Of a DNA stretch of 64,000 nt, positions 1 through 64,000 are shown one piece after another; position 1 is the stretch's first letter; each line of letters opens with the position of its first letter. The stretch spans positions 248,001-312,000 of the forward strand of contig NZ_JNIK01000021.1 of the NCBI RefSeq assembly GCF_000701365.1, in the 5' to 3' direction. The position numbers and the translations under genes are program-made. A model generated the notes under the pieces. It searched no databases. It worked only from the letters and a program-made list of their open reading frames with translations, and was not told the DNA's origin. This stretch comes from Blastococcus sp. URHD0036. GTDB lineage: Bacteria; Actinomycetota; Actinomycetes; Mycobacteriales; Geodermatophilaceae.

Positions 1-447
1 GGGACTGCCGGCGGCCAGCAGGACCGCGGCCGAGCCGTAGGCGTCGCCGCCGCCCATGAAGACCTCCCGGCCGACGTCGGCCACCTCGCCCTCGGCGACC
101 GCGACCGCGTACTGGGCGAGGGCGAGGTTGGCGGCCGTCTCGCCGGCGGCGGCCTGGGCCCGGGCGAGCTCGGTCTGCGCGACCAGGGCGGCGTCGGCGG
201 CGGCCTCGGCCTCCACGGTCATCCGCTGCAACTGCTCCTCGGCGGCCCGCACCTCGGTGGAGATGGCCTCGACCTCGGCGGCGACCGCGTCCTGGGCGGC
301 GCGGGCGCCGGCGAGGTCGTCGGCGGGTGCAGCGGCCGCGGGTCCGGCCGGCCAGGCGATGACGACAGTGGCCGCGGCCACGGCGAGCAGGGCGGCGCCG
401 AGACGGCGGTACAGGAAGGGGCGGTGCGGGCGGTGCAGGGTCGCCAA
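1..447 (-). CDS. Secreted coiled-coil protein, probable NlpC/P60 cell-wall hydrolase (N-terminal part)
   Basis: Only the first 149 codons are present; the gene runs off the left edge. I read it from a TTG (MATLHRPHRP...) because a GGAGAG ribosome site sits about 9 bases upstream and the frame stays open to the edge. Residues 10-40 form a signal peptide (basic start, long Ala/Val/Leu core, AAAA before the cleavage site). Residues 45-120 are an Ala/Glu-rich coiled coil, the usual front half of actinobacterial RipA-like peptidoglycan endopeptidases. The catalytic NlpC/P60 domain would lie outside the window, so the enzyme class is inferred. A probable MtrA box lies 220 bases upstream, which fits a cell-wall hydrolase gene. 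Confidence 0.6.
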   Translation of the reverse strand, partial: MATLHRPHRPFLYRRLGAALLAVAAATVVIAWPAGPAAAAPADDLAGARAAQDAVAAEVEAISTEVRAAEEQLQRMTVEAEAAADAALVAQTELARAQAAAGETAANLALAQYAVAVAEGEVADVGREVFMGGGDAYGSAAVLLAAGSP

Positions 448-777
448 AGCGGCGGCTCTCCGTTCATCGGTCCGCCGGTCGGGAGGACGTCGTCCTCTCC
501 ACGTGCCGCAGCCCCCGCGTGCACGCTCGACCCCGGGACGGCAGGTCCCGGCCGTCCCGGCAGGCAGCCGGGGACGGTTCGACGGGGCCCACCGAGGTCC
601 TCGAGGTGCGAGGAGCGAGACCCGGCCGAGCCTCCGACGACGGTACGCGAGTGACGGTTGAGAGGTCACGGAAAGGTAACGAGAGACACGCCTCGGACCA
701 TGGTCGGCCCGCGCCCCTCGTCGTCGCCGTCCGGCCGGTGCGTGGCAGGCTGTCGGCGCGACCGGCCCGGGTCGCAG
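448..777. other. Leader and intergenic region without a gene
   Basis: This 330-base stretch between the divergent cell-wall gene and the tRNA has no convincing ORF. It holds the probable MtrA box (664-680) and a strong hairpin (533-541 pairing with 552-560, CCGGGACGG arms). The long leader could carry a riboswitch, since c-di-AMP riboswitches often precede such genes, but I do not see the conserved GGGGTGAA-type core. Confidence 0.5.
664..680 (-). promoter_or_regulatory. Probable MtrA response-regulator box
   Basis: On the minus strand the bases read GTTACC-TTTCC-GTGACC, a direct repeat that fits the GTNACC-N5-GTNACC pattern known for MtrA sites upstream of actinobacterial rpf and NlpC/P60 genes. 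It lies about 220 bases ahead of the secreted coiled-coil gene and points towards it. The match is seen; binding is inferred. Confidence 0.5.
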
Positions 778-851
778 GGGGCGGTAGCTCAGCCGGTCAG
801 AGCATGGGACTCATAATCCCTGGGTCGTGGGTTCGAGCCCCACCCGCCCCA
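778..851 (+). tRNA. tRNA-Met (anticodon CAU)
   Basis: The cloverleaf can be drawn by hand: acceptor GGGGCGG (778-784) pairs with CCGCCCC (844-850), the D-stem is GCTC/GAGC, the anticodon loop CTCATAA carries CAT at 812-814, and the T-stem is GTGGG/CCCAC (827-831, 839-843) with loop TTCGAGC. The discriminator is A851. CC follows but then G, so the full CCA is not encoded. The anticodon stem has one T-T mismatch at its top. Elongator Met is most likely from overall similarity; the CAU isoacceptor for Ile cannot be fully excluded. A 3' copy at 29724 marks it as a probable integration target. Confidence 0.9.
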
Positions 852-853
852 CC
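812..853 (+). repeat. Probable attachment site (attL) inside tRNA-Met
   Basis: The segment from the anticodon to the CC after the discriminator base is repeated in the same orientation at 29724-29765 with 39 of 42 bases identical. The identity begins exactly at the CAT anticodon and ends with the tRNA. Integrases that use the anticodon loop as crossover site leave this pattern. Confidence 0.65.
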
Positions 854-905
854 GTCGCAGCTCCGTCGAGCACCGACCGGAGTCGGAACCGCTGACGTCG
901 ACCGG

Positions 906-2570
906 TCAGCTGTCCGAGCGCAGCAGCAGAGCTCCGCTGGGCGTCAAGCCGCCACTGCTCACCGCGGCGACCCTGGCGTCCGCGACCTGCCGTTCACCGC
1001 CTTCCCCCCGCAGCTGCACGACCGCCTCGTGGATCAGCCCCATGCCGTGGGTCCGGCCGTGCGACAGCTGCCCGCCGTGGGTGTTCAGCGGCAGGATGCC
1101 GTCGCGGGCGATGTTCTTGCCGCCGTCGAGGAAGTCCTTCGCCTCGCCGATGCCGCAGAACCCGAGGCCCTCCAACCAGGACAGGCAGTTGAACGTGAAG
1201 CCGTCGTAGAGCAGCGCCACGTCGACGTCGTCCGGGCGCAGATCGGTCCGCGTCCACAGGTGCGCGGCCGGCCCGAAGACCTGCGGCTCGTGGGTCGAGG
1301 TGCTCTGGTCCCACTCCGGCCGTTCGATCATCTGGGTGCCCGCGGCCTCGACGCGCACGGGCGGCTTGGCCAGGTCCCCGGCCGTGTCCGCGGCGGACAC
1401 CACGATGGCGATCGCTGCGTCGACGGGGACGTCGTTGTCGTAGAGACCGAAGGGCGTCGTCGTCAGCCGGGCCCCGAGGTAGTCGTCCATCGTGAGCGGG
1501 TCCCGGTACACCGCGGTCGGGTTGAGCGCCGCGTTGGCCCTCTGGTTGAGCGCGATCCAGCCGAGGGTCTCCCGCGTCGCGCCGTACCGGTGCATGTACC
1601 GCTGCGCCGTCTGGGCGAGCAGGTGGGCCGCCGACGTCGCACCGAAGGGGATCTGCCAGCCCAGGTCGCCACCGATCCGGCCACCGCCGGGCTGGAGGTA
1701 CCCCTGCCGCACGAGCGTCTCGTTGCTGGACAGCCAGACGGTGCGGAAGCAGAGCACGTGGCGGACGAGCCCGGACGAGACCGCCTGGATCGCGGCGATG
1801 ACCGAGCCGCCCGGGCCGAAGGTCTCCATGCCGCCGTTGAACCAGGTCGGCCGGATGCGCAGCGCCGACTCCACGGCGGTGACGCCACCCTCGCCGATGC
1901 CGTGCTCGAGTCCGCCCCCGGGATAGGTGGACAGGCCGTCGATGTCGTCCATCGTGAGGCCGGCGTCGGCCACCGCCTCCCGGCACGCGTCGACGGTCAG
2001 CGAGAGGGGGTCGACCATGAGCCGGCGGCCGAGGTGGGACATGCCGATCCCGGAGAGGACGGCATCGTCCTCGTACTTGCGGGTGGTGGGCATCGGCCGG
2101 ACGAGAGAGGCGATCCGCTCGACGGGGAGCTCGTCCTCGGGCAGCGGGACGGGCTCGGGCTGCTCGACCGTCGGCCGGAAGAGCGGCAGCCAGACGTCCT
2201 CGACCTGCTGGAAGACCACCTCCACCCGCATGCCCAGGTGTAGCTCGTCGGCGTCGGCCTCGACGATCCGCGTCGTGAGCCGGACGCGGGGGTCCTCCTC
2301 GAGCGCGACCGTGGCGACGACGTACGGGTTGGGGACTCCCGGGAACGGATAGTGGTGGCTGACGGTCCAGCCCACGAGCGTCGCCCTGCCGGACACCTCG
2401 CGGACGGCCAGATCCGTACCCCGACACGACGGGCACACGGGCTTCGGTGGGTGGATCAGCCCCGAGCATGCGCTGCACTCCTGGACGCGCAACCGGCCCG
2501 ACTCGCCGGACCGCCAGAAGAACTCGGTCCACGGTGTGACGAACGGCAGCGGTTGGCGGGGTGCGGTCAC
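906..2570 (-). CDS. DUF35 (Zn-ribbon/OB-fold)-thiolase-like fusion, probable acyl-CoA retro-aldolase
   Basis: The 554-residue protein joins two parts that are usually separate genes. Residues 1-50 hold a zinc ribbon (Cys32, Cys35, Cys46, Cys49) followed by an OB fold to about 128, together a DUF35 domain. Residues 167-554 are a thiolase-like lipid-transfer (Ltp/SCPx-type) domain with the NTHGGQLSHGR motif near the end. The thiolase nucleophilic Cys is replaced (FGPGGS region), as in Ltp proteins. Known partners (Ltp2 with the DUF35 domain of ChsH2) cleave steroid side-chain hydroxyacyl-CoA by retro-aldol reaction, so a similar carbon-carbon cleavage is inferred. Start is GTG with GGAGG upstream. 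It is divergent from the binding-protein gene and shares its operator region. Confidence 0.8.
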   Translation of the reverse strand: MTAPRQPLPFVTPWTEFFWRSGESGRLRVQECSACSGLIHPPKPVCPSCRGTDLAVREVSGRATLVGWTVSHHYPFPGVPNPYVVATVALEEDPRVRLTTRIVEADADELHLGMRVEVVFQQVEDVWLPLFRPTVEQPEPVPLPEDELPVERIASLVRPMPTTRKYEDDAVLSGIGMSHLGRRLMVDPLSLTVDACREAVADAGLTMDDIDGLSTYPGGGLEHGIGEGGVTAVESALRIRPTWFNGGMETFGPGGSVIAAIQAVSSGLVRHVLCFRTVWLSSNETLVRQGYLQPGGGRIGGDLGWQIPFGATSAAHLLAQTAQRYMHRYGATRETLGWIALNQRANAALNPTAVYRDPLTMDDYLGARLTTTPFGLYDNDVPVDAAIAIVVSAADTAGDLAKPPVRVEAAGTQMIERPEWDQSTSTHEPQVFGPAAHLWTRTDLRPDDVDVALLYDGFTFNCLSWLEGLGFCGIGEAKDFLDGGKNIARDGILPLNTHGGQLSHGRTHGMGLIHEAVVQLRGEGGERQVADARVAAVSSGGLTPSGALLLRSDS

Positions 2571-2653
2571 GGCGGCCTCCGAGGGCTCGGCGAGGGACGG
2601 CGCACGGCCGGACGGCCGCGAGACACAAGTGGAAGCCTATCCCCCCACTTCTA

Positions 2654-2682
2654 TTGTGAGTGACTCGACTCTCAGTTACGGT
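2654..2682 (+). promoter_or_regulatory. Promoter with palindromic operator, site A
   Basis: -35 TTGTGA (2654-2659), a 17-base spacer and -10 TACGGT (2677-2682). The operator TGTGAGTGACTCGACTCTCA (2655-2674) fills the spacer. The same layout occurs at 4840, 12532 and, reversed, at 11288-11316. It lies between the divergent fusion gene (906-2570) and the binding-protein gene (from 2809), so it may control both. The repressor is probably the TetR at 4176. Confidence 0.7.
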
Positions 2683-2808
2683 CCCGCCTGCGTCGATCCG
2701 TCGTCCGATCGCACCGGCCCCCCGCCCGTGGGCGCCGGGCGCGGCCGGGTCGTGCGCGCGCCGGCATCTCGCCCGGTTCGGTTCCCCACTACAGATGGAG
2801 TCCAGGAC

Positions 2809-4047
2809 ATGCGCAGGACAAGAGGCACTGCAGCCATGGGGGCGGCGTGCGCCGTGGCACTCCTGCTCACCGCGTGCGGGAGCGACGACGAGGCGTCAGG
2901 GAACGGCGGAGATGCCGGGGACGGTGGCAACGGCGGGTCCATCGACGTCGGGATCCTCACCTCCCTGAGCGGACCCGGCGCGGCCGCCGCCGCCGGCTCC
3001 ATCCGCGGAGCGCAGGCACGACTCGACGCCTACGAGGGAGCCGGGGACGGCTGCGCCCCGGACCTCGACTTCTCCCTCGTCGAGGCCGACGACACGTCCA
3101 GCGCACAGGGGGCGCTGGCCGGGGCCCAGAAGCTGGTCCAGCAGGACGACGTCGACGCCCTGATCAACGTGAGCGCCTTCTTCTACGGCGCCGCCCCCTT
3201 CCTCACCACTCAGGCGAGCACCGTCCCGGTCATCGGTGGCGCATGGGACGGCGCCCAGGAGTGGAAGGACACCGACGACAACCTGTTCGCGTCGAGCGCG
3301 GTCCCCGCGGCGGACGTCGCCTATGCGACGCCAGGCGAGTTCCTGGAGTCGCAGGACGCGAGCACCGTCGCCTTCATCGGCTACACGACTCCCAGTTCCC
3401 AGGCCGGCGTGGCGAACGCGATCGAGGCGACCGAGGCAGTGGGGCTGGAGACCGGCTACACGAACACCAGCGTCCAGATCGGCAGCACCGACGTGGGTCC
3501 GCTGGTCCTGGGCATCCTCGACTCCGGCGCCGACGCCGTGTACACGACCATCAACTTCGACACGTCCCTGGCACTCGTCGCCGGGCTGAAGCAATCGGGC
3601 TGGGACGGCACCTTCGTCTCGCCGACCGGCTACGGCGCGGACCTGCTCGCGTCCGAGCCCGCCGTCCAGATCGGCCAGGGCGTCGTCTTCCAGTCGCTGT
3701 TCACCCCTGTCGAGCAGGGCACCGAGGCGACCGAGATGCTGAAGACGGCACTGCAGGCTTCGGGCAACGAGTCGGGCGTCCCGGGCTTCTACGAGAGCCA
3801 GGGCTGGTTCGCCGCGGATCTGCTCCTGTACGGGTTCGAGCAGGCCGGTTGCGACGCCGGGCGGGAACAGGTGATCGCCACGCTGCAGGACACCGACGAC
3901 TGGGACGCCGGCGGCCTGTACCCGGCTCCGGTTCCCCAGACCACGACCGAGTACGACGAGCAGTGCACCTTCTTCGTACGGCTGGAGGGCGACGGCTTCG
4001 TGCCCATCGAGGGTGCCGACCCGGTCTGTGGCGGGACGCTGAGCTGA
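2809..4047 (+). CDS. Branched-chain-amino-acid-type ABC substrate-binding lipoprotein (orphan)
   Basis: A 412-residue lipoprotein: basic start, hydrophobic core and lipobox LTAC with Cys23, then a Gly/Asp-rich linker and a periplasmic-binding-protein-like type I fold (IDVGILTSLSGPGAAAAAG is the typical first strand and ligand loop of the LivJ family). Start ATG chosen because it gives the signal peptide and has GGAG 9 bases upstream. No LivH/M/G/F permease or ATPase genes are nearby, so it either feeds a transporter elsewhere or acts as a sensor. The operator at 2655 controls it, so its ligand is probably the inducer or substrate of the cluster rather than an amino acid. A strong terminator follows. 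Confidence 0.85.
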   Translation: MRRTRGTAAMGAACAVALLLTACGSDDEASGNGGDAGDGGNGGSIDVGILTSLSGPGAAAAAGSIRGAQARLDAYEGAGDGCAPDLDFSLVEADDTSSAQGALAGAQKLVQQDDVDALINVSAFFYGAAPFLTTQASTVPVIGGAWDGAQEWKDTDDNLFASSAVPAADVAYATPGEFLESQDASTVAFIGYTTPSSQAGVANAIEATEAVGLETGYTNTSVQIGSTDVGPLVLGILDSGADAVYTTINFDTSLALVAGLKQSGWDGTFVSPTGYGADLLASEPAVQIGQGVVFQSLFTPVEQGTEATEMLKTALQASGNESGVPGFYESQGWFAADLLLYGFEQAGCDAGREQVIATLQDTDDWDAGGLYPAPVPQTTTEYDEQCTFFVRLEGDGFVPIEGADPVCGGTLS

Positions 4048-4060
4048 TCGTTCGCCCTCG

Positions 4061-4097
4061 ACGGTCCGGTCGGTCCACCGTGGACCGACCGGACCGT
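4061..4097 (+). terminator. Rho-independent-type hairpin after the binding-protein gene
   Basis: Perfect inverted repeat with 17-base arms (ACGGTCCGGTCGGTCCA) around a 3-base loop, 13 bases after the stop. There is no clear T-run, which is common in actinobacteria. Confidence 0.75.
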
Positions 4098-4175
4098 TCA
4101 CCCCGCCGAGCGACAGGTGACGCCGCACCGGCGGCTAGGATCGGCCGGCTGCAGACCGAGAGGCAGGTCACCGAA

Positions 4176-4826
4176 GTGGACTCAACGGACCTGGACGGTC
4201 TGATCGTCGCCCCGGGCATCGACTCGCCCGGCAAGCGGGCGCCGCGGCGGGATGCCATCGAGAACCGGCACCGGCTCATCCAGGCGGCCTCGGAGGTCTT
4301 CGGCGAGCACGGCACCGACGTCACCCTGGAACTGGTCGCCTCCCACGCCGGCCTGGGCATGGCGACCCTCTACCGCCGATTCCCGACCAAGAACGACCTC
4401 GTCGCAGAGCTGACCCACCAGCTCCTCAACTACCTCGTCGACGTCGCGGCCGAGGAGGCCACCACCGACGACGGCCTCGGGCTCGAACGCTGGCTCACCG
4501 AGTACGCCGACCTGCAGTCGCGCAAGCGCGGCATGCTGGGCCACCTGTGGGCCACCGATCCCAGCACCGCCCCCCTCCGGGACAAGTTCACCGAGCTGCT
4601 GGGCAGCCTCCTGCGCCAGGCCCAGGACGCCGGCCACATCCGCTCCGACGCCACCCTCGACGACGTCCTGCTGCTCATCTACGCCCTGCGCGGCATCGCG
4701 GCGTCCACCGCCTACGACGACACCGACGCCTGGCGTCGCCACCTGGCCGTCACCCTCGCCGGTCTCCGCACCACCGACATCCCCCTCGACGCACCTCCCT
4801 GGTCCCCGCACAAAGCGGAGTCCTGA
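4176..4826 (+). CDS. TetR-family regulator, probable repressor of the catabolic cluster
   Basis: A 216-residue protein with a TetR N-terminal DNA-binding region at residues 30-76 (helix-turn-helix TLELVASHAGLGMATLYRRF) and an all-helical ligand domain after it. The GTG start is preceded by weak AGG motifs. An in-frame reading further upstream lacks a ribosome site. The gene lies between the lipoprotein terminator and the SDR operon, and its stop is only 14 bases before operator site B. Its central place among four promoters that share one palindrome makes it the best candidate repressor. The effector is probably a pathway CoA-thioester or the substrate. The alternative regulator is the small HTH protein at 7098. 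Confidence 0.85.
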   Translation: MDSTDLDGLIVAPGIDSPGKRAPRRDAIENRHRLIQAASEVFGEHGTDVTLELVASHAGLGMATLYRRFPTKNDLVAELTHQLLNYLVDVAAEEATTDDGLGLERWLTEYADLQSRKRGMLGHLWATDPSTAPLRDKFTELLGSLLRQAQDAGHIRSDATLDDVLLLIYALRGIAASTAYDDTDAWRRHLAVTLAGLRTTDIPLDAPPWSPHKAES

Positions 4827-4839
4827 ACCCTCACAACGC

Positions 4840-4868
4840 TTGTGAGAGTCAGGACTCTCGGATAACGT
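4840..4868 (+). promoter_or_regulatory. Promoter with palindromic operator, site B
   Basis: -35 TTGTGA (4840-4845), 17-base spacer, -10 TAACGT (4863-4868). Operator TGTGAGAGTCAGGACTCTCG (4841-4860), with perfect GAGAGTC/GACTCTC arms around 2 bases. It is almost identical to site D over more than 30 bases. It drives the SDR-amidohydrolase operon beginning at 4942. Confidence 0.75.
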
Positions 4869-4941
4869 AACCTCATCCGCCGGATGCCGCCCCCCGCGGC
4901 AACGGAGCCGCTGTCCGGCGGAGACGAGGAGGACCGTGACC

Positions 4942-5748
4942 GTGCCCATCGATCCGCTGGACCTGGCCGGCAAGACCGCGATCGTCACTGGTGGCGGGAC
5001 CGGGATCGGCGCGGAGACCGCGCGGATCTTCGTCCGCAACGGCATCGACGGAGTCGTCCTCGCGGCACGGACCGAGGCGGACCTCCAGAAGGTGAAGGTG
5101 GAACTCGAGGACCTGGGACGGGACGTCGGCAACCCGGGTGTCCAGGTCCTGGCCGTGCGGACGGACGTGAAGAGCGAAGAGTCGGTCGCCGCCATGGTCG
5201 CGGCCACCGTGGCCGAGTTCGGGCGCATCGACATCCTCGTGAACAACGCCGGCGGCACGCGCATGGGCCCGCTCGAGCAGACGCCCACCAAGGCCTGGGA
5301 CTCCGTCTTCGACCTCAACGCCAAGGGCCCGTTCCTGTGCACCCGTGAGGCGGGGAAGCACATGATCGCCGCGGGTCGCGGCACCATCGTCAACCTCTCC
5401 TCAGGCGCCGGGGTGACCGGCGTCCGCTACGGGGCGGGGTACAGCGCGGCCAAGGCGGCACTGCAGATGTTCACCCGCGTCACCGCAGCCGAGTGGGGTC
5501 GGCACGGGATCCGTGCCAACTGCATCGCCGTCGGCGGGATCGCCTCCGAGCGCGCATCCGCCGCCTGGGAGGTCGCCGGCCTCGACCAGGAGGCGCTGGG
5601 CAAGCACACCGCGCTCGGCCGGATCGGCGTCCCCTCCGACATCGGCCACGCGATCCTCTTCCTGGCCAGCGACATGTCGTCCTACGTGAGCGGCCAGACC
5701 TTCTCGGTCGACGGCGGCCCCCTCCTCGGTGGCCCCTCCGACGACTGA
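4942..5748 (+). CDS. Short-chain dehydrogenase/reductase (SDR)
   Basis: Classical SDR of 268 residues, oxidising or reducing an alcohol/ketone with NAD(P). The nucleotide motif TGGGTGIG is at residues 16-23. NNAGG and the active-site SSGAG and YSAAK motifs follow in the usual order, and the C-terminus ends in the typical GQTFSVDGG. Two GTG starts are possible: AGGAGG (4927-4932) is only 3 bases before GTG 4936 but 9 before GTG 4942, so I choose 4942. It is the first gene of the operon driven by site B and is followed by the amidohydrolase 45 bases later. The substrate is unknown. Confidence 0.85.
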   Translation: MPIDPLDLAGKTAIVTGGGTGIGAETARIFVRNGIDGVVLAARTEADLQKVKVELEDLGRDVGNPGVQVLAVRTDVKSEESVAAMVAATVAEFGRIDILVNNAGGTRMGPLEQTPTKAWDSVFDLNAKGPFLCTREAGKHMIAAGRGTIVNLSSGAGVTGVRYGAGYSAAKAALQMFTRVTAAEWGRHGIRANCIAVGGIASERASAAWEVAGLDQEALGKHTALGRIGVPSDIGHAILFLASDMSSYVSGQTFSVDGGPLLGGPSDD

Positions 5749-5793
5749 CCAGCACCCCGCACCGGCAGTCCCAGCATCCCGATCGGAGGACCC

Positions 5794-7062
5794 ATGAACG
5801 TCGAAGACATGATCATGATCAGCATCGACGACCACGTCGTCGAGCCGCCCGACATGTTCGCCAACCACACGCCCGACAAGTGGAAGGACCAGGCACCGAA
5901 GTCGATCGTCGACGAGAACGGCTACGCCAAGTGGTGGTTCCAGGGCAACTCGCTCGGGAGCATCGGGCTCAACGCCGTCGTCGGCTGGCCGAACGAGGAG
6001 TGGGGCCTGAACCCCGCGACGTTCGCCGAGATGCGCCCGGGCGCCTATGACATCCACGAGCGGATCAAGGACATGGACCGCAACGGGATCCTGTCCTCGA
6101 TGTGCTTCCCGTCCTTCGCCGGCTTCAGCGCCCGGTACTTCCAGGAGGCCAAGGACAAGGACCTGGCCCTCGTCTTCCTGAAGGCCTACAACGACTGGCA
6201 CATCGACGAGTGGTGCACGGCCTACCCGGGCCGCATGATCCCCTGCGCCATCCTGCCGGTCTGGGACCCGGTCGAGCTGGTGAACGAGGTCAAGCGGGTC
6301 GCCGCCAAGGGCGTCAAGGCCGTGACCATGCCGGAGCTGCCGCACATCCAAGGCCTGCCGAGCTACCACGACCTGGAGTACTGGGGCCCGTTCTTCCAGA
6401 CGATCTCCGAGCTCGAGATCGTGATGTGCCTGCACATCGGCCAGGGCTTCGGCGCCATCAACGGCGCACCCGACGCCCCGATCGACAACTTCATCATCCT
6501 GGCGACCCAGGTCTCCACCTTCGCCGCGCAGGACCTGCTCTGGGGCGGGGCGATGACCACGTACCCCGACCTGAAGATCGCGTGGTCGGAGGCCGGCATC
6601 GGCTGGATCCCGTTCTACTTGGACCGCTGCGACCGGCACTACACCAACCAGCGCTGGCTCGGGCACGACTTCGGCGGCAAGCTCCCCAGCGACATCTTCA
6701 AGGAGCACTCGCTGGCCTGCTACGTCACCGACCCGACCGCGCTCAAGGTCCGCCACGACATCGGGCTGGACATCATCGCGTGGGAGTGCGACTACCCCCA
6801 CTCCGACGCCATCTGGCCCAACGCGCCCGAGTTCGTCAACGCCGAGATGAAGGGGTCCGGCGTGCCGGACGACGAGATGCACCAGATCCTCTGGCAGAAC
6901 ACCACCCGGTTCTTCGGCCTGGACCCGTTCAAGCACATCGCCAAGGAGGACGCCACGGTCGGCGCGCTCCGGGCCCGCAGCCCCGAGGTCGACACCACGA
7001 TCCGGTCCAAGCACGAGTGGCGGAAGCTCTACGACCTCCGCCAGCGGGCCGGGACCGCCTGA
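5794..7062 (+). CDS. Amidohydrolase-2 family (ACMSD-like) metal-dependent hydrolase/decarboxylase
   Basis: 422 residues of the amidohydrolase_2 TIM-barrel family, which includes metal-dependent hydrolases and decarboxylases. The start shows the family signature ISIDDHVVEPPDMF (DDH metal-ligand region with the following EP), and near the end WECDYPHSDAIWP supplies the conserved Asp and His. ATG start with GGAGG 6 bases upstream. Subfamily members like this often sit in aromatic, steroid or terpenoid catabolic clusters, where they cleave ring-opened or beta-keto-acid intermediates. That role is inferred here from neighbours. It is co-transcribed with the SDR before it and the small HTH regulator after it. 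Confidence 0.85.
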   Translation: MNVEDMIMISIDDHVVEPPDMFANHTPDKWKDQAPKSIVDENGYAKWWFQGNSLGSIGLNAVVGWPNEEWGLNPATFAEMRPGAYDIHERIKDMDRNGILSSMCFPSFAGFSARYFQEAKDKDLALVFLKAYNDWHIDEWCTAYPGRMIPCAILPVWDPVELVNEVKRVAAKGVKAVTMPELPHIQGLPSYHDLEYWGPFFQTISELEIVMCLHIGQGFGAINGAPDAPIDNFIILATQVSTFAAQDLLWGGAMTTYPDLKIAWSEAGIGWIPFYLDRCDRHYTNQRWLGHDFGGKLPSDIFKEHSLACYVTDPTALKVRHDIGLDIIAWECDYPHSDAIWPNAPEFVNAEMKGSGVPDDEMHQILWQNTTRFFGLDPFKHIAKEDATVGALRARSPEVDTTIRSKHEWRKLYDLRQRAGTA

Positions 7063-7097
7063 CCCGGGTCCCACCCCCGGAGGATGCGAGAACAGCC

Positions 7098-7511
7098 ATG
7101 ACCTCGAGCACCGAACTGCCCGGGCACCGGTCACCGGCCGACATCGTCGCCGATCGCCCGCCGGTCGATACCGCCGAGGCGTTCGGCGTCCTGGCCGACC
7201 CGACCCGCTGGCGACTCGTCCGATCACTCCCTGACCACGGGGAGATCTCCTACGCGACGCTGCGACGAGTCCTCGACGTCACCAAGCCCACGTTGACCTA
7301 CCACACCAGGATCCTGGCCCGGGCGGGGCTCATCGACGTGCACCGGCGGGGTCGCCGGGTCTCCTGCAGCCTCCGCCAGCAGGTGGTGCTGAGTCTCGTG
7401 GGACGGCTGGCCGATCTCACCTCCGCTCCGGGAACCGCCGCCGCGGCGCCGGCCGACCCTCCGCGCCGGCTGCGCCCGGTGGCGGACCGGGACGATCCCC
7501 GACCCTCCTGA
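7098..7511 (+). CDS. Small winged-helix (ArsR-like) transcriptional regulator
   Basis: 137 residues. Residues 26-95 form an ArsR-type winged helix (FGVLADPTRWRLVRSL, then the recognition-helix region TKPTLTYHTRILARAGLIDV and the wing RRGRRVSCSL). No metal-binding CxC motif is present, so it is not a classical metal sensor. The C-terminal tail is Pro/Arg-rich. It is the third gene of the SDR-amidohydrolase operon and ends 22 bases before a strong bidirectional terminator. It may sense a pathway intermediate. A similar protein lies at 30599, outside the island. Confidence 0.75.
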   Translation: MTSSTELPGHRSPADIVADRPPVDTAEAFGVLADPTRWRLVRSLPDHGEISYATLRRVLDVTKPTLTYHTRILARAGLIDVHRRGRRVSCSLRQQVVLSLVGRLADLTSAPGTAAAAPADPPRRLRPVADRDDPRPS

Positions 7512-7532
7512 AGGCACTGGCTCGCAAGGTCC

Positions 7533-7580
7533 AGACGGCTCCGCCCCGAGTCGATCACGTCGACCGGGGCGGAGCCGTCT
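7533..7580. terminator. Bidirectional terminator hairpin
   Basis: Perfect 16-base arms (AGACGGCTCCGCCCCG and its complement) with a 16-base loop, between the convergent regulator and P450 genes. Confidence 0.85.
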
Positions 7581-7622
7581 CGAGGGTGCGACGTAGCGCC
7601 ACCGCACTGGGGAAACCCGTCA

Positions 7623-7659
7623 GGGCCGGTGCCGAGAGCGTCTGCCCCGGCACCGGCCC
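7623..7659 (-). terminator. Second hairpin, terminator of the P450 operon
   Basis: 11-base arms (GGGCCGGTGCC) around 15 bases, 7 bases past the P450 stop codon on the minus strand. Confidence 0.65.
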
Positions 7660-7666
7660 TGCAGGA

Positions 7667-9055
7667 TCAACCGGCGCTGCGAGCCGCGTCTCTACGGACG
7701 GTCACCGGCTCGGCGAGCCGCTGCTCCACCACGACGTGCTGCAGCCGCTCGATCGTCTCGGCCAAGCCGGGGCCGAGACGGCGACCGGGCGTGAAGGTCG
7801 CCGGGAGGTGCCGCATGCCGTTGATCACCTGGGTGGTCTCGTAGTAGACCGCCCCCTCCGGGTCGCAGACGTAGTCCGGCATGCGGTCCAGGACTGCCTT
7901 GAGCATCGTCTTGAACCCCGCCCGCGCCAGGTTGGACCCGATGCAGCGGTGGATGCCCAGGCCGAAGCTGGAATGGCGGTTGTTGCGCCGGTCCAGCTTC
8001 ACCGTGTGCGGGTCGTCGAAGACAGTGGCGTCGCGGTTGGCCATGGCCCACGACAGCCACAACCGGTCGCCCTCGCGGAGCTGGACGCCGTTGATCTCGA
8101 CGTCCTCGGCGACCGTGCGGCCGTCTCCCTGGGAGGGGCTGACGTAGCGGAGGAACTCCTCGGTGGCCGAGTCGCGCAGCTCGTCCCACTCCCGGATCAG
8201 CCGCTCGCGCTGGTCCGGGTTCGCCGACAACCACTCCAGCGAGTGCGCGGTCAGGGCGGTCGTGGTGTCGAAACCGCCGCCGATCAGCAGCATGGCGACC
8301 CCGATGAGCTCCATGTCGTCCTGCTGGTGGTCGCCCAGGTCGGCGGTGATGATGGCGTCGAGCAGCCCGGGGCGCGGCTGGGCCTTGATCTCGTGGATGC
8401 TCTGCAGCATCCGCATGCCCGCCTCGCCGTTCATCTGCCGCACCCGCGGGTAGTCGGGCGAGTGCACCGGCGTGTAGACGGTGGCGTGCGCGGGCTCGTT
8501 GTAGTGGACCCAGTCCACCAGGGGCAGCCCGAGCATGGCCATGGTGAGCACAGCGGGGACGATGTTGGCCAGGTCCTCGACGAAGTCGATCCGCCCGCTC
8601 TCGATCTTCTCGTCGATGGCCGCCCGGGTGAGCTCGTCGAGCACCGGCTGCCAGCGCGCCACCGCGGCCGGCGACAGGTAGGGGTTGAGCGCGTTCCGGT
8701 AGAACCGCTGGATCGGTGGGTCCATCTCGAGGAACCCACCGATCACGCCGCCCCGCTCCTCTGGGTTCGGCGCCGGGATCTCGATGCCGGTGTAGCCCCG
8801 CCGCTGCCGGTGGACGTCGGCGTCGTTCGACAGGGTCTGGGCGCCTCGTCGGGTGACCTCGAAGACGTCCTTGTTGCCGTTGACGAACCAGTACCCGCCG
8901 TGGGTGTCGTTCCAGGCCAGCGGGGCTTCGGCGTGCAGCCGGTCGACCCACTGCACGAAGTCGGTCCGGTAGCCGGGGCCGTGCCGGTCGAGCTGGATGC
9001 GGGGCTGCTTGCGGGCCTCGTCCTCGGCGGTGACGACCGTCTCGTCGATACTCAT
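7667..9055 (-). CDS. Cytochrome P450
   Basis: 462-residue P450 monooxygenase. The haem loop FGLGIHRCIGSNLAR places the thiolate ligand at Cys371. The I-helix has GGGFDTTTA (Asp where Glu is usual before TT), and the K-helix ExxR is in EEFLRYV. ATG start chosen because AGGAGAG precedes it by 6 bases. The ferredoxin gene lies 22 bases upstream in the same operon and is the likely electron donor. A matching reductase is not adjacent; the ferredoxin reductase at 60916 could serve. It probably hydroxylates a hydrophobic substrate, with the neighbouring mycofactocin-type SDR oxidising the product. Confidence 0.93.
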   Translation of the reverse strand: MSIDETVVTAEDEARKQPRIQLDRHGPGYRTDFVQWVDRLHAEAPLAWNDTHGGYWFVNGNKDVFEVTRRGAQTLSNDADVHRQRRGYTGIEIPAPNPEERGGVIGGFLEMDPPIQRFYRNALNPYLSPAAVARWQPVLDELTRAAIDEKIESGRIDFVEDLANIVPAVLTMAMLGLPLVDWVHYNEPAHATVYTPVHSPDYPRVRQMNGEAGMRMLQSIHEIKAQPRPGLLDAIITADLGDHQQDDMELIGVAMLLIGGGFDTTTALTAHSLEWLSANPDQRERLIREWDELRDSATEEFLRYVSPSQGDGRTVAEDVEINGVQLREGDRLWLSWAMANRDATVFDDPHTVKLDRRNNRHSSFGLGIHRCIGSNLARAGFKTMLKAVLDRMPDYVCDPEGAVYYETTQVINGMRHLPATFTPGRRLGPGLAETIERLQHVVVEQRLAEPVTVRRDAARSAG

Positions 9056-9077
9056 GCTGCTCTCCTCGTCGGTGTCG

Positions 9078-9296
9078 TCACTCGGTGACGGTGATCGCCT
9101 GCTCGGGGCACGAGCGGGCCGCCTCACGGGCGGCCTCCTCGCGACCGGGCGGGACGTTCTTGGACAGCGCCTGCGCGTGCCCGTCCTCGTCGCTGAGGAC
9201 GAACAGGTCCGGCGCCGACATCGCGCACAGCGTGTGCCCCTGGCAGACGGTCGGGTCCACCCACACCTGCGTCGAGGTGGCGATCGACTCAGACAT
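9078..9296 (-). CDS. [3Fe-4S] ferredoxin
   Basis: 72 residues, the usual size of P450-partner ferredoxins. Cluster ligands are Cys18, Cys24 and Cys63 in CQGHTLC...CPEQA; His21 stands where a fourth Cys would be, which marks the 3Fe-4S type. It overlaps the end of the SDR gene by 8 bases and precedes the P450, so the three are translationally coupled and should form one electron-transfer unit. Confidence 0.92.
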   Translation of the reverse strand: MSESIATSTQVWVDPTVCQGHTLCAMSAPDLFVLSDEDGHAQALSKNVPPGREEAAREAARSCPEQAITVTE

Positions 9297-10149
9297 GGAA
9301 GTCCTGGAACTTCAGGTAGGAGCCACCGTCGATCCGCAGCTGCAGCCCCGTCACGTACCGCGACTCGTCCGACGCCAGGTAGACGACGGCGTTGGAGATG
9401 TCGACCGGCTCGACGAACGGGATGGGCATCGCCTGCTGCGCCGGGAACGCCGGCAGCGCGTCCTCACGGGTGGGGTTCTCCAGGTCCGGCCGGAACGACC
9501 GGTACATCGAGTCGCTGTTCAGCATGTCGGTGTTGCAGTTCGTCGGGTGCACCACGTTGGCCCGGATCATGCGAGGGGCGACGTTGCGCGCGATCTCGTG
9601 CATGAACTCGGCCACCTGCAGCTTGGCGTACTGGTACCCGGCGCCACCCGGGTTCTCCCCCGCCTGCCCGGTCGAGATCCCGGTCATGAAGGCCGCCGCC
9701 GAACCGGTGGCGATGATCGAGGCACCGTCGGGCAGGTGCGGCAGCGCCGCGTGGACGGCGTTGACGATGCCGAGGAAGTTGGTGTCGACCACGTCGGTCC
9801 ACGCCTGCAGCTTCGGCTCGCCGAACGCCGGCATGATGCCGGCGTTGGCGACGACGACGTCCACCTTCCCGAGCTGGGCGATCCCCTGCTCGAGCGCGGC
9901 GGCCAGCTGCGTACGGTCGCGGACGTCGGCCTGCACGGCCACGATCCGACGATCGTGGCGCTCCACGAGCCGCGCTGTCTCCTTCAGGTCCTCCGGAGTC
10001 GACAGCGGATACAGGTTGGTGGCGATGTCCTCGCAGATGTCGACCGCGATGATGTCGGCGCCTTCCTCTGCCAGCCGAACCGCGTGGCTGCGGCCCTGGC
10101 CGCGCGCCGCTCCGGTGACGAAGGCGACCTTGCCCTCACAACGTCCCAC
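9289..10149 (-). CDS. Mycofactocin-coupled-type SDR
   Basis: 286 residues. GAARGQGRSHAVRLAEEGAD at residues 13-32 and the long insertion after the second strand (AVDICEDI...) are the signature of the SDR subfamily that keeps its nicotinamide cofactor bound and passes electrons to mycofactocin. VVANAGI replaces NNAG. The active-site Tyr lies in YQYAKLQ. It should oxidise an alcohol made by the P450 whose gene follows it in the same operon. Mycofactocin biosynthesis genes are not here, except the MftD-like gene at 54826. Confidence 0.85.
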   Translation of the reverse strand: MGRCEGKVAFVTGAARGQGRSHAVRLAEEGADIIAVDICEDIATNLYPLSTPEDLKETARLVERHDRRIVAVQADVRDRTQLAAALEQGIAQLGKVDVVVANAGIMPAFGEPKLQAWTDVVDTNFLGIVNAVHAALPHLPDGASIIATGSAAAFMTGISTGQAGENPGGAGYQYAKLQVAEFMHEIARNVAPRMIRANVVHPTNCNTDMLNSDSMYRSFRPDLENPTREDALPAFPAQQAMPIPFVEPVDISNAVVYLASDESRYVTGLQLRIDGGSYLKFQDFHV

Positions 10150-10172
10150 GGGTGCCTCTTCTCTGTCGGCGC

Positions 10173-10195
10173 CCGCGGTCAGCCGGTGACCGCGG
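10173..10195 (-). terminator. Hairpin between crotonase and SDR genes
   Basis: 9-base arms (CCGCGGTCA) around GCCGG in the 112-base gap. It could attenuate read-through from the crotonase gene into the SDR-ferredoxin-P450 genes, which lack an obvious promoter of their own. Confidence 0.5.
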
Positions 10196-10261
10196 TGCGC
10201 TGGGGTTCCTCGGGGATGTCCTCGAGGACTTCTGTCTCGCCGGCATGGGCAGGGAGCGCCG

Positions 10262-11158
10262 CTAGGCGGTTGGAGCCGACCCGGCGGCGGCGACTCTGGT
10301 GGTCACCGGTCCCATGACCCCGTCCCCTGCCAGGGCGATGGGAGTCCGGTCCTCGTGCACCGTGGCCCAGTGGGCGTGGTTGAGCTCGTGCAGCGTGAAG
10401 CAGGCGTTGAGGGCGTTCGAGAAGCCCATCTGGTCGACCGTCTGGTTCACCGACTCCTTGACCAGCAGGGCACTCATCGTCGGGAGCCGGGCGATCTGGC
10501 GGGCGAGGTCCAACGTCCGGTCCGCCAACTGGTCGGGCGCGAAGACCTTGCTGACCATGCCCAGGCGGTGGGCCTCAGCCGCGTCGATCGAGTCGCCGGT
10601 CAGCATGAGCTCCTTGGCCTTGCGCGGACCGAACTCCCACGGGTGCGCGAAGTACTCGACCCCGCACATACCGAGCCGGGTGCCGACGACGTCGGAGAAC
10701 TGTGTGCCGTCGGCCGCGGTGATGAGGTCGCAGGCCCAGGCCAGCATGAGCCCCGCAGAGATCACGTTCCCCTGGACCTGGGCGATGGTGATCTTCCGCA
10801 GGTCACGCCAGCGCTTGGTGTTCTGGAAGTAGTAGTGCCACTCCTGCAGGAAGAGGCGCTCCGCGCCGTTCCTGGTCCCGCCGTCCACGCGGATGCTGGG
10901 GTGCTGCTCGGGCCCCGGCGTCCATTCCGCGAGCGTCTGACGGGAACCCATGTCGTGCCCGGCCGAGAACACCGGGCCGTGGCCGCCGAGGATGACGACC
11001 CGGACCTGGTCGTCCTCCTCCGCGGCACGAAAGGCGGCGTCGAGCTCGACGAGCAGTCCGCGGTTCTGCGCATTCCGGGCGTCCGGCCGGTCGAGCATGA
11101 TCCGGACGATCTGGCCGTCGTCCAACGACTCCACGGTGAGGAACCGGTACTCCGGCAT
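10262..11158 (-). CDS. Enoyl-CoA hydratase/isomerase (crotonase family)
   Basis: 298 residues with the crotonase fold: IMLDRPDARNAQN at the start, the first oxyanion loop FSAGHDMGS and the second in VQGNVISAGLML. The usual catalytic Glu pair of hydratases is not obvious (QGNVISAG in place of xGxAxGGG), so the reaction could be isomerisation, hydrolysis or C-C cleavage of an acyl-CoA. A loop of about 25 extra residues (WTPGPEQHPSIRVDGG) follows the first oxyanion loop. It is transcribed from the minus-strand promoter with operator C and may head the operon that includes the SDR, ferredoxin and P450. Confidence 0.85.
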   Translation of the reverse strand: MPEYRFLTVESLDDGQIVRIMLDRPDARNAQNRGLLVELDAAFRAAEEDDQVRVVILGGHGPVFSAGHDMGSRQTLAEWTPGPEQHPSIRVDGGTRNGAERLFLQEWHYYFQNTKRWRDLRKITIAQVQGNVISAGLMLAWACDLITAADGTQFSDVVGTRLGMCGVEYFAHPWEFGPRKAKELMLTGDSIDAAEAHRLGMVSKVFAPDQLADRTLDLARQIARLPTMSALLVKESVNQTVDQMGFSNALNACFTLHELNHAHWATVHEDRTPIALAGDGVMGPVTTRVAAAGSAPTA

Positions 11159-11287
11159 GTCGGCTCACATCTCTCGTCAGGTGGGGTCGGCCGGACCGAG
11201 CACTGTCGTGACGGCGGAGCACGAGCGATCCGCAGGGCCTCCGTCGGCCGGCCGGTCGTCCCGTCGATGGCGACGGGAATAGGGTCG

Positions 11288-11316
11288 ATTATGTGAGTGA
11301 CATGGCTCTCACACAA
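11288..11316 (-). promoter_or_regulatory. Promoter with palindromic operator, site C
   Basis: Read on the minus strand: -35 TTGTGT (11316-11311), 17-base spacer, -10 CATAAT (11293-11288). Operator on the plus strand TGTGAGTGACATGGCTCTCA (11292-11311). The promoter points to the crotonase gene with a leader of about 125 bases. Confidence 0.75.
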
Positions 11317-11366
11317 GCCCAAGTGATAGTTCGGCGTATCTCTTAGGTTGAGGGCGCGCCTTTGCG

Positions 11367-12446
11367 TCAGCTCTGAACGTGGACGAGGACCCCGCCGTCC
11401 CGCGCCGACCGACGGATCGCATCGAGCACGCCCGTGACGGCGACCCCATCGGCGAAGGTCGCCGGCTTGACCGCCTGGTATCGGACCTCGCGACCGGCGA
11501 CCAGGTCGTCGAACACGGACATCTGCACGGCGGCCGGCCCGAGTTCGAGGTGGGTGAACCGGTGTCGGGGGTCGTCGCTCGTGCCGACTGCAACCGGCAC
11601 CGGAGGACCAGCCGGGTCGAGCACGCGACTCCCGTCCGCGGTGGACAGCAGCACGTCGCCGTCGATGATCTCCGCACTGCCGACGGGGCCCGATATCCGC
11701 ACGAGCTGGACCGGAGGGCCCCAGACGGCAGCACTCTGCTGCAGCGCGACCTCGCAGCCCGAGCGCATCCGGAGACGGGCGGACACGGAGTCCTCGGCGT
11801 GGGTCGAGGGGTCTCGCTCGGAGACCATCGGGAGCACGGCGCTGACCGACTCGACCTCCCCCAGCCAGCAGCGGACGGCGTCGACGAGATGGGAGACCGC
11901 GGCACCCAGCCAGCCGCCGCCCCGGCTCGGGTCGAACCACCAGTCCGGGGCTCGCATGTCCACCGGAGCGGCCAGCGGCATGTGGCCGACGAGCGTCGCC
12001 ATCCTCGGCACGCCGAGCAGCCCGGTCCGGACGACGTGCTGCATCGTCACGCGCTCGGGCGCGAAGCGGAACTCGTGACCGACCAGGGCCACAACCCCGG
12101 CCGCACGGGCCGCCGCCTCGAGACGTCGCGCCTCCTCCACATCGAGCGCGAACGGCTTCTCCACCAGCACCGGACGGCCGGCGGCGATCGCCTCTTCCGC
12201 CAGGGCCGCATGTGTCGCCGGGGGCGTGGCGATCACGACCACGTCGGACCGGGGCAGGCATAGCGCCTCCTCCAGCGAAGAACACGCGGCACCGATCCCC
12301 AGCCGATCGGCGCGGCGGCGGGTGCGCTCCGGGTCCCGGCCGACCAGCGCCACGACCTCGAGCCCGGCGAGCCGCGCCGCCGGGACGTGGATCCGCGCAC
12401 CGAAGCCGGTCCCCACGACGACGACGCCGGGTCTGATGTTCCCCAT
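11367..12446 (-). CDS. Gfo/Idh/MocA-family oxidoreductase
   Basis: 359 residues. The N-terminal Rossmann fold is clear (VVVVGTGFGARIHVPA, then VALVGRDPERTRRRA), with EKPFALDVEEARRLEAAA as the family EKP motif; the C-terminal half is the mixed alpha/beta substrate domain. Such enzymes oxidise or reduce sugars, cyclitols or other hydroxy compounds with NAD(P). ATG start with GAGG 7 bases upstream. It is divergent from the CoA-transferase and has its own promoter with a diverged operator (12500-12528). Role in the pathway unknown; together with the GH3 glycosidase and the TIM-barrel isomerase it hints at a sugar or cyclitol part of the substrate. Confidence 0.85.
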   Translation of the reverse strand: MGNIRPGVVVVGTGFGARIHVPAARLAGLEVVALVGRDPERTRRRADRLGIGAACSSLEEALCLPRSDVVVIATPPATHAALAEEAIAAGRPVLVEKPFALDVEEARRLEAAARAAGVVALVGHEFRFAPERVTMQHVVRTGLLGVPRMATLVGHMPLAAPVDMRAPDWWFDPSRGGGWLGAAVSHLVDAVRCWLGEVESVSAVLPMVSERDPSTHAEDSVSARLRMRSGCEVALQQSAAVWGPPVQLVRISGPVGSAEIIDGDVLLSTADGSRVLDPAGPPVPVAVGTSDDPRHRFTHLELGPAAVQMSVFDDLVAGREVRYQAVKPATFADGVAVTGVLDAIRRSARDGGVLVHVQS

Positions 12447-12499
12447 GTCGGATCCTCTCGGGCAGCCTCCGGTCGACGACGTCGACCCGGATGCGCGGG

Positions 12500-12528
12500 A
12501 CCGTAGCTGGGAGTCTTGACCTCCACAA
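12500..12528 (-). promoter_or_regulatory. Divergent promoter with diverged operator, site E
   Basis: Minus-strand -35 TTGTGG (12528-12523), 17-base spacer, -10 TACGGT (12505-12500). The spacer carries TGTGGAGGTCAAGACTCCCA, 14 of 20 bases like site B. It serves the Gfo/Idh gene. The operator is only 5 bases from site D, so one regulator could bridge both. Confidence 0.55.
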
Positions 12529-12531
12529 CGC

Positions 12532-12560
12532 TTGTGAGAGTCATGACTCTCGGATAGTGT
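12532..12560 (+). promoter_or_regulatory. Promoter with palindromic operator, site D
   Basis: -35 TTGTGA (12532-12537), 17-base spacer, -10 TAGTGT (12555-12560). Operator TGTGAGAGTCATGACTCTCG (12533-12552). It drives the five-gene operon beginning with the CoA-transferase at 12661. Confidence 0.75.
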
Positions 12561-12660
12561 CGGATGTGTCGGCGGCCACAGACCGCCCGGGGCTCCGATC
12601 CGGAGCCCCTCCCCCAGCGAAGCGCCCGGCTCGAGCCCGGGTGCGCCCGAGGAGATCCCC

Positions 12661-13896
12661 ATGAGTCGACCCATGGAGGGCGTGCGGATCGTCGAGCTCG
12701 CCCAGTTCACGTTCGTGCCGGCGTCCGGCGCCGTGCTCGCCGACTGGGGCGCCGACGTCATCAAGATCGAGCACGCCCAGACCGGCGACGCCCAGCGCGG
12801 CCTGGTCAGCATCCTGGGCCTGGACCAGGGCGTGGCTTCCAAGACGTTCTTCCCGATCATGGAGGGCCCCAACAGGGGCAAGCGCTCCATCGGGTTGGAC
12901 CTGGAGACCGAGGGCGGCCGGAAGGTCTTCGAGGAGCTGATCCGCGGCGCCGACGTCTTCGTCACCAACTTCCGCGAGCCGACCCGCAAGAAGCTCGGCG
13001 TCGACGTGGACGACGTCCGCGCGATCAACCCCAAGGTCATCTACATGCGCGGGACCGGCATGGGTCCCAAGGGCGACGAGGGGCCCAACGGCGGCTACGA
13101 CCAGACCGCCTTCTGGGCCCGCTCCGGGCACGCCGACGCGGTCACCCCCGACCAGATCGACGCGCTGCTGCCCATGCCCACCGGCGCCTATGGCGACAAC
13201 ATCGGCGGCATGACCATCGCCGGCGGCATCGCCGCCGCGCTCTACAAGCGCGCCGCCACCGGCGAGCCGTCGGTCATCGACGTGTCCCTGCTCGGCGTGG
13301 GTCTGTGGACTGCCTCGTTCGGCATCAACGCCTCGCTGCTGGCCGGCGGCCCGCTGCCCAAGATCCCGCCGATCCGCAACGGCTCGCCCCGCAATCCGCT
13401 CTCCGGCGGCGCCTACCGCACCGCCGACGGCCGCTACATCCAGCTCGGCATGCTGCAGCCGGGCCGCTACTGGCCCGAGATCTGCCAGCGGCTGGGCCGC
13501 CCGGAGCTCATCACCGACGAGCGGTTCGACACCGGTCAGAAGGTCATCGACAACGCCGTCGTCGCCGCCGGGTACGTGGCGGAGATGATCGGCGCGCTGA
13601 CCCTGGAGGAGTTCCGCACCCGGATGAAGGGTGCGCAGGGCCAGTGGGCGCTCGTGCAGAACTACCACGAGGCCGGGCTGGACCCGCAGGCCCGCGCCAA
13701 CGGCTACGTCGGCTCCGTCACCGACGTCGACGGCATCGAGCGCGAGCTCGTCCTTGCGCCGGTGCAGTTCGACGAGACCCCACCCGAGATCCGGCGGGCC
13801 CCGCAGCACGCCGAGCACACCGACGAGATCCTCCGCGAGCTCGGCATCGACGACGACCGGCTCATCGCCCTGAAGATCGAGGGCGCGGTCACGTGA
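12661..13896 (+). CDS. Type III (CaiB/BaiF) CoA-transferase
   Basis: 411 residues. The start MEGVRIVELAQFTFVPASGAVLADWGADVIKIE is the family N-terminus (given here as landmarks: VRIVEL, DWGADVIKIE). Asp179 in GAYGDNIGGM is the expected catalytic Asp. It moves CoA between carboxylic acids and so activates an acid substrate without ATP. ATG with GGAG 8 bases upstream, about 100 bases after promoter D. It overlaps the next gene by the GTGA motif. It is first in an operon with an FMN dehydrogenase, TIM-barrel isomerase, LLM oxidoreductase and MFS transporter. Confidence 0.9.
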   Translation: MSRPMEGVRIVELAQFTFVPASGAVLADWGADVIKIEHAQTGDAQRGLVSILGLDQGVASKTFFPIMEGPNRGKRSIGLDLETEGGRKVFEELIRGADVFVTNFREPTRKKLGVDVDDVRAINPKVIYMRGTGMGPKGDEGPNGGYDQTAFWARSGHADAVTPDQIDALLPMPTGAYGDNIGGMTIAGGIAAALYKRAATGEPSVIDVSLLGVGLWTASFGINASLLAGGPLPKIPPIRNGSPRNPLSGGAYRTADGRYIQLGMLQPGRYWPEICQRLGRPELITDERFDTGQKVIDNAVVAAGYVAEMIGALTLEEFRTRMKGAQGQWALVQNYHEAGLDPQARANGYVGSVTDVDGIERELVLAPVQFDETPPEIRRAPQHAEHTDEILRELGIDDDRLIALKIEGAVT

Positions 13897-15248
13897 CCGC
13901 GGTCCCGCGCAGCCCGGGACTCGCGCCAGGTCGGGAGGATGCCACCGGAGGCACGGTGCGCCGCCGGCCATCCACCCCCCGGGCCTGGCGAACCGCTCGG
14001 CGGGCCCTCGGCGGGCTCCGCTTCCGGTGGTCGGCCGTCGACCGCCCCATCTCGGTCGACGGATACCGGGAGCGGGCTCGTCGTGCCCTGCCGGACATGG
14101 TGTGGTCCTACGTCGACCACGGTGCGGAGGACGAGGCGACCCTGCGGGGTAACCGCGAGGCCTTCGCGCGCTACCGGCTCGAGTCCCGGGTGCTGCGCGG
14201 GCAGCCGCCCGAGTCCCTGGAGACGACGGTGGCCGGCCGCACGGTCAGCCTCCCGGTCCTCTTGGCGCCGACCGGGCTCACCGGACTCGCTCACTGGTCC
14301 GGCGAACTGGGGGCGGCCCGGGGAGCGGAGGGTGCCGGGACGCTCTCGGTGCTCAGCACCTCGAGCACCTGGACGATCGAGGAGGTCGCGGCCGGCACGG
14401 AGCAGGACCACGTCTTCCAGCTGTATCCCTTCGCCGACGCCGGCGGCGTGCGCGGGGGGTCGGCCGAGCTCCTGTCGAGGGCGGCGCGCGCCGGCTTCGG
14501 CGCCTGCTTCGTGACCGTCGACGTCCCCGTGCTCGGAAACCGCGAGACCGAACGGTTGCGCGGCATGGGCGCGCCGCCGACCATCACGCCTGGTCGCGCG
14601 CTCGACGCCGCTCGGCACGGCCGGTGGACCTACCGGTACCTGCGCCACCAGCGGGTGTCGTTGCGCAACCTCGTGCCGGAAGGCGGGAGCGTGGCCGCGG
14701 TGGAGTCGGTCGCCCGCATGGCCGGCCTCATGAACCCCCGGCTCGGCTGGGACGACGTGGCCTGGATGCGTGACCACTGGGACGGCCCCTTCTACGTCAA
14801 GGGGATCCTGCACCCCGACGACGCCGACCTGGCGATCCGCCTGGGGGCGGATGGTGTCGTGGTCTCCAACCACGGTGGCCGGCAGCTCGACCAGGCCCGC
14901 GCGTCCCTGGACGCTCTGCCCGCCGTGGCCGCGGCCGTGGGTTCCCGCGGTGAGGTCCTTCTGGACGGCGGCGTCCGCCGAGGCGCCGACGTGGTCAAAG
15001 CCCTGTGCCTGGGCGCGACGGCGGTGTGCATCGGGCGCCCGTTCCTCTACGGGCTGGCCGTCGACGGGGAGGACGGCGTCCGGTCGGTCCTCGAAATCTT
15101 CCGCGAGGAGATCTACCGGACGCTCACCCTGATGGGCGTGTCCACGCTGGCCCAGCTCGGACCGCAGTGGCTCGCGCCCGCCGACGGCGCCGTCTCACCG
15201 TTCCCCCTCCTCGCCGCCGACGCGGCCGACCCCCTGCCCCGGCGGTGA
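13893..15248 (+). CDS. FMN-dependent alpha-hydroxy-acid dehydrogenase
   Basis: 451 residues with the lactate/glycolate-oxidase TIM barrel: LLAPTGLTGLAHWSGE near residue 130, FYVKGILHPDDAD with the conserved Lys, then VVSNHGGRQLD (catalytic His and substrate Arg) and LDGGVRRGADVVKAL for FMN phosphate. It oxidises a 2-hydroxy acid to a 2-oxo acid. GTG start in the GTGA overlap with the CoA-transferase stop; a second GTG at 13956 would shorten a variable Arg-rich N-terminus and is possible. It differs clearly from the MftD-type enzyme at 54826. Confidence 0.88.
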   Translation: MTAVPRSPGLAPGREDATGGTVRRRPSTPRAWRTARRALGGLRFRWSAVDRPISVDGYRERARRALPDMVWSYVDHGAEDEATLRGNREAFARYRLESRVLRGQPPESLETTVAGRTVSLPVLLAPTGLTGLAHWSGELGAARGAEGAGTLSVLSTSSTWTIEEVAAGTEQDHVFQLYPFADAGGVRGGSAELLSRAARAGFGACFVTVDVPVLGNRETERLRGMGAPPTITPGRALDAARHGRWTYRYLRHQRVSLRNLVPEGGSVAAVESVARMAGLMNPRLGWDDVAWMRDHWDGPFYVKGILHPDDADLAIRLGADGVVVSNHGGRQLDQARASLDALPAVAAAVGSRGEVLLDGGVRRGADVVKALCLGATAVCIGRPFLYGLAVDGEDGVRSVLEIFREEIYRTLTLMGVSTLAQLGPQWLAPADGAVSPFPLLAADAADPLPRR

Positions 15249-16015
15249 TCCCCGTGCCCGTCGAGCTCGCCCTCACCCCCGACAACCGCTGGTCGGCCGG
15301 TGTCCCCGAGGTGGCCGCCGCCGCAGCGGCCGCCGGCTTCACGGCCGTCGGTCTGAGCGCCGACCAGGTGGAAACGGCCGGCCCGGAGGTGCTCTCCGAG
15401 GCAGGGATCCGGTGCCACGACGTGCTGGCCCTGATGGTCTCCCGGAACGAGGAGCGGACCCTCGACAGCGCGCGACGGCTGGCGGAGGCGGCCGCGGTGG
15501 TCGGCGCCCGGTGGGTGCTCACCGTGCCGATGACACCGCCCTCCCCCGCCGCCGGCGCACTCCTGGCACGCTGCGCCGACGTCCTCGCCGAGGCCGGTGC
15601 CCGGCCGGCGATCGAGTTCAGCCCGCTGGGCGTCGTCACCTCGATCGCCGCAGCCCGGGAGCTCGCCGCAGCGGCCGGCCCGGATCGGGCCGGGGTCATG
15701 ATCGACACCTGGCACTTCTCCCGGGGCGACAGCACCTGGGAGCAACTGGAGACGATCCCGCTCGAGGAGATCGCCTACCTGCAGTTCAACGACGCCCCCG
15801 CGCCGGTGAGCGAGGACGGCTTCGACGAGACGATGAACCGCCGGCTCTGGCCCGGCGAGGGCACCTTCGAACTCGAGCGCTTCGCCACCACCCTGCTCGA
15901 CCGCGGCTGGACCGGCACCGTCAGCGTCGAGGTGCTCAACGCCGAACTGGCCCGGCTGCCCGTCGCCCAGTTCGCTTCGGCCGCATACGCCAGCACCGCC
16001 CGCTACTGGCGCTGA
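15245..16015 (+). CDS. Sugar-phosphate isomerase/epimerase-like TIM-barrel protein
   Basis: 256 residues of the AP-endonuclease-2/xylose-isomerase-like barrel. Metal-binding candidates are visible: Glu in IEFSPLG, Asp and His in MIDTWHFSRGD, Asp in LQFNDAP and Glu in VSVEVLN, in the order typical of the family. It starts with GTG in a GTGA overlap with the FMN dehydrogenase; a second GTG 9 bases later is an alternative. Members act as epimerases, isomerases or dehydratases on sugars, inositols or 3-dehydroshikimate. Function here unknown, but tight coupling shows it belongs to the pathway. Confidence 0.8.
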   Translation: MIPVPVELALTPDNRWSAGVPEVAAAAAAAGFTAVGLSADQVETAGPEVLSEAGIRCHDVLALMVSRNEERTLDSARRLAEAAAVVGARWVLTVPMTPPSPAAGALLARCADVLAEAGARPAIEFSPLGVVTSIAAARELAAAAGPDRAGVMIDTWHFSRGDSTWEQLETIPLEEIAYLQFNDAPAPVSEDGFDETMNRRLWPGEGTFELERFATTLLDRGWTGTVSVEVLNAELARLPVAQFASAAYASTARYWR

Positions 16016-16041
16016 CAGACGTCTCGAGAGGACTCCCCGAC

Positions 16042-16893
16042 ATGGACTTCGGCGTACACCTGGGCACGGTCAACCCCCGGCTGTGGGTGCAGGTCGCGGA
16101 GGAGGCCGACCGGCTGGGTTACGAGTCGGTGTGGGTGCCCGAGCACCTCGTCATCCCCGTCGGCGCGCAGGGCAGCCCGCACCACGGCGCGGAGCACCCG
16201 CCGATCCCGGCGACCGTGCCGGTGTTCGACGCGATGGGTGTGCTCTGCCACCTCGCCGCGAAGACAGAGCGGATCCGGCTGGGCACCCAGGTCTACAACA
16301 TCGGTCTGCGCCACCCGTTCGTCACCGCGCGGGCGGCGGCCACCGTCGACGTCCTCTCCGGCGGCCGGCTGGCGTTCGGCATCGGCGCGAGCTGGCTGCG
16401 GGAGGAGTGGGAGGCCGTCGGGCTGGACTTCGACCGCCGCGGCCCGCTCGTCGACGAGGCCATCGACGTGTGCCGGCGGCTCTGGAGCGAGGACGTCGTC
16501 GAGCACACCGGCGAGTTCTTCTCCTTCGCCCCGGTCGCCTTCGAGCCCAAGCCGGTCCAGCGGCCCGGCCCGGCGCTGCACATCGGCGGCGACGGCGCGG
16601 CGGCCCTGCGGCGGGCGGCGACGGTCGGCACCGGCTGGATGCCGATGAACCACACGCTCGCCGACCTGCCGGCGTCCCTGGCGACGCTCGCCGAGCTGGC
16701 CGACCGCGCCGGTCGGGAGACGCCGGTCGAGGTCACATTGAGCGGCGATCCGGCCGACTCCGCTGACGTCGAGCCGTACGCCGCCGCCGGCGTGACCCGG
16801 CTGATCGTGCGGCCATGGCAGCGGTCCAGCGAGGCGCTGGAGGGACTCCGCCGGTTCGCCGACGACGTCATGGCCCCCCACGCCGGCGCCTGA
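16042..16893 (+). CDS. LLM-class F420-dependent oxidoreductase
   Basis: 283 residues, luciferase-like monooxygenase fold. FGVHLGTVNPRLWVQVAEEADRLGYESVWVPEHL (landmarks FGVHLG and ESVWVPEH) and GGRLAFGIGASWLREEW are hallmarks of actinobacterial F420-dependent members. GAGAGGAC precedes the ATG. Such enzymes reduce or oxidise carbon-carbon or carbon-oxygen bonds with coenzyme F420. It sits between the isomerase and the transporter in the site-D operon. Confidence 0.87.
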   Translation: MDFGVHLGTVNPRLWVQVAEEADRLGYESVWVPEHLVIPVGAQGSPHHGAEHPPIPATVPVFDAMGVLCHLAAKTERIRLGTQVYNIGLRHPFVTARAAATVDVLSGGRLAFGIGASWLREEWEAVGLDFDRRGPLVDEAIDVCRRLWSEDVVEHTGEFFSFAPVAFEPKPVQRPGPALHIGGDGAAALRRAATVGTGWMPMNHTLADLPASLATLAELADRAGRETPVEVTLSGDPADSADVEPYAAAGVTRLIVRPWQRSSEALEGLRRFADDVMAPHAGA

Positions 16894-16899
16894 GCGCCG

Positions 16900-18306
16900 G
16901 TGGAGGACGCACCGGCCGCCGACCGCAGGCGACTCGTCACGGCCGCTCTGCTGATCGGCCTGTTCACCACGACGTTCCCCGCGACCATCCTCACGATCGC
17001 GGTCCGGCCGATCGCCGAGGACCTGGACTCGCTGCCCTCGACGATCGTCTGGGTGACGACCGCGCCCCTGCTCGCGGCCGCGGTCGCCACGCCACTGCTC
17101 GGCCGGCTCGGGGACCTCTTCGGCCACCGCCGCCTGTACGTCACGGGGGTCGCGGTCGCGCTCCTCTTCGCCGTCGGCAGCGCGCTGGCGTGGGACGCGG
17201 CGAGCCTGATCGCCACCCGGACGATCGCCCAGGTCGGCGCGGCAGCCACCCTGCCGGCGGCCGTCGCCCTGGTCTTCCGCCTGAGTCCGCCCGGCGACCG
17301 GGTCCGCGGCACGGGGTGGATCGGCGCCACGGCCTCGACCGCGACCGTCACCGGCGTCGTCGTCGGCGGGCCGCTGGTCGATCTCGTCGGCTGGCGCTCC
17401 ATCTTCTGGGCCCAGGCCGGGCTGTGCCTGGTGGCCCTGGTCGTCGCCCTGGTCGTGGTCCCCGCTGACCGGCGGGGTCGGGGGCGCGCGACCCTCGACG
17501 TGTCCGGGGCGGTCGTCCTGGCCATCGCGACCTCCGCCCTGACGTTCGGCGTCAACCGGCTGACCGTCTGGGGCTGGTCGCCCGTACCGGTCGTCTGCCT
17601 GGCGGTCGCCCCTCTCGCGACCTGGGCCCTCGTGATCGTGGAGCGGCGCGCGACCTCACCCCTGCTCCCGATCCGGGTGCTCTCCTCCGCCGACGTCCGG
17701 GTCATCACCGGAGCCAGCGCGCTGCTGGGCGCCGGATACATGGGCAACTTCGTCGTCGCGCCCCTCTTCATGCAGGGCGTCCTCGGCCTGACCGCCGCTG
17801 CCACCTCCGCGCTCAGCGTCCCGCGGGCCCTCGGCAACACGCTCGGGTCCATCAGCGCCGCCCGGCTCAGCGACCGGTTCGGCGAGCGCAGGATGGTGCT
17901 GGGCGCCGTGTTCGCCTTGACCGCGGTGCTGGCATCGATGGCGGTCGGTGCGTGGGCGCAGTCGGTCGTCGTCATCGCCCTCGCTCTCGCGCTCAGTGGT
18001 GTCGCCTTCGGGCAGCTCAACACCGGGCTCCTCGCCGTGCAGGGCGCGGCCGTGGACGAGGGGGACGTCGGCCTGGCGACCTCGCTGCAGCAGACCGCGT
18101 TCCAGATCGGCGCGGTCATCGGCATCGGCTCGTTCACCGCCCTGGCCGGTGACGCGACGACCGAGGGCCCCTACGCACTGGTCTTCCTGCTGACGGCGGG
18201 CTGCGCGCTGCTCGCCGCCCTGGTCCTCGTCCGCATACGCGCGACCCGGGCAACGGCCACCTCGACCGTGGAGCTCGCCACCCCTGGTGCCGCGGCCTCC
18301 GCGTGA
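16900..18306 (+). CDS. MFS transporter (drug/metabolite:H+ type)
   Basis: 468 residues, membrane-spanning throughout. The loop-2 motif GRLGDLFGHRRLY marks the major facilitator superfamily, and GRSIFW-like WRSIFWAQAG resembles the DHA2 multidrug group. It begins with GTG 6 bases after the LLM stop, so translation is probably coupled. It is last in the operon and may export a toxic intermediate or import the substrate. A hairpin terminator overlaps its stop codon. Confidence 0.88.
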   Translation: MEDAPAADRRRLVTAALLIGLFTTTFPATILTIAVRPIAEDLDSLPSTIVWVTTAPLLAAAVATPLLGRLGDLFGHRRLYVTGVAVALLFAVGSALAWDAASLIATRTIAQVGAAATLPAAVALVFRLSPPGDRVRGTGWIGATASTATVTGVVVGGPLVDLVGWRSIFWAQAGLCLVALVVALVVVPADRRGRGRATLDVSGAVVLAIATSALTFGVNRLTVWGWSPVPVVCLAVAPLATWALVIVERRATSPLLPIRVLSSADVRVITGASALLGAGYMGNFVVAPLFMQGVLGLTAAATSALSVPRALGNTLGSISAARLSDRFGERRMVLGAVFALTAVLASMAVGAWAQSVVVIALALALSGVAFGQLNTGLLAVQGAAVDEGDVGLATSLQQTAFQIGAVIGIGSFTALAGDATTEGPYALVFLLTAGCALLAALVLVRIRATRATATSTVELATPGAAASA

Positions 18307-18330
18307 CGTGGTGCTGGGGTCGCACCACGT
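18306..18330. terminator. Terminator hairpin after the MFS gene
   Basis: 9-base arms (ACGTGGTGC) around a 7-base loop, starting at the last base of the stop codon. It lies between convergent genes. Confidence 0.65.
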
Positions 18331-18373
18331 GCGCGGACCCCGGGAGCAGCCGAACGAGCAGCCGAACGCTGTT

Positions 18374-19165
18374 CTATCCAGGCGCCACGCGCGATCGCGG
18401 GCTGAGGACCTCGTCGATCAGGCCCGCCACGGCCTGCATCCCCGCGGCGTTGGGGTGGTACGCGACGACTCCTCGACCGAAGCGGAACCCGTGGCTCCAC
18501 GGGTCGGTCGACCACGCGTGGTGGTCGCGGCTCGCGGTCGACGCGGTCACGAGCAGGCACCCTGCTCGCGCCGCGGCCGACGCCGTCTCGTCGGCGAGCC
18601 GCTGTGCCGTACGGCGCCCCCAGTCCGTGATCTCGTCCGGCAGTGGCGGGGCGGACACGCCCTCCGGCGGCAGCAGCGTCGGGTAGTCGACGACCACGAC
18701 GAGTGCCTCCGGTGCCCGGCTGCGCACATCGGCCAGCAACCGGTCGAAGGTCGCGGGCAACTGGTCGAAGCGCGTGTCCGTGGCGGCCACGTACCCCTCC
18801 ACGAGCCGCCGCAGCCGGGGAACGGCGCGCACCGTGCGGCGCAGGCTCGACAGGCCGAGGACGGGGATGTAGCCGACGTCGTTGCCGCCGCAGGTCAGGG
18901 TGACGAGCTTGGCGTCCGGGGTGAGCGCCGCGACCTGGGCCGGCTGCCGGCGGGTGCCGTCGACCAGCTGCGCGGCGGTGACCCCGGAGTGGCTGACGTC
19001 CGTGAGCCGCAGACCCAGCCGGTCGGCCACCAGGGAGGCGTAGTTCGCCGCGGAGCGTCGAGCGCTCCGCGGAGCGTCCGTACTGCGCGGCGGGATGCCC
19101 GGTCCGGCGGCGAAGGAACTGCCCATGGCGACATAGCGGTCACCTCTGGAGAGCACGGCCGGCAC
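18374..19165 (-). CDS. SGNH/GDSL-type esterase or lipase
   Basis: 263 residues. Block I is YVAMGSSFAAGPGI (GSS replaces GDS, nucleophile Ser17), the oxyanion Asn lies in CGGNDVGY, and the C-terminal catalytic region is VAYHPNAAGMQAV with the HPN motif. There is no signal peptide, so it probably acts in the cytoplasm. It begins with GTG one base after the TetR stop and is co-transcribed with that regulator. Substrate unknown; an acyl ester of the imported compound would fit. Confidence 0.85.
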   Translation of the reverse strand: MPAVLSRGDRYVAMGSSFAAGPGIPPRSTDAPRSARRSAANYASLVADRLGLRLTDVSHSGVTAAQLVDGTRRQPAQVAALTPDAKLVTLTCGGNDVGYIPVLGLSSLRRTVRAVPRLRRLVEGYVAATDTRFDQLPATFDRLLADVRSRAPEALVVVVDYPTLLPPEGVSAPPLPDEITDWGRRTAQRLADETASAAARAGCLLVTASTASRDHHAWSTDPWSHGFRFGRGVVAYHPNAAGMQAVAGLIDEVLSPRSRVAPG

Positions 19166-19166
19166 C

Positions 19167-19775
19167 TCAGAGCTCGACGGTGATCAGCGACTCGACGTAC
19201 CGACGGAGCGCGGCCGGCATGTCGACGGCGTCCCGGTTCAGCAACCACTGCACCTGCAGCCCGTCCGTCGCCGCGACGAGCATGCGGGCCGCCTGCTCGG
19301 GATCGACGTCCGGCCGGAGTTCTCCCCGGGCGGCGGCCACCCGCAGCGCACCCGACAGCAGCTCCACGACCCGGTCGTAGCGCTCGATGAAGTAGTCGCG
19401 GAGGGGGTGGTCGGGGGACGTGCCCTCCGCGGAGAGGGTCACGTGCAGGTCGACCAGCTCGGGGGTGCTCTGGTTGCGCCCCACCTCGTCCAGCCACGCA
19501 CGGACGACGTCGAGCCCCTTCGGCTGCCGCGCCCCCAGACGCTCCAGCGCGTCCGCGTCACGCCAGGCGAGCACGGCCTGCAGGAGGTCGATCTTGGTCG
19601 GGAAGTGGTGCATGACGCCGGCGTGCGTGAGCCCGGCGCGCTCGGCGACGTCGCGGACGGACCCGTCGCGGAAGCCCGACGCCGAGAAGACGGCGACCGC
19701 GGCCGCGACGATCTCCTGTCGCCGCGCGGCGGTCTTCGCGTACTCACCACGGGGCTTCCGGGTCGCCTGGGACAC
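19167..19775 (-). CDS. TetR-family regulator of the ABC importer cluster
   Basis: 202 residues. The N-terminal DNA-binding region spans residues 17-63 (RRQEIVAAAVAVFSASGF then VAERAGLTHAGVMHHFPTK), followed by a helical ligand domain. It is divergent from the importer operon, and a palindrome with AAACCCTTCC/GGAAGGTTTT arms lies between them at 19808-19831. The usual reading is a local repressor of itself, the esterase and the importer-glycosidase operon. Confidence 0.88.
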   Translation of the reverse strand: MSQATRKPRGEYAKTAARRQEIVAAAVAVFSASGFRDGSVRDVAERAGLTHAGVMHHFPTKIDLLQAVLAWRDADALERLGARQPKGLDVVRAWLDEVGRNQSTPELVDLHVTLSAEGTSPDHPLRDYFIERYDRVVELLSGALRVAAARGELRPDVDPEQAARMLVAATDGLQVQWLLNRDAVDMPAALRRYVESLITVEL

Positions 19776-19807
19776 GACCGAAAGCTAACCGACGAGGCGT
19801 CCAAATC

Positions 19808-19831
19808 AAACCCTTCCATCTGGAAGGTTTT
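19808..19831. promoter_or_regulatory. Palindromic operator between TetR and ABC importer
   Basis: Arms AAACCCTTCC and GGAAGGTTTT (one mismatch) around ATCT, in an AT-richer patch between the divergent genes. It overlaps the likely promoter region (TACCTT at 19837-19842 as a possible -10 for the importer). It is unlike the TGTGAG-type palindrome of the first half of the island. Confidence 0.65.
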
Positions 19832-19889
19832 GGCTCTACCTTGTGGTCCACGCCACCCCGACGGGGGGTGCGACGTCTGGAGGATCACC

Positions 19890-21434
19890 GTGCTCGGTAG
19901 GAAGTCAGCGCGCCTCGCGGCCGCCGGCGTGGCGATGGCCCTGGCGCTGTCGGCGTGCGGCGGAAGCGACGGCGACAGCGGGAACGCCGGCGGGAGTGGC
20001 TCCGGGGGGACGCTGACCCTCGGCTCGATCGTGGCGCCCCCCTCGCTCGCGGCAGCCGAGTCCAGCTGGGCGAACGGCTCCCCGTACGTCCAGGCGGTCT
20101 ACGACTCGCTGCTGCGGCAGGCACCGGACGGATCCGTCGAGCCGTGGCTGGCCACCGAGTGGTCCTACGACGACGCGCGCACCGTGCTCACGATGACGCT
20201 GCGGGACGACGTGACGTTCACCGACGGCACGCCCTTCACCGCCGACGTGGCCGCACAGAACGTCCTGCGGTTCCGCGACGGCACCTCGGCGCAGGCGAGC
20301 AAGCTCGCCAACGTCGCCGACGCGACGGCGGTCGACGACACCACGCTCCAGATCACCCTGACGGCCCCCGACCCCGGCCTGCTGACCTACCTCGCCCAGG
20401 CGGGCGGCGCGCAGGCCAGCCCGGCGAGCTTCGACGCCGCCGAGGCGGCGACCGCCCCGGTCGGCTCGGGGCCCTATGTCCTCGACGCCGACCGCACGGT
20501 CATCGGCTCGACCTACGTCTTCACGAAGAACCCCGAGTACTGGGCGCCGGATGAGCAGCACTACGACGAGCTCGTCATCAACGTCTTCACGACGGCCCAG
20601 ACACAGGTGAACGCCATCCAGGGCGGCCAGGTGGACGCCACGAACCTGATCGACAACCAGTCCGGCCCGCAGATCGAGGGTGCCGGCTACACGATCCAGA
20701 CCGTCGAGCTCAACTGGGCCGGGCTGATCCTCTTCGACCGGGCGGGCCAGCTGAACCCGGCCCTGGGCGACGTCCGCGTCCGCCAGGCGATCGCGCACGC
20801 CATCGACCGCGACGCGCTGCTGGAGGGGGCCGCCGGCGGCCTCGGCACCGTGACCGGACAGGTCTTCCGCGAGGGGAGCGACGCCTACGACCCCGAGCTC
20901 GACGACCGGTACGACTACGACCCGGACGCGGCGCGGGACCTGCTCGCCGAAGCCGGCTACCCCGACGGCTTCACCCTGGAGATGCCGTTCTTCGACATCG
21001 GCCTGGACCCGGCGTTCGACCTGACGGCGCAGTACCTCTCCGACGTCGGCATCACGGTGGAGTACACGACCATCGCGCTCGCCGACGCGTTCACGCAGGT
21101 GCTCGGTGGGTCCTTCCCGGCGACGCTCTTCTACCTGTCCGAGGACTCCACCACCTGGCAGACCGCCCAGGTCTCGATCGCCCAGGGCTCCACGTTCAAC
21201 GTCTTCCACCAGCCCGACGAGACCGTCGCCGGACTCCTCTCGACGATCCAGACCGGCAGCGAGGACGAGGCGGCCGCAGCGGCCACGGAACTCAACGAGT
21301 ACGTGGTCGAGCAGGCGTGGTTCGTCCCGTACTACCGGGCCCAGCTCGGGTTCGCGTCCGGCCCCGACACCGACGTCGTGCTGCAGAGCGACAACGCCTA
21401 TCCGCTGCTGCAGAACATCACCCCCGCGGCCTGA
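19890..21434 (+). CDS. Peptide/nickel-type (SBP family 5) ABC substrate-binding lipoprotein
   Basis: 514 residues. Signal peptide with lipobox LSAC (ALALSAC), Gly/Ser linker, then the family-5 solute-binding fold (GTLTLGSIVAPPSLAAAESS; TMTLRDDVTFTDGTPFTADV is the typical landmark). GTG start with GGAGG 6 bases upstream. Family-5 proteins bind oligopeptides but also glycosides, opines and metals. With a GH3 glycosidase in the same operon, a glycosylated or oligosaccharide ligand is plausible. It is followed by both permeases and the ATPases. Confidence 0.92.
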   Translation: MLGRKSARLAAAGVAMALALSACGGSDGDSGNAGGSGSGGTLTLGSIVAPPSLAAAESSWANGSPYVQAVYDSLLRQAPDGSVEPWLATEWSYDDARTVLTMTLRDDVTFTDGTPFTADVAAQNVLRFRDGTSAQASKLANVADATAVDDTTLQITLTAPDPGLLTYLAQAGGAQASPASFDAAEAATAPVGSGPYVLDADRTVIGSTYVFTKNPEYWAPDEQHYDELVINVFTTAQTQVNAIQGGQVDATNLIDNQSGPQIEGAGYTIQTVELNWAGLILFDRAGQLNPALGDVRVRQAIAHAIDRDALLEGAAGGLGTVTGQVFREGSDAYDPELDDRYDYDPDAARDLLAEAGYPDGFTLEMPFFDIGLDPAFDLTAQYLSDVGITVEYTTIALADAFTQVLGGSFPATLFYLSEDSTTWQTAQVSIAQGSTFNVFHQPDETVAGLLSTIQTGSEDEAAAAATELNEYVVEQAWFVPYYRAQLGFASGPDTDVVLQSDNAYPLLQNITPAA

Positions 21435-21512
21435 CCCGGGTCGGTCCACCCGGTGGGCCGCCGGCCCGCGCCGGCGGTCCACCGCCCCCTCCCCTCGGCT
21501 CGAGGAGCCCCC

Positions 21513-22454
21513 GTGTTGTGGTTCGTCCTCCGCCGGCTGGCCGCCGGCGTCGTCCTGATCGTCGCCATCGCCGTCCTGGCGTTCTTCCTCCTGTACGCCA
21601 CCGGAGGGGACGTCGGCCGCCGCATCCTGGGCCCCACGGCGAGCGCGGACACCGTGGCGCAGAAGAACACCCAGCTCGGGCTCGACAAGCCGGCGCTGAG
21701 CCAGTTCGCCGACTGGGCCTCGGGCGCCGTCCGCGGGGACTTCGGCCGGTCGTGGTTCACCGGCCAGTCCGTCTCCGACGCGGTGACCGGACGCCTGGCC
21801 GTGACCCTGTCGCTGGTCATCGGCGCCACCGTGCTGACCGCGGTCGTCGCCGTCGTGCTGGGGGTGCTCGCCGCCCGCCGCGGTGGCTGGGTCGACACCG
21901 CCGTGCAGTTCCTCTCGGTCCTCGGGTTCGCCGTCCCCGGCTTCCTGGTCGCGATCCTGCTGGTGCTGGTGTTCGCCATCAACCTGGACCTGGTCGACCC
22001 CACCGGGTACACGCGGTTCGCCGACTCCCCCAGCGGCTGGCTCTCCTCGATCCTGCTGCCGGTCATCGCACTGTCGATCGCCAGCATCGTCGGCGTCGCC
22101 CAGCAGGTCCGCGGCTCGATGCTGGACACCCTGCGACTGGACTACGTCCGCACCCTGCGCAGCCGCGGCCTGTCCGAACGCCGGGTCGTCTACGGCCACG
22201 TGCTGCGCAACGCCGCAGGCCCGGCGCTGTCGATCCTCGGCGTGCAGTTCGTGGGCCTGCTCGGTGGCGCGGTCCTCGTCGAGCAGATCTTCGCCATCCC
22301 CGGCATCGGCCAGACCGCGGTCTCGGCGACCGTCGGCGGCGACGTCCCGCTCGTGCTTGGAGTCGTGATCGCCACCGCCGTCCTGGTGGTCCTCCTCAAC
22401 CTCGCCGTCGACCTGCTCCAGGGATGGCTGAACCCGAAGGTGCGCCGCGCATGA
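21513..22454 (+). CDS. ABC transporter permease, DppB type
   Basis: 313 residues, six membrane helices. The first helix starts right after MLWFVLRRLAAG, and the ABC-interaction loop is SMLDTLRLDYVRTLRSRGLSE (EAA-like region). GTG start with GAGGAG 5 bases upstream; an earlier in-frame start lacks a ribosome site. Its stop overlaps the next gene by ATGA. It forms the membrane channel with the permease half of the following protein. Confidence 0.92.
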   Translation: MLWFVLRRLAAGVVLIVAIAVLAFFLLYATGGDVGRRILGPTASADTVAQKNTQLGLDKPALSQFADWASGAVRGDFGRSWFTGQSVSDAVTGRLAVTLSLVIGATVLTAVVAVVLGVLAARRGGWVDTAVQFLSVLGFAVPGFLVAILLVLVFAINLDLVDPTGYTRFADSPSGWLSSILLPVIALSIASIVGVAQQVRGSMLDTLRLDYVRTLRSRGLSERRVVYGHVLRNAAGPALSILGVQFVGLLGGAVLVEQIFAIPGIGQTAVSATVGGDVPLVLGVVIATAVLVVLLNLAVDLLQGWLNPKVRRA

Positions 22455-24259
22455 CCACGACCGCCGCCCCCACCGACCTCCCCGCGGTGCGGACGCTCGA
22501 ACGGACCGCCCGCGTCTCGCTGGTGCGCCGTGTGCTGCGCAGCCCGGTTGGCGCCGTCTCGCTCGTGTTCCTGCTCCTCGTCGTGCTCGCCGCGGTGTTC
22601 GCACCCCTGCTCGCCCCGCAGGACCCGGACTTCGCCTCGGCGCGGGACGTCCTCGCTCCTCCCGGCGGGGACCACCTGCTCGGTACCGACGGGTCAGGCA
22701 GGGACATCCTGTCCCGGCTGCTGTACGCCTCGCGGCTGAGCCTGTCGGGAGCCGCGACCGCCGTGGGCGTCGCCGCGGCGATCGGCATCACCGCAGGTCT
22801 GCTCGCCGGGTACTACGGCCGGTGGTCCGAGTCGGTGGCCTCGTCGGTCTCGAGCGTCTTCATGGCCCTGCCCGCGATCGTCGTCCTGCTCGCCGCCCGC
22901 ACGGTGCTCGGCCCGAGTCCCTACACCACGATGATCGTCCTCGGCGTTCTGGTGTCCCCTGCGTTCTACCGGGTGGTCTCGGCGGCCGTCGCCGGGGTCC
23001 GGCAGGAGCTCTACGTCGACGCCGCGCGGGTCTCCGGGCTCTCCGACGGGCGGATCATCGCCCGGCACATCCTCACCGTCGTCCGCGCCCCGGCGATCAT
23101 CCTGGCGGCCGGCATGGCCGGGATCGCGATCACTCTCCAGGCCGGGTTGGACTTCCTCGGCCTCGGCGATCCTCAGCGGCCGAGCTGGGGGGGCATGCTC
23201 AGCGACGCCTTCGCCGCCATCTACCGCGAGCCGCTGACGCTGCTGTGGCCGAGCCTGGCGATCGGGCTGACCTGCATCGCCCTCGTCCTGCTGGGCAGCG
23301 CCGTCCGCGACGCACTCGAGCGCAGCGGCCGGCCGCGGCGACGCCGTCGGCGCGACGCCGCACCGCCCGCCGCGTCCCTCGCGGAGTCAGTCGTCGTCCA
23401 CGACGAGCCGACCGGCGCCCGCGCCGAGGAGCTGTTGCATGTCCGCGACCTGGCCGTCGGCTACGACCAGCCCGACGGATCAACCACCGAGGTGGTGCAC
23501 GGCGTCGAGCTGAGCGTGCACCGCGGGGAGATCCACGGCCTCATCGGCGAGTCCGGATCAGGCAAGACCCAGACCGCCTTCGCCGTGATGCGGCTGCTCG
23601 CGGCCGGCGGTCGCATCGTCCGCGGCAGCATCGAGTTCGAAGGCGCCGACCTGGCCACCCTGTCGGAGAAGGAGATGACCCGGCTGCGCGGACGGCGGAT
23701 CGCCTACGTCCCGCAGGAGCCGATGAGCAACCTGGACCCGGTGTTCACCGTCGGCCACCAGCTCACCGAACCCATGCGCGTCGCTCTCGGCCTCAGCCGC
23801 ACGGCAGCGCGCACCCGGGCGCTGGACCTGCTCGCCCGCGTCGGCATCCCCGACCCGCAGCGCACCTTCGCGGCCTATCCGCACCAGATCTCCGGCGGCA
23901 TGGCCCAGCGCGTCCTGATCGCCGGCGCCGTCTCCTGCGGGCCGGACCTGCTGATCGCCGACGAGCCCACCACCGCTCTCGACGTCACCGTCCAGGCCGA
24001 GGTCCTCGACCTGCTCCGCGACCTCCAGCGCGAGTCGTCCATGGGCGTGCTGCTGGTCACCCACAACTTCGGCGTCGTCGCCGACCTCTGCGACCGGGTG
24101 TCGGTCATGCGCGCCGGCCGGATCGTCGAGACCGGCCCCACCCGCGCCGTCTTCGCCACGCCGCGGCACGAGTACACGCGATCCCTGTTCGACGCCGTGC
24201 TCGAGGACACCGCACCCCGCGGGCCGCTCGTCCCCACCACCCAGGGAGCACAGGCATGA
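22451..24259 (+). CDS. Fused ABC permease (DppC) and ATPase (DppD)
   Basis: 602 residues. Residues 20-285 are a DppC permease with its N-terminal cytoplasmic tail and EAA loop ([21 protein letters not shown]). An Arg-rich linker near 290-320 leads to a DppD ATPase with Walker A GESGSGKT (about 366-373), signature ISGGM, Walker [10 protein letters not shown] and H-loop THNFG. This fusion occurs in other actinobacteria. It forces one permease-ATPase pairing; the second ATPase is separate. ATGA overlaps both before and after show strict co-translation. Confidence 0.93.
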
Positions 24260-25104
24260 CCGACCGGCTGCTCGGCGTCGAGGACCTCGTAGTGGAGTAC
24301 CCCGCCCGCGGGTTCGGCAAGAAGCCCTTCCGCGCCCTGTCCGGCCTCTCCCTCGACATCCGCCTCGGCGAGACCGTCGGACTGGTCGGCGAGTCGGGCT
24401 CCGGCAAGACGACCCTCGGCCGCGCCGTTCTCGGCCTCGCCCCGGTGACCGGCGGGAGCATCCGTTACGCCGGCCGCGACATCTCGCGGCTCGGCCGCAA
24501 GGAACGCCGCGCCCTGGCCAGCGACATCCAGGTCGTCTTCCAGGACCCCTACACGTCGCTCAACCCGGCTCTGACGATCGAGCAGATCCTCACCGAGCCG
24601 CTCACCGTGCGGAAGGTGGCCCGCCCGGAGGCCGCCCGCCGGGTCCGCGACCTGCTCGACCAGGTCCACCTGCCCGCAGACGCCGGCAGCCGGCTCCCCC
24701 GCGAGTTCAGCGGCGGCCAACGGCAGCGCATCGCCATCGCCCGCGCGCTCGCACTGGAGCCCCGGCTGATCGTCTGCGACGAGCCCGTCTCCGCCCTCGA
24801 CCTCTCCACCCAGGCCCGCGTGCTCGACCTCTTCCGCGAGGTGCAGGACAGCACCGGCGTCGCCTACCTCTTCATCAGCCACGACCTCGCCGTCGTGCGC
24901 CACCTCTCCCACCGCGTGGCCGTGATGTACCGCGGCGAGATCGTCGAGTCCGGCGACGGCGACCAGGTCACCAGCCGGCCCCAGCACCCCTACACCCAGC
25001 GCCTCTTCCTGGCCGCACCGCTGCCCGATCCCGACCTGCAGGAGCAGCGCCGCGCCGAGCGCCGCCGCCTCGCCCGGGCCGCCGCAGCTCCCTCCGTCTC
25101 CTGA
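24256..25104 (+). CDS. ABC transporter ATPase, DppF type
   Basis: 282 residues. Walker [11 protein letters not shown]-loop [11 protein letters not shown], signature [15 protein letters not shown], Walker [13 protein letters not shown] and H-loop ISHDL are all present. The C-terminal [16 protein letters not shown] segment is typical of oligopeptide-type ATPases. It pairs with the ATPase half of the preceding fusion protein. ATGA overlap with that gene; the GH3 gene follows after 25 bases. Confidence 0.93.
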
Positions 25105-25129
25105 CCTCCCCCGTCTCCGAGAGGACGCC

Positions 25130-27388
25130 ATGACCTCGCACGCCACCGGCGCACCCGCGCCGGCGCTCGATCCCGCCGACCTGCCGCTGGAGCTCAAGGC
25201 GGCGCTGCTCTGCGGCCGCGACTTCTGGTCCACCCACCCCGTCGAGGAGGCAGGGGTGCCGTCGATCGTGCTGACCGACGGCCCCCACGGCGTCCGCCGG
25301 CAGCGCGACGGCTTCGACCACCTCGGGATCGCCGCCAGCGCGCCGGCGACCTGCTTCCCGCCCGCGGTCGCCGTCGGCAGCAGCTGGGACCCCACCGTCG
25401 CGCAGCGGATCGGCGAGGCGGTCGGCCGGGAGGCCCGGGCGCTCGGCGTGCACGTGGTCCTCGGACCCGGGGTGAACATCAAGCGCTCCCCCCTGTGCGG
25501 CCGGAACTTCGAGTACTACTCCGAGGACCCACTGCTGTCCGGCGTGCTCGGTGCCGCGCACGTGCGCGGCCAGCAGGCGCAGGGGGTGGGCGCCTCGGTC
25601 AAGCACTTCGCGGCCAACAACCAGGAGACCGACCGGATGCGGATCAGCGCCGACGTCGACGAGCGCACCCTCCGCGAGATCTACCTGCCCGCCTTCGAGC
25701 GAGTCGTCACCGAGGCGGCCCCCGCCACCGTGATGTGCGCCTACAACCAGGTCAACGGCGTCTTCGCCGCCGAGAACCACTGGTTGCTCACCGAGGTGCT
25801 GCGCGAGCAATGGGGCTTCGACGGTCTGGTCGTGTCCGACTGGGGCGCGGTCCAGGACCCCGTCGCGTCGGTCCGCGCCGGACTCGACCTCCAGATGCCC
25901 GGCAGCGCCAAGGGACGTGGTGCTGCAGCGATCGTCTCCGCCGTCCGTGCCGGAGAGCTGGACGAGGGCCTCGTCGACGCAGCGGTCGCACGCGTCGTCC
26001 GGCTGGCCCGGACCGCCGGCGAGCCCACCGACGGGTTCGACGCCGCCGCGCACCATGCCCTCGCCCGCGAGCTGGCCGCTGAATGCGCCGTGCTGCTCAA
26101 GAACGACGCCGCCGTACTGCCGTTGGATCCCGGGGCCTCCGTCGCCGTCATCGGCGAGTTCGCACGGACACCCCGCTTCCAGGGCGGCGGCAGCTCGCGC
26201 GTCGCCCCGACCTCCGTCGACTCCGCGCTCGACGGCATCCAGGCGCTGACCGCGGGACAGGTCGTGTTCGCGCCCGGCTTCGTCCTCGAGGGCCAAGAGG
26301 ACCCCGGCGACCTGCTCGACGAGGCCGTGACCGCGGCCCGGTCCGCGGACGTCGCCGTCGTCTTCGCCGGCCTGCGCGACGACCAGGAGTCCGAGGGCGT
26401 CGACCGGCCGACGCTCGACCTCCCGGCGGACCAGGTGACGCTGATCAGGGCCGTCGCCGCGGCCGCCCGGCAGACCGTGGTCGTGCTCTCGCACGGTGGT
26501 GTCGTGTCCCTCGAGGGCTGGTGCGACGACGTCGACGCCGTCCTCGACGGCTTCCTCCTCGGCCAGGCCGGCGGCGCGGCGCTGGCCGACCTCCTGTTCG
26601 GCGTCGTCGACCCCTCGGGACGGCTCGCCGAGAGCATCCCCGTCCGGCTGTCCGACACCGCCGCCCACCTGAACTTCCCCGGCGAGCAGGGACACGTCCG
26701 CTACGGCGAGGGCGTGATGGTCGGCTACCGCTGGTACGGGACGGCGCAGCGCCCCGTCCGCTACCCGTTCGGGCACGGTCTGGGCTACACCACCTTCGCC
26801 ACGGGCGCGCTGACCGTCGAGGCCACCGGGGACGACACCGCGCGAGCGATCGTGACCGTCACCAACACCGGCCGGCGCACGGGCAAGCACGTCGTCCAGG
26901 TCTACGTCGCCACCGGGGCCGGCCCGGTCCGCCGTCCGGTCCGCGAGCTGCGGGCCTTCGCCAAGGTCGAGGTCGATCCCGGCGAGTCGCGCACGGTCTC
27001 CTTCGACCTGGACCGCCGCGCCTTCGCGTACTGGGACGTCGAGCGCGACGGCTGGGTGGTCGCCCCCGGTAGCTACCGCGTGCAGGTGGCGCAGGACGCC
27101 GCCACCGTCCTCGCCGAGGAGGCGCTCACGCTCGCCGGCGACGACCTGACGCAGGAGCTGACGCTCGACTCCACGGTCGAGGAGTGGTTCACCCACCCCG
27201 TCGTCGGTCCGACACTTCTGGACGACCTCACCGGCGGGGGTTCGGACGGTCCTCCCGTCGAGTTGCCCGCGGCGCTCCTCCCGATGATCTTCTCCATGCC
27301 GTTCCGCAAGGTCGTCGACCTGCTGCCGGTCGAGGTCCCCGAGGCGACCCTGAGCCACCTCATGGCGCGCAGCAGGGAGCTCGGCTGA
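25130..27388 (+). CDS. Glycoside hydrolase family 3 beta-glycosidase
   Basis: 752 residues with the three GH3 parts: N-terminal barrel, alpha/beta sandwich and C-terminal fibronectin-III-like domain ([13 protein letters not shown] at its entry). Nucleophile Asp237 in [22 protein letters not shown] carries the substrate-binding Lys-His. There is no signal peptide, so it cleaves glycosides after import by the adjacent ABC system. ATG preceded by GAGAGGA. Its stop overlaps the ATG of the next esterase. Best guess is removal of glucose, xylose or a similar sugar from a plant glycoside; specificity cannot be read. Confidence 0.92.
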
Positions 27389-28308
27389 TGGCCCGGTCGA
27401 CCGCGGGACCGAGCCTGGCGATGCGGGTCGTCGGAGCACTGCTCGGAGCGCGGGCACGTCGGCAGGAGGGCCGGCCCGTCGACCTGGAGCGCGAGCGGCG
27501 GCTGAACGACCGGATCACCGCGCGGCTGCGGGTCCCCGCCGGGGTCACCCTGACCGAGGAGGTCCTCGGCGGCGTCCCGGTGGTCCGGCTGTCGTCCGGC
27601 GGGGGCGCCCGCGGCACGGTGCTGTACCTCCACGGGGGCGCCTACGTCCTCGGCTCGGCCCGGCAGGCCCTCGCCTCGGTCGGCGTCTGCACGGACGGCG
27701 GCCCGGACATCGTCAGCGTCGAGTACCGACTCGCGCCCGAGCACCCGTACCCCGCGGCCGTGGACGACGCGATCGCCGTCTACCGGGCACTCCTGGACTC
27801 CCCCGGCGCCGGCCGGCTGGTCGTCGCAGGCGAGTCCGCGGGCGGTGGGCTGCTCCTCCTGCTGCTCCAGCGCGCTCACGACGAGGGGTTGGCGATGCCC
27901 GCCGTCGCGGTCCCCGCCTACCCGTGGGCCGACCTGTCGACGAGCGGCCCGAGCGCGACCGCGAACATGGGCAGGGACCTGCTGACCCGCTCCCAGCTCC
28001 TGGAGGAGGCAGCGTGGTTCGCCGGGGACCGCGACCTGCGCGACGCCGCCGTCTCACCGCTCTCCGGGTCCTTCCGCGGCTTCCCGCGCACCTACCTGCC
28101 GGTCGGCACCCGTGACCTGTTGCTCGACGACGCCCGCCGGGTCGCTGCCGCCATGGCCGCGGACGGGGTCGACGTCGAGCTGGAGGAGTGGCCGGGCGCC
28201 GTCCACGCGTTCACCGCCCTGCCCCTGCCGGAGGGCCGCCGGTACCGGCAGCGGCTCCGGGAACTCGTCCACGCCGCACTGCCACCCGTCGAAGAGGAGA
28301 CGCTGTGA
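27388..28308 (+). CDS. Alpha/beta hydrolase, HSL (hormone-sensitive-lipase-like) esterase
   Basis: 306 residues. Oxyanion HGGA (82-85) and nucleophile Ser150 in GESAGG define the HSL family; Asp in GTRDLLLDDA and His in AVHAFTAL complete the triad. ATG overlaps the GH3 stop by one base (TGATG). It is followed by a second esterase with GTGA overlap. It probably removes short acyl groups from the imported compound. Confidence 0.9.
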   Translation: MARSTAGPSLAMRVVGALLGARARRQEGRPVDLERERRLNDRITARLRVPAGVTLTEEVLGGVPVVRLSSGGGARGTVLYLHGGAYVLGSARQALASVGVCTDGGPDIVSVEYRLAPEHPYPAAVDDAIAVYRALLDSPGAGRLVVAGESAGGGLLLLLLQRAHDEGLAMPAVAVPAYPWADLSTSGPSATANMGRDLLTRSQLLEEAAWFAGDRDLRDAAVSPLSGSFRGFPRTYLPVGTRDLLLDDARRVAAAMAADGVDVELEEWPGAVHAFTALPLPEGRRYRQRLRELVHAALPPVEEETL

Positions 28309-29375
28309 CCGCCACGCCGCTGGAGAAGCCATTGCCCCCGGGACGCGGACGACGCCGCTTCGCCGCCCTCGGCTACGCCCTGCGCGGGATCAAGGCGCTG
28401 CCGACCCCGCTGCGCGAACGCCTCCTCGCCAGCGCCAGCGGCGGCGTCAGCGGCAACCTCCCGCCGTTCCCCGACGTCCTGCGCCTGGTCCAGGCCGCCG
28501 GGGGCATCCCCGACGGGACACGCTGGCAGCAGGAGCTGGCCGCGGATCGGCCCGACCTACGGGCGGTGCGCACCCGCGACCTCAGCGAGGACACCGGCGG
28601 CCGGCTGCGCGCACGGCTCTATCTGCCGCCGGCCGACGCGCCGGCACCCACGGCGGCGCTCGTGTGGGTGCACGGCGGCGCGTTCGTGATCGGCAGCCTC
28701 GAGCAGAAGGAGGCGCACTGGCCAGCAGTCGAGCTGGCCGCCGCCGGCATCCCCGTGGTCTCGGTCGACTACCGCATGTGCATCGGCGGGGTCCACTACC
28801 CCGAGCCGCAGGACGACGTCCTGACCGCCTGGCGCTGGGCCGTCGAGCACGCCGACGAGCTGGGCGTGGACCCGGCGCAGCTGCACCTCGGTGGCGGGAG
28901 CGCCGGCGGCTGCCTCGTCGCGGGTGCGACCCTGCGGTTGCGCGACGAGGGCGGACCGCTGCCCGCTTCGCTCTTCCTGGCCTACCCGGTGCTGCAGGGC
29001 GAACTACCGGCGGCTTCTCCTGAGCTCGCCGCCGAGCTCGCTTCGGTCAAGCTCCCGGCGGACGGCTGGATGCGGGACATGTTCGCCAACTGGGCGGGGA
29101 CAGCTCCGTGGGACGACCCGTACGTCTCCCCCGGTCTCGCCGATCCAGCCGGGATGCCGCCCACCTACGTCCTCACCTGCGGGCGGGACTCGCTCCGCCG
29201 CGCCAGCGAGCCCTACGTCGACCGCCTGCGCGAGGCCGGCGTACCCGTCTGGCAGGACGTCTTCGCGGAGTCCGAGCACGCCCCCCTCGACCGGCCAGGG
29301 ACACCGGACGGCGAACGGGCCGTCCAGCGGTTGCGCACCTGGCTGACCGGTGGCGTCTCTGCGATGGACGACTGA
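28305..29375 (+). CDS. Alpha/beta hydrolase, second HSL-type esterase
   Basis: 356 residues, with an N-terminal extension of about 100 residues before the core. HGGA (123-126), Ser199 in GGGSAGG, Asp in CGRDSLRR and His in ESEHAPL form the catalytic set. GTG start in a GTGA overlap with the first esterase. Last gene of the importer-glycosidase operon. The two esterases differ in sequence, suggesting different acyl positions or substrates. Confidence 0.88.
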   Translation: MTATPLEKPLPPGRGRRRFAALGYALRGIKALPTPLRERLLASASGGVSGNLPPFPDVLRLVQAAGGIPDGTRWQQELAADRPDLRAVRTRDLSEDTGGRLRARLYLPPADAPAPTAALVWVHGGAFVIGSLEQKEAHWPAVELAAAGIPVVSVDYRMCIGGVHYPEPQDDVLTAWRWAVEHADELGVDPAQLHLGGGSAGGCLVAGATLRLRDEGGPLPASLFLAYPVLQGELPAASPELAAELASVKLPADGWMRDMFANWAGTAPWDDPYVSPGLADPAGMPPTYVLTCGRDSLRRASEPYVDRLREAGVPVWQDVFAESEHAPLDRPGTPDGERAVQRLRTWLTGGVSAMDD

Positions 29376-29450
29376 CACCAGTTGTCCGGACCGACGGGCC
29401 CTGGCCGTCACTGGCAACCGTTCGAGCCAACCAGCCAGAGAGGACCTGCG

Positions 29451-29640
29451 ATGAAGGCCGCCCGGCTACTCGCACACGGCGACTTCGCCGTCACGGAGAT
29501 CCCCCAACCCACACCCGGCCCCGGCCAGGTGTTGCTCAGAGTCGCAGCCGCCGGCATGTGCCACTCCGACCTGCACCTGGTCGAGGGAGGCGGCCTCGCG
29601 TCTGCACTCCCGCTCCCGCTCACCCTGGGCCACGAGACGT
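29451..29640 (+). pseudogene. Truncated zinc alcohol dehydrogenase (N-terminal fragment)
   Basis: MKAARLLAHGDFAVTEIPQP through MCHSDLHLVEGG to GHET is a normal start of a zinc-dependent medium-chain alcohol dehydrogenase (CHSD has the zinc-ligand Cys, GHE the second metal region). Homology stops at about 29640, some 63 codons in, and the frame then runs through unrelated sequence to 29807. Start ATG has GAGAGGA upstream. About 85 bases later comes the tRNA fragment, so an end of the island or a later deletion removed the rest. Confidence 0.75.
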
Positions 29641-29723
29641 CCGCGCGACGGTCAACGTTCAATGCGCAGGTCAGAGCCAGAGCGCGTCGCAAGACGCTGG
29701 TCACGACAGGGGCCCGGACGGGC

Positions 29724-29765
29724 CATAGTCCCTGGGTCGCGGGTTCAAGCCCCACCCGCCCCACC
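29724..29765 (+). repeat. tRNA-Met 3' fragment, probable attR
   Basis: Forty-two bases from CATAGTCCC to CCCCACC match 812-853 with three substitutions (816/29728, 828/29740, 835/29747). The 5' half of a tRNA is absent, so this is not a functional gene. It lies in the same orientation as the intact tRNA and marks the right end of the proposed island. Confidence 0.7.
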
Positions 29766-29924
29766 TCGCACGCTGCACTGGCACTCCTGGAACCGTCCCG
29801 AGTCTGAGGACGCCGTCCCGGGCCGACGGGCCGCGGGCGCCGTTTCACGGGTGGGTCGACGAGCCCGACGGTGGTGGGCGGCGTCCTGCCGGACGGCGCG
29901 CGGCCGGTCCGGCAGGACGGACGC

Positions 29925-30311
29925 TCAGACCAGCGCCTTGCTCTTCAGCGCCTCGTACTCCGGCTGCGAGATCGCGCCGGCGTCGTAGAGGGCCCGCGCC
30001 TGGGCGATCTGGTCGGTCGGGCTGGACGCGCCGGTCTGGCCGGCGACCTGGCGGATGTAGTCGTCCTGCTGCTTCTGCTGGGCCGCCGCGCGCTCGAGTC
30101 CCCGCGCCGCCATCCCCTTGCCGCGGGCGATCACGTAGACGAGGACGGTGAGGAAGGGCAAGAAGATCAGTGCGAACACCCACACGGCTTTGGCGAAGCC
30201 GCCGACGTCCGGGTCCCGGAAGAGGTCCCCGATGACGTGGAAGAGCAGCATGATGTATGCGATGAACACGTAACTGATGAAGATGAACCACACGACGTCC
30301 CAGAACGACAT
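29925..30311 (-). CDS. SHOCT-domain membrane protein with PLDc_N-like helices
   Basis: 128 residues. Two membrane helices (SFWDVVWFIFISYVFIAYIM start and VWVFALIFLPFLTVLVYVIA) as in PLDc_N modules, a short charged linker, and a C-terminal SHOCT motif (IAQARALYDAGAISQPEYEALKSKAL, residues ~103-128). ATG preceded by GAGAGG. Proteins of this build are frequent in actinobacteria; function unknown. It is the first chromosomal gene after the proposed right attachment site. Confidence 0.8.
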   Translation of the reverse strand: MSFWDVVWFIFISYVFIAYIMLLFHVIGDLFRDPDVGGFAKAVWVFALIFLPFLTVLVYVIARGKGMAARGLERAAAQQKQQDDYIRQVAGQTGASSPTDQIAQARALYDAGAISQPEYEALKSKALV

Positions 30312-30598
30312 CTCGGCACCTCTCGACGAACCGGACGGATTGGTTCGCAGCGTGGGCGCCGGAATGAGCGTCCACCTCATCCAGCTCGGATGAGCTCACC
30401 GCCGGGTCTCCACCCGCTCGTCGCGATCTCGTGCCCACGACCTGGCCACACCTCGGCCGCGAAACGACCGGCGAGGACCATCCGGGGTCGACCGCGGTCG
30501 ACGTCGAGTGTGCTGGTGCGGCAACCGACCCGGCCGAAGGTGCAGGTCGGGCCGGAGTCAGGAAAGAGCTCGTGATCCCTGGGCTCCGCGGACGCCGT
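30312..30598. other. Intergenic region, nothing convincing
   Basis: About 290 bases between two minus-strand genes. It contains the promoter side of the SHOCT gene and the tail of the next gene. I see no clear ORF, hairpin or operator. Confidence 0.4.
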
Positions 30599-30976
30599 TC
30601 AGGTCTGCTGGACGCGACGGCGGCCGAGCGGCAGCACCAGCACGTCCGCGAGCCCCGTCCCGGGGCGCGGCGACGGTGCGGCGTCCACCATCGGGGCCGC
30701 CCCGGTCGTCCCGTCCACCAGCCCCTCCACGAGGCAGGAGAGCTGGTCGACCGTGTCCCGCCGGAGGGCGTAGAACACCTGCCGGCCACGCCGGCGGACG
30801 TCGATGAGACCCGCCTCGGCGAGGATCCGCGTCTGGCGGCTGAGCACGCCCTTGCCCAGCGGCAGCACCCGCTCGAGGACACTGCGGGCCAGCTCCGGCT
30901 CCTGGGAGATCCGTACGAGGATCTGCCAGCGCACCGGGTCCCCCATCGCCCGGAGGACGTGTGTCGAGGCGATCAC
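30599..30976 (-). CDS. ArsR-like winged-helix regulator
   Basis: 125 residues from the GTG at 30976: THVLRAMGDPVRWQILVRI, recognition region GKGVLSRQTRILAEAGLIDV and wing RRRGRQVFYALRR. No metal motif. An ATG 69 bases further upstream (31045) is in frame, but it lies inside a perfect palindrome that looks like an operator, so the shorter start is preferred; its ribosome site is weak. It is transcribed in the same direction as the TetR behind it. It resembles the island regulator at 7098 in build. Confidence 0.7.
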   Translation of the reverse strand: MIASTHVLRAMGDPVRWQILVRISQEPELARSVLERVLPLGKGVLSRQTRILAEAGLIDVRRRGRQVFYALRRDTVDQLSCLVEGLVDGTTGAAPMVDAAPSPRPGTGLADVLVLPLGRRRVQQT

Positions 30977-31037
30977 CGGCGTGCCGCGGGGGCGTGGATC
31001 CGGCTCACGTGGCGTCCTCGGGAAGTCACACGCGGAA

Positions 31038-31055
31038 CCGTACATGGATGTACGG
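31038..31055. promoter_or_regulatory. Palindromic operator CCGTACAT-GG-ATGTACGG
   Basis: Perfect 8-base arms separated by two bases, the shape of a TetR-dimer site. It lies 62 bases before the ArsR-like start and 35 bases after the TetR gene (31090-31653, minus strand), so that TetR is the probable binder. Confidence 0.6.
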
Positions 31056-31089
31056 ATCCCGCCCAGGGGCCTTGGGCCCGACCCCCGCC

Positions 31090-31653
31090 TCAGCCCGGCG
31101 CGGTCGCGAACAACGCCCGGTGGACCATCCGGCGCGCCCTCCGGGACGCCTCCTCCGAGCCGAGGGAGAACCCGGCCGCTGCCATGGGGAAGGCGAGCAT
31201 GACGTCCTCGACATCGACCTCCGGGCGGAGGACGCCGGCCCGTCGGCCGACCTCCAGCAGGGGCTCGAGGGCGGCCCGGAAGCGCCCGCCGAGGGCCAGG
31301 GCGAGGGCGCGGTCGCTGCCGGGGATCATCACGCGGGCGAGCCCCTGGTTGCCGCTCAGCTGGATGTCGAGGACGAAGTCCACGAGGGCGACCAGCCCGT
31401 CCGGCCGGCCGGCGAGCTCGGCCGCACGGTGCACGATCCGGTCCATGTTGTCTGTGTAGATCTCCGCCGCGAGCTGCTCGCGGGTCTCGAAGTTCCGGTA
31501 GAGCGTGGTGCGGCTGACTCCCGCGGCACGGGCGATCTCCTCGAGCGGGACGTCGGGTCCGGAGTCGGCGAAGGCGCGCCGTGCCGCCGCGATGAGGCGC
31601 TCACGATTCCGCGCGGCGTCCTGCCGGAGAGGCCGCTCGGACTCCGTCGACAT
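31090..31653 (-). CDS. TetR-family regulator
   Basis: 187 residues. N-terminal HTH at residues 14-58 (RERLIAAARRAFADSG, then EIARAAGVSRTTLYRNFETRE). The helical C-terminal domain resembles the group with a TetR_C_33-like or similar fold, but this is uncertain. ATG start; upstream there is an imperfect GATCG repeat. Target probably the palindrome at 31038. Confidence 0.85.
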   Translation of the reverse strand: MSTESERPLRQDAARNRERLIAAARRAFADSGPDVPLEEIARAAGVSRTTLYRNFETREQLAAEIYTDNMDRIVHRAAELAGRPDGLVALVDFVLDIQLSGNQGLARVMIPGSDRALALALGGRFRAALEPLLEVGRRAGVLRPEVDVEDVMLAFPMAAAGFSLGSEEASRRARRMVHRALFATAPG

Positions 31654-31691
31654 GATCGCGGACAGTACCGACCGATCGGGCGCCTCCGGGC

Positions 31692-32363
31692 TCACGAGGC
31701 CTCTTGGCGGCGCACCATCTCGGTGACCCAGATCGGCACGTAGGGCGAGGTGCAGCCCGGGGACGTCGGGTAGTCCTCGAGCACCCGCAGGCGCTCCCCG
31801 ATCGCCAGCACCCGGGCGCGGTGCTCCGCGTGCTGGATGCCGATCGTGCCGAGACACTCGTTCATCGCCCACTGCAGCTGGTCCGGGGCGTCTCTCATCC
31901 GGGCCTCGATGACGTCGAGCAGTCCGTCGAGGTCGAGGCCCTCGGGTCGCTTCCCCACCCGCTCGGTGGTCAGCGCCCAGCCGGCACTGGCCACGACCGG
32001 GTCCGGGTCGGCGAACCAGGACTTCCGCAGTTCCTCGGCGTGCGGGCTCTTCTTCACCACGTAGTTCACGAGCCAGTCCTGGACCTTCGGCACCCTGGCC
32101 TCGCGCAGCATCGCGTCGAGCTGGTCCCGGTCGAACGCCTTGGGCCGGCAGATCAGCAGAGCCAGCAGCCGGGCCGCGGTGTCGCCGGTCGCCCAGAGTC
32201 CGACCGCGAGGTCCTGCTGGGTCCGCAGCCGCTTGGCGACGGCCCGCAGGTCACCGAGCTTCACCCCGTGGTCGTCGCCGTGCCGCTCGTTCACCTCGCG
32301 GACCCGCGGGTCCTCGAGCCCGGCCAGCTCCGCCGTCACCTCGGCCACCGTCGTGCCCGCCAT
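31692..32363 (-). CDS. DNA alkylation repair protein (AlkD-like HEAT repeats)
   Basis: 223 residues made of paired helices, matching the AlkD/DUF1061-type DNA alkylation repair family: VREVNERHGDDHGVKLGDLRAVAKRL at the start and DWLVNYVVKKSPHAEELRKSW in the middle. Family members flip out and cleave bulky alkylated bases without touching the base itself. ATG chosen because GGGAGGGG precedes it by 6 bases. It ends 38 bases before the TetR start and may share its transcript. Confidence 0.75.
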   Translation of the reverse strand: MAGTTVAEVTAELAGLEDPRVREVNERHGDDHGVKLGDLRAVAKRLRTQQDLAVGLWATGDTAARLLALLICRPKAFDRDQLDAMLREARVPKVQDWLVNYVVKKSPHAEELRKSWFADPDPVVASAGWALTTERVGKRPEGLDLDGLLDVIEARMRDAPDQLQWAMNECLGTIGIQHAEHRARVLAIGERLRVLEDYPTSPGCTSPYVPIWVTEMVRRQEAS

Positions 32364-32436
32364 GTGCACCCCTCCCGTCGTCCGCGTCGGCAGCGTAGGG
32401 GCGGGGGGTGTCGGTACCGGCGGCGATGATGCGGGC

Positions 32437-32817
32437 ATGAGCGCCTTCTTCCTCCCCCGCGCCGCCGACGACGAGCAGGCGGAGCGGCTCTACGAGGCGC
32501 TGGCCGAGTTCGCCGGGTGCGAGCCGGCCCCGCGCGGGCAGCGGGTGCGGTCGATCGCCTTCCAGCAGGACGGCGCCCGGTGGACGGCGGCGGTCGGCGA
32601 GCAGCTCTCCGGGGTGCGGACGACGCAGCTGCTCCGCCGGGGCGAGCTGATCGAACGCACCGAGACCCTGACCTCGCCCACCCGTGTGCTGGCCGTCTAC
32701 CCCGGCACGCCGTTCGTCGTGGTCACCGACGCCCAGCCGATCACCGGCGCCTCCTCGGAGTGGGCCAACCCGTTCACCGCGAGCCCCGACGAGGTCGTCC
32801 TCTTCACCGCCGGTTGA
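32437..32817 (+). CDS. Conserved hypothetical protein
   Basis: 126 residues, no signal peptide or membrane helix, mixed alpha/beta character (VRSIAFQQDGARWTAAVGEQL...). I do not recognise the family. ATG start; divergent from the AlkD-like gene, and followed after 44 bases by the DUF2505 gene. Confidence 0.6.
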   Translation: MSAFFLPRAADDEQAERLYEALAEFAGCEPAPRGQRVRSIAFQQDGARWTAAVGEQLSGVRTTQLLRRGELIERTETLTSPTRVLAVYPGTPFVVVTDAQPITGASSEWANPFTASPDEVVLFTAG

Positions 32818-32861
32818 TCGCCACGACCGGCGGACGGCGCGGTCCGACCTGACGATGGGGC

Positions 32862-33347
32862 GTGCCCATCGACGTCACGACCGTCCACCCCGCAGATCCC
32901 GCCACCGTGCACGCCGTCCTCACCGACGAGGCGTTCCTGAGGGAGACGACCGCCGCGCTCGGCGCGCAACTGCAGGCGGTGTCCAGCGACGGGACGACGA
33001 CCCGGGTGGAGATGCTCGCCCCCACGGCCGGGATCCCCGCGGTCTTCGCGCGGTTCGTCGCCCGGGAGGTGGCCGTGACCGACGTCCGCCGGTGGCATCC
33101 CGACGGGGACGGGTGGCGCTGCGACGTCGAGGTCCGCACGGAGGTCTTCGGCCGCACCGTCGAGGTGCTCGGCGAGCGGCGGCTGGCCGGCGACGGCCAC
33201 GGTGGCACCCGCTCGACGCTCACCGCCGAGGCACGCGTGGACGCACCGCTGGTCGGCCGTCAGGCCGAGGGCGCGGTGCGCCAGCTGATCGAGGTGGTCC
33301 TGCGCCGCGAGGCCGACCAGCTCGACACCCGGCTGGCCGGGGGCTGA
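32862..33347 (+). CDS. DUF2505 (START-like) protein
   Basis: 161 residues with the actinobacterial DUF2505 pattern: VHPADPATVHAVLTDEAFLRE at the start and a C-terminal amphipathic helix (RQLIEVVLRREADQL). The fold is probably a lipid-binding START-like helix-grip. Function unknown. GTG start. Confidence 0.75.
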   Translation: MPIDVTTVHPADPATVHAVLTDEAFLRETTAALGAQLQAVSSDGTTTRVEMLAPTAGIPAVFARFVAREVAVTDVRRWHPDGDGWRCDVEVRTEVFGRTVEVLGERRLAGDGHGGTRSTLTAEARVDAPLVGRQAEGAVRQLIEVVLRREADQLDTRLAGG

Positions 33348-33367
33348 CCGAGCGCCGGGACAGCGAC

Positions 33368-33400
33368 GGGCCCGGCCGGCGACGTGCGCCGACCGGGTCC
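33368..33400. terminator. Bidirectional terminator hairpin
   Basis: 14-base arms (GGGCCCGGCCGGCG with CGCCGACCGGGTCC, two G-U pairs) and a 5-base loop, between convergent genes. Confidence 0.6.
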
Positions 33401-33412
33401 GGAGCAGGAGGA

Positions 33413-34054
33413 CTAGTCGACGTACTCGGTGCAGTACACCGTGCCCTCGGCGTCGGAGTCCCCGGTCTCGCCGTACCAGAGCTGGAACTCGGTCCCGGGG
33501 ACACCGGTGCAGGTGCTGTCGTCGGAGTAGAACTCCGACGACGTCAGCTTCTCGTCGTGCTCGCCGATGATGCGCAGCACCGCCGACGAGTCGTCGCACT
33601 CGACGATCTCCGGGTCACCGGAGTCGCTGTCCAGGCAGTCGCCCACCTCGGGCGTGTTGTTGCCGAAGAAGGCGAACAGCGCGAGCGCCGCGGCCACCAG
33701 CACCACACCGCCGATCACCGGGATGAGCCACTTCGGCGGACCGGACTTCTTCTGCGGGAACGGCTGCCCGGCGCCGAACTGCGGCGGGTAGGGCGCGCCG
33801 CCCTGGGGCGGGTAGGGGGCACCGCCCTGCGGCGGGTACGGCGCGCCGCCCTGGGGCGGGTACGGCGCCCCGCCCGGCTGCGGTTGGTACGGCGCCCCGC
33901 CCGGCTGCGGCTGGTACTGGCCCGGGGTCGCGCCACCCGGCGGCGGAGGCGGCGGCGAGTAGCCACCCGGCGGGCCGGCCGGCGGCTGGCCCCACCCGGG
34001 GCCTCCGGCACCCGGCTGCTGGTCGGGGCCGTTCGAGCCCGGCGGCGTGGTCAT
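33413..34054 (-). CDS. Pro-rich membrane protein with extracellular Cys-containing domain
   Basis: 213 residues. Residues 1-100 are Pro/Gly/Gln-rich with tandem PYPPQGGA repeats, then one membrane helix (WLIPVIGGVVLVAAALALFAFF) and an outer domain of about 80 residues with four Cys (GDCLD, VECDD, STCTG, VYCTE), likely two disulfides; this resembles LppU/SCO3897-type domains. AGGAGGT precedes the ATG. The gene is divergent from a Ser/Thr kinase that could phosphorylate its cytoplasmic tail. Confidence 0.8.
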   Translation of the reverse strand: MTTPPGSNGPDQQPGAGGPGWGQPPAGPPGGYSPPPPPPGGATPGQYQPQPGGAPYQPQPGGAPYPPQGGAPYPPQGGAPYPPQGGAPYPPQFGAGQPFPQKKSGPPKWLIPVIGGVVLVAAALALFAFFGNNTPEVGDCLDSDSGDPEIVECDDSSAVLRIIGEHDEKLTSSEFYSDDSTCTGVPGTEFQLWYGETGDSDAEGTVYCTEYVD

Positions 34055-34238
34055 GCGGTACCTCCTGGTCGGTGTGCGGCGCGCCGCTGCGTGCGGCGGC
34101 GCGTCCGGAGCCCGGCCGCGGAGGGCCGGGCACGTCCGGAGCAGCATCCCAGCAACCCGGGGCGACGTCGGCGAGGGCGTCCGCGCGCGCGTCGCGACGG
34201 CGCGCCGCACCGGCGGGACGGGCGTAGCGTCCCTGATC

Positions 34239-35477
34239 ATGTCGGCCGACGCAGAGCGCGCGGGCCGCCTGCTCGGTGGCCGCTACGACCTGACCAGCGT
34301 GATCGCCCGCGGTGGCATGGGCGTCGTCTGGGAGGCGACCGACCGCGTGCTGGATCGGCCGGTCGCGGTCAAGGAGGTCACCTACCCCGTCCACGTGACC
34401 GAGCACGAGCGCGAGGTGCTGCGTGAGCGCACCCTCCGCGAGGGCCGCAACGCCGCCAGCCTCGACCACCCGCACGTGACGACGGTCTTCGACGTGGTCG
34501 AGGAGGACGGCCGGCCCTGGCTGGTCATGGAGCACATCCCCTCGCGCAGCCTGCAGCAGCTGGTCGAGGAGACCGGCCCGCTGCCGTGGCAGGCGGTCGC
34601 GCGGATCGGCCTCGACGTCCTCGACGGGCTGGTCGCCGCCCACCGGGCCGGGATCGTGCACCGCGACGTCAAGCCCGGCAACGTCCTCGTCGACACCGCG
34701 GGGCGGGGGTACCTCACCGACTTCGGCATCGCGACGGCCACCGGCGACTCCTCGCTGACCACCACCGGGACGATGATCGGCTCGCCGTCCTACATGTCGC
34801 CCGAGCGCGCCCACGGGGAACAGCCGGGACCGCCGTCGGACCTGTGGTCGCTCGGCGCGACGCTCTACACCGCGCTGGAGGGCCGTCCCGCGTTCGCCAA
34901 GGACGAGCCCATGGCGACGCTGATGGCCGTGGTGTCCGAGCACCCGCCGCCCATGCTGCACGCGGGCCCGCTGGAGCCCCTGGTCCGGGGACTCCTCACG
35001 AAGGACCCGGCGCTGCGGACGACGCCCGGCCAGGCGCGGACCGAGCTCCAGTCGGCGCTCTCGGGCGCCCCGGCGGCGCAGGCCTGGCCTCCGCCGCAGA
35101 GCTCGGCCCCGCCGCCCACCCGGTCGGCCGACGCCGCGGCCGCCGCGGGTGGCGACCAGGTGGAGCGGATCAGCGCCGAGGACCTCAAGGCGCTGGCACT
35201 GGGCTCGGCCGCGCTCATCGGGTCGGTGGCCCGCGACGCCGCCGACCAGGCCCGGCACCTCGCCGACAAGCGCCGCGCCCGGCGCGCGGACCGCGCGGAC
35301 CGCGCCGCGCCACCGCCACCCCGGCGGCCCGCCGCCACCCCGGCCCGGCCGGCCCGACGGCGGTTCCGGTTCCGGCGGCGCTGGGTGGTGGTCCCGGTCG
35401 TCGTCCTGCTCCTGGCGCTCTCGATCGTGGTGATCGGCGTCGTCGCGCTGCTCGGGTCGGCGTTCGGCTGGTTCTGA
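34239..35477 (+). CDS. Eukaryotic-type Ser/Thr protein kinase with C-terminal membrane anchor
   Basis: 412 residues. Kinase domain 14-270 with GGMGVV loop, catalytic Lys45, HRDVKPGN (Asp143) and DFG 161-163, followed by an activation loop with several Thr (SSLTTTGT). A Pro/Arg-rich linker leads to one membrane helix near the end (VVVPVVVLLLALSIVVIGVVALL) with no sensor domain outside. So the signal is probably internal or comes through partners such as the divergent Pro-rich protein. Confidence 0.93.
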   Translation: MSADAERAGRLLGGRYDLTSVIARGGMGVVWEATDRVLDRPVAVKEVTYPVHVTEHEREVLRERTLREGRNAASLDHPHVTTVFDVVEEDGRPWLVMEHIPSRSLQQLVEETGPLPWQAVARIGLDVLDGLVAAHRAGIVHRDVKPGNVLVDTAGRGYLTDFGIATATGDSSLTTTGTMIGSPSYMSPERAHGEQPGPPSDLWSLGATLYTALEGRPAFAKDEPMATLMAVVSEHPPPMLHAGPLEPLVRGLLTKDPALRTTPGQARTELQSALSGAPAAQAWPPPQSSAPPPTRSADAAAAAGGDQVERISAEDLKALALGSAALIGSVARDAADQARHLADKRRARRADRADRAAPPPPRRPAATPARPARRRFRFRRRWVVVPVVVLLLALSIVVIGVVALLGSAFGWF

Positions 35478-35526
35478 CCGGCCGGTGCCCGCGCGCTCCG
35501 AGGACGGCTGCGGCAGGCTCGCTCAC

Positions 35527-35661
35527 GTGACCACACCCGAGCCCGAGACGCCACAGCCGCGCGACATCGCCCTCGAACAGCCCACCCCCGACCAGCTGGA
35601 GTCACTCGAGGCGGCCAGCGAGCCCGACGACGCCGAGGGGCAGGCCCGTGCAGAGCCGTGA
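35527..35661 (+). CDS. Small acidic protein (44 residues)
   Basis: GTG start, acidic and Pro/Gln-rich (TTPEPETPQPRDIALEQ then EASEP-like tail). It overlaps the DinB-like gene by 14 bases, which argues for a real coupled gene. No known family recognised. Function unknown. Confidence 0.45.
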   Translation: MTTPEPETPQPRDIALEQPTPDQLESLEAASEPDDAEGQARAEP

Positions 35662-36154
35662 CGTCCTGCGCTACGCCTTCTCCCAGGTGGAGGAGACCCT
35701 GCGCGGCAGCCTCGACGGGCTGACCGCCGAGCAGCTGGACACCCGGGTCGGCCCCGACGCCAACCCGATCGGCTGGCTCGCCTGGCACCTGCTCCGCGTG
35801 CAGGACGACCACGTGGCCGACGTCGCCGGCAGCGACCAGGTCTGGACGGCGCAGGGGTTCGCGCGGCGCTTCGACCTCCCGGTCGAGGCCTCCGCGATCG
35901 GCTACGGCATGTCCAGCGAGGAGGTCGCCGCCGTCCGCATCGAGGACCCGGCGCTCCTCGTCGAGTACTCGACCGCCGTCCACGCCCGGACGGCGGAGTT
36001 CCTGGCCGGCCTCGGCGACGGCGACCTCGACCGTGTCGTCGACACCCGCTGGGATCCGCCGGTCACCCTCGGCGTCCGGCTGGTCAGCGTCCTCGGCGAC
36101 GACCTGCAGCACCTCGGTCAGATCGGCTACGTCCGCGGCCTGCTCGGCTCCTGA
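35648..36154 (+). CDS. DinB/DUF664-like four-helix protein
   Basis: 168 residues. WLAWHLLRVQDDHVAD and DDLQHLGQIGYVRGLL carry the spaced His residues of DinB-like metal-binding helical bundles, often used in thiol-dependent (mycothiol) detoxification. GTG start inside the upstream small gene. Followed after 37 bases by an acyl-CoA dehydrogenase. Confidence 0.8.
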   Translation: MQSRDVLRYAFSQVEETLRGSLDGLTAEQLDTRVGPDANPIGWLAWHLLRVQDDHVADVAGSDQVWTAQGFARRFDLPVEASAIGYGMSSEEVAAVRIEDPALLVEYSTAVHARTAEFLAGLGDGDLDRVVDTRWDPPVTLGVRLVSVLGDDLQHLGQIGYVRGLLGS

Positions 36155-36191
36155 CCTGCGGGCCGGGCGGTTCGGCCCTAGCGTCCACGGC

Positions 36192-37373
36192 GTGGCCAGC
36201 CCTGACTTCTACGCCCTGGACGAGCTGCTCGAGCCGGCGGAGATCGAGATCCGCGACCGGGTGCGGGCCTTCGGCGAGCGCGAGGTCACCCCGATCGTCA
36301 ACGACTACTGGGAGCGCGCCGAGTTCCCCCGCGTCCTGGTGCCGAAGCTGGCCGGGCTGGGCATCGCGGGCGGGACCATCGAGGGCTACGGCTGCCCGGG
36401 GATGAGCGCGGTCTCGGCCGGCCTGGTCGCCGCGGAGCTGGCCCGCGCCGACGGCAGCGTCGGGACCTTCAACGGCGTGCACAGCTTCCTGGCCATGCAG
36501 TCGATCGCGATGCTGGGCTCGGAGGAGCAGCGCCAGCGGTGGCTGCCGGCCATGGCCCGGATGGAGCTGATCGGTGCCTTCGGGCTGACCGAGCCCCGGC
36601 ACGGCTCCGACGCCGTCGGCCTGGAGACCTCCGCCCGCCGCGACGGCGACGTGTTCGTGCTCGACGGGCAGAAGAAGTGGATCGGCAACGGGTCGATCGC
36701 CGACCTCGTGCTGATCTGGGCGCGCGACGAGGACGGGAACGTCGGCGGGTACGTCGTCGAGCAGGGCACGCCGGGCTTCGAGGCGACCGTCATGACCGGG
36801 AAGACGGCGCTCCGGGCGGTCTGGCAGGCCGAGATCACGCTGACCGGCGTCCGGGTGCCGGCGGAGAACAGGCTCGCGGAGTGCTCGTCCTTCAAGGACG
36901 TCTCGAAGGTCCTGGACCGCACCCGCTACACGGTCGCCTGGCGGGCGCTGGGCCTGGCCACCGCGTCCTACGAGCTCGCCCTGGCGCACGCCCTGCAGCG
37001 GGAGCAGTTCGGCCAGCCGATCGCCGGCTACCAGCTCGTGCAGGACAAGCTGGCCCGGATGCTCGCCGAGATCACCTCGATGCAGCTGATGTGCTGGCGG
37101 CTGTCGAGGTTGGCCGACGCCGACCGGATGACCCCGGCGATGGCCTCGCTGGCCAAGATGAACCACGCGGCCAAGGCGCGGGCGATCGTGGCCGACGCCC
37201 GCGACATCCTCGGCGGCGACGGGATCCTGCTGGAGCACCACATCGCCCGGCACCACGCGGACATGGAGGCCGTCTTCACCTTCGAGGGCACCGACTCCGT
37301 GCAGGCCCTCATCGTCGGCCGGGAGATCACCGGCCTGTCGGCCATCAGCGGCCGGCGCGACGACCGGCGCTGA
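36192..37373 (+). CDS. Acyl-CoA dehydrogenase (glutaryl-CoA dehydrogenase-like)
   Basis: 393 residues. FGLTEPRHGSDAVGLETSAR and KKWIGNGSIADLVLIWARD are the FAD and substrate landmarks. The catalytic Glu365 lies in VFTFEGTDSVQALIVGREITG, the position used by glutaryl-CoA dehydrogenases. RYTVAWRALG also fits GcdH. GTG start 37 bases after the DinB gene. No other glutarate genes nearby. Confidence 0.88.
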   Translation: MASPDFYALDELLEPAEIEIRDRVRAFGEREVTPIVNDYWERAEFPRVLVPKLAGLGIAGGTIEGYGCPGMSAVSAGLVAAELARADGSVGTFNGVHSFLAMQSIAMLGSEEQRQRWLPAMARMELIGAFGLTEPRHGSDAVGLETSARRDGDVFVLDGQKKWIGNGSIADLVLIWARDEDGNVGGYVVEQGTPGFEATVMTGKTALRAVWQAEITLTGVRVPAENRLAECSSFKDVSKVLDRTRYTVAWRALGLATASYELALAHALQREQFGQPIAGYQLVQDKLARMLAEITSMQLMCWRLSRLADADRMTPAMASLAKMNHAAKARAIVADARDILGGDGILLEHHIARHHADMEAVFTFEGTDSVQALIVGREITGLSAISGRRDDRR

Positions 37374-37379
37374 CCCGAC

Positions 37380-37664
37380 TCAGACCGCGCGGAGCAACCG
37401 CCCCGGCGCCGAGGGCATCGCCGGCGCGGGAGCGGCCGAGCTGAGCCGGACGCACTCGGGGCAGGCCGTGCGGCCGACGCCCATCCGCTCCCACCGCTGC
37501 GAACCCCAGATCTGCACGATCGCCCCGCAGAGGGCCAGGTCGACGACGCCGTCGAGATCCCGGGCGGGCCGGTCGACCGTCACGGCGTGCCAGGGCGTCT
37601 GGTCCGACGTCCCGTGCCAGGTCCATCGATCCGGACGTGAGAACCCGACGGCGTAGGACTGCAC
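37380..37664 (-). CDS. Small conserved hypothetical protein with Cys pair
   Basis: 94 residues from a GTG, with a longer version from a TTG at 37697 equally possible. VTVDRPARDLDGVVDLALCGAIV and GRTACPECVRL suggest a small zinc-binding fold of a type common in actinobacteria. Function unknown. It converges on the acyl-CoA dehydrogenase with only 6 bases between the stops. Confidence 0.6.
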   Translation of the reverse strand: MQSYAVGFSRPDRWTWHGTSDQTPWHAVTVDRPARDLDGVVDLALCGAIVQIWGSQRWERMGVGRTACPECVRLSSAAPAPAMPSAPGRLLRAV

Positions 37665-37817
37665 GCCCGCAATGTGCCCCGGCTCACGTCCCGGCAAACA
37701 CGTCGCACCAACCGAATTGTGGGCGACCGTTGTGGGCGTGCGCGGTGAGGGCTCGGCGCCCCGCCGGACCCCGAACCGGCGTTACCGTCAGGGGACGACG
37801 ACGGAGGGAGCGGTCCG

Positions 37818-38123
37818 GTGGAGCCGGTGAGCCTGCTGATCGGGGCCGCCCTGCTGGCGGTGGGGTACGGCGCGGGCCTGCTCACCCGCCGCCGGCCGGT
37901 GCCCCCGCCGCCCCCGCCGGCGCCACTGTGCGGCTGCGGCCACACCCTCAGCCAGCACGACACCGAGACCAACACCTGCTACGCCGAGCTGCGCCGCGAC
38001 GCCTACGACCGGCGCGGCCGCTGGTCCGGGCACACCTGGGTGCCCTGCAGCTGCCGCCAGTACGTCGGACCGCGCCCCATCGACGAGGTGTTCCTCCCCC
38101 GCCTGCTGCCCCCGGCCGAGTGA
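37818..38123 (+). CDS. Small membrane-anchored Cys-rich protein
   Basis: 101 residues: one N-terminal membrane helix (VSLLIGAALLAVGYGAGLL), Pro spacer, then a cytoplasmic module with CGCGHTLSQHD, ETNTCYAELR and WVPCSCRQYVG that may bind zinc. It ends 13 bases before the sigma-RsbT fusion gene, so it may belong to the stressosome operon. GTG with GGAGGGAG upstream. Function unknown. Confidence 0.7.
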   Translation: MEPVSLLIGAALLAVGYGAGLLTRRRPVPPPPPPAPLCGCGHTLSQHDTETNTCYAELRRDAYDRRGRWSGHTWVPCSCRQYVGPRPIDEVFLPRLLPPAE

Positions 38124-38136
38124 CCGCGTCCGCCCC

Positions 38137-39216
38137 GTGAGCGCCGCCGAGTCCGTCGGGATGCGGGAGGACCGACGCCCGCACGACGACGTGGCAGCGC
38201 TCATCCCCATGCTGCGGCGGATCATCGAGGCGCGGGTCGACGACGCCGCCACGGCCGACGACCTCGTCCAGGAGACCCTCGTCCGCGTCCTGGCCGCGGC
38301 AGCCCGTGTGGAGCCGGGGATGCTCGAGCCCTACGCGATCGTCACGGCCCGCAACGTCGTCGCGTCCATGTGGCGTGATCAGGACCGGCACCGGCGCAAC
38401 CAGCACCGCGTCGTGGACCTGGACCTGCCCGACCCGCCCGATCAGGACCTCCTCGCGAACGAGGAGCGCACCGCCGTCGCCGAGGCCCTGTCCCGGCTCA
38501 CCGACCGCGAGCGCGCCACCCTGCTCGCGCACGAGGTCTCCGGGCAGGACACCCGCTCGCTGGCCGCGGAGCAGGGGTCGACCGCCGGGGCCGTGGCGGC
38601 GCAGCTCAACCGCACGCGCGCGCGGCTCCGGGTCGAGTACCTGCTCGTCCAGGCGAACGTCGAACCGCCGACCGAGCGCTGCCGCCCGGTGCTGCTCGCG
38701 CTGTCCGGCGGGGACCGCCGCCGGCAGCGGGAGGTCGACGCCGGCCGGCACCTGCTGGAGTGCGACGTCTGCGCCCGGCTGAGCCAGCCGCTCATGGAGC
38801 GTGCGCAGCCCCGGGACGACGAGGTGCGCATCCCCATCTCCACCGACGCCGACATCGTGGCCGCCCGCCAGGCCGCCCGGGAGCTGGCGGCACGACTCGG
38901 CTTCGCCCGCACCGAGCTCACCCTCATCGCGACCGCCGTCTCCGAGGTGACCCGCAACATCGTGCGGTTCGCCGGGACCGGGGAGGTGGTCGTGGAGCTC
39001 GTGGACCGGCCCCGCCGCGGGGTGCAGGTCACCGCCCGGGACACCGGACCGGGGATCCCCGACGTCGAGCGGGCCCTGACCGACGGCTACAGCACCTACA
39101 GCGGCCTGGGGCTGGGCCTGCCCGGCGCCCGGCGGTTGATGGACGAGTTCGCGGTCGTGTCCGAGATGGGGCGCGGGACCACGGTGACGATGACGAAATG
39201 GTGTGGTGAGCGATGA
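38137..39216 (+). CDS. ECF sigma - zinc finger - RsbT kinase fusion
   Basis: 359 residues combining three parts. Residues 18-85 are sigma region 2 (ADDLVQETLVRVL, PYAIVTARNVVASMWRDQ); 112-168 are sigma region 4 (LTDRERATLLAHEVSGQ, HTH after it). Residues 180-215 carry Cys182 and the H-x3-C-x2-C motif His205, Cys209, Cys212. Residues 229-357 are a complete RsbT-type anti-sigma kinase: N-box SEVTRNIV (Glu270, Asn274), DTGPGI and GYSTYSGLGLGLPGARRL. RsbT is normally a free kinase bound by RsbR/RsbS stressosomes. Here it is tied to a sigma factor, and rsbR, rsbS follow with 4-base overlaps. A stress-released sigma factor is inferred. Confidence 0.88.
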   Translation: MSAAESVGMREDRRPHDDVAALIPMLRRIIEARVDDAATADDLVQETLVRVLAAAARVEPGMLEPYAIVTARNVVASMWRDQDRHRRNQHRVVDLDLPDPPDQDLLANEERTAVAEALSRLTDRERATLLAHEVSGQDTRSLAAEQGSTAGAVAAQLNRTRARLRVEYLLVQANVEPPTERCRPVLLALSGGDRRRQREVDAGRHLLECDVCARLSQPLMERAQPRDDEVRIPISTDADIVAARQAARELAARLGFARTELTLIATAVSEVTRNIVRFAGTGEVVVELVDRPRRGVQVTARDTGPGIPDVERALTDGYSTYSGLGLGLPGARRLMDEFAVVSEMGRGTTVTMTKWCGER

Positions 39217-40115
39217 CCGAGCGCACGGACGAGCTCCAGCCCGCGGGCTCCGCCCCGTCGGCCAGCACCGCCGAGGACCAGCTCCTCCCCCAGCTCGTCG
39301 CGCACCTGCGCGAGCACCGCACGAGGCTCCGCCAGGAGTGGGCGGGCCGCATCCAGGACTCCGGGTTGCTGCACGCGATGACGCCGCAGGAGATGGTCGC
39401 CGAGACGACGTCGGTCTACGACAACTACGTCGAGGTGCTGGAGACGGGCAGCGTGGAGGCGCTGCAGCGCTACGCGCGCGACCTCTCCGAGCGGATCATC
39501 CCCCGCGGCGTCGAGACGCACGAGGTCGTCGGCATCGTGCTGCTGCTCCGCGACGTCCTGGCCCGCTCCCTGTTCGAGAAGTACCAGCGCGACTTCGGCC
39601 TGCTCAACCGGGTGCTCGACGCCTACGAGCCCGCGGCCAACCGGATCGCCAACACGGTCGCGGTGTCGTTCGTCGACGAGCGGGAGCGCGTCATCCGGCA
39701 GCAGCAGGACTCGATCCGCGAGCTGTCCACACCGGTCCTGCCGGTCCGCGAGCGGCTGCTGATCCTGCCGATGATCGGCGTCCTCGACAGCGAGCGGGCG
39801 CGCCAGCTCACCGAGCAGCTGCTCACCGGGATCCGGACGCACCGCGCCAAGGTCGTCGTCATCGACATCACCGGCGTCCCCGCCGTCGACGAGTCCGTGG
39901 CCAACCACCTCGTGCGCACCGTCGACGCGTCGCGGTTGATGGGCGCGAGCGTGATCATCACCGGGCTGTCGCCCGACATCGCACAGACGCTGGTCACGAT
40001 CGGCGTCGACCTGAGCAAGATGGACACCATCGGCGACCTGCAGGGTGGCCTCGAGGAAGCCGAGCGTCTGCTCGGCTACTCGGTCAGCCGGGTGGACGGG
40101 GCAGGGGCGATGTGA
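39213..40115 (+). CDS. rsbR: RsbR-type stressosome protein
   Basis: 300 residues. Residues 20-170 are a helical N-terminal sensor domain (RsbRD-like, non-haem globin class likely). The linker IRELSTPVLPV leads to a C-terminal STAS domain 175-290. The second phosphorylation site is kept (Thr259 in DIAQTLV, equal to Thr205 of Bacillus RsbRA), but the first has Glu227 in VDESVA where Thr171 stands, as if permanently phosphorylated. ATGA overlap with the sigma-RsbT gene and GTGA with rsbS. Confidence 0.88.
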   Translation: MTERTDELQPAGSAPSASTAEDQLLPQLVAHLREHRTRLRQEWAGRIQDSGLLHAMTPQEMVAETTSVYDNYVEVLETGSVEALQRYARDLSERIIPRGVETHEVVGIVLLLRDVLARSLFEKYQRDFGLLNRVLDAYEPAANRIANTVAVSFVDERERVIRQQQDSIRELSTPVLPVRERLLILPMIGVLDSERARQLTEQLLTGIRTHRAKVVVIDITGVPAVDESVANHLVRTVDASRLMGASVIITGLSPDIAQTLVTIGVDLSKMDTIGDLQGGLEEAERLLGYSVSRVDGAGAM

Positions 40116-40510
40116 CCGGACCCAAGCTCGTCTCGATCCTGCGACAGGGCTCCTGGCTGATCGCGTCGATCCACACCGCGCTCGACGACACGCAGATGGT
40201 GCTGTTCCAGCAGGACCTCATCGAGCAGATCGGGCGCTACCGGTCGCGCGGGGTGGTGATCGACGTGGCGGCGCTGGACGTCCTGGACTCCTTCGGCGCC
40301 CGCACGCTCCGCACGATGGCGGAGATGGCGCGACTGCGCGGGGCGGAGACAGTGATCGTCGGCATCCAGCCCGACGTCGCGTTCGCCATGGTCTCCCTCG
40401 GCATGGACACCGGCAGCGTGCCCACGGCCCTGGATCTCGAGGAGGGCCTCGCGTATCTGGCGCGGCCGGGCGGCCGCGGACCGGGGCACCGCGGATCGGC
40501 AGCCGGATGA
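40112..40510 (+). CDS. rsbS: RsbS-type stressosome scaffold
   Basis: 132 residues, a single STAS domain. The RsbT target serine is present as Ser60 in VLDSFGARTL, matching Ser59 of Bacillus RsbS. VIDVAALDVLDSF and VIVGIQPDVAFAMV are STAS landmarks. It is expected to build the stressosome core with RsbR and to hold the RsbT part of the sigma fusion. The C-terminal 15 residues are a Gly/Arg-rich tail. Confidence 0.9.
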   Translation: MTGPKLVSILRQGSWLIASIHTALDDTQMVLFQQDLIEQIGRYRSRGVVIDVAALDVLDSFGARTLRTMAEMARLRGAETVIVGIQPDVAFAMVSLGMDTGSVPTALDLEEGLAYLARPGGRGPGHRGSAAG

Positions 40511-40908
40511 ACAACCTGGAGGCCCTCACCCGCGACTACCGGGTGGCCTTCCTGGGCTACCTGCCGCGCCGCGGCGAGGCCGCTCTCAGCCGGGGATACG
40601 AACTGGGCCGAGCCGCCGTGACCTCCGGGGTGAGCATCCTCGAGCTCGCCCGGGTGCATCACGAGGTGCTGCTCGAGGCCCTGCACGAGACCCCTCCGGA
40701 GGAACTGTCCGACGTGGCGACCGCCGCGTCGGAGTTCTTCCTGGAGGTGCTCGCCACGTTCGACATGGCGCAGCGAGCGTTCCTGGACGCCAGGGGGACG
40801 ACGGCTCCGCCCGTGCCGGACCCCCGACCGGAGAGCGGGGTCACGGCTCTCCGGCCGGGGGCCGGTCACGGGCGCGGGCAGCCCGGTCGGCTGCGCGGCC
40901 CGGGTTAG
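40507..40908 (+). CDS. Stand-alone RsbU N-terminal-like (RsbT-binding) domain
   Basis: 133 residues, all helical: DYRVAFLGYLPRRGEAALSRGYELGRAAV and LELARVHHEVLLEAL match the kinase-binding N-terminal domain of RsbU phosphatases. The PP2C phosphatase part is absent; the C-terminus ends in a Pro/Gly/Arg tail. ATGA overlap with rsbS. It could catch the RsbT half of the fusion after release, or bring it to another partner. A strong terminator follows. Confidence 0.75.
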   Translation: MNNLEALTRDYRVAFLGYLPRRGEAALSRGYELGRAAVTSGVSILELARVHHEVLLEALHETPPEELSDVATAASEFFLEVLATFDMAQRAFLDARGTTAPPVPDPRPESGVTALRPGAGHGRGQPGRLRGPG

Positions 40909-40915
40909 GACGCCG

Positions 40916-40950
40916 ACGGTGCTCCCGGCCAGGTGGGCCGGGAGCACCGT
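40916..40950. terminator. Terminator of the stressosome operon
   Basis: Perfect 15-base arms (ACGGTGCTCCCGGCC) with loop AGGTG, between convergent genes. Confidence 0.88.
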
Positions 40951-40968
40951 GGGGTCACACGTCGCAGG

Positions 40969-41562
40969 TCAGCCGAGGATGCCCAGGAGCCGGTTGAGCA
41001 GCCCGGCCAGCCCGCCCGCGGGCGAGACCGGGCCGTCGAGCAGGCCGGCGACGGCGCACAGCAGGTTGCCCAGCAGGTTGCCCGCACCCGGCACCGCGGT
41101 GATGTTCAGGACCACCTGGTTCAGGTCGATCACCAGCCCGAGCAGGTCCAGGTGCAGCGGACCGAGCACCAGGTTGAGGACGTCGCAGCTGGCGGTGGCC
41201 GCGGTCGCCGCGAGGTCGACCGGCAGGGCGACCGCCTGGGTGGTGCCGTCGGCCAGCGCCAGGGTCCCCACCGCCGTCAGCACGCCGCCCGGGGAGGTGA
41301 AGCGGTCGATCGTCAGGGTCAAGGGGGCCGCTACGCCGTTCACCGTTCCGGTGATCGTCTGGGTCGCCGAACCCGCCGCCGGCGGCGCGCTCGGCGGCGC
41401 GGCCGCGGCGGAGCCCGCAGCGGCGATGCCCAGCACGCCCACGATCGCCAGGCTCACGAGGAGCGCGACGAACCTGCTGCCGGTCCTCCTCGCCGATCGC
41501 GCGGACGGCTGCCCGGCCTCGTAGGTAAGGGCCTCGTTCGTCTCGACCTCTGTGGTGTTCAT
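40969..41562 (-). CDS. Secreted protein of unknown function
   Basis: 197 residues. Signal peptide after a basic 30-residue start (FVALLVSLAIVGVLGIAAAGSAAAAPP), then a beta-rich region (TITGTVNGVAAPLTLTIDRF) and a hydrophobic C-terminal half rich in Leu/Val/Gly with two Cys. It resembles a family of exported actinobacterial proteins without assigned role. ATG with GAGGAC upstream. Confidence 0.75.
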   Translation of the reverse strand: MNTTEVETNEALTYEAGQPSARSARRTGSRFVALLVSLAIVGVLGIAAAGSAAAAPPSAPPAAGSATQTITGTVNGVAAPLTLTIDRFTSPGGVLTAVGTLALADGTTQAVALPVDLAATAATASCDVLNLVLGPLHLDLLGLVIDLNQVVLNITAVPGAGNLLGNLLCAVAGLLDGPVSPAGGLAGLLNRLLGILG

Positions 41563-41852
41563 GTGCACGTCCTCACGTCGTCGGGGCCGTCCAGGCACCC
41601 CTGGTGGCCAGCGAGCCTCTTCGCCGGGCTCTCCATGAAGACGCCGGGGCGACGACGCGATGACGCGCGCCGGATCCGGCCGGGCCCGGGTCCGGCGGGG
41701 GCCCGCGCTGTGACCTGCACCGCAGCCGGCCGGCCGGCGTCGTTCCCGTCGCATCGCGGGAAGACCGGCCGGGACCCCGCGTCATGCACCGCGTCCGGGG
41801 ACGTCCGCGCGGGTAGTCCCACCGACGTCGTCCCCTCGGACTGGAGAACCCC
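41563..41852. other. Divergent intergenic region
   Basis: About 290 bases between two divergent genes. It should hold both promoters. I see no clear palindrome or ORF. Confidence 0.4.
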
Positions 41853-42635
41853 GTGGCCGTTCGTCCTGCTCAGAGCTCCGCGACGCGCCGCCGGGTGCTG
41901 CTGGCCGCGACCGAGCCGATCCGCGCGCTGGTCAGTGCCGGCACCCTCGCCGCGACGTTTCCGCTGCTCGGTCTCGCGCCCCGCGGTGACCGGCACCCGG
42001 TCCTGGTGCTGCCCGGCCTCCTGGCCACCGACATGTCCACCACGGCGCTGCGCGGCTGGCTCCGTGCGCTCGGCCACCCGGTGGTCGGCTGGGAGCTCGG
42101 CCGCAACCGCGGCCCCACCCGCGAGGTGGTGGACGCGCTCCCCGGCCTGGTCCAGCGGCTGGCCGACCGGCACGGCACCCCGGTGAGCATCGTCGGGCAG
42201 AGCCTCGGCGGCATCTACGCCCGGCGGCTCGCCGCACGCACCCCGGACCGGGTGCGCCAGGTGATCTCGCTGGGCTCCCCGTTCGCCTCCGTCGTCCGGG
42301 AGTCCGACGGCTCGCCCGGGGCCCGCGTGTACCGGCGACTCGGCCCGCGGCACACCTCGCGACGGCTCTCGACGGCCGACCCTGCCCGTCCGCTGCGCGT
42401 GCCCAGCACGTCGGTCTACTCCCGGTGGGACGGCGTCGTCGACTGGCGGGCCTGCCTGCAGCGGACCGGCCCGCGGAGCGAGAACGTCGGCGTGCACGCC
42501 AGCCACCTCGGGATGGGTCACGACCCGGCGGTGCTGTGGGTGGTCGCCGACCGGCTGGCCCAGCCGGCCGGCGACTGGCAGCCGTTCCGACCGCCGCCCG
42601 GTCTCGCCCGGCTCTTTCCCGGAGAGCCCGACTAG
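41853..42635 (+). CDS. Alpha/beta hydrolase, esterase/lipase
   Basis: 260 residues. HPVLVLPGLLATD and nucleophile Ser117 in VGQSLGG, with YSRWDGVVDW (Asp) and SHLGMGHDP (His) later. An N-terminal hydrophobic stretch (residues 20-40) may be a membrane anchor. Its stop overlaps the methyltransferase stop on the other strand. Confidence 0.8.
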   Translation: MAVRPAQSSATRRRVLLAATEPIRALVSAGTLAATFPLLGLAPRGDRHPVLVLPGLLATDMSTTALRGWLRALGHPVVGWELGRNRGPTREVVDALPGLVQRLADRHGTPVSIVGQSLGGIYARRLAARTPDRVRQVISLGSPFASVVRESDGSPGARVYRRLGPRHTSRRLSTADPARPLRVPSTSVYSRWDGVVDWRACLQRTGPRSENVGVHASHLGMGHDPAVLWVVADRLAQPAGDWQPFRPPPGLARLFPGEPD

Positions 42636-43252
42636 GACCGGCGGCGGGCCCGCAGGACGACGTCGGCCATGTGCAGGTGCTCGCCCTCGTGCGAGCGCCC
42701 CATGCGGGGACGCGCCTCGGCGGCCAGCACCTCGAACTCCCCGGCCGGCAGCGCCGCGACGAGCTGCTCGCCGGTGGCGAAGAGGTCCGGGTCCTGCCCG
42801 TGCCGCACGGTGTGCAGGTCGCTCGGGTCGTGCTGGGCCACCAGCAGGGTCCCGCCCGGCGCGACCCCGGAGGCCAGTCGGGCGATCACCCCGTCCCGGA
42901 TGCCGCCCGGCACGTGCAGGAAGGCCGACGTCACCAGGTCGAAGGCATGCGGAGGCGGCGTCCAGGTGACGACGTCGGCGTACTCCCACGTCGCCCGCTC
43001 CGCCAGCCCGCGCTCCGCCGCCGCCGCGGCAGCCCGGGCCAACGCCGTGCGGGAGACGTCCGCGCCGGTGACCTGCCAGCCCTGCTCGGCCAGCCAGATC
43101 GCGTCGCCGCCGGTGCCGCAGCCGACGTCGAGCGCACTGCCCGGCGTCAGGTCGGCGGTCTCGGCCACGAGGACGTCGTTGGGGCGGCCGCTCCAGTGCG
43201 CCTCCCCCGAGGCGTAGCGGTCCTCCCACCACTGCTCGTCGTAGACGGTCAC
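42632..43252 (-). CDS. SAM-dependent methyltransferase
   Basis: 206 residues. Class I fold: SALDVGCGTGGDAIWLAEQGW binds SAM (landmark DVGCGTGGD), then VTGADVS and DLVTSAFLHVP. WWEDRYASGEAHWSGRPN at the start resembles thiopurine/arsenite or small-molecule methyltransferases of the TehB-like group. GTG start, GTGA-coupled to the reductase gene before it. Confidence 0.85.
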   Translation of the reverse strand: MTVYDEQWWEDRYASGEAHWSGRPNDVLVAETADLTPGSALDVGCGTGGDAIWLAEQGWQVTGADVSRTALARAAAAAAERGLAERATWEYADVVTWTPPPHAFDLVTSAFLHVPGGIRDGVIARLASGVAPGGTLLVAQHDPSDLHTVRHGQDPDLFATGEQLVAALPAGEFEVLAAEARPRMGRSHEGEHLHMADVVLRARRRS

Positions 43253-44211
43253 GCCGCACCCACCGCGGTCCGGGCGGCGACGGCCGCGCGGGTCTCCTCC
43301 AGCACGAGGTCCATGTTGATCTGCCCGGCCGCGGCGAGGCCCTGCGCCGCGGCGACGACCACCTGGGCGCGCACGTCGCCGGCGTTCCCGGCCACCCACA
43401 CACCCGGCACGGAGGTCGCGCCGTCGGCGCTGGCCGGCAGCACGCTGCCGAACACCGTGCCGTTCATCGCGAACTCGACCGGCTCGAGCCCCAGGTCGGC
43501 GAGCAGCTCCCCGGGCGCCCGCACCTGGCTCCCGGCGACCAGCGCCCGCCGCGGGACGACGGCGCCGCCCGCCAGCCGGACGCCGGTCAGCCGGCCGTCC
43601 GCCGTCTCCAGGCCGACGACCTCGCCGCGGACGACCTCGATGCCGCGGGCCGCCAGCTGCTCCTCCTGCTCCGCCGTCGGCTCGGGGCCGGTGTGCACGA
43701 AGAGGGTCACGTCGGCCGTCCACTGCCGCCACAGCAGCGCGGCGTGGGTGCCCATGGGGTTGGTCGACAGGATGCCCACGGGCTGGTCCTGCACCTCCCA
43801 GCCGTGGCAGTACGGGCAGTGCAGGACGTCGGTGCCCCACAGCTGCGCCAGGCCCGGGACGTCGGGCAGCTCGTCCCGCGCGCCGGTGGCCACGAGCAGC
43901 CGGCGGGCGGAGACCGTCGTCCCGTCGGCCAGGGAGAGCGCGAAGCCGCCGTCCTCTCGCCGGGCCCCCGTCACCCACCCGTCGCGGACCTCAGCGCCGT
44001 AGCCGCGGACCTCGGCGCGGGCGAGGGCCATCAGCTCCCCCGGCGGCGTGCCGTCCCGGGTCAGGAAGTTGTGCACCCCCGCCGCGGGTGCGTTGCGCGG
44101 TGTCCCGCCGTCCACCACCAGCACACTGCGCCGTGCGCGGGCCAGGGCCAGCGCGCCGGACAGGCCCGCCGCTCCCCCACCGATGACCAGGACGTCCACT
44201 CGTTCGCTCAT
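43249..44211 (-). CDS. Thioredoxin-reductase-like FAD oxidoreductase
   Basis: 320 residues. FAD site VLVIGGGAAGLSGALALARA at the start, redox pair Cys132-Pro-Tyr-Cys135 in HCPYCHG, and C-terminal FAD motif VWVAGNAGDV. The CPYCHG form is typical of the HI0933/TrxR-like group with unknown partner. ATG; divergent from the XRE-cupin regulator that probably controls it. Confidence 0.85.
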   Translation of the reverse strand: MSERVDVLVIGGGAAGLSGALALARARRSVLVVDGGTPRNAPAAGVHNFLTRDGTPPGELMALARAEVRGYGAEVRDGWVTGARREDGGFALSLADGTTVSARRLLVATGARDELPDVPGLAQLWGTDVLHCPYCHGWEVQDQPVGILSTNPMGTHAALLWRQWTADVTLFVHTGPEPTAEQEEQLAARGIEVVRGEVVGLETADGRLTGVRLAGGAVVPRRALVAGSQVRAPGELLADLGLEPVEFAMNGTVFGSVLPASADGATSVPGVWVAGNAGDVRAQVVVAAAQGLAAAGQINMDLVLEETRAAVAARTAVGAA

Positions 44212-44278
44212 GCCGCCGAGGGTGCGCTCGACGTCGCCGTCTTGACAAACATCGTTGCTGGAACGGCAAACTGGTCGC

Positions 44279-44869
44279 ATGACCGACGACGACGTCCTGG
44301 CGGCCGTGGGCCCCCGGCTGCGGGAGCTGCGGACCAAGCGCGACGTCACGCTCACCCAGCTGTCGGAGACCACGGGCATCTCGGTGAGCACGCTCTCCCG
44401 GCTGGAGTCCGGTCAGCGCCGGCCCACCCTGGAGCTGCTGCTCCCCCTGGCCCGCGCGCACTCCGTGCCGATCGACGAGCTGATCGGCGCGCCGTCGACC
44501 CCCGATCCGCGGGTCGTCGCCCGGCCCTTCGAGAAGGGCGGCCACACCTTCTGGCCGCTGACCCGCCGGCCGGGCGGCGTGCAGGCCTACAAGCAGGTCA
44601 TCCCGCCGCGCACGCCGTCCGGCGAGCCGGAGCAGAAGACCCACGAGGGCCACGAGTGGATGTACGTGCTCTCCGGCCGGGTCCGCCTGCTGCTCGGCGA
44701 GCACGACCTCGAGCTGCGCGCCGGCGAGGTGGCCGAGTTCGACACCCGGACCCCGCACTGGGTCGGCAACCCCGGCGACGTCCCGGCCGAGATCCTCAAC
44801 CTCTACGGGCCACAGGGCGAGCGGATGCACGTGCGGGCCCGCCCGGCCGCGGGTACGGGACGCGGATGA
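44279..44869 (+). CDS. XRE-family regulator with C-terminal cupin
   Basis: 196 residues. HTH at 12-65 (LRELRTKRDVTLTQLSETTGISVSTLSRLESG), cupin 105-185 (HEGHEWMYVLSGRVRLLLGEHDLELRAGEVAEF). A consensus -35 TTGACA (44242-44247) precedes it, and the short 67-base gap to the divergent reductase suggests joint control. Effector unknown. Confidence 0.88.
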   Translation: MTDDDVLAAVGPRLRELRTKRDVTLTQLSETTGISVSTLSRLESGQRRPTLELLLPLARAHSVPIDELIGAPSTPDPRVVARPFEKGGHTFWPLTRRPGGVQAYKQVIPPRTPSGEPEQKTHEGHEWMYVLSGRVRLLLGEHDLELRAGEVAEFDTRTPHWVGNPGDVPAEILNLYGPQGERMHVRARPAAGTGRG

Positions 44870-45435
44870 GCGGGAAGTCGGCGGAGGACTACGCGGCGGA
44901 CTACACGGACCCGGAGCTGAGGGAGCGGCTGAAGGAGGAGATCAAGGCCGGCGACCGTGGCGGCCGGCCGGGACAGTGGAGCGCCCGCAAGAGCCAGTTG
45001 CTGACGTCCGAGTACGAGGCCGCCGGTGGCGGCTACCGGCACGAGGGCGAGCGCACGGAGTCGCAGCGGCACCTCCAGCAGTGGACGGCGCAGGAGTGGC
45101 ACACCGCCGACGGCGGCACGGACGCCCGCGACGGCGACACCACCCACCGCTACCTGCCCGACGCCGCCTGGCAGCTGCTGAGCGAGCGGGAGCGGGCCGC
45201 CACGGAGCGGGCCAAGCAGCACGCCGACGGCCAGCACGTCCCGAACCCCGACGCCGCCCGCGAGGCGCGGGCCGCCGCGGAGCTGCTCGACCTGAACGCG
45301 CCCGAGGCCCGCGACCGGGTCGCGGCCATGGACGCCGGCACCCTGGACCGGGCGGAGCGCGCCGAGCGCGAGCTCGGACGAGGCCGGAAGACCGTGCTCG
45401 AGGCGATCGAGCGCCGCCGCGCCGGCCTCGGCTGA
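44866..45435 (+). CDS. DUF5872-like charged protein
   Basis: 189 residues, highly charged and helical, starting GKSAEDYAADYTDPELRERLKEEIKAGD, with GGRPGQWSARKSQLLTSEYEAAGGGY as in DUF5872 proteins. No catalytic motif. ATGA overlap with the regulator gene. Role unknown; related proteins occur with DNA-binding or stress genes. Confidence 0.7.
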   Translation: MSGKSAEDYAADYTDPELRERLKEEIKAGDRGGRPGQWSARKSQLLTSEYEAAGGGYRHEGERTESQRHLQQWTAQEWHTADGGTDARDGDTTHRYLPDAAWQLLSERERAATERAKQHADGQHVPNPDAAREARAAAELLDLNAPEARDRVAAMDAGTLDRAERAERELGRGRKTVLEAIERRRAGLG

Positions 45436-45471
45436 GCGGTCAGGTGCCCGGCGCCGTCCGGACCGCCGTGG

Positions 45472-46167
45472 TCACGACAGCGCCGGGTACAGCGCCGGGA
45501 CCCCGCCGGCGAGGCCCGCCTGCACCTGCCGACTCACCTCGTCGGCCACGATCTCGGGGCTGCCCACGGCCAGGGCGTCGACGGCGACGCGGGCGACCTC
45601 GGCCGGATCGGACTTCGGCGCCGCGACGCCGGCGGTCATGTCGGTGTCCATGTAGCCGACGTGCAGCGCCGAGACCCGCACGCCGCGGGGCGCCAGGGAC
45701 GCGCGGAGGCTGTTGGTCATCGACCAGGCCGCCGACTTGGCCGCGCAGTAGGCGCCGGTGCCGGGGAAGCTGATCCAGGAGAGCACCGAGAGCACGTTGA
45801 GCACCGATCCCCCGGCGGCCTCCAGCTGCGGCAGGAACGCGCGGGTCACGGCCAGCGCCCCGAGGTAGTGGACGCCGAGCTCGGCCTCGATGTCGGCCCA
45901 GTCGCCGGTGAGCAGATCGGTGCCGGTGTCGATGCCCGCGTTGTTCACCAGCAGGTCCACCCCGCGGGTGGCCGCGGCGGCGGCCGCCACCGAGACGGGG
46001 TCGGTGACGTCCAGGGCGATCGGGATCGCGCCGGGCAGGTCGATCGACCGCGGGTCGCGGGCGGCGGCGTACACGGTCGCGCCGCGGGCGAGCAGCTCGG
46101 CGGCCAGCGCGCGGCCGAAGCCGCGGTTGGCGCCGGTGACGAGGGCGGTGCAGGTGGCGGGGTCCAC
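45472..46167 (-). CDS. Short-chain dehydrogenase (SDR)
   Basis: 231 residues. TGANRGFG nucleotide loop, NNAGI, Ser in VLSVLSWIS and YCAAK active site. Closest in style to small NADP-dependent SDRs of broad function. ATG start. The nested inverted repeat at 46187-46230 lies in its promoter region. Confidence 0.85.
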   Translation of the reverse strand: MDPATCTALVTGANRGFGRALAAELLARGATVYAAARDPRSIDLPGAIPIALDVTDPVSVAAAAAATRGVDLLVNNAGIDTGTDLLTGDWADIEAELGVHYLGALAVTRAFLPQLEAAGGSVLNVLSVLSWISFPGTGAYCAAKSAAWSMTNSLRASLAPRGVRVSALHVGYMDTDMTAGVAAPKSDPAEVARVAVDALAVGSPEIVADEVSRQVQAGLAGGVPALYPALS

Positions 46168-46186
46168 GACGGCTCCATCAGTTTGA

Positions 46187-46230
46187 TTCTCGAACTCGTG
46201 GCCGGGACGCTACACGAGTCGGTACGAGAA
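46187..46230. promoter_or_regulatory. Nested inverted repeats in the SDR/Nudix divergent promoter
   Basis: Outer arms TTCTCG/CGAGAA and inner arms ACTCGTG/CACGAGT around 12 bases, between the divergent genes. Possibly an operator for an unlinked regulator. Nothing else supports it. Confidence 0.35.
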
Positions 46231-46275
46231 CCGAACCGATGCGGCTGACGTAGGTTCCGGACGGAGGTGCACCGC

Positions 46276-46881
46276 ATGAGCACGACCCTCGACCGGGACG
46301 CCGCAGCCGCCCGCGTCTCGGCCTTCCCCCGCATCGGGGTGGAGCGGCCCGACCTCAAGCACGCCGCCGTCGCGGTCTGCGTGGTGGAGGACGACGGCGT
46401 CCCCGCCCTGCTCATCACCCGCCGCGCGGCCCGCATGCGCAACCACGCCGGCCAGTGGGCGCTGCCCGGCGGCCGGCTGGACCCCGGCGAGACCCCGGTC
46501 GAGGGGGCGCTGCGGGAGCTCGAGGAGGAGGTCGGGCTGACGCTGCCGCCGTCGTCGGTGCTCGGGCTGCTCGACGACTACGTGACCCGGTCGGGCTACG
46601 TGATGACCCCGGTCGTCTGCTGGGCCGGCGCGGTCGGGAGCCTGGTCCCGCAGGAGACCGAGGTCGCCCGCATCCACCGGATCCCGGTGGCCGACCTCGA
46701 CGTCGAGCCGCGGCTGATCCGGATCCCGGAGTCCGACCAGCCGGTCATCCAGCTGCCGCTGCTGGGTGGGTTCGTGCACGCGCCGACCGCCGCGGTGGTC
46801 TACCAGTTCTGCCAGGTCGCCTGCCGGGGCCTGGACACCCGGGTGGCCCACCTCGAGGCGCCGGTCTTCGCCTGGCGCTGA
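46276..46881 (+). CDS. Nudix hydrolase, probable CoA diphosphatase
   Basis: 201 residues. Nudix box within GGRLDPGETPVEGALRELEEE (about residues 71-93). LLITRRAARMRNHAGQWALPGG and VLGLLDDYVTRSGYVMTPVV fit the NudL/CoA-pyrophosphatase group. ATG with GGAGGTG 7 bases upstream. Confidence 0.82.
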   Translation: MSTTLDRDAAAARVSAFPRIGVERPDLKHAAVAVCVVEDDGVPALLITRRAARMRNHAGQWALPGGRLDPGETPVEGALRELEEEVGLTLPPSSVLGLLDDYVTRSGYVMTPVVCWAGAVGSLVPQETEVARIHRIPVADLDVEPRLIRIPESDQPVIQLPLLGGFVHAPTAAVVYQFCQVACRGLDTRVAHLEAPVFAWR

Positions 46882-46898
46882 CGTCCCGGGCGCGCACG

Positions 46899-46955
46899 GC
46901 ATAGGAAGCGATACCCACGTCTCGGAGCCCAGGACGTGGGTATCGCTTCCTATGC
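46899..46955. terminator. Extra-long perfect hairpin between convergent genes
   Basis: Perfect 22-base arms (46899-46920 with 46934-46955; the arm begins GCATAGGAAGCGATACCC) around a 13-base loop. It is richer in A/T than the neighbourhood. It surely ends both the Nudix and the thiolase transcripts, but its length and unusual sequence could also make it a REP-like or MITE-like palindrome. Confidence 0.8.
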
Positions 46956-46972
46956 CTCGGTGGCGGAGAGGA

Positions 46973-48118
46973 CTAGAGCAGTTCGAAGATCGTGGCGTTG
47001 GCCTGGCCGCCGCCCTCGCACATCGTCTGCAGCCCGTAGCGGATGCCGTTGTCGCGCATGTGGTGCAGCAGCGTCGTGGCGATGCGGGCACCGGAGCCGC
47101 CCAGGGGGTGACCCAGCGCGATCGCGCCACCGTTGGGGTTCAGCGCCTTGGCGTCACCCCCGATGTCGGCCAGCCACGCCAGCGGCACCGGCGCGAAGGC
47201 CTCGTTCACCTCGAACGCGCCGATCTCGTCCAGCGACAGGCCGGACCGCTGCAGCGCCTTCTCCGTCGCCGGGATGGGCGCGGTCAGCATCATGATGGGG
47301 TCCGACCCGGCGAGGACGGCGGTGTGCACGCGGGCGATCGGGGTCAGCCCGAGCTCCTGCGCCTTCTCCGCGGTCGTCATGAGCAGCGCCGCCGACCCGT
47401 CGGAGATCTGCGAGGAGTTGCCGGCGGTGATCACGCCACCCTCGGGCTTGAACACCGTCTTCAGGCCGGCGAGCACCTCGGTCGTCGTCCCGGGGCGGAT
47501 GCCCTCGTCCTCGCTGACCACGGTGCCGTCGGGCAGGGTCACGGGGGCGATCTGGGCGGCGAACCGGCCGTCGGCACGCGCCGCGGCCGCCTTCTCGTGG
47601 GAGGCCACGGAGAACTCGTCGCACTGCTCGCGGGTGAAGCCCCACCTCTCCGCGATCATCTCCGCGCCCACACCCTGGTTCGGGAACGCGCCGTAGCGCG
47701 CCATGAACGCCTCGCCGAAGGGGTTCTGGTCCATGAGCGAGGTGCCCATCGGCACCCGGCTCATCGACTCCACGCCACCGGCGACCACGACGTCGTACTG
47801 GCCGGCGACCAGCCCGGCCGCGGCGAAGTGGATCGACTGCTGCGAGGAGCCGCACTGCCGGTCGATCGTCACGCCGGTCACCGTCTCCGGCCAGCCCGCG
47901 GCGAGCGCGGCGGTGCGCGCGATGTCGAACGTCTGCTCACCGACCTGGCCGACGCAGCCCCAGATCACGTCCTCGACGACCGCGGGGTCCACGCCGGCGC
48001 GCTCGACCAGCGAGCGCAGCACATGCGCCGACAGGTCCGCCGGGTGCACTCCCGACAACCCGCCCTTGCGCCTGCCGACCGGCGTACGGACGGCCTCCAC
48101 GATCACTGCGTCACGCAT
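46973..48118 (-). CDS. Acetyl-CoA acetyltransferase-type thiolase
   Basis: 381 residues. Catalytic residues Cys89 (DRQCGSS), His337 (GHPLGGSG) and Cys367 (MCEGGG) are all present, with NEAFAPV. It condenses or cleaves acyl-CoA units. Genes like this act in fatty-acid oxidation. ATG with AGGAGAG upstream. A CGTAC-N8-GTACG palindrome lies in its promoter. Confidence 0.92.
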   Translation of the reverse strand: MRDAVIVEAVRTPVGRRKGGLSGVHPADLSAHVLRSLVERAGVDPAVVEDVIWGCVGQVGEQTFDIARTAALAAGWPETVTGVTIDRQCGSSQQSIHFAAAGLVAGQYDVVVAGGVESMSRVPMGTSLMDQNPFGEAFMARYGAFPNQGVGAEMIAERWGFTREQCDEFSVASHEKAAAARADGRFAAQIAPVTLPDGTVVSEDEGIRPGTTTEVLAGLKTVFKPEGGVITAGNSSQISDGSAALLMTTAEKAQELGLTPIARVHTAVLAGSDPIMMLTAPIPATEKALQRSGLSLDEIGAFEVNEAFAPVPLAWLADIGGDAKALNPNGGAIALGHPLGGSGARIATTLLHHMRDNGIRYGLQTMCEGGGQANATIFELL

Positions 48119-48140
48119 GGTGCTCTCCTCTTCGAGATGT

Positions 48141-48158
48141 CGTACGCGTCACTGTACG
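48141..48158. promoter_or_regulatory. Palindrome CGTAC-N8-GTACG upstream of the thiolase
   Basis: Found 23 bases before the thiolase start and 41 bases before the divergent DUF2889 gene. The shape fits a TetR/FadR-type lipid regulator site; the TetR at 50669 is one candidate. Confidence 0.45.
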
Positions 48159-48198
48159 GTCGGCCGCGACCCTGCCCGGCGGCCCTGCGGAGGCACCG

Positions 48199-49212
48199 AT
48201 GAGCCTCACCCTCGACCCGCCGCATGGACTGCACGACCCCGCTCCCGGCACGCCGCCGCGGGCACCGGGATCGGTCCGACGGACGGCGACCACCGAGATG
48301 GTGCGTCCGGAGGGCCCCGCCGGTCCGCTGCACCTGGCAGGCGCGGCGCGTGACCTCGTCACCGCGCCCGACGGGACGGCGCGCGTGCTGCGCCGGGCCA
48401 CGACCAGCAGCGTCGTCGTGGCCGGCCGGGTGAGCGCGCTCCGGAGCGACCCGGAGGTGCCCGCGACGGCCGACCTCCTCGACGTCCGCGCCGCGTCCGG
48501 TTACCGCACCGCCCTCGACGCCGCCCTGCCCGGCGAGCGCGCTGCGCGCTCCCCGCTGTTCCTGCTGCTGGACGACGTCCCGGTGACCTCGCTCATCTCC
48601 GGCTACGCGATGCTCATGGAGGGCACCTCCCCCGCCGGCGGCGGAGACGCCCGGGCATCGGCGGCGCTGGGCGCCTCGTCGAACATCTGCTCGGGCTGGC
48701 GGGAAGAGGGCACGATGATGGTCCACATCCGCAGCACCGGGGCGATCCCGCCGATGCGCGGAGCCGTGGCCCCCGACCTGCGGGCCGACGACCCCGAGGG
48801 CTGGCACGCGTTCGGCCCGCTGGCTCCCGGCCACATGCGCCGGCACCGCCGCCTGGACGTCGTCGTGGACCCCGACGACCCGGGCGTCGTGGTCGTCGAC
48901 GGCATGTTCCGCGACTCGTACACGGTGCTGTCGGGCACCGAGACGGTGCTGCACGAGTACGACCTGTCCGCCCGCGTCGACCGCCGCAGCGGCACGCTGG
49001 TCTCGGTCGAGGCCCGGCCGCGCGTGCTGCCGTGGCAGGAGTGCCCGGCGGCCGCGGCCAGCGCCACCCGGCTGGCCGGCACCCCGGTCGGTGACCTCCG
49101 CGCCCGGGTGCGGGCCGAGTTCGGCGGGACGAGCACCTGCACGCACCTCAACGACGCCCTCCGCGGTCTGGAGGACGTCGCCGCGCTGGCCGGGGACCTG
49201 CCCGCCGGCTGA
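48199..49212 (+). CDS. DUF2889-containing protein
   Basis: 337 residues. The C-terminal segment GTSTCTHLNDALRGLED is the DUF2889 signature; the family is linked to aromatic and steroid degradation gene neighbourhoods but has no assigned reaction. The centre has AGASSNICSGWREEGTMM. ATG; divergent from the thiolase. Confidence 0.8.
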   Translation: MSLTLDPPHGLHDPAPGTPPRAPGSVRRTATTEMVRPEGPAGPLHLAGAARDLVTAPDGTARVLRRATTSSVVVAGRVSALRSDPEVPATADLLDVRAASGYRTALDAALPGERAARSPLFLLLDDVPVTSLISGYAMLMEGTSPAGGGDARASAALGASSNICSGWREEGTMMVHIRSTGAIPPMRGAVAPDLRADDPEGWHAFGPLAPGHMRRHRRLDVVVDPDDPGVVVVDGMFRDSYTVLSGTETVLHEYDLSARVDRRSGTLVSVEARPRVLPWQECPAAAASATRLAGTPVGDLRARVRAEFGGTSTCTHLNDALRGLEDVAALAGDLPAG

Positions 49213-49231
49213 CCCCCTGGGGCCGGACGGA

Positions 49232-50407
49232 TCAGGCGGCCGGGGTGAACCCGCGCGCGAGCCGGGCCAGCCGGTCGGCGGGCAGCTGGTGGAGCAGCTC
49301 CAGCCGCTGGCAGGCCGCCCGGCCGGGCACCGCGATGCCCCGCTCCCACGAGCGCACCCGGCGTCCGGTCGTCCCCAGCCGCCGGCCGAGCTCCGCCGCG
49401 GACAGCCCGGACGTCGCCCGGAGCGCCTCCAGCACGGCCGGCAGGTCGTCCGGCGCCCAGGCGCGGCGCGTCAGGATGGCCGGCACCGGGACGGCGCCGG
49501 CCCGCAGCACCTCGGCCAGCGGACGCCGGTAGCAGCGGGCCAGCGACCGCGCCGCGGCCAGCCCCGGCCGGCGGCGGCCGTGCTCGTAGCGGCGCAGCGT
49601 GCGGACGCTGATGCCGACGTGGTGCGCCGCCTCCTGCTGGCTCATGCCGGCCGCCGCCCGCAGCCGGGCCAGCGCCGGGATGCTGTCGGCGCGGGCGACC
49701 GGGGTCGCCCCCCGCTCCAGCAGCTCGGCCGAGGTCAGGCCGAGCGCCTCGGCGACCCGCTCCACCCGGTCCTCGGGCACACGGGTGCGGCCGTTCTCCC
49801 AGCGATGGGCGGTCGTCGAGCCGATGCCGACGACGACCGCGAACTCCCGCTGGGTCCACCCGGCGGCCCGGCGGAGTGCACCGAGCCCGGGCAGGGCCGC
49901 GCCGTCCCAGCGACCGGCCGGGGTGTCCTCGAGCAGCCCGTCCAACTGGTCGGGCGCCACCCGGAGCACCCGCGCGAGGGCCGGCCGGTGTTCGGGGCTC
50001 GGCCGGCGGCAGCCGTTCTCCCAGCGGGAGACGCTGGCCGGCGTCACGCCGACCCGGTTGGCCACCTGCGTCATGGTCAGCCCGGCCGCCAGGCGGGCCC
50101 GGCACAGCGGCGAGGCGTGCCGCCCGCCGGAGGTGCGCTCGGTGCGCACCCGGTCCTCCCCGGCCACGGCGCGGGCCGTGAGGTCGTCCCAGCCGAACAG
50201 CCGGGCGAGGGCCGCCAGCTGCAGCGGCTGCGGCCGCCGGCCGAGCTCCCAGTTCCGGACCGTCGTGCGGGCGACCCCCAGCCGGCGCGCGAGGTCTCCG
50301 TGGGTCAGGCCGTGCACGGCCCGCCAGTCCCGGACGTGCGCGGCCAGGGTCGGCGCGTCGGCCGAGGGGACGACGGGCGGAGACGGGACCCAGGGGGCGG
50401 CGGTCAC
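49232..50407 (-). CDS. Protein with five tandem XRE-type helix-turn-helix domains
   Basis: 391 residues from the GTG at 50407; an in-frame GTG at 50518 would add an Arg-rich leader. Five consecutive XRE HTH units occur, each of about 55-60 residues: LTHGDLARRLGVARTTVRNWE, TMTQVANRVGVTPASVSRWE, TQREFAVVVGIGSTTAHRWE, SQQEAAHHVGISVRTLRRYE and SAAELGRRLGTTGRRVRSWE. There is no other domain. Such an array could bind several adjacent DNA sites. It is convergent with the DUF2889 gene. Confidence 0.85.
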   Translation of the reverse strand: MTAAPWVPSPPVVPSADAPTLAAHVRDWRAVHGLTHGDLARRLGVARTTVRNWELGRRPQPLQLAALARLFGWDDLTARAVAGEDRVRTERTSGGRHASPLCRARLAAGLTMTQVANRVGVTPASVSRWENGCRRPSPEHRPALARVLRVAPDQLDGLLEDTPAGRWDGAALPGLGALRRAAGWTQREFAVVVGIGSTTAHRWENGRTRVPEDRVERVAEALGLTSAELLERGATPVARADSIPALARLRAAAGMSQQEAAHHVGISVRTLRRYEHGRRRPGLAAARSLARCYRRPLAEVLRAGAVPVPAILTRRAWAPDDLPAVLEALRATSGLSAAELGRRLGTTGRRVRSWERGIAVPGRAACQRLELLHQLPADRLARLARGFTPAA

Positions 50408-50668
50408 GGTGTCCCGGCCCCCACGCCGGGCTCGGGGCGATCGGCGGAGCGGCTCATCGCGGACCTCGCTTCCGGGAGGGGGACGACGTCCCCGGCGGAC
50501 GGCAGGAGCCGTCTGCACATGCTTACCGTAGACGTTTCGACAACTATCATACGGGTGCCCCGGAGGGAAGATCTGCCGCTCAGGCGGGGGTCCCGGGCCA
50601 GGCGTCGCGGGCCGCGGGGGATCCGAGCCGGACTAGTCTGGTCAGCGCTCCTCGGAAGGAGGCCCGGC

Positions 50669-51394
50669 GTGTCGTCCACCCCTGCTCCGCAGACCCCGCG
50701 CAAGCGTCGCGCGCGCGGGTCGATCAGTGCTGCGGAGATCCTCGCGGGCGCCTACGACCTCGCGTCCGAGGAATCGCTCGAGGCGCTGAGCATGCCGCGC
50801 CTCGCGCAACGGCTCGACGTCGGCGTGACCAGCATCTACTGGTACTTCCGGAGCAAGGACGAGCTCCTGGACACCCTCGCCGAGCGCGCCATGGCGGAGT
50901 TCGACCGGCGCATCGACATCCCCGAGGACCTGCCGTGGGACGAGTACCTGCGCCGGTACTTCCGGTCGCAGCGGCGGATGTTCCGCGAGCACGAGCTGCT
51001 CTGCGACCTGATCGTCCTGCGCAGCTCGGGCACCCCGGAGGCCAACCGGCTCTCGGCCGAGCGGATCGACCGGGTGCTGCAGCTGCTGGTCACGGCCGGG
51101 TTCCCGCCCGACGTGGCGATGAACGCCTACGCCGCCCTCTCGGTCTTCACGCGGGGCTCGGCGGCCCTGGCCCGGATCGCCGACGACGGCGCAGCCGAGC
51201 CCGAGCTCCCCGCCGGTCCGTTCGAGGAGACCCCCCGGCTGCGGGTGCTCGGCCAGCTGGACCGACCGCAGCTACTGGCGATGACCGGCGACGAGGAGTT
51301 CGAGTTCGGCCTCGAGAACACCCTGCGCGGGCTGCGGGCCCACCTGCAGGAGCTGCAGGCCGGCCAGCCCCGCCCCCGGGTCGCCGCCCGCTGA
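50669..51394 (+). CDS. TetR-family regulator
   Basis: 241 residues. N-terminal HTH at 22-67 (AEILAGAYDLASEESLEA, then RLAQRLDVGVTSIYWYFRSKDELL). The long C-terminal domain of about 170 residues could bind an acyl-CoA. GTG start with GGAAGGAGG upstream. The acyl-CoA thioesterase gene follows 55 bases later. Confidence 0.88.
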   Translation: MSSTPAPQTPRKRRARGSISAAEILAGAYDLASEESLEALSMPRLAQRLDVGVTSIYWYFRSKDELLDTLAERAMAEFDRRIDIPEDLPWDEYLRRYFRSQRRMFREHELLCDLIVLRSSGTPEANRLSAERIDRVLQLLVTAGFPPDVAMNAYAALSVFTRGSAALARIADDGAAEPELPAGPFEETPRLRVLGQLDRPQLLAMTGDEEFEFGLENTLRGLRAHLQELQAGQPRPRVAAR

Positions 51395-51448
51395 TCCCGC
51401 GGCGCCCCGCCCGGGGCGCCCCTGGCGGGCGCCTGGTAGGTGTGTCGG

Positions 51449-52279
51449 GTGACCGACATCCTCGACGTGCTGACCGTGGAGCGGCTCGACGCCGACCTCT
51501 ACCGCGGGCATCCGGTGCCCACCCGCATGGCCCGGACCTTCGGCGGCCAGGTGGCCGGCCAGTCGATGATGGCCGCCGTGGCCACCGTGGACCCGGCCCA
51601 GCAGGTGCACTCGCTGCACGGCTACTTCATCCGCCCCGGGCGGCCGGCCGAGCCGATCCTGCTGCTGGTCGACCGGGTGCGCACGGGGCGCGGCTTCAGC
51701 ACCCGCCGGGTCAGCGCCGTCCAGGACGGCGAGACGATCTTCACGATGTCGGCGTCCTTCCACGCCGGCGACGACGGTCCCGAGCACCAGGAGCTCGCGC
51801 CTCCCGTGCCGCGGCCGGAGGAGGTCCCGCAGGGCGATCCGCTGGACGGGCACTTCGCTGCGGAGTGGCCGAACTGGGACGCCGTGTGGGTGCCCGAGCC
51901 GGAGGGCGAGCGGATCGAGGGGCGGCCCCGGCAGCTGCTCTGGGTGCGCTACCGGCACCGGCTGCCCGACGACCCCGCGGTCCACGTCGGCGCCCTGACC
52001 TACCTCAGCGACATGCACCTGCTCGGGACGTCGATGCAGCTGCACGGCCGGGCGATGGACCTGCAGTTCGCATCGCTGGACCACGCGCTGTGGTTCCACC
52101 GCCCGTTCCGCGCCGACGAGTGGCTGCTGTACGACCAGATCTCGCCGTCGGCCGCGCACGGCCGCAGTTACAACCGCGGGCAGATCACCGACCTGAGGGG
52201 CCGGCTGGTCGCCAGCGTCGTCCAGGAGGGGCTCATGCGCACCCCACGGACGGGACAGCCCCCGGCGCCTCCCGCCTGA
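51449..52279 (+). CDS. Acyl-CoA thioesterase II (TesB family)
   Basis: 276 residues, double hot-dog fold. TRMARTFGGQVAGQSMMAA and LHGYFIRPGRPAEPILL mark the first half, LTYLSDMHLLGTSM and LDHALWFHRPFRADEWLLYDQ the second, the latter with the catalytic Asp. It releases free acid and CoA. GTG start after the TetR stop; likely co-transcribed with it. Confidence 0.9.
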   Translation: MTDILDVLTVERLDADLYRGHPVPTRMARTFGGQVAGQSMMAAVATVDPAQQVHSLHGYFIRPGRPAEPILLLVDRVRTGRGFSTRRVSAVQDGETIFTMSASFHAGDDGPEHQELAPPVPRPEEVPQGDPLDGHFAAEWPNWDAVWVPEPEGERIEGRPRQLLWVRYRHRLPDDPAVHVGALTYLSDMHLLGTSMQLHGRAMDLQFASLDHALWFHRPFRADEWLLYDQISPSAAHGRSYNRGQITDLRGRLVASVVQEGLMRTPRTGQPPAPPA

Positions 52280-52296
52280 GCGGGGGCACCGGGGGC
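52259..52296. terminator. Terminator-like hairpin overlapping the thioesterase stop
   Basis: Arms GCCCCCGG/CCGGGGGC with an inner CCCGC/GCGGG pairing, between convergent genes. Confidence 0.45.
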
Positions 52297-52319
52297 TGCC
52301 GCGGAGCCGTGCGTCGGGG

Positions 52320-53489
52320 TCAGACCTCGATGAGCACCGCGCCGGACATGCCGCCGCCGGCGCACATGGTGGCGATGCCGTAGCCGCCACCGAGGCGGCG
52401 CAGGTCGTTCACCAGCGTGGTCAGCATCCGGGCGCCCGACGCGGAGATCGGGTGGCCGAGGCTGCAGCCGCTGCCGTGGATGTTGACCTTCTCCTCGTCG
52501 ATGCCGAGCAGCTTGCAGGCCGCGACCGGCACCGAGGCGAAGGCCTCGTTGATCTCCCAGATCGCGATGTCGGAGACCGACAGCCCCGCGCGCTCGAGCA
52601 CCTTCGGGATGCCGTCGAGCGGCGCCATGCCGGTCCGGCGCGGGTTGGTGCCCGTCGCCGCCCAGGCCTTCACCGTGCCGAGGACCGGGAGACCCTCGCT
52701 GCGGGCCAGCTCGTCGCTGGCGATCGTGAGCGCGGCGGCGGCGTCGTTGACGCCGCTGGCGTTGCCGGCGGTGATCGAGAAGCCCTCGATCTCCGGGTGC
52801 AGCACCTTCAGCGCGGCCAGCTTCTCCATCGTCGTGCCGCGGCGCGGGTGCTCGTCGACGGAGAAGTCGACGTAGCTGCCGTCCTTCTGCAGGGCCTTGA
52901 TCGGCACGATCTCCTCGACGAGGAGGCCCGCGTCGATGGCCGCGACGGCACGCTGGTGAGAGCGCAGCGCCCAGGCGTCCATGTCCTCACGGGTGAGGCC
53001 GGCCTCCTGCGCGGTGTTCCAGCCGACCGTGATCGACATGTCCTTGCTGGGGGCGTCCGGCGCGTCCTTGTGGATCGGCGGGAACCAGTCCACGACGTCC
53101 TCCGTGCCGGGCGCACGGCGGGAGAAGCGCGGCGACAGCGACGACGCCTGGACACCGCCGGCCACGATCGCGCGGTCCATGCCGGAGCGGATGGAGCCGG
53201 CCGCGATGGCGACGGAGGTCAGGCTGCCGGCGCAGTGCCGGTTGATCGCCAGGCCGGGCACGTGGTCCAGGCCCGCCTCGATGGCGACGTAGCGGGCCAC
53301 CGCGCCACCGCCGTACAGCGACTCGGCCAGGATGACGTCGTCGACCAACTGGGGGTCGATGCCGGCGCGCTCCAGGTTGGCGGTGAGGACGACCTGCGCC
53401 ATCTCCTCCGCCGTGGTGTCGGCGAGGGTGCCCTTGCGGGCCGTCCCGATCGCGGTTCGGGCGGCACTGACGATGACGGCCTCGGGCAT
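52320..53489 (-). CDS. Acetyl-CoA acetyltransferase-type thiolase (second)
   Basis: 389 residues. Cys86 (RHCAGSL), His346 (GHPISASG) and Cys376 (MCAGGGMSG) form the active site, with NEAFASVP. It differs from the thiolase at 46973 in most loops. ATG start. A -35/-10 promoter lies at 53557-53585 on the minus strand. Confidence 0.92.
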   Translation of the reverse strand: MPEAVIVSAARTAIGTARKGTLADTTAEEMAQVVLTANLERAGIDPQLVDDVILAESLYGGGAVARYVAIEAGLDHVPGLAINRHCAGSLTSVAIAAGSIRSGMDRAIVAGGVQASSLSPRFSRRAPGTEDVVDWFPPIHKDAPDAPSKDMSITVGWNTAQEAGLTREDMDAWALRSHQRAVAAIDAGLLVEEIVPIKALQKDGSYVDFSVDEHPRRGTTMEKLAALKVLHPEIEGFSITAGNASGVNDAAAALTIASDELARSEGLPVLGTVKAWAATGTNPRRTGMAPLDGIPKVLERAGLSVSDIAIWEINEAFASVPVAACKLLGIDEEKVNIHGSGCSLGHPISASGARMLTTLVNDLRRLGGGYGIATMCAGGGMSGAVLIEV

Positions 53490-53556
53490 GGGGAACCTCG
53501 ATGTGCTCAGGGAACAGGTCGGTTGGGGACCGGAGACGTCCCGGAGCCCATCTCGC

Positions 53557-53585
53557 AATGTAGAACGGCTTACGGTACGCAACAA
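53557..53585 (-). promoter_or_regulatory. Promoter of the second thiolase
   Basis: Minus-strand -35 TTGTTG (53585-53580), 17-base spacer, -10 TACATT (53562-53557). Confidence 0.5.
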
Positions 53586-53657
53586 GGAGGGAGCTCCGAC
53601 GGCCTCTCCCGGCGCTCGAGCACCACCCCCCGTCACCGTCGACCCGAGGGAGCCGAG

Positions 53658-54761
53658 ATGCAGGCCAGCGACCCCGTCGGGCTGCCCGCCGGAGCTCCGA
53701 CGCTGCGGGCCGCCGACCTCGCCGCGATGCCCCCGCCTCCCCTGCTGCTCGACGGCACGGGCCGGCCGGTCGACCCCCTGCTGGTGGTGGACGCGCGGGA
53801 GTTCGCCGCGCTGCCGCCGGCAGATCGCCGCCGGGCGATCACGGCACTGCGCGGCAGCCGGCGCTGCACCGTGGCGGTCGCACCCGGTCCGGAGCGGGTG
53901 CCCGGCGAGCTGGCCCAGGCCGTCGACCTCGGGCTCACCGCCACACCCGAGGCGGCCGACGCCCGCACGGTCGCCGTCCCCGACCTCGAGGCGGCGCTCG
54001 CCTCGCTCACCGAGCGGTTCACGGCCACCCCGCTGGCGGCCCTGAGCTACGTCTGGCTGCTCCGGCAGAGCGCCGGGCTGCCGGTGCCGGCCGCGCTGAC
54101 CGCGGAGTCGGCCGCGTACTCCACGCTGCTGGCCGGGCCGGAGTTCGCCGCCTGGCTCGCCGCGCGCGGCCCGGCGCGGGAGCCCGACGACCGCACGCAC
54201 CGGGTGGTGTCGCACCGGGTGGGCGACGTCCTGCACCTGCGGCTGGACCGGCCGGCCCGCCGCAACGCCGTCGACGCCGCCATGCGCGACGCCCTGCTGG
54301 CCGCGCTCGCGCCGGCGGAGTGGGACCCGAACCTGCTGGTGGAGATCACCGGCGCGGGGCCGGCGTTCTCCGCCGGCGGGGACCTCGACGAGTTCGGCTC
54401 GGCGCCGGACCCCGCGCGGGCCCACGTGGTCCGGCTGGGTGCCAGCGTCGCCGAGTCGGTGCACCGGGTGCGCGACCGCGTGACGGTGCGCGTGCACGGC
54501 ACCTGCCTGGGCGCGGGGTTCGAGCTGCCGTGCTTCGCCGGCCGGGTGCTGGCCGCGCCCGACACCCTCCTGGGGCTGCCGGAGCTCGCGATGGGGCTGA
54601 TCCCCGGCGCCGGCGGGACGGTGAGCATCGTGCGCCGCGCCGGCCGGTGGCGGGCGGCGTGGCTGGGGCTGACCGGCACGCGGGTGGACGCCGCCACGGC
54701 GCGCGCCTGGGGCCTGGTCGACGAGGTGCTCGACCCCGCGCCGGTGCCCGCCGGCTCCTGA
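53658..54761 (+). CDS. Enoyl-CoA hydratase/isomerase with long N-terminal extension
   Basis: 367 residues. The crotonase fold starts only at about residue 185 (VSHRVGDVLHLRLDRPARRNAVD), with FSAGGDLDEFGS, VHGTCLGAGFELPCF and GLPELAMGLIPGAGGT, the last Glu being a usual catalytic residue. The N-terminal 180 residues are an unrecognised alpha/beta region. ATG start with GAGGGAG upstream. Confidence 0.82.
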   Translation: MQASDPVGLPAGAPTLRAADLAAMPPPPLLLDGTGRPVDPLLVVDAREFAALPPADRRRAITALRGSRRCTVAVAPGPERVPGELAQAVDLGLTATPEAADARTVAVPDLEAALASLTERFTATPLAALSYVWLLRQSAGLPVPAALTAESAAYSTLLAGPEFAAWLAARGPAREPDDRTHRVVSHRVGDVLHLRLDRPARRNAVDAAMRDALLAALAPAEWDPNLLVEITGAGPAFSAGGDLDEFGSAPDPARAHVVRLGASVAESVHRVRDRVTVRVHGTCLGAGFELPCFAGRVLAAPDTLLGLPELAMGLIPGAGGTVSIVRRAGRWRAAWLGLTGTRVDAATARAWGLVDEVLDPAPVPAGS

Positions 54762-54772
54762 GGGACGACGAC

Positions 54773-54802
54773 GGCGGGACCCCGGAGACCCGGGATCCCG
54801 CC
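54773..54802. terminator. Terminator between crotonase and MftD-like genes
   Basis: 13-base arms (GGCGGGACCCCGG with a G-U pair) around AGA, between convergent genes. Confidence 0.7.
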
Positions 54803-54825
54803 GCCACGTTCCTGCGCGTCGGACC

Positions 54826-56073
54826 TCAGCGCGGGGAGGCCTTCTCCCTCTGCCGGGCCCGGCCGGACGGCGTGCCGGCGGAGGCCCCGCCCGGGGTCTC
54901 CTCGCCGAGGTGCCGCTCGAACCCGTCGGGGATCACCAGGTCGTCGCGGGAGAGCTCGGTGATCGAGGGGTGACCCAGGCCGATCAGCGCCGACCCCAGG
55001 CCGTCGCGGAGCAGGTCCAGCACGTTCTCCACGCCGGCCTGCCCGTTGGCCGCGAGACCCCACAGGTAGGCGCGGCCGATCATGACCGCCCGCGCGCCCA
55101 GGGCGAGGGCCTTGGCGACGTCGGAGCCGCGCCGGATGCCGCCGTCGAGCAGCACCTCGATCTGGTCACCGACGGCGTCGGCGACGGCCGGCAGGGCCCG
55201 GATCGAGGCCGGGGTCCCGTCGAGGTTGTTGCCGCCGTGGTTGGACACCGAGATGGCCGTGGCACCGGCGTCGATGGCGCGCTTGGCGTCGTCGACCCGC
55301 ATGACGCCCTTGAGCATGAACGGCGCCTCGGGCCACAGGCTGCGCAGCCAGGCGACGTCGTCCCAGGTCGGCATGGGCGACTGCATCCACTGGCCGTAGG
55401 CCTCGAAGAACGTCGGCGCCTTGTCCCCGGGGTGGGCGACCATGTTCGGGACGGTGAGGTCCGGGATGGCGCCGGTCTTGGCGAAGTCCCACAGCCAGGC
55501 GGGCTTGAGCGCGACCTGCGGGGCGTAGCGGCGCATCGCCTCGAAGTTGATCCGCTCGGGGATGAACGGGCTGCCCCAGTCGCGGCCGTAGGAGAACGAC
55601 CAGTCGAGGGTGGCGATCAGGCCCGCCGCGCCGGCCCGCTTGGCCCGCTCGACCTTGGCCTCCATGACGTCGCGGTCACCGACCCAGTAGAGCTGGAAGA
55701 AGGTCTTAGGGTTGGCCTCGATGACCTCCTCCATCGGCTTGCTGGCCATGGAGGACAGCCCCATGGCCGTGCCCCGTGCCGCGGCCGCGCGGGCCACGGC
55801 GACCTCGCCGTCGGGGTTCACCGCCTGCACACCGGTCGGGCTGATGATCACCGGCAGCGAGATCTCCTGCCCCATCACCGTGGTGGCCATCTGCTTGCTG
55901 TTGGCCAGCCCGGCGGTGTGCGGGGCGAAGCCGAGCTCGTCGAACGCCGTCAGGTTGTCCGCGGAGGTCAGGCCCTTCTCCGACCCGGCGACCAGCGCGC
56001 CGTAGACGCCCTTGGGCAGCCGGCGCTTCGCCCGCCGCTGGGCTTCCGCCACCGTCTCGAACCACTTGCCCAC
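54826..56073 (-). CDS. mftD: MftD, mycofactocin system FMN dehydrogenase
   Basis: 415 residues. WFETVAEAQRRAKRRLPKGV, GALVAGSEKGLTSADN and AFDELGFAPH at the start, and MGQEISLPVIISPTGVQAV, are near-identical to known MftD (for example Rv0694). SNHGGNNLDGTPASIRALP and LLDGGIRRGSDVAKAL give the FMN and catalytic His sites. MftD oxidatively deaminates the Val-Tyr-derived precursor of the redox cofactor mycofactocin. GTG start with GAGGG upstream. The other mft genes (A, B, C, E, F) are not adjacent, so it is an isolated copy. Confidence 0.9.
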   Translation of the reverse strand: MGKWFETVAEAQRRAKRRLPKGVYGALVAGSEKGLTSADNLTAFDELGFAPHTAGLANSKQMATTVMGQEISLPVIISPTGVQAVNPDGEVAVARAAAARGTAMGLSSMASKPMEEVIEANPKTFFQLYWVGDRDVMEAKVERAKRAGAAGLIATLDWSFSYGRDWGSPFIPERINFEAMRRYAPQVALKPAWLWDFAKTGAIPDLTVPNMVAHPGDKAPTFFEAYGQWMQSPMPTWDDVAWLRSLWPEAPFMLKGVMRVDDAKRAIDAGATAISVSNHGGNNLDGTPASIRALPAVADAVGDQIEVLLDGGIRRGSDVAKALALGARAVMIGRAYLWGLAANGQAGVENVLDLLRDGLGSALIGLGHPSITELSRDDLVIPDGFERHLGEETPGGASAGTPSGRARQREKASPR

Positions 56074-56266
56074 TGCGCACCCCTCGTCGGTCGGTCCGAC
56101 CTCTCCCGGTCGGATGGCACTGAGTGTCACGGTAGAGACGTGGACCCGCCGCGTCCAGAGCAGGAGGTGACGCGCGCCTCCTCCGAGGGGCCGTCGCCGT
56201 CCCTCCCGCGCGCGATCACTAGCGTCCGCACCACGCCAGCCACCGAGCCGCACCGGGAGGAACGCC

Positions 56267-57493
56267 GTGTCCGACCCCGTGCGCGACTGGGCCGGGAGCG
56301 GGGTCGTGGCCCTCACCGGCTCCCCCGACGGCCCACCGCTCCTCCCGCCCGGACGGGCGGCGACGGTGGCCCGGGAGCTCACCGACCGCATCGCGGCGAC
56401 CACGGCCGGCACCGCGCACCCGGTGGTCCTCGACGGCGCGCGGCTGCTGTCCGAGCGGGCGGCGCTGACCGGGGCCCGGCGGGCCGGGCAGGTGTCCGCG
56501 GGCGGCAGCTGCCGGCTGCTGCCCACCCTCGACGGATGGGCCGCCGTCTCCTGCGCCCGCCCCGGCGACCCGCTCCTGCTCGGGGCCCTCGTCGGGCAGC
56601 CCCTTCCCGCCGACCCCTGGCCCGCGGTCGCCGCGTGGGTGCGGGAGCGGCCGGGCGCCGAGCTGGCCGAGCGCGCCGAACTGCTCGGCGTGGCGGCCAC
56701 CCCGGTGCGCACGGCGCCTGCGGCCCCCGCCCCGCTCCCCAGGCATCCGCCGCGGCCGGTCGAGGGCCTGCTCGTCGTCGACTTCAGCGCGCTGTGGGCC
56801 GGCCCGCTGGCCGCCTCGCTGCTCGGGCTCGCCGGTGCCCGGGTGGTGAAGGTCGAGGTGCCCGACCGGCTCGACGGCGCCCGACGCGGGAGCGCGGAGT
56901 TCTACCGGCTGCTGCACGCCGGTCACCGCGCGGTGCTGCTCGATCCCGCGACGGCGCGCGGGCGCGCGGCGATGGCGGCTCTCGTCGCCGTCGCCGACGT
57001 CGTGATCGAGGGGTCCCGGCCGCGCGCCCTGGCCGGCTTCGGCCTGGACGCCGACGCCGCCGTGGCCGCGGGCACCACCTGGGTGTCGCTGACCGCGGCC
57101 GGGCGGGCCTCCGGCCGGATCGGGTTCGGCGACGACGTCGCGGCCGGCGCCGGACTGGTGGCCCGCGCAGCCGACGGGTCTCCGGTGTTCGTCGGGGACG
57201 CGATCGCCGACCCGCTGACCGGCCTCACCGCCGCCGCACTGGCGATGACCGCCCCGGCGGACGGCTCCGGGGTCCTGTGGGACGTCGCGATGGCCGACGT
57301 CGTGGCCGCGACCCTGGCGGACCTCCCGGCCGGCCCCTCCGCCGCGGCCCGCCGGGACGGCGACGCCTGGGTGCTCGACACCGCCCACGGCGTCGTCCCG
57401 GTCGAGCCCCCGCAGTTGCGCACGGTCGAGGGGCAGGCGCCCGAGCCGGGAGCCGACACCGCGGCGGTCCTCGCCGAGCTGGGCATCGCGTGA
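56267..57493 (+). CDS. CaiB-type CoA-transferase with apparently permuted halves
   Basis: 408 residues. The N-terminal 155 residues resemble the usual middle and C-terminal parts of type III CoA-transferases (WAGSGVVALTGSPDGPPLLPP, LLPTLDGWAAVS, RAELLGVAATPV), whereas the usual N-terminus (GLLVVDFSALWAGPLAASLLGLAGARVVKVE) starts only at about residue 167. The order therefore looks circularly permuted or is a fragment of a double protein. The known catalytic Asp is not clear. GTG start. It precedes the amidohydrolase with a GTGA overlap. Confidence 0.75.
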   Translation: MSDPVRDWAGSGVVALTGSPDGPPLLPPGRAATVARELTDRIAATTAGTAHPVVLDGARLLSERAALTGARRAGQVSAGGSCRLLPTLDGWAAVSCARPGDPLLLGALVGQPLPADPWPAVAAWVRERPGAELAERAELLGVAATPVRTAPAAPAPLPRHPPRPVEGLLVVDFSALWAGPLAASLLGLAGARVVKVEVPDRLDGARRGSAEFYRLLHAGHRAVLLDPATARGRAAMAALVAVADVVIEGSRPRALAGFGLDADAAVAAGTTWVSLTAAGRASGRIGFGDDVAAGAGLVARAADGSPVFVGDAIADPLTGLTAAALAMTAPADGSGVLWDVAMADVVAATLADLPAGPSAAARRDGDAWVLDTAHGVVPVEPPQLRTVEGQAPEPGADTAAVLAELGIA

Positions 57494-58887
57494 GCGGGTT
57501 GCTGGTCCGCGCCGCGACGCTGCTGGACGGGCGGCGGGTCGACGTCCGGGTCCGCGGCGACCGGGTCGTCGAGGTGGGCCCGCACCTGGACCGCGACGGC
57601 GAGGAGGTGCTCGACGGCCGCGGCGGCACCCTGCTGCCCGGCCTCGTCGACCACCACCTGCACCTGCACGCCCTCGCCGCGGCCGAGCTCTCCGTGAGAT
57701 GCGGCCCGCCCGCCGTGACCACCGCGGCGGAGCTCCGCCGGGCGCTGACCGCGGCACCCACGGGCGGCGACGGCTGGGTCCGGGGCACCGGCTACGCCGA
57801 GTCGGTCGCCGGGGACCTGGACGCCGCCGCGCTGGACCGGCTGCATGCCGCCCGGCCCGTCCGGGTGCAGCACCGCAGCGGCGCGCTCTGGACGGTCAAC
57901 TCCGCCGGCACCGCGCTCCTCGACCTCGCCGGCGCGCCCCACCCCGGGGTCGAGCGGGACGCCGACGGCCGGCCGACCGGCCGGCTGTGGCGGGCCGACG
58001 ACTGGCTGCGCAGCCGGCTCGGCGGCAGCGGCCTCCCCGACCTGGCCGGGATCGGGCGGCGGCTGACCCGGCTCGGCATCACCGCCGTCACCGACGCGAC
58101 ACCCGACCTGACACCGGCCGCCGTCCGCGCGCTCGCCGCCGCGCGCGCGGCCGGCGACCTCCCGCAGGCCGTGCACCTGCTCGGGGCGCCGCTGGGCACC
58201 GTCCTCCCGGCGGAGCTGACCGCCGGTCCGCTGAAGATCGTGCTCGCCGACTCCGGGCTCCCCGACCTCGAGGCACTCGTCGAGCGGATCCGCGGCGCAC
58301 ACGCCGCCGGCCGGCCGGTGGCGGTGCACGTGGTGACCCGCGAGGCGCTCGCGCTGCTCCTGGCCGCCCTCGACCTCGCCGGCGGGCTGGTCGGCGACCG
58401 GATCGAGCACGGCGCGCTCGTGCCCGCCGGGATCGTCGCCGACCTCGCCCGCCGGGGCCTGCGGGTGGTCACCCAGCCCGGCTTCCTCGCCGACCGCGGG
58501 GACGACTACCTGCGCGACGTGCCGGCCGCCGACCACGAGGACCTCTACCGCGCCGCCAGCCTGGTCGTCGGCGGGGTGCCCCTCGCCCTCTCCAGCGACG
58601 CCCCCTACGGCCCCCTGGACCCGTGGCGGGTCGTCGCCGCGGCGGTCGACCGGCGCACCCGCAGCGGGGCGGTGGTGGCGCCGGCCGAGCGGCTCGACGC
58701 CGACACCGCGCTCGCGGCCTACCTCGCGCCGACCGGCGACCCCGGCGGGCTCCCGCGGGAGGTCGTCCCCGGCGCCGCGGCCGACCTGGTCCTGCTCGAC
58801 GGCGCTCCCCGCGACGTCCTGGCCGACCCCGCCGCCGGACGGGTGCGGGCCGTGACCGTCGGCGGCCGCCTCGCGCACGCGCGCTGA
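57490..58887 (+). CDS. Amidohydrolase family 3 (YtcJ-like) metal-dependent hydrolase
   Basis: 465 residues. The metal motif is DHHLHLHAL, with further His in HVVTREAL and HGALVPAGI and Asp in SSDAPYGPLDPW. The N-terminal beta-sandwich (LLVRAATLLDGRRVDVRVRGDRVVEVGPHL) and C-terminal return (RAVTVGGRLAHAR) are typical. It hydrolyses an amide, lactone or similar bond. GTG start in a GTGA overlap. Confidence 0.85.
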   Translation: MSGLLVRAATLLDGRRVDVRVRGDRVVEVGPHLDRDGEEVLDGRGGTLLPGLVDHHLHLHALAAAELSVRCGPPAVTTAAELRRALTAAPTGGDGWVRGTGYAESVAGDLDAAALDRLHAARPVRVQHRSGALWTVNSAGTALLDLAGAPHPGVERDADGRPTGRLWRADDWLRSRLGGSGLPDLAGIGRRLTRLGITAVTDATPDLTPAAVRALAAARAAGDLPQAVHLLGAPLGTVLPAELTAGPLKIVLADSGLPDLEALVERIRGAHAAGRPVAVHVVTREALALLLAALDLAGGLVGDRIEHGALVPAGIVADLARRGLRVVTQPGFLADRGDDYLRDVPAADHEDLYRAASLVVGGVPLALSSDAPYGPLDPWRVVAAAVDRRTRSGAVVAPAERLDADTALAAYLAPTGDPGGLPREVVPGAAADLVLLDGAPRDVLADPAAGRVRAVTVGGRLAHAR

Positions 58888-58984
58888 ACCGCGCTCAGTG
58901 GCCCCTGTCTGGGTCGACAGTTCCACATGTATGTTCCGAAGACCTGCAGTCGCCGACGACGGCGACCTCGAGAGGAGCGCGCCC

Positions 58985-59512
58985 GTGAGTGAGCTGGGAC
59001 TGGTCCGGCCGGACATGGCGGCGATCGTCGGGCAGCCGTACGGGGTCACCCACTCCTATCCGGTCTCCGCGTCCGACATCCGCCGGTGGGCCATCGCCGT
59101 GTACTACCCGGAGGCCCCGCCGGCGCACTACCTCGACCCGGATGCCGAGGCCGCCGGCCGGCTCGTCGCCCCGCTGGACATCAGCGTCTTCGCCTGGGCC
59201 GCGGCGCGCACCGAGCCCGACGAGCGGGCGTTCGAGGTCGATGCGAAGTACACCGCGGTCGGCGCGATGGAGCAGAAGCTCGGGGTGCAGCCGCCCGACC
59301 TCTTCCGCGCCCTGAACGGCGGCATGTTCGTCGACTACACCGGCGTCCGCATCCGGCCGGGCGACGTCATCCGCTCCGAGACGGTCATCGCTCAGTACCA
59401 GGAGAAGGAGAGCCGGCTGGGGCGGATGCTGGTGACGGACTTCGCGACCACCTGGACGAACCAGGCCGGGGAGCGGATCAAGACCTCGACCATGTCCCTG
59501 ATCCGCTACTGA
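58985..59512 (+). CDS. FAS1-like MaoC-type dehydratase subunit
   Basis: 175 residues with the FAS1-like dehydratase N-domain pattern (YPVSASDIRRWAIAVYYPEAPPAHYLDP, VDYTGVRIRPGDVIRSET). With the next gene it should form a heterodimeric enoyl-CoA hydratase, as ChsH1/ChsH2 do in steroid breakdown. GTG start with GAGAGGAG upstream. Confidence 0.83.
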   Translation: MSELGLVRPDMAAIVGQPYGVTHSYPVSASDIRRWAIAVYYPEAPPAHYLDPDAEAAGRLVAPLDISVFAWAAARTEPDERAFEVDAKYTAVGAMEQKLGVQPPDLFRALNGGMFVDYTGVRIRPGDVIRSETVIAQYQEKESRLGRMLVTDFATTWTNQAGERIKTSTMSLIRY

Positions 59513-59537
59513 CCCGACGATCGCCCGAGGAGCACCG

Positions 59538-59963
59538 ATGACCGACGTCACCACGCGGGAGTTCGAGGTGGGCGCCACCGTCCCGCCGTTCGTCCGCCAG
59601 GCCGGGCTGCACGCCTGGAACCGCTACGCCGCGGTGAACTACGAGTTCGTCGACATCCACATGGACGACGAGGCCGGCAAGGCCGCCGGGATGCCCGGTG
59701 CCTTCGGCATGGGCAACCTGATCTGGGCGTGGATGCACTGCGCCGTCGAGCAGTGGGTCGGCGAGCGCGGCGTGCTCGAGCACCTCGAGTGCCGCTTCAA
59801 GCAGCCGGCGCTCAAGGGCGACACCATCACGATCACCGGCACCGTCACCGGGCGCACCACCGCCGACGACGGCAGCACCGTGCTCGAGCTGGAGTTGTGG
59901 TCGGAGAACCAGACCGGCACGAAGACCGCGCCCGGCACCGCCCGGGTCCGCCTCGTCGCCTAG
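59538..59963 (+). CDS. MaoC-like hot-dog dehydratase subunit
   Basis: 141 residues: AVNYEFVDIHMDDEAGKAAGMPGAFGMGNLIWAWMH contains the hydratase-motif Asp/His region of the MaoC family. It partners the preceding subunit. ATG with GAGGA upstream; same operon. Confidence 0.83.
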   Translation: MTDVTTREFEVGATVPPFVRQAGLHAWNRYAAVNYEFVDIHMDDEAGKAAGMPGAFGMGNLIWAWMHCAVEQWVGERGVLEHLECRFKQPALKGDTITITGTVTGRTTADDGSTVLELELWSENQTGTKTAPGTARVRLVA

Positions 59964-59977
59964 CCGCCCGGCACGTC

Positions 59978-60015
59978 GAACGGCCCCGGGGCGCGCGAGC
60001 GCCCCGGGGCCGTTC
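59978..60015. terminator. Strong bidirectional terminator
   Basis: Perfect 17-base arms (GAACGGCCCCGGGGCGC) around GCGA, between convergent genes. Confidence 0.9.
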
Positions 60016-60030
60016 TGCGTCGTGCCCGCG

Positions 60031-60843
60031 TCAGCGGATGAGCGTGCCCAGGTCGACGGGCAGCTGGACGCCGGTGATGTGGCGCGCGTCGTCGGAGGCC
60101 AGGAACGCGACCGCGGCCGCGATGTCCTCCGGCTGGGAGATGAAGTCCGGCAGGGTGCCCATGAAGATCGGGCCGAGGGTGGCCGCGTTCTCCTGGATCA
60201 GCTGGCCCATGCGCGCCGGCTGCATGCCCGTCTCGACGCCGTGCGGGTGCACGGTGTTGACCCGGATGTTGTGCTGGCCGAGCTCGTTGGCCATGGACTT
60301 CGCCAGGCCGACGACGCCGTGCTTGCTGGCGGCGTAGTGGGCGAGGAACGGCAGCCCCCGGAGCCCCGCGACCGAGCTGGTGATGATGATCGAGCCGCCG
60401 GTGCCCTGCTCGATCAGCGTCGGAACGGTGGCCTTCATCGTGTAGAAGGTGCCGGTCAGGTTGACGTCGATCGTCTCCTGCCACTGCTCGACCGGGATCT
60501 CCCACGACCAGTTGGCCGGGCAGATGCCGGCGTTGGCCACGACGACGTCGAGGCGGCCGAACTCGGCGACGCCGTCCTTGACCAGCTGCTCCAGCCCCGG
60601 CAGGTCGCGGATGTCGCCCTTGCGGGCGAGGATCCGTCGGTCCTGCGCCTCGACCAGGCGGACGGTCTCGGCGAGGTCCTCCTCGGTCGGCCCGGCGTAG
60701 TCCGTCGTCTGCGCGGTGACGCAGTTGTCGACGGCGATGATGTCGGCGCCCTCGGACGCCAGCCGGACGGCGTGCGCCCGGCCCTGGCCGCGGGCGGCAC
60801 CCGTGATGAGCGCGACCTTGCCGGCGAGCCTGTTGGCGGTCAT
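60031..60843 (-). CDS. Mycofactocin-coupled-type SDR
   Basis: 270 residues. TGAARGQGRAHAVRLASEGADI at residues 14-35, plus the insertion after VDN, are the mycofactocin-coupled SDR signature. Other landmarks: VVANAGI, SSVAGL, YAASK, C-terminal GVQLPVDLG. It is last in the minus-strand operon that starts beyond the right edge with the aldehyde dehydrogenase. Probably oxidises an alcohol to the aldehyde or ketone used by that enzyme. Confidence 0.88.
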   Translation of the reverse strand: MTANRLAGKVALITGAARGQGRAHAVRLASEGADIIAVDNCVTAQTTDYAGPTEEDLAETVRLVEAQDRRILARKGDIRDLPGLEQLVKDGVAEFGRLDVVVANAGICPANWSWEIPVEQWQETIDVNLTGTFYTMKATVPTLIEQGTGGSIIITSSVAGLRGLPFLAHYAASKHGVVGLAKSMANELGQHNIRVNTVHPHGVETGMQPARMGQLIQENAATLGPIFMGTLPDFISQPEDIAAAVAFLASDDARHITGVQLPVDLGTLIR

Positions 60844-60866
60844 GCGGATTCTCCTGTCGTCGAAGC

Positions 60867-60893
60867 GCTCCGGCCGGGCTGTCCGGCCGGAGC
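60867..60893 (-). terminator. Hairpin between the reductase and the SDR
   Basis: Perfect 11-base arms (GCTCCGGCCGG) around GCTGT in the 72-base gap; may lower expression of the SDR relative to the reductase. Confidence 0.5.
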
Positions 60894-60915
60894 AGGTGGA
60901 GCTGGTGCGGGGCGC

Positions 60916-62130
60916 TCAGCCGTCGGACGCGACGGCGGCGTCGGACTGGGCGAGCACGCTCTCCTGCGAGGCGCCCTCGGCGATCATGGCGCGGTACCGC
61001 ACCAGCTTCGCCGGCGCACCGAACCCGACGACACCGACCAGCACGCCGCCGGCGAAGTAGCCGACCACCGTGCCCTTCACCGGGCCGCCGTCCATCCCCG
61101 TGCCGTGCAGCTGGGCGACCTCCTCGGCGAGGTCGGTGCGCCCGAAGGTCTGGATCTTCATCCCGAACTGGTCGGACCACACGTAGGGCACTGCCGGCGG
61201 CGGCGGCTCCTCGCCGAGGATGTCGCAGGCGACCACGGCCGACTGGTCCACGGTGGTGGTCCAGTGCTCGTTGCGGTGGAACCGGTTGCGGGAGGCGTCC
61301 CACCAGGCGGCGATGTCGCCGAGCGCCCACACGCCGCTCGTCCCGACCACGCGGCCGTTGGCGTCGCAGGCGACGCCGTCGCCGATCTCGAGGCCGGCCG
61401 CGTCGAGCCAGCTCACGTCGGGCAGCGAGCCGATGCCGACCAGCACGAGGTCGGCACCCACGGTGGAACCGTCGGAGAGCTCGACCGTGCGCTCGTCGAC
61501 GAACCGCGCGATGCGGGTGTCGCAGCGCAGGTCGATGCCGGCCTCGGTGAACAGCCGGCCCGCCAGGGCGCCGACCTCCCGGCCCAGCGCACGCTCGACC
61601 GGCACCGGCAGGGCCTCGAGCACGGTCACCTGGACGCCCTTGCCGTGGGCGGCCCAGGCGACCTCGGCACCGATGAAGCCGGCGCCCACCACGAGCAGCG
61701 ACGTCAGCGAGTCGAACGCGCCGCGCAGGGCGATGGCGTCGTCGATGGTGCGCAGCGTGACCACGCCGGCCGGCTGGCCGGGCAGGGTGCGGGCCGTGAC
61801 CCCGGTGGCGAGCACGACGACGTCGCCGGTCAGCGAGGTGCCGTCCTCGAGCTCCACGCTGGTGCCGGCGAGGCCGACCGCGCGCTTGCCGAAGACCGTG
61901 TCGACGTCGAGCGCGGCGAGCGCCTCGGCGTCCTTGAACGTGGCCTTCGCCGGCTCCCACGTGCCGGTGAGGATCTGCTTGGACAGCGGCGGCCGGTCGT
62001 AGGGCAGGTGCACCTCGGCACCGACCAGGGTGATCCGGCCGGCGTGCCCGCGGGCGCGCAGCGCCTCGACCGTGCGCAGGCCCCCCAGCCCGGCGCCCAC
62101 GACGACCACGTGCTCCGGGGTCTGGGTCAT
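60916..62130 (-). CDS. FAD-dependent ferredoxin/putidaredoxin-type reductase
   Basis: 404 residues. FAD site HVVVVGAGLGGLRTVEALRARGHAG, NAD site LLVVGAGFIGAEVAWAAHGKG and C-terminal VWALGDIAAW. Typical electron donor for Rieske or P450-partner ferredoxins such as the one at 9078. ATG start. It is in the same operon as DoxX and the aldehyde dehydrogenase. Confidence 0.9.
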   Translation of the reverse strand: MTQTPEHVVVVGAGLGGLRTVEALRARGHAGRITLVGAEVHLPYDRPPLSKQILTGTWEPAKATFKDAEALAALDVDTVFGKRAVGLAGTSVELEDGTSLTGDVVVLATGVTARTLPGQPAGVVTLRTIDDAIALRGAFDSLTSLLVVGAGFIGAEVAWAAHGKGVQVTVLEALPVPVERALGREVGALAGRLFTEAGIDLRCDTRIARFVDERTVELSDGSTVGADLVLVGIGSLPDVSWLDAAGLEIGDGVACDANGRVVGTSGVWALGDIAAWWDASRNRFHRNEHWTTTVDQSAVVACDILGEEPPPPAVPYVWSDQFGMKIQTFGRTDLAEEVAQLHGTGMDGGPVKGTVVGYFAGGVLVGVVGFGAPAKLVRYRAMIAEGASQESVLAQSDAAVASDG

Positions 62131-62141
62131 GGCGTCCGCGC

Positions 62142-62669
62142 TCAGGCCGTGACCGGCTTCGGAGCCGGCTTGCTCCAGAAGGTGGCGAGCTGGGCGGCGG
62201 CCCCGCCGATGCCCAGTCCGGCGACGAACAGAGCCGCTCGGGGGCCGGAGAACCGGTCGGTGCCCAGCGCGCGGTCGACGCTCCAGCCGCCCGGGCCGAG
62301 CGCGGCCAGCGCGATGGAGGCCACGGAGAGGTTGGCGACGTACTCCCAGCCCTCGGCGTTGATGAAGAAGCCGTTCGGGATGTGCACCGAGCGGGCGGCC
62401 ACGGTCAGGGTGCCGACGACCGCGGAGGCCGCGAGCGGGGTCGCCGCGCCGGCGATGAGCGCCGCGCCGGAACCGATCTCGACCACCGCGCTGGTGCGCG
62501 CCTGCAGCATCGGCTGCTTGAAGCCGATGGAGCCGAACCAGCCGGCGGTGCCCTTGAGCGAGCGGCCGTGCTTCACGCCGTGGGCGATCATCGTGCCGCC
62601 CACCGCGGTGCGCAGGAGGAACCGCGCCACTCCCACGCCCGTGCTGCCTGTCCGAGCCTTGCGGGCCAC
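62142..62669 (-). CDS. DoxX-family membrane protein
   Basis: 175 residues, four hydrophobic helices (FLLRTAVGGTMIAHGVKHG, AVVEIGSGAALIAGAA, etc.) as in DoxX proteins. Role often unclear; it may serve redox chemistry with the adjacent reductase. Confidence 0.85.
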   Translation of the reverse strand: MARKARTGSTGVGVARFLLRTAVGGTMIAHGVKHGRSLKGTAGWFGSIGFKQPMLQARTSAVVEIGSGAALIAGAATPLAASAVVGTLTVAARSVHIPNGFFINAEGWEYVANLSVASIALAALGPGGWSVDRALGTDRFSGPRAALFVAGLGIGGAAAQLATFWSKPAPKPVTA

Positions 62670-62793
62670 CGGACTCTCCCTTCACGCGGCCGGGCGCCCG
62701 TGGGCGGCCCGGTCGTCGGATCGATGGTGTGCTGCGGCGATGGGCTGCGGCGGAGGTGCCGCCGCCCTGCGGGCGCCGCGCCCGGCCGGCCCC

Positions 62794-62826
62794 GGCGGGA
62801 CCCCCGGTGGTGCCGGGGGTCCCGCC
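62794..62826 (-). terminator. Hairpin after the small gene
   Basis: Perfect 14-base arms (GGCGGGACCCCCGG) around TGGTG, directly past the stop of the small gene. Confidence 0.75.
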
Positions 62827-62833
62827 GCGGAGC

Positions 62834-63142
62834 TCAGTCGGAGGCGGGCAGCGGCTGGGCGGTCTTCTGCGCCAGCGGCGTGCCGTTGACGGCGACCGCG
62901 TAGTCCCCCGGCTTGACGCACAGGAGCTCGAGCCCGAGGGCCTCGTCCGAGTAGCGCTTGCCCATGAGGACGCCGTTGCCGGCCTCGCCCTCGGCGGTCG
63001 CGCCCGCGGCGGGGGTCTCCCCCGGCCCGGTCATCGGCGCGCCACCACAGGTGACGGTCACGTCGTCCTCCGGTGCCCGCACCACGACCAGCGACGTCGC
63101 GTCGACCGCGCTGCTCAGCGTCTGTCCGACCTTCAGCTTCAT
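62834..63142 (-). CDS. Small conserved hypothetical protein
   Basis: 102 residues, beta-rich start MKLKVGQTLSSAVDATSLVVVRAPEDDVTVTCGG and end LCVKPGDYAVAVNGTPL. No family recognised. GAGGAG precedes the ATG. It lies between the aldehyde dehydrogenase and DoxX genes, so a role in the same pathway is likely. Confidence 0.7.
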   Translation of the reverse strand: MKLKVGQTLSSAVDATSLVVVRAPEDDVTVTCGGAPMTGPGETPAAGATAEGEAGNGVLMGKRYSDEALGLELLCVKPGDYAVAVNGTPLAQKTAQPLPASD

Positions 63143-63249
63143 CCACCCACTCCTCGTTGTGTGTACGACTGGCCCCGGCGGCGGACTCGTGGGTCTGCAC
63201 CGCCGGGCGACGTCCCTGACGTCGGTCAGTGTGTCCCTCCCGGGACGGT

Positions 63250-64000
63250 CTAGACGACGAGCCCCACGAGCTTGACGTCGAGGTACTCGTCGATGCCCTC
63301 GGCCCCACCCTCGCGGCCCAGGCCACTGGCCCCGACCCCGCCGAAGGGCGCGGCCGCGGCCGTCGGGTTGATGTCGTTGACCCCGACGATGCCGAAGCGC
63401 AGCGCCTCCGACACCCGCACCGCGCGGCCGAGGTCCCGGGTGTAGACGTAGGAGGCCAGGCCGTACTCGGTGTCGTTGGCCCGCTGCACGACCTCGTCCT
63501 CGTCGTCGAACGGGATGAGCGCGGCCACCGGCCCGAAGGTCTCCTCGCGGTAGATGACCATCGACTCGTCGACGTCGGCGACCACCGTGGGCGCGAAGAA
63601 CTGGCCGCCGGCGAGGTCGCCCTCGGCCAGGCGACCGCCGCCGGAGAGCAACCGGGCGCCCTTCGCGACGGCGTCGTCGACCTGGCGCTCCACCTTGTCG
63701 ACGGCGGCCTCGTCGACCAGCGGCCCGATCCCGACGCCCTCGGCGGTGCCGGGGCCGACCTTGAGCTTGGCCACCCGGTCGACGAGCGCGGCGGCGAAGG
63801 TGTCGAAGATGCCCCGCTGCACGTAGATCCGGTTGGGGCTGATGCACGCCTGACCGGTGTTCAGGAACTTCACCAGCGCCGCACCCTTGGCCGCGTGCAC
63901 CGGGTCCGCGTCGTCGAACACCAGCATCGGGGCGTGGCCGCCGAGCTCCATGGACACCCGCTTCATGGTGGCCGCCGCCCGGGCCGCCAGCGCCTTGCCC
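63250..64000 (-). CDS. NAD(P)-dependent aldehyde dehydrogenase (C-terminal part, succinate-semialdehyde type)
   Basis: The last 250 codons of an aldehyde dehydrogenase; the N-terminal part lies beyond the right edge. Catalytic Glu in SMELGGHAPMLV and Cys in TGQACISPNRIYV are present, with ETFGPVAALIPFDDEDEV near the end. The motif set fits succinate-semialdehyde-type enzymes. First gene of the operon with the small protein, DoxX, reductase and SDR. Confidence 0.9.
   Translation of the reverse strand, partial: GKALAARAAATMKRVSMELGGHAPMLVFDDADPVHAAKGAALVKFLNTGQACISPNRIYVQRGIFDTFAAALVDRVAKLKVGPGTAEGVGIGPLVDEAAVDKVERQVDDAVAKGARLLSGGGRLAEGDLAGGQFFAPTVVADVDESMVIYREETFGPVAALIPFDDEDEVVQRANDTEYGLASYVYTRDLGRAVRVSEALRFGIVGVNDINPTAAAAPFGGVGASGLGREGGAEGIDEYLDVKLVGLVV

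Follow-up and report, generated by a model that had tools for sequence, protein, structure and literature searches.

In Bacillus and Listeria, the RsbR-RsbS-RsbT stressosome acts with RsbU, RsbV, RsbW and SigB, as set out in PMC6614362 and PMC12143880. Stressosomes with other outputs are described in PMC12143880, where RsbU_N is carried on GGDEF proteins or histidine kinases, and in PMC9237108, where rsbRSTX of Vibrio occurs with two-component genes. In a further group of described systems, ECF48, ECF52 and ECF53 (PMC8999054), the sigma factor is fused to a domain resembling a zinc anti-sigma, and the protein also has membrane helices. The locus analysed here resembles parts of all of these systems. 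It lies in a window of 64,000 nucleotides (the whole stretch of DNA that was analysed) from Blastococcus sp. URHD0036, and contains the following features.

38137..39216, + strand: fusion gene encoding an ECF-type sigma, a Cys/His segment and an RsbT-type kinase; a single open frame with GTG start and TGA stop, 359 aa.
38194..38388, + strand: sigma region 2, residues 20-84; PF04542 (Sigma70_r2), E 1.4e-11, 44.4 bits, above the cut-off.
38473..38628, + strand: sigma region 4, residues 113-164; PF08281 (Sigma70_r4_2), 24.2 bits, just below the cut-off of 25.7.
38662..38802, + strand: Cys/His segment, residues 176-222; C182-x22-H205-x3-C209-x2-C212, a zinc-anti-sigma-like pattern.
38845..39198, + strand: RsbT-type GHKL kinase domain, residues 237-354; PF13581 (HATPase_c_2), 51.4 bits, above the cut-off.
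39213..40115, + strand: rsbR, 300 aa; STAS above the cut-off, RsbRD_N-like match of 22.2 bits, below the cut-off of 24.3.
40112..40510, + strand: rsbS, 132 aa, STAS only, above the cut-off.
40289-40291, + strand: RsbS Ser60, equivalent of the phospho-site, within rsbS.
40507..40908, + strand: rsbUN, 133 aa, stand-alone RsbU N-terminal (RsbT-docking) domain; PF08673 (RsbU_N), 47 bits against a cut-off of 25.5, with no other match and no PP2C.

The operon contains rsbR and rsbS together with an RsbT-type kinase, and is by its domain content an RsbRST stressosome module. It shares with Bacillus and Listeria (PMC6614362, PMC12143880) this operon arrangement, the phospho-serine of RsbS and the RsbU_N domain; it differs from them in that an ECF-type sigma is joined to RsbT, RsbU_N lacks PP2C, RsbR lacks both T171 and T205, and the operon's four genes include no rsbV, rsbW or sigB. 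In the systems of PMC12143880 and PMC9237108 the RsbRST core likewise serves a different output, but with RsbT as a protein of its own, whereas in the fusion RsbT and the output are one protein. The single 359-aa frame and its profile matches confirmed a sequence-only reading of this DNA, which had placed sigma regions 2 and 4, the Cys/His segment and an RsbT kinase in one protein; that reading also positioned His205, Cys209 and Cys212 correctly, but overlooked Cys182, which is equally invariant. It had further noted that rsbR, rsbS and a stand-alone RsbU_N-like gene follow with 4-base overlaps. Each of these genes does overlap the preceding one by 4 bases, and the arrangement recurs in relatives, where an overlap of exactly 4 bases was found for fusion-rsbR at 20/32, rsbR-rsbS at 22/32 and rsbS-rsbUN at 27/30 of the loci measured, taking as each start the start codon nearest to the aligned position.

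The proteins encoded after the fusion are conserved in different ways. RsbS Asp59-Ser60 is kept in all 19 aligned rows, RsbR is 77-96% identical in other fusion operons, and rsbUN is 91-131 aa long in the 30 other operons. The threonines T171 and T205 of RsbR are phosphorylated by RsbT in Bacillus. At the places that we take to correspond to them (B. subtilis numbering), T171 is replaced by Val in 12 of the 13 fusion-operon rows and by Ile in one; T205 is replaced by Glu in ten, by Val in two and by Gln in one. The window has Val and Glu. Three rows from f2, a family of the same order with a stand-alone RsbT, have Val and Ser at these places.

The kinase domain groups on the tree with stand-alone RsbT-like proteins encoded after rsbR and rsbS, and its nearest stand-alone RsbT is that of f2. 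The ten f2 loci resemble the fusion operons in RsbR (75-81% identical), RsbS (54-58%) and RsbT (47-57%), and are unlike them in that RsbT stands alone and RsbU_N opens a long frame; that of L047, which was scanned, has PAS matches. Seven ATP-site residues checked in the kinase are invariant in 34/34 fusions, as are two arginines that match RsbT R19 and R23. These two residues are named, together with N24, in the RsbT-RsbU interface in PMC12143880; where RsbT has N24, the fusions have Glu or Asp, and RsbU Tyr28 seems, as judged by eye, not to be kept in rsbUN. BLAST of the genome at E 0.001 gave no kinase match other than the fused copy; for RsbR it gave the operon's own protein and, apart from RsbS, nothing else. 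No conserved internal start codon was found ahead of the kinase (the best position occurs in 17 of 34 rows), so that nothing points to translation of RsbT on its own from within the fusion gene.

SpoIIAB and RsbW both bind a sigma directly. The nearest solved folds to the kinase domain are these same two proteins (SpoIIAB, Z 18.4, rmsd 2.0 over 127 residues; RsbW, Z ~15.5), which is what would be expected if the domain were a cis anti-sigma working in their manner, with RsbS as the anti-anti-sigma that draws it away and a stressosome that activates the sigma rather than caging it. However, no chain described as RsbT was among the structure matches listed, and fold rank therefore cannot separate RsbT from RsbW, whereas the sequence places the domain with the stand-alone RsbT-like proteins. 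Moreover, a group of sister proteins, described below, lacks this domain and has the Cys/His segment as candidate clamp. We consider an anti-sigma role for the kinase unlikely. A match to NCBIfam RsbA_anti_sig is far below the cut-off over residues 179-352 in the window, and covers the kinase part only in L081.

An RsbU phosphatase consists of RsbU_N, a linker and PP2C, and rsbUN has RsbU_N only. It is the sole RsbU_N match of the source genome. All 14 fusion-bearing genomes tested likewise have exactly one, which is the short operon copy without phosphatase, and the five fusion-less genomes tested from the same family have none; the six f2 genomes tested each have one, within a frame of 758-980 aa. 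As the single RsbU_N of each fusion genome comes without a phosphatase, the usual route from RsbT to RsbU is missing. The sequence-only reading had proposed that the sigma could be held and released without a phosphatase or an anti-sigma chain. In agreement with it, an RsbU phosphatase carrying the domain that docks RsbT was not found in the genome; PP2C matches number 0 in the window and 18 in the genome, and a phosphatase that resets RsbS is still to be expected because its phospho-site, Ser60, is kept. An anti-sigma may also exist in cis.

The reason for this last qualification is that the Cys/His segment is common to ten sister proteins, which have the same sigma and Cys/His part followed by a predicted membrane helix where RsbT stands in the fusion. 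Cys182, His205, Cys209 and Cys212 are invariant in 44/44 aligned sigma-bearing rows. The hydropathy maximum after the segment was 1.68-2.35 in 10/10 sisters and 1.12-1.45 in 5/5 fusions examined, all from loci other than the window's, and by this measure none of those five fusions has the membrane helix that follows the segment in ECF48, ECF52 and ECF53. The fusion resembles these groups (PMC8999054) in having a sigma and then a Cys/His segment in one protein, to which the sisters add the predicted helix; it differs in that the kinase replaces the helix and further domain, and it was placed in no ECF group here. In the fusion, RsbT seems to have taken the place of a membrane part that followed a built-in segment resembling a zinc anti-sigma. 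The fusions form one clade (85/85) on the kinase tree; the sigma tree requires two changes for the fusion, with a single origin in 34% of bootstrap trees and long branches among the sisters.

The segment may thus be a cis anti-sigma that forms part of a lock, although it was not matched to that fold: Pfam zf-HC2 gave no match, hhalign gave no confident match (probability 43.5%, E 0.00024, 20 columns), the best PDB match was RslA (E 0.33), and an isolated model of the segment had no clear fold match. Its invariant pattern resembles C-x25-H-x3-C-x2-C, which the genome has in 3/6 of its zf-HC2 matches (L107-L109); this would also suit a true redox or metal sensor of the kind seen in RsrA-type anti-sigmas, with a stressosome that merely tethers or gathers the protein. 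We regard such a sensor as improbable, since these Cys and His residues are just as invariant in the sisters with a predicted membrane helix, so that their part may be only structural, and since a sensor leaves the linkage to rsbR, rsbS and rsbUN unexplained.

The sigma part matches the ECF model TIGR02937 (NCBIfam sigma70-ECF) at 65.3 bits against a cut-off of 42.9, and Pfam finds regions 2 and 4 only, with no match for region 3. Q45, E46, T47 and L48 of region 2 are invariant in 25 aligned rows. In structure comparison it resembles the SigH, SigE and SigL chains of M. tuberculosis (Z ~10-11, rmsd 7-10); an AlphaFold model of the whole fusion, at pTM 0.41, is too low in confidence to define how sigma, clamp and kinase pack. 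Because PhyR_sigma2 matches the fusion weakly (below the Pfam cut-off, and in 17/62 rows at E 0.01) and the genome also encodes a separate SigB-type sigma, the sigma part might be a mimic, comparable to PhyR, that titrates the anti-sigma of another sigma and does not serve RNA polymerase. This, too, we hold to be improbable. The ECF model is matched above its cut-off, and region 4 is conserved as much as the rest. Sigma chains solved within initiation complexes are among the best structure matches of the sigma part, and ECF models also recognise each of the three scanned sisters, one at the ECF cut-off and the other two above it.

A search of relatives for the sigma-Cys/His-RsbT architecture and its gene neighbours, as the sequence-only reading had proposed, found the same fusion at 33 actinobacterial loci; two genomes from a different class carry it too. 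Matches at 32 of the loci are single and uninterrupted, with 67-94% identity. At the 33 loci rsbR and rsbS follow the fusion, although the contigs of L023 and L024 end before rsbUN; in the two genomes of the other class, rsbR and the start of rsbS lie downstream. Median dN/dS, from 10 partly overlapping pairs, was 0.11 for sigma region 2, 0.14 for sigma region 4, 0.10 for the Cys/His segment and 0.13 for the kinase, pointing to similar purifying selection on all parts of the fusion. An assembly or frameshift artefact that joined two genes is ruled out by the intact frame in the window, 32/33 relatives and both genomes of the other class, despite L034, which is split by frameshifts.

In 32/33 upstream regions TANNNT was found 5-8 bases before a start codon, compared to 161 of 56,992 arbitrary positions, and no -35 signal was found upstream of the fusion operons (32 rows; L020, which lacks the box, was dropped). 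As read from these alignments, the conserved operon promoter is leaderless, with a SigA-like -10 element and no -35. The window itself lacks the box of its relatives, since 13 bases separate the GTG from the end of the gene upstream. Autoregulation is common among ECF sigmas; autoregulation through an ECF promoter was rejected here on account of this leaderless, SigA-like promoter. Genes for PRC-barrel/DUF2382 proteins adjoin the fusion at 3/33 loci (L024, L025, L028) and the sisters at 6/10, counted within the DNA around the loci. The sequence GTTT-N15/16-GGGCA, observed by eye in 9/30 DUF2382 upstream regions of fusion-bearing genomes, looks like a SigB-type promoter. No target gene or promoter of the fusion sigma was found among 9 further upstream regions, read by eye, and these 30.

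The sequence-only reading had proposed that the stressosome could control the sigma directly. The conserved fusion, its place in a stressosome operon and the lack of an RsbU_N phosphatase agree with this, and our best reading is that the stressosome would hold and release the sigma through the RsbT part. RsbR and RsbS are known, as families, to build the stressosome shell. By binding the RsbT part, this shell would prevent the ECF-type sigma fused to it from reaching RNA polymerase, and the Cys/His segment, common with the membrane-anchored relatives, could bind metal and serve as a cis anti-sigma clamp. Upon stress, the RsbT part would phosphorylate RsbS Ser60 and the fusion would leave the shell, after which the freed sigma may guide RNA polymerase to the genes under its control. 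The RsbU_N protein, in place of an RsbU phosphatase, would meet the free face of RsbT and either help open the clamp or buffer the released fusion. We judge this one-step switch from stressosome to sigma, taken as a whole, to be probable.

More tentatively, the shell might store sigma factors, up to one per RsbT site, which the kinase act that answers stress also releases, with the cis zinc clamp as a second lock and the orphaned RsbU_N as its key. Sensor shell, kinase and transcription factor would then make up a circuit of two steps; such a system could have arisen by a swap of the membrane part for RsbT and the cutting of RsbU down to its docking domain.

Several observations were counted against the main model: the lack of a target promoter and of any sign of autoregulation, the low pTM, the unrecognised Cys/His fold, the changes at the RsbR threonines and at N24, and the apparent loss of RsbU Tyr28.

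No title or abstract opening that we found names a sigma-RsbT fusion, and the words RsbT, stressosome and HATPase are absent from the main text of PMC8999054; the main ECF classification, two stressosome surveys and an ECF-extension review were outside this scope.

How a stressosome hands on its signal is a long-standing question, clouded in model species by the partner-switching relay. In these actinobacteria the relay seems to have been removed, and the protein leaving the shell would itself be a transcription factor; if so, release from the shell could be read directly with a reporter placed on a single target promoter. A lone RsbU_N domain also gains a role that can be tested, and one domain swap appears to have brought a sigma factor once controlled at the membrane under stressosome control.

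The fusion gene encodes an ECF-type sigma factor, a Cys/His segment and an RsbT-type kinase in one protein:

38137-39216, + strand: fusion gene, 359 aa; its domains are sigma regions 2 and 4, the Cys/His segment and, last, a GHKL kinase

In the window, rsbR, rsbS and rsbUN (a stand-alone RsbU N-terminal domain gene) come downstream of this gene in turn, with 4-base overlaps each, and RsbU_N was the sole Pfam match in the 133-aa rsbUN protein. The AlphaFold model of the fusion (mean pLDDT 86.3, pTM 0.41, from a 62-row alignment) had well-formed domains, with unreliable packing between them. Structure comparison of this model placed the sigma part near the SigH, SigE and SigL chains of M. tuberculosis (Z about 10-11), with an rmsd of 7-10 because both sigma domains are placed differently, and the kinase part near SpoIIAB (Z 18.4) and RsbW (Z about 15.5).

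Scanning the genome collection by pattern yielded at least 35 loci, namely 33 actinobacterial loci with the whole fusion and two Pseudomonas loci with a kinase-only match. The 33 listed actinobacterial loci belong, by record title, to Geodermatophilaceae, Nocardioidaceae, Intrasporangiaceae and Propionibacteriaceae; rsbR and rsbS directly follow the fusion in all of them (truncated in L023, where the contig ends), as does rsbUN after rsbS, except in L023 and L024, where the contig stops earlier. In the window's own family, the fusion was nearly full length in at least 29 of 112 genomes, which share species with the 33 loci, and was in three pieces in one more and a fragment in another; a class-wide sample had it in at least 4 of 394 genomes, including the window's, both counts being lower bounds with only the best candidates scored per genome. 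One genome (G455) among 97 relatives, from another family of the order, carried the fusion plus a second sigma-Cys/His protein, and a phylum-wide sample (396, queried with sigma-Cys/His) added two genomes of another class (L079, 58% identity; L081, 56%), with rsbR and then the start of rsbS after the fusion. The distribution of the fusion is thus patchy, and its age is probably great. Purifying selection was similar across all its parts (median dN/dS 0.10-0.14 in 10 partly overlapping pairs).

At one of the 33 loci, in Blastococcus (L034 6001-7079, by coordinates the same as G850 C1), the fusion gene is broken by frameshifts, from decay or sequencing error, and rsbR, rsbS and rsbUN are each a one-piece match beside it. 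Second rsbS-like genes lie near the fusion operon at L025 349-735 (-), L024 3-233 (-), L032 9358-9723 and L033 9407-9754.

We found 10 sister proteins with a like sigma part and an identical C-x22-H-x3-C-x2-C segment, in which a membrane-helix-like hydrophobic stretch starts about 14-46 residues past the last Cys and is followed by a further C-terminal part; this is the layout, group assignment aside, described for ECF48, ECF52 and ECF53 in PMC8999054. The four Cys/His residues were invariant in all 44 aligned rows (34 fusions, 10 sisters). The kinase tree grouped the fusions in a single clade (85/85) adjoining the stand-alone RsbT of another family of the order (f2), and the sigma tree was compatible with one fusion origin, without positive support. 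The simplest history is that the membrane part was swapped for RsbT, with the direction of change assumed. The sole other match to the fusion in its own genome (G000:C12:352882-353456; L002, L110) covers the sigma part at 28% identity. A zf-HC2 match in the same orientation lies about 80 bases downstream of it, so that the two are likely an ordinary sigma/anti-sigma pair.

RsbS Asp59-Ser60 was present in 19/19 aligned sequences; the equivalent phosphorylation sites are S59 in Bacillus and S56 in Listeria, according to PMC6614362. The places of the RsbR threonines that RsbT phosphorylates in Bacillus held Val (12) or Ile (1) for T171 and Glu (10), Gln (1) or Val (2) for T205 in 13 fusion-operon rows, and Val and Ser, respectively, in the f2 rows. 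With no Thr at these places, the RsbR share of the phospho-code is absent from the fusion operons. Seven kinase ATP-site residues were invariant. PP2C (PF07228) had no match within the window and 18 elsewhere in the genome, and the proteins encoded there could reset RsbS. The one SigB-type sigma above the family cut-off, on another contig, has HATPase and SpoIIE-type matches at most 3 kb away, so a classical partner-switching system probably coexists with the fusion operon.

RsbT orders the RsbU linker (residues 82-112) and thereby turns the phosphatase on, as stated in PMC12143880. The RsbU_N protein of fusion operons extends no further than the domain or carries a short unconserved tail, as the window's copy does; having no more than this, it contains no recognisable 82-112 linker. 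Exactly one RsbU_N was found in each fusion genome tested, beside the fusion (14/14), and none in five of five fusion-less genomes of the window's family. In those 14 genomes, therefore, the Pfam model detects no phosphatase with an RsbU_N docking domain. In f2, which is probably Mycobacteriaceae by its rsbR-rsbS-rsbT and RsbU_N layout (compare PMC8115616), RsbT is separate, and RsbU_N, found once in 6/6 genomes, opens a long frame (758-980 aa), with PAS matches in the one scanned. The kinase docking face is partly kept: the RsbT R19 and R23 places are Arg in 34/34 fusions, N24 is replaced by Glu or Asp, and, by eye, RsbU Tyr28 seems not to be retained in the fusion-operon RsbU_N. This partial retention suggests that an RsbU_N-shaped partner still matters for the fusion kinase. 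In other actinobacterial families (L054-L060, L062-L067), a second kinase-like match lies directly 3' of the RsbT match.

A TANNNT box lies 5-8 bases 5' of a start codon in 32 of the 33 upstream regions of the listed fusion loci, with G mostly conserved at the first and fourth bases 5' of it and no -35 signal in these regions; the predicted promoter is leaderless and of the housekeeping kind. The box is missing ahead of the window's fusion (region 37818-38136), where another gene lies:

37818-38123: small upstream gene, 101 aa with several Cys, ending 13 bases 5' of the fusion GTG

Here two units appear joined, as if after a small deletion (compare L003).

PRC-barrel/DUF2382 genes stand beside the fusion in three loci (L024 365-907; L025 1818-2579, Pfam-checked; L028 2353-3099) and adjoin six of the 10 sisters (L042, L044, L061, L083, L084, L086). 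By eye, 10 of 30 DUF2382 upstream regions contain a palindrome like GTTTACNNCGTAAAC (L114-L116, L119, L122, L123, L127, L130-L132), which in all but L122 (9/10) overlaps GTTT-N15/16-GGGCA, a sequence that looks like a SigB-type promoter.

From the observed parts list, conservation and absences we infer the binding steps of a model in which the fusion would be a sigma factor under two locks, the stressosome acting on its RsbT part and a Cys/His clamp acting in cis. RsbS phosphorylation would free the fusion, and RsbU_N would next bind the freed RsbT face; the lone RsbU_N is given this active role because such a partner still seems important. The main rivals are that the RsbT part is a cis anti-sigma, that the Cys/His segment is the true sensor, and that the sigma part is a mimic.

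Both stressosomes with other outputs and ECF sigmas that carry a fused zinc anti-sigma segment are already known. A sigma-RsbT fusion is unnamed in the titles and abstract openings of the literature searched, a scope outside which key surveys fall, and the words RsbT and stressosome are absent from the main text of the ECF review PMC8999054. We regard the sigma-RsbT fusion as a variant of both the stressosome module and the ECF sigmas with regulatory extensions.
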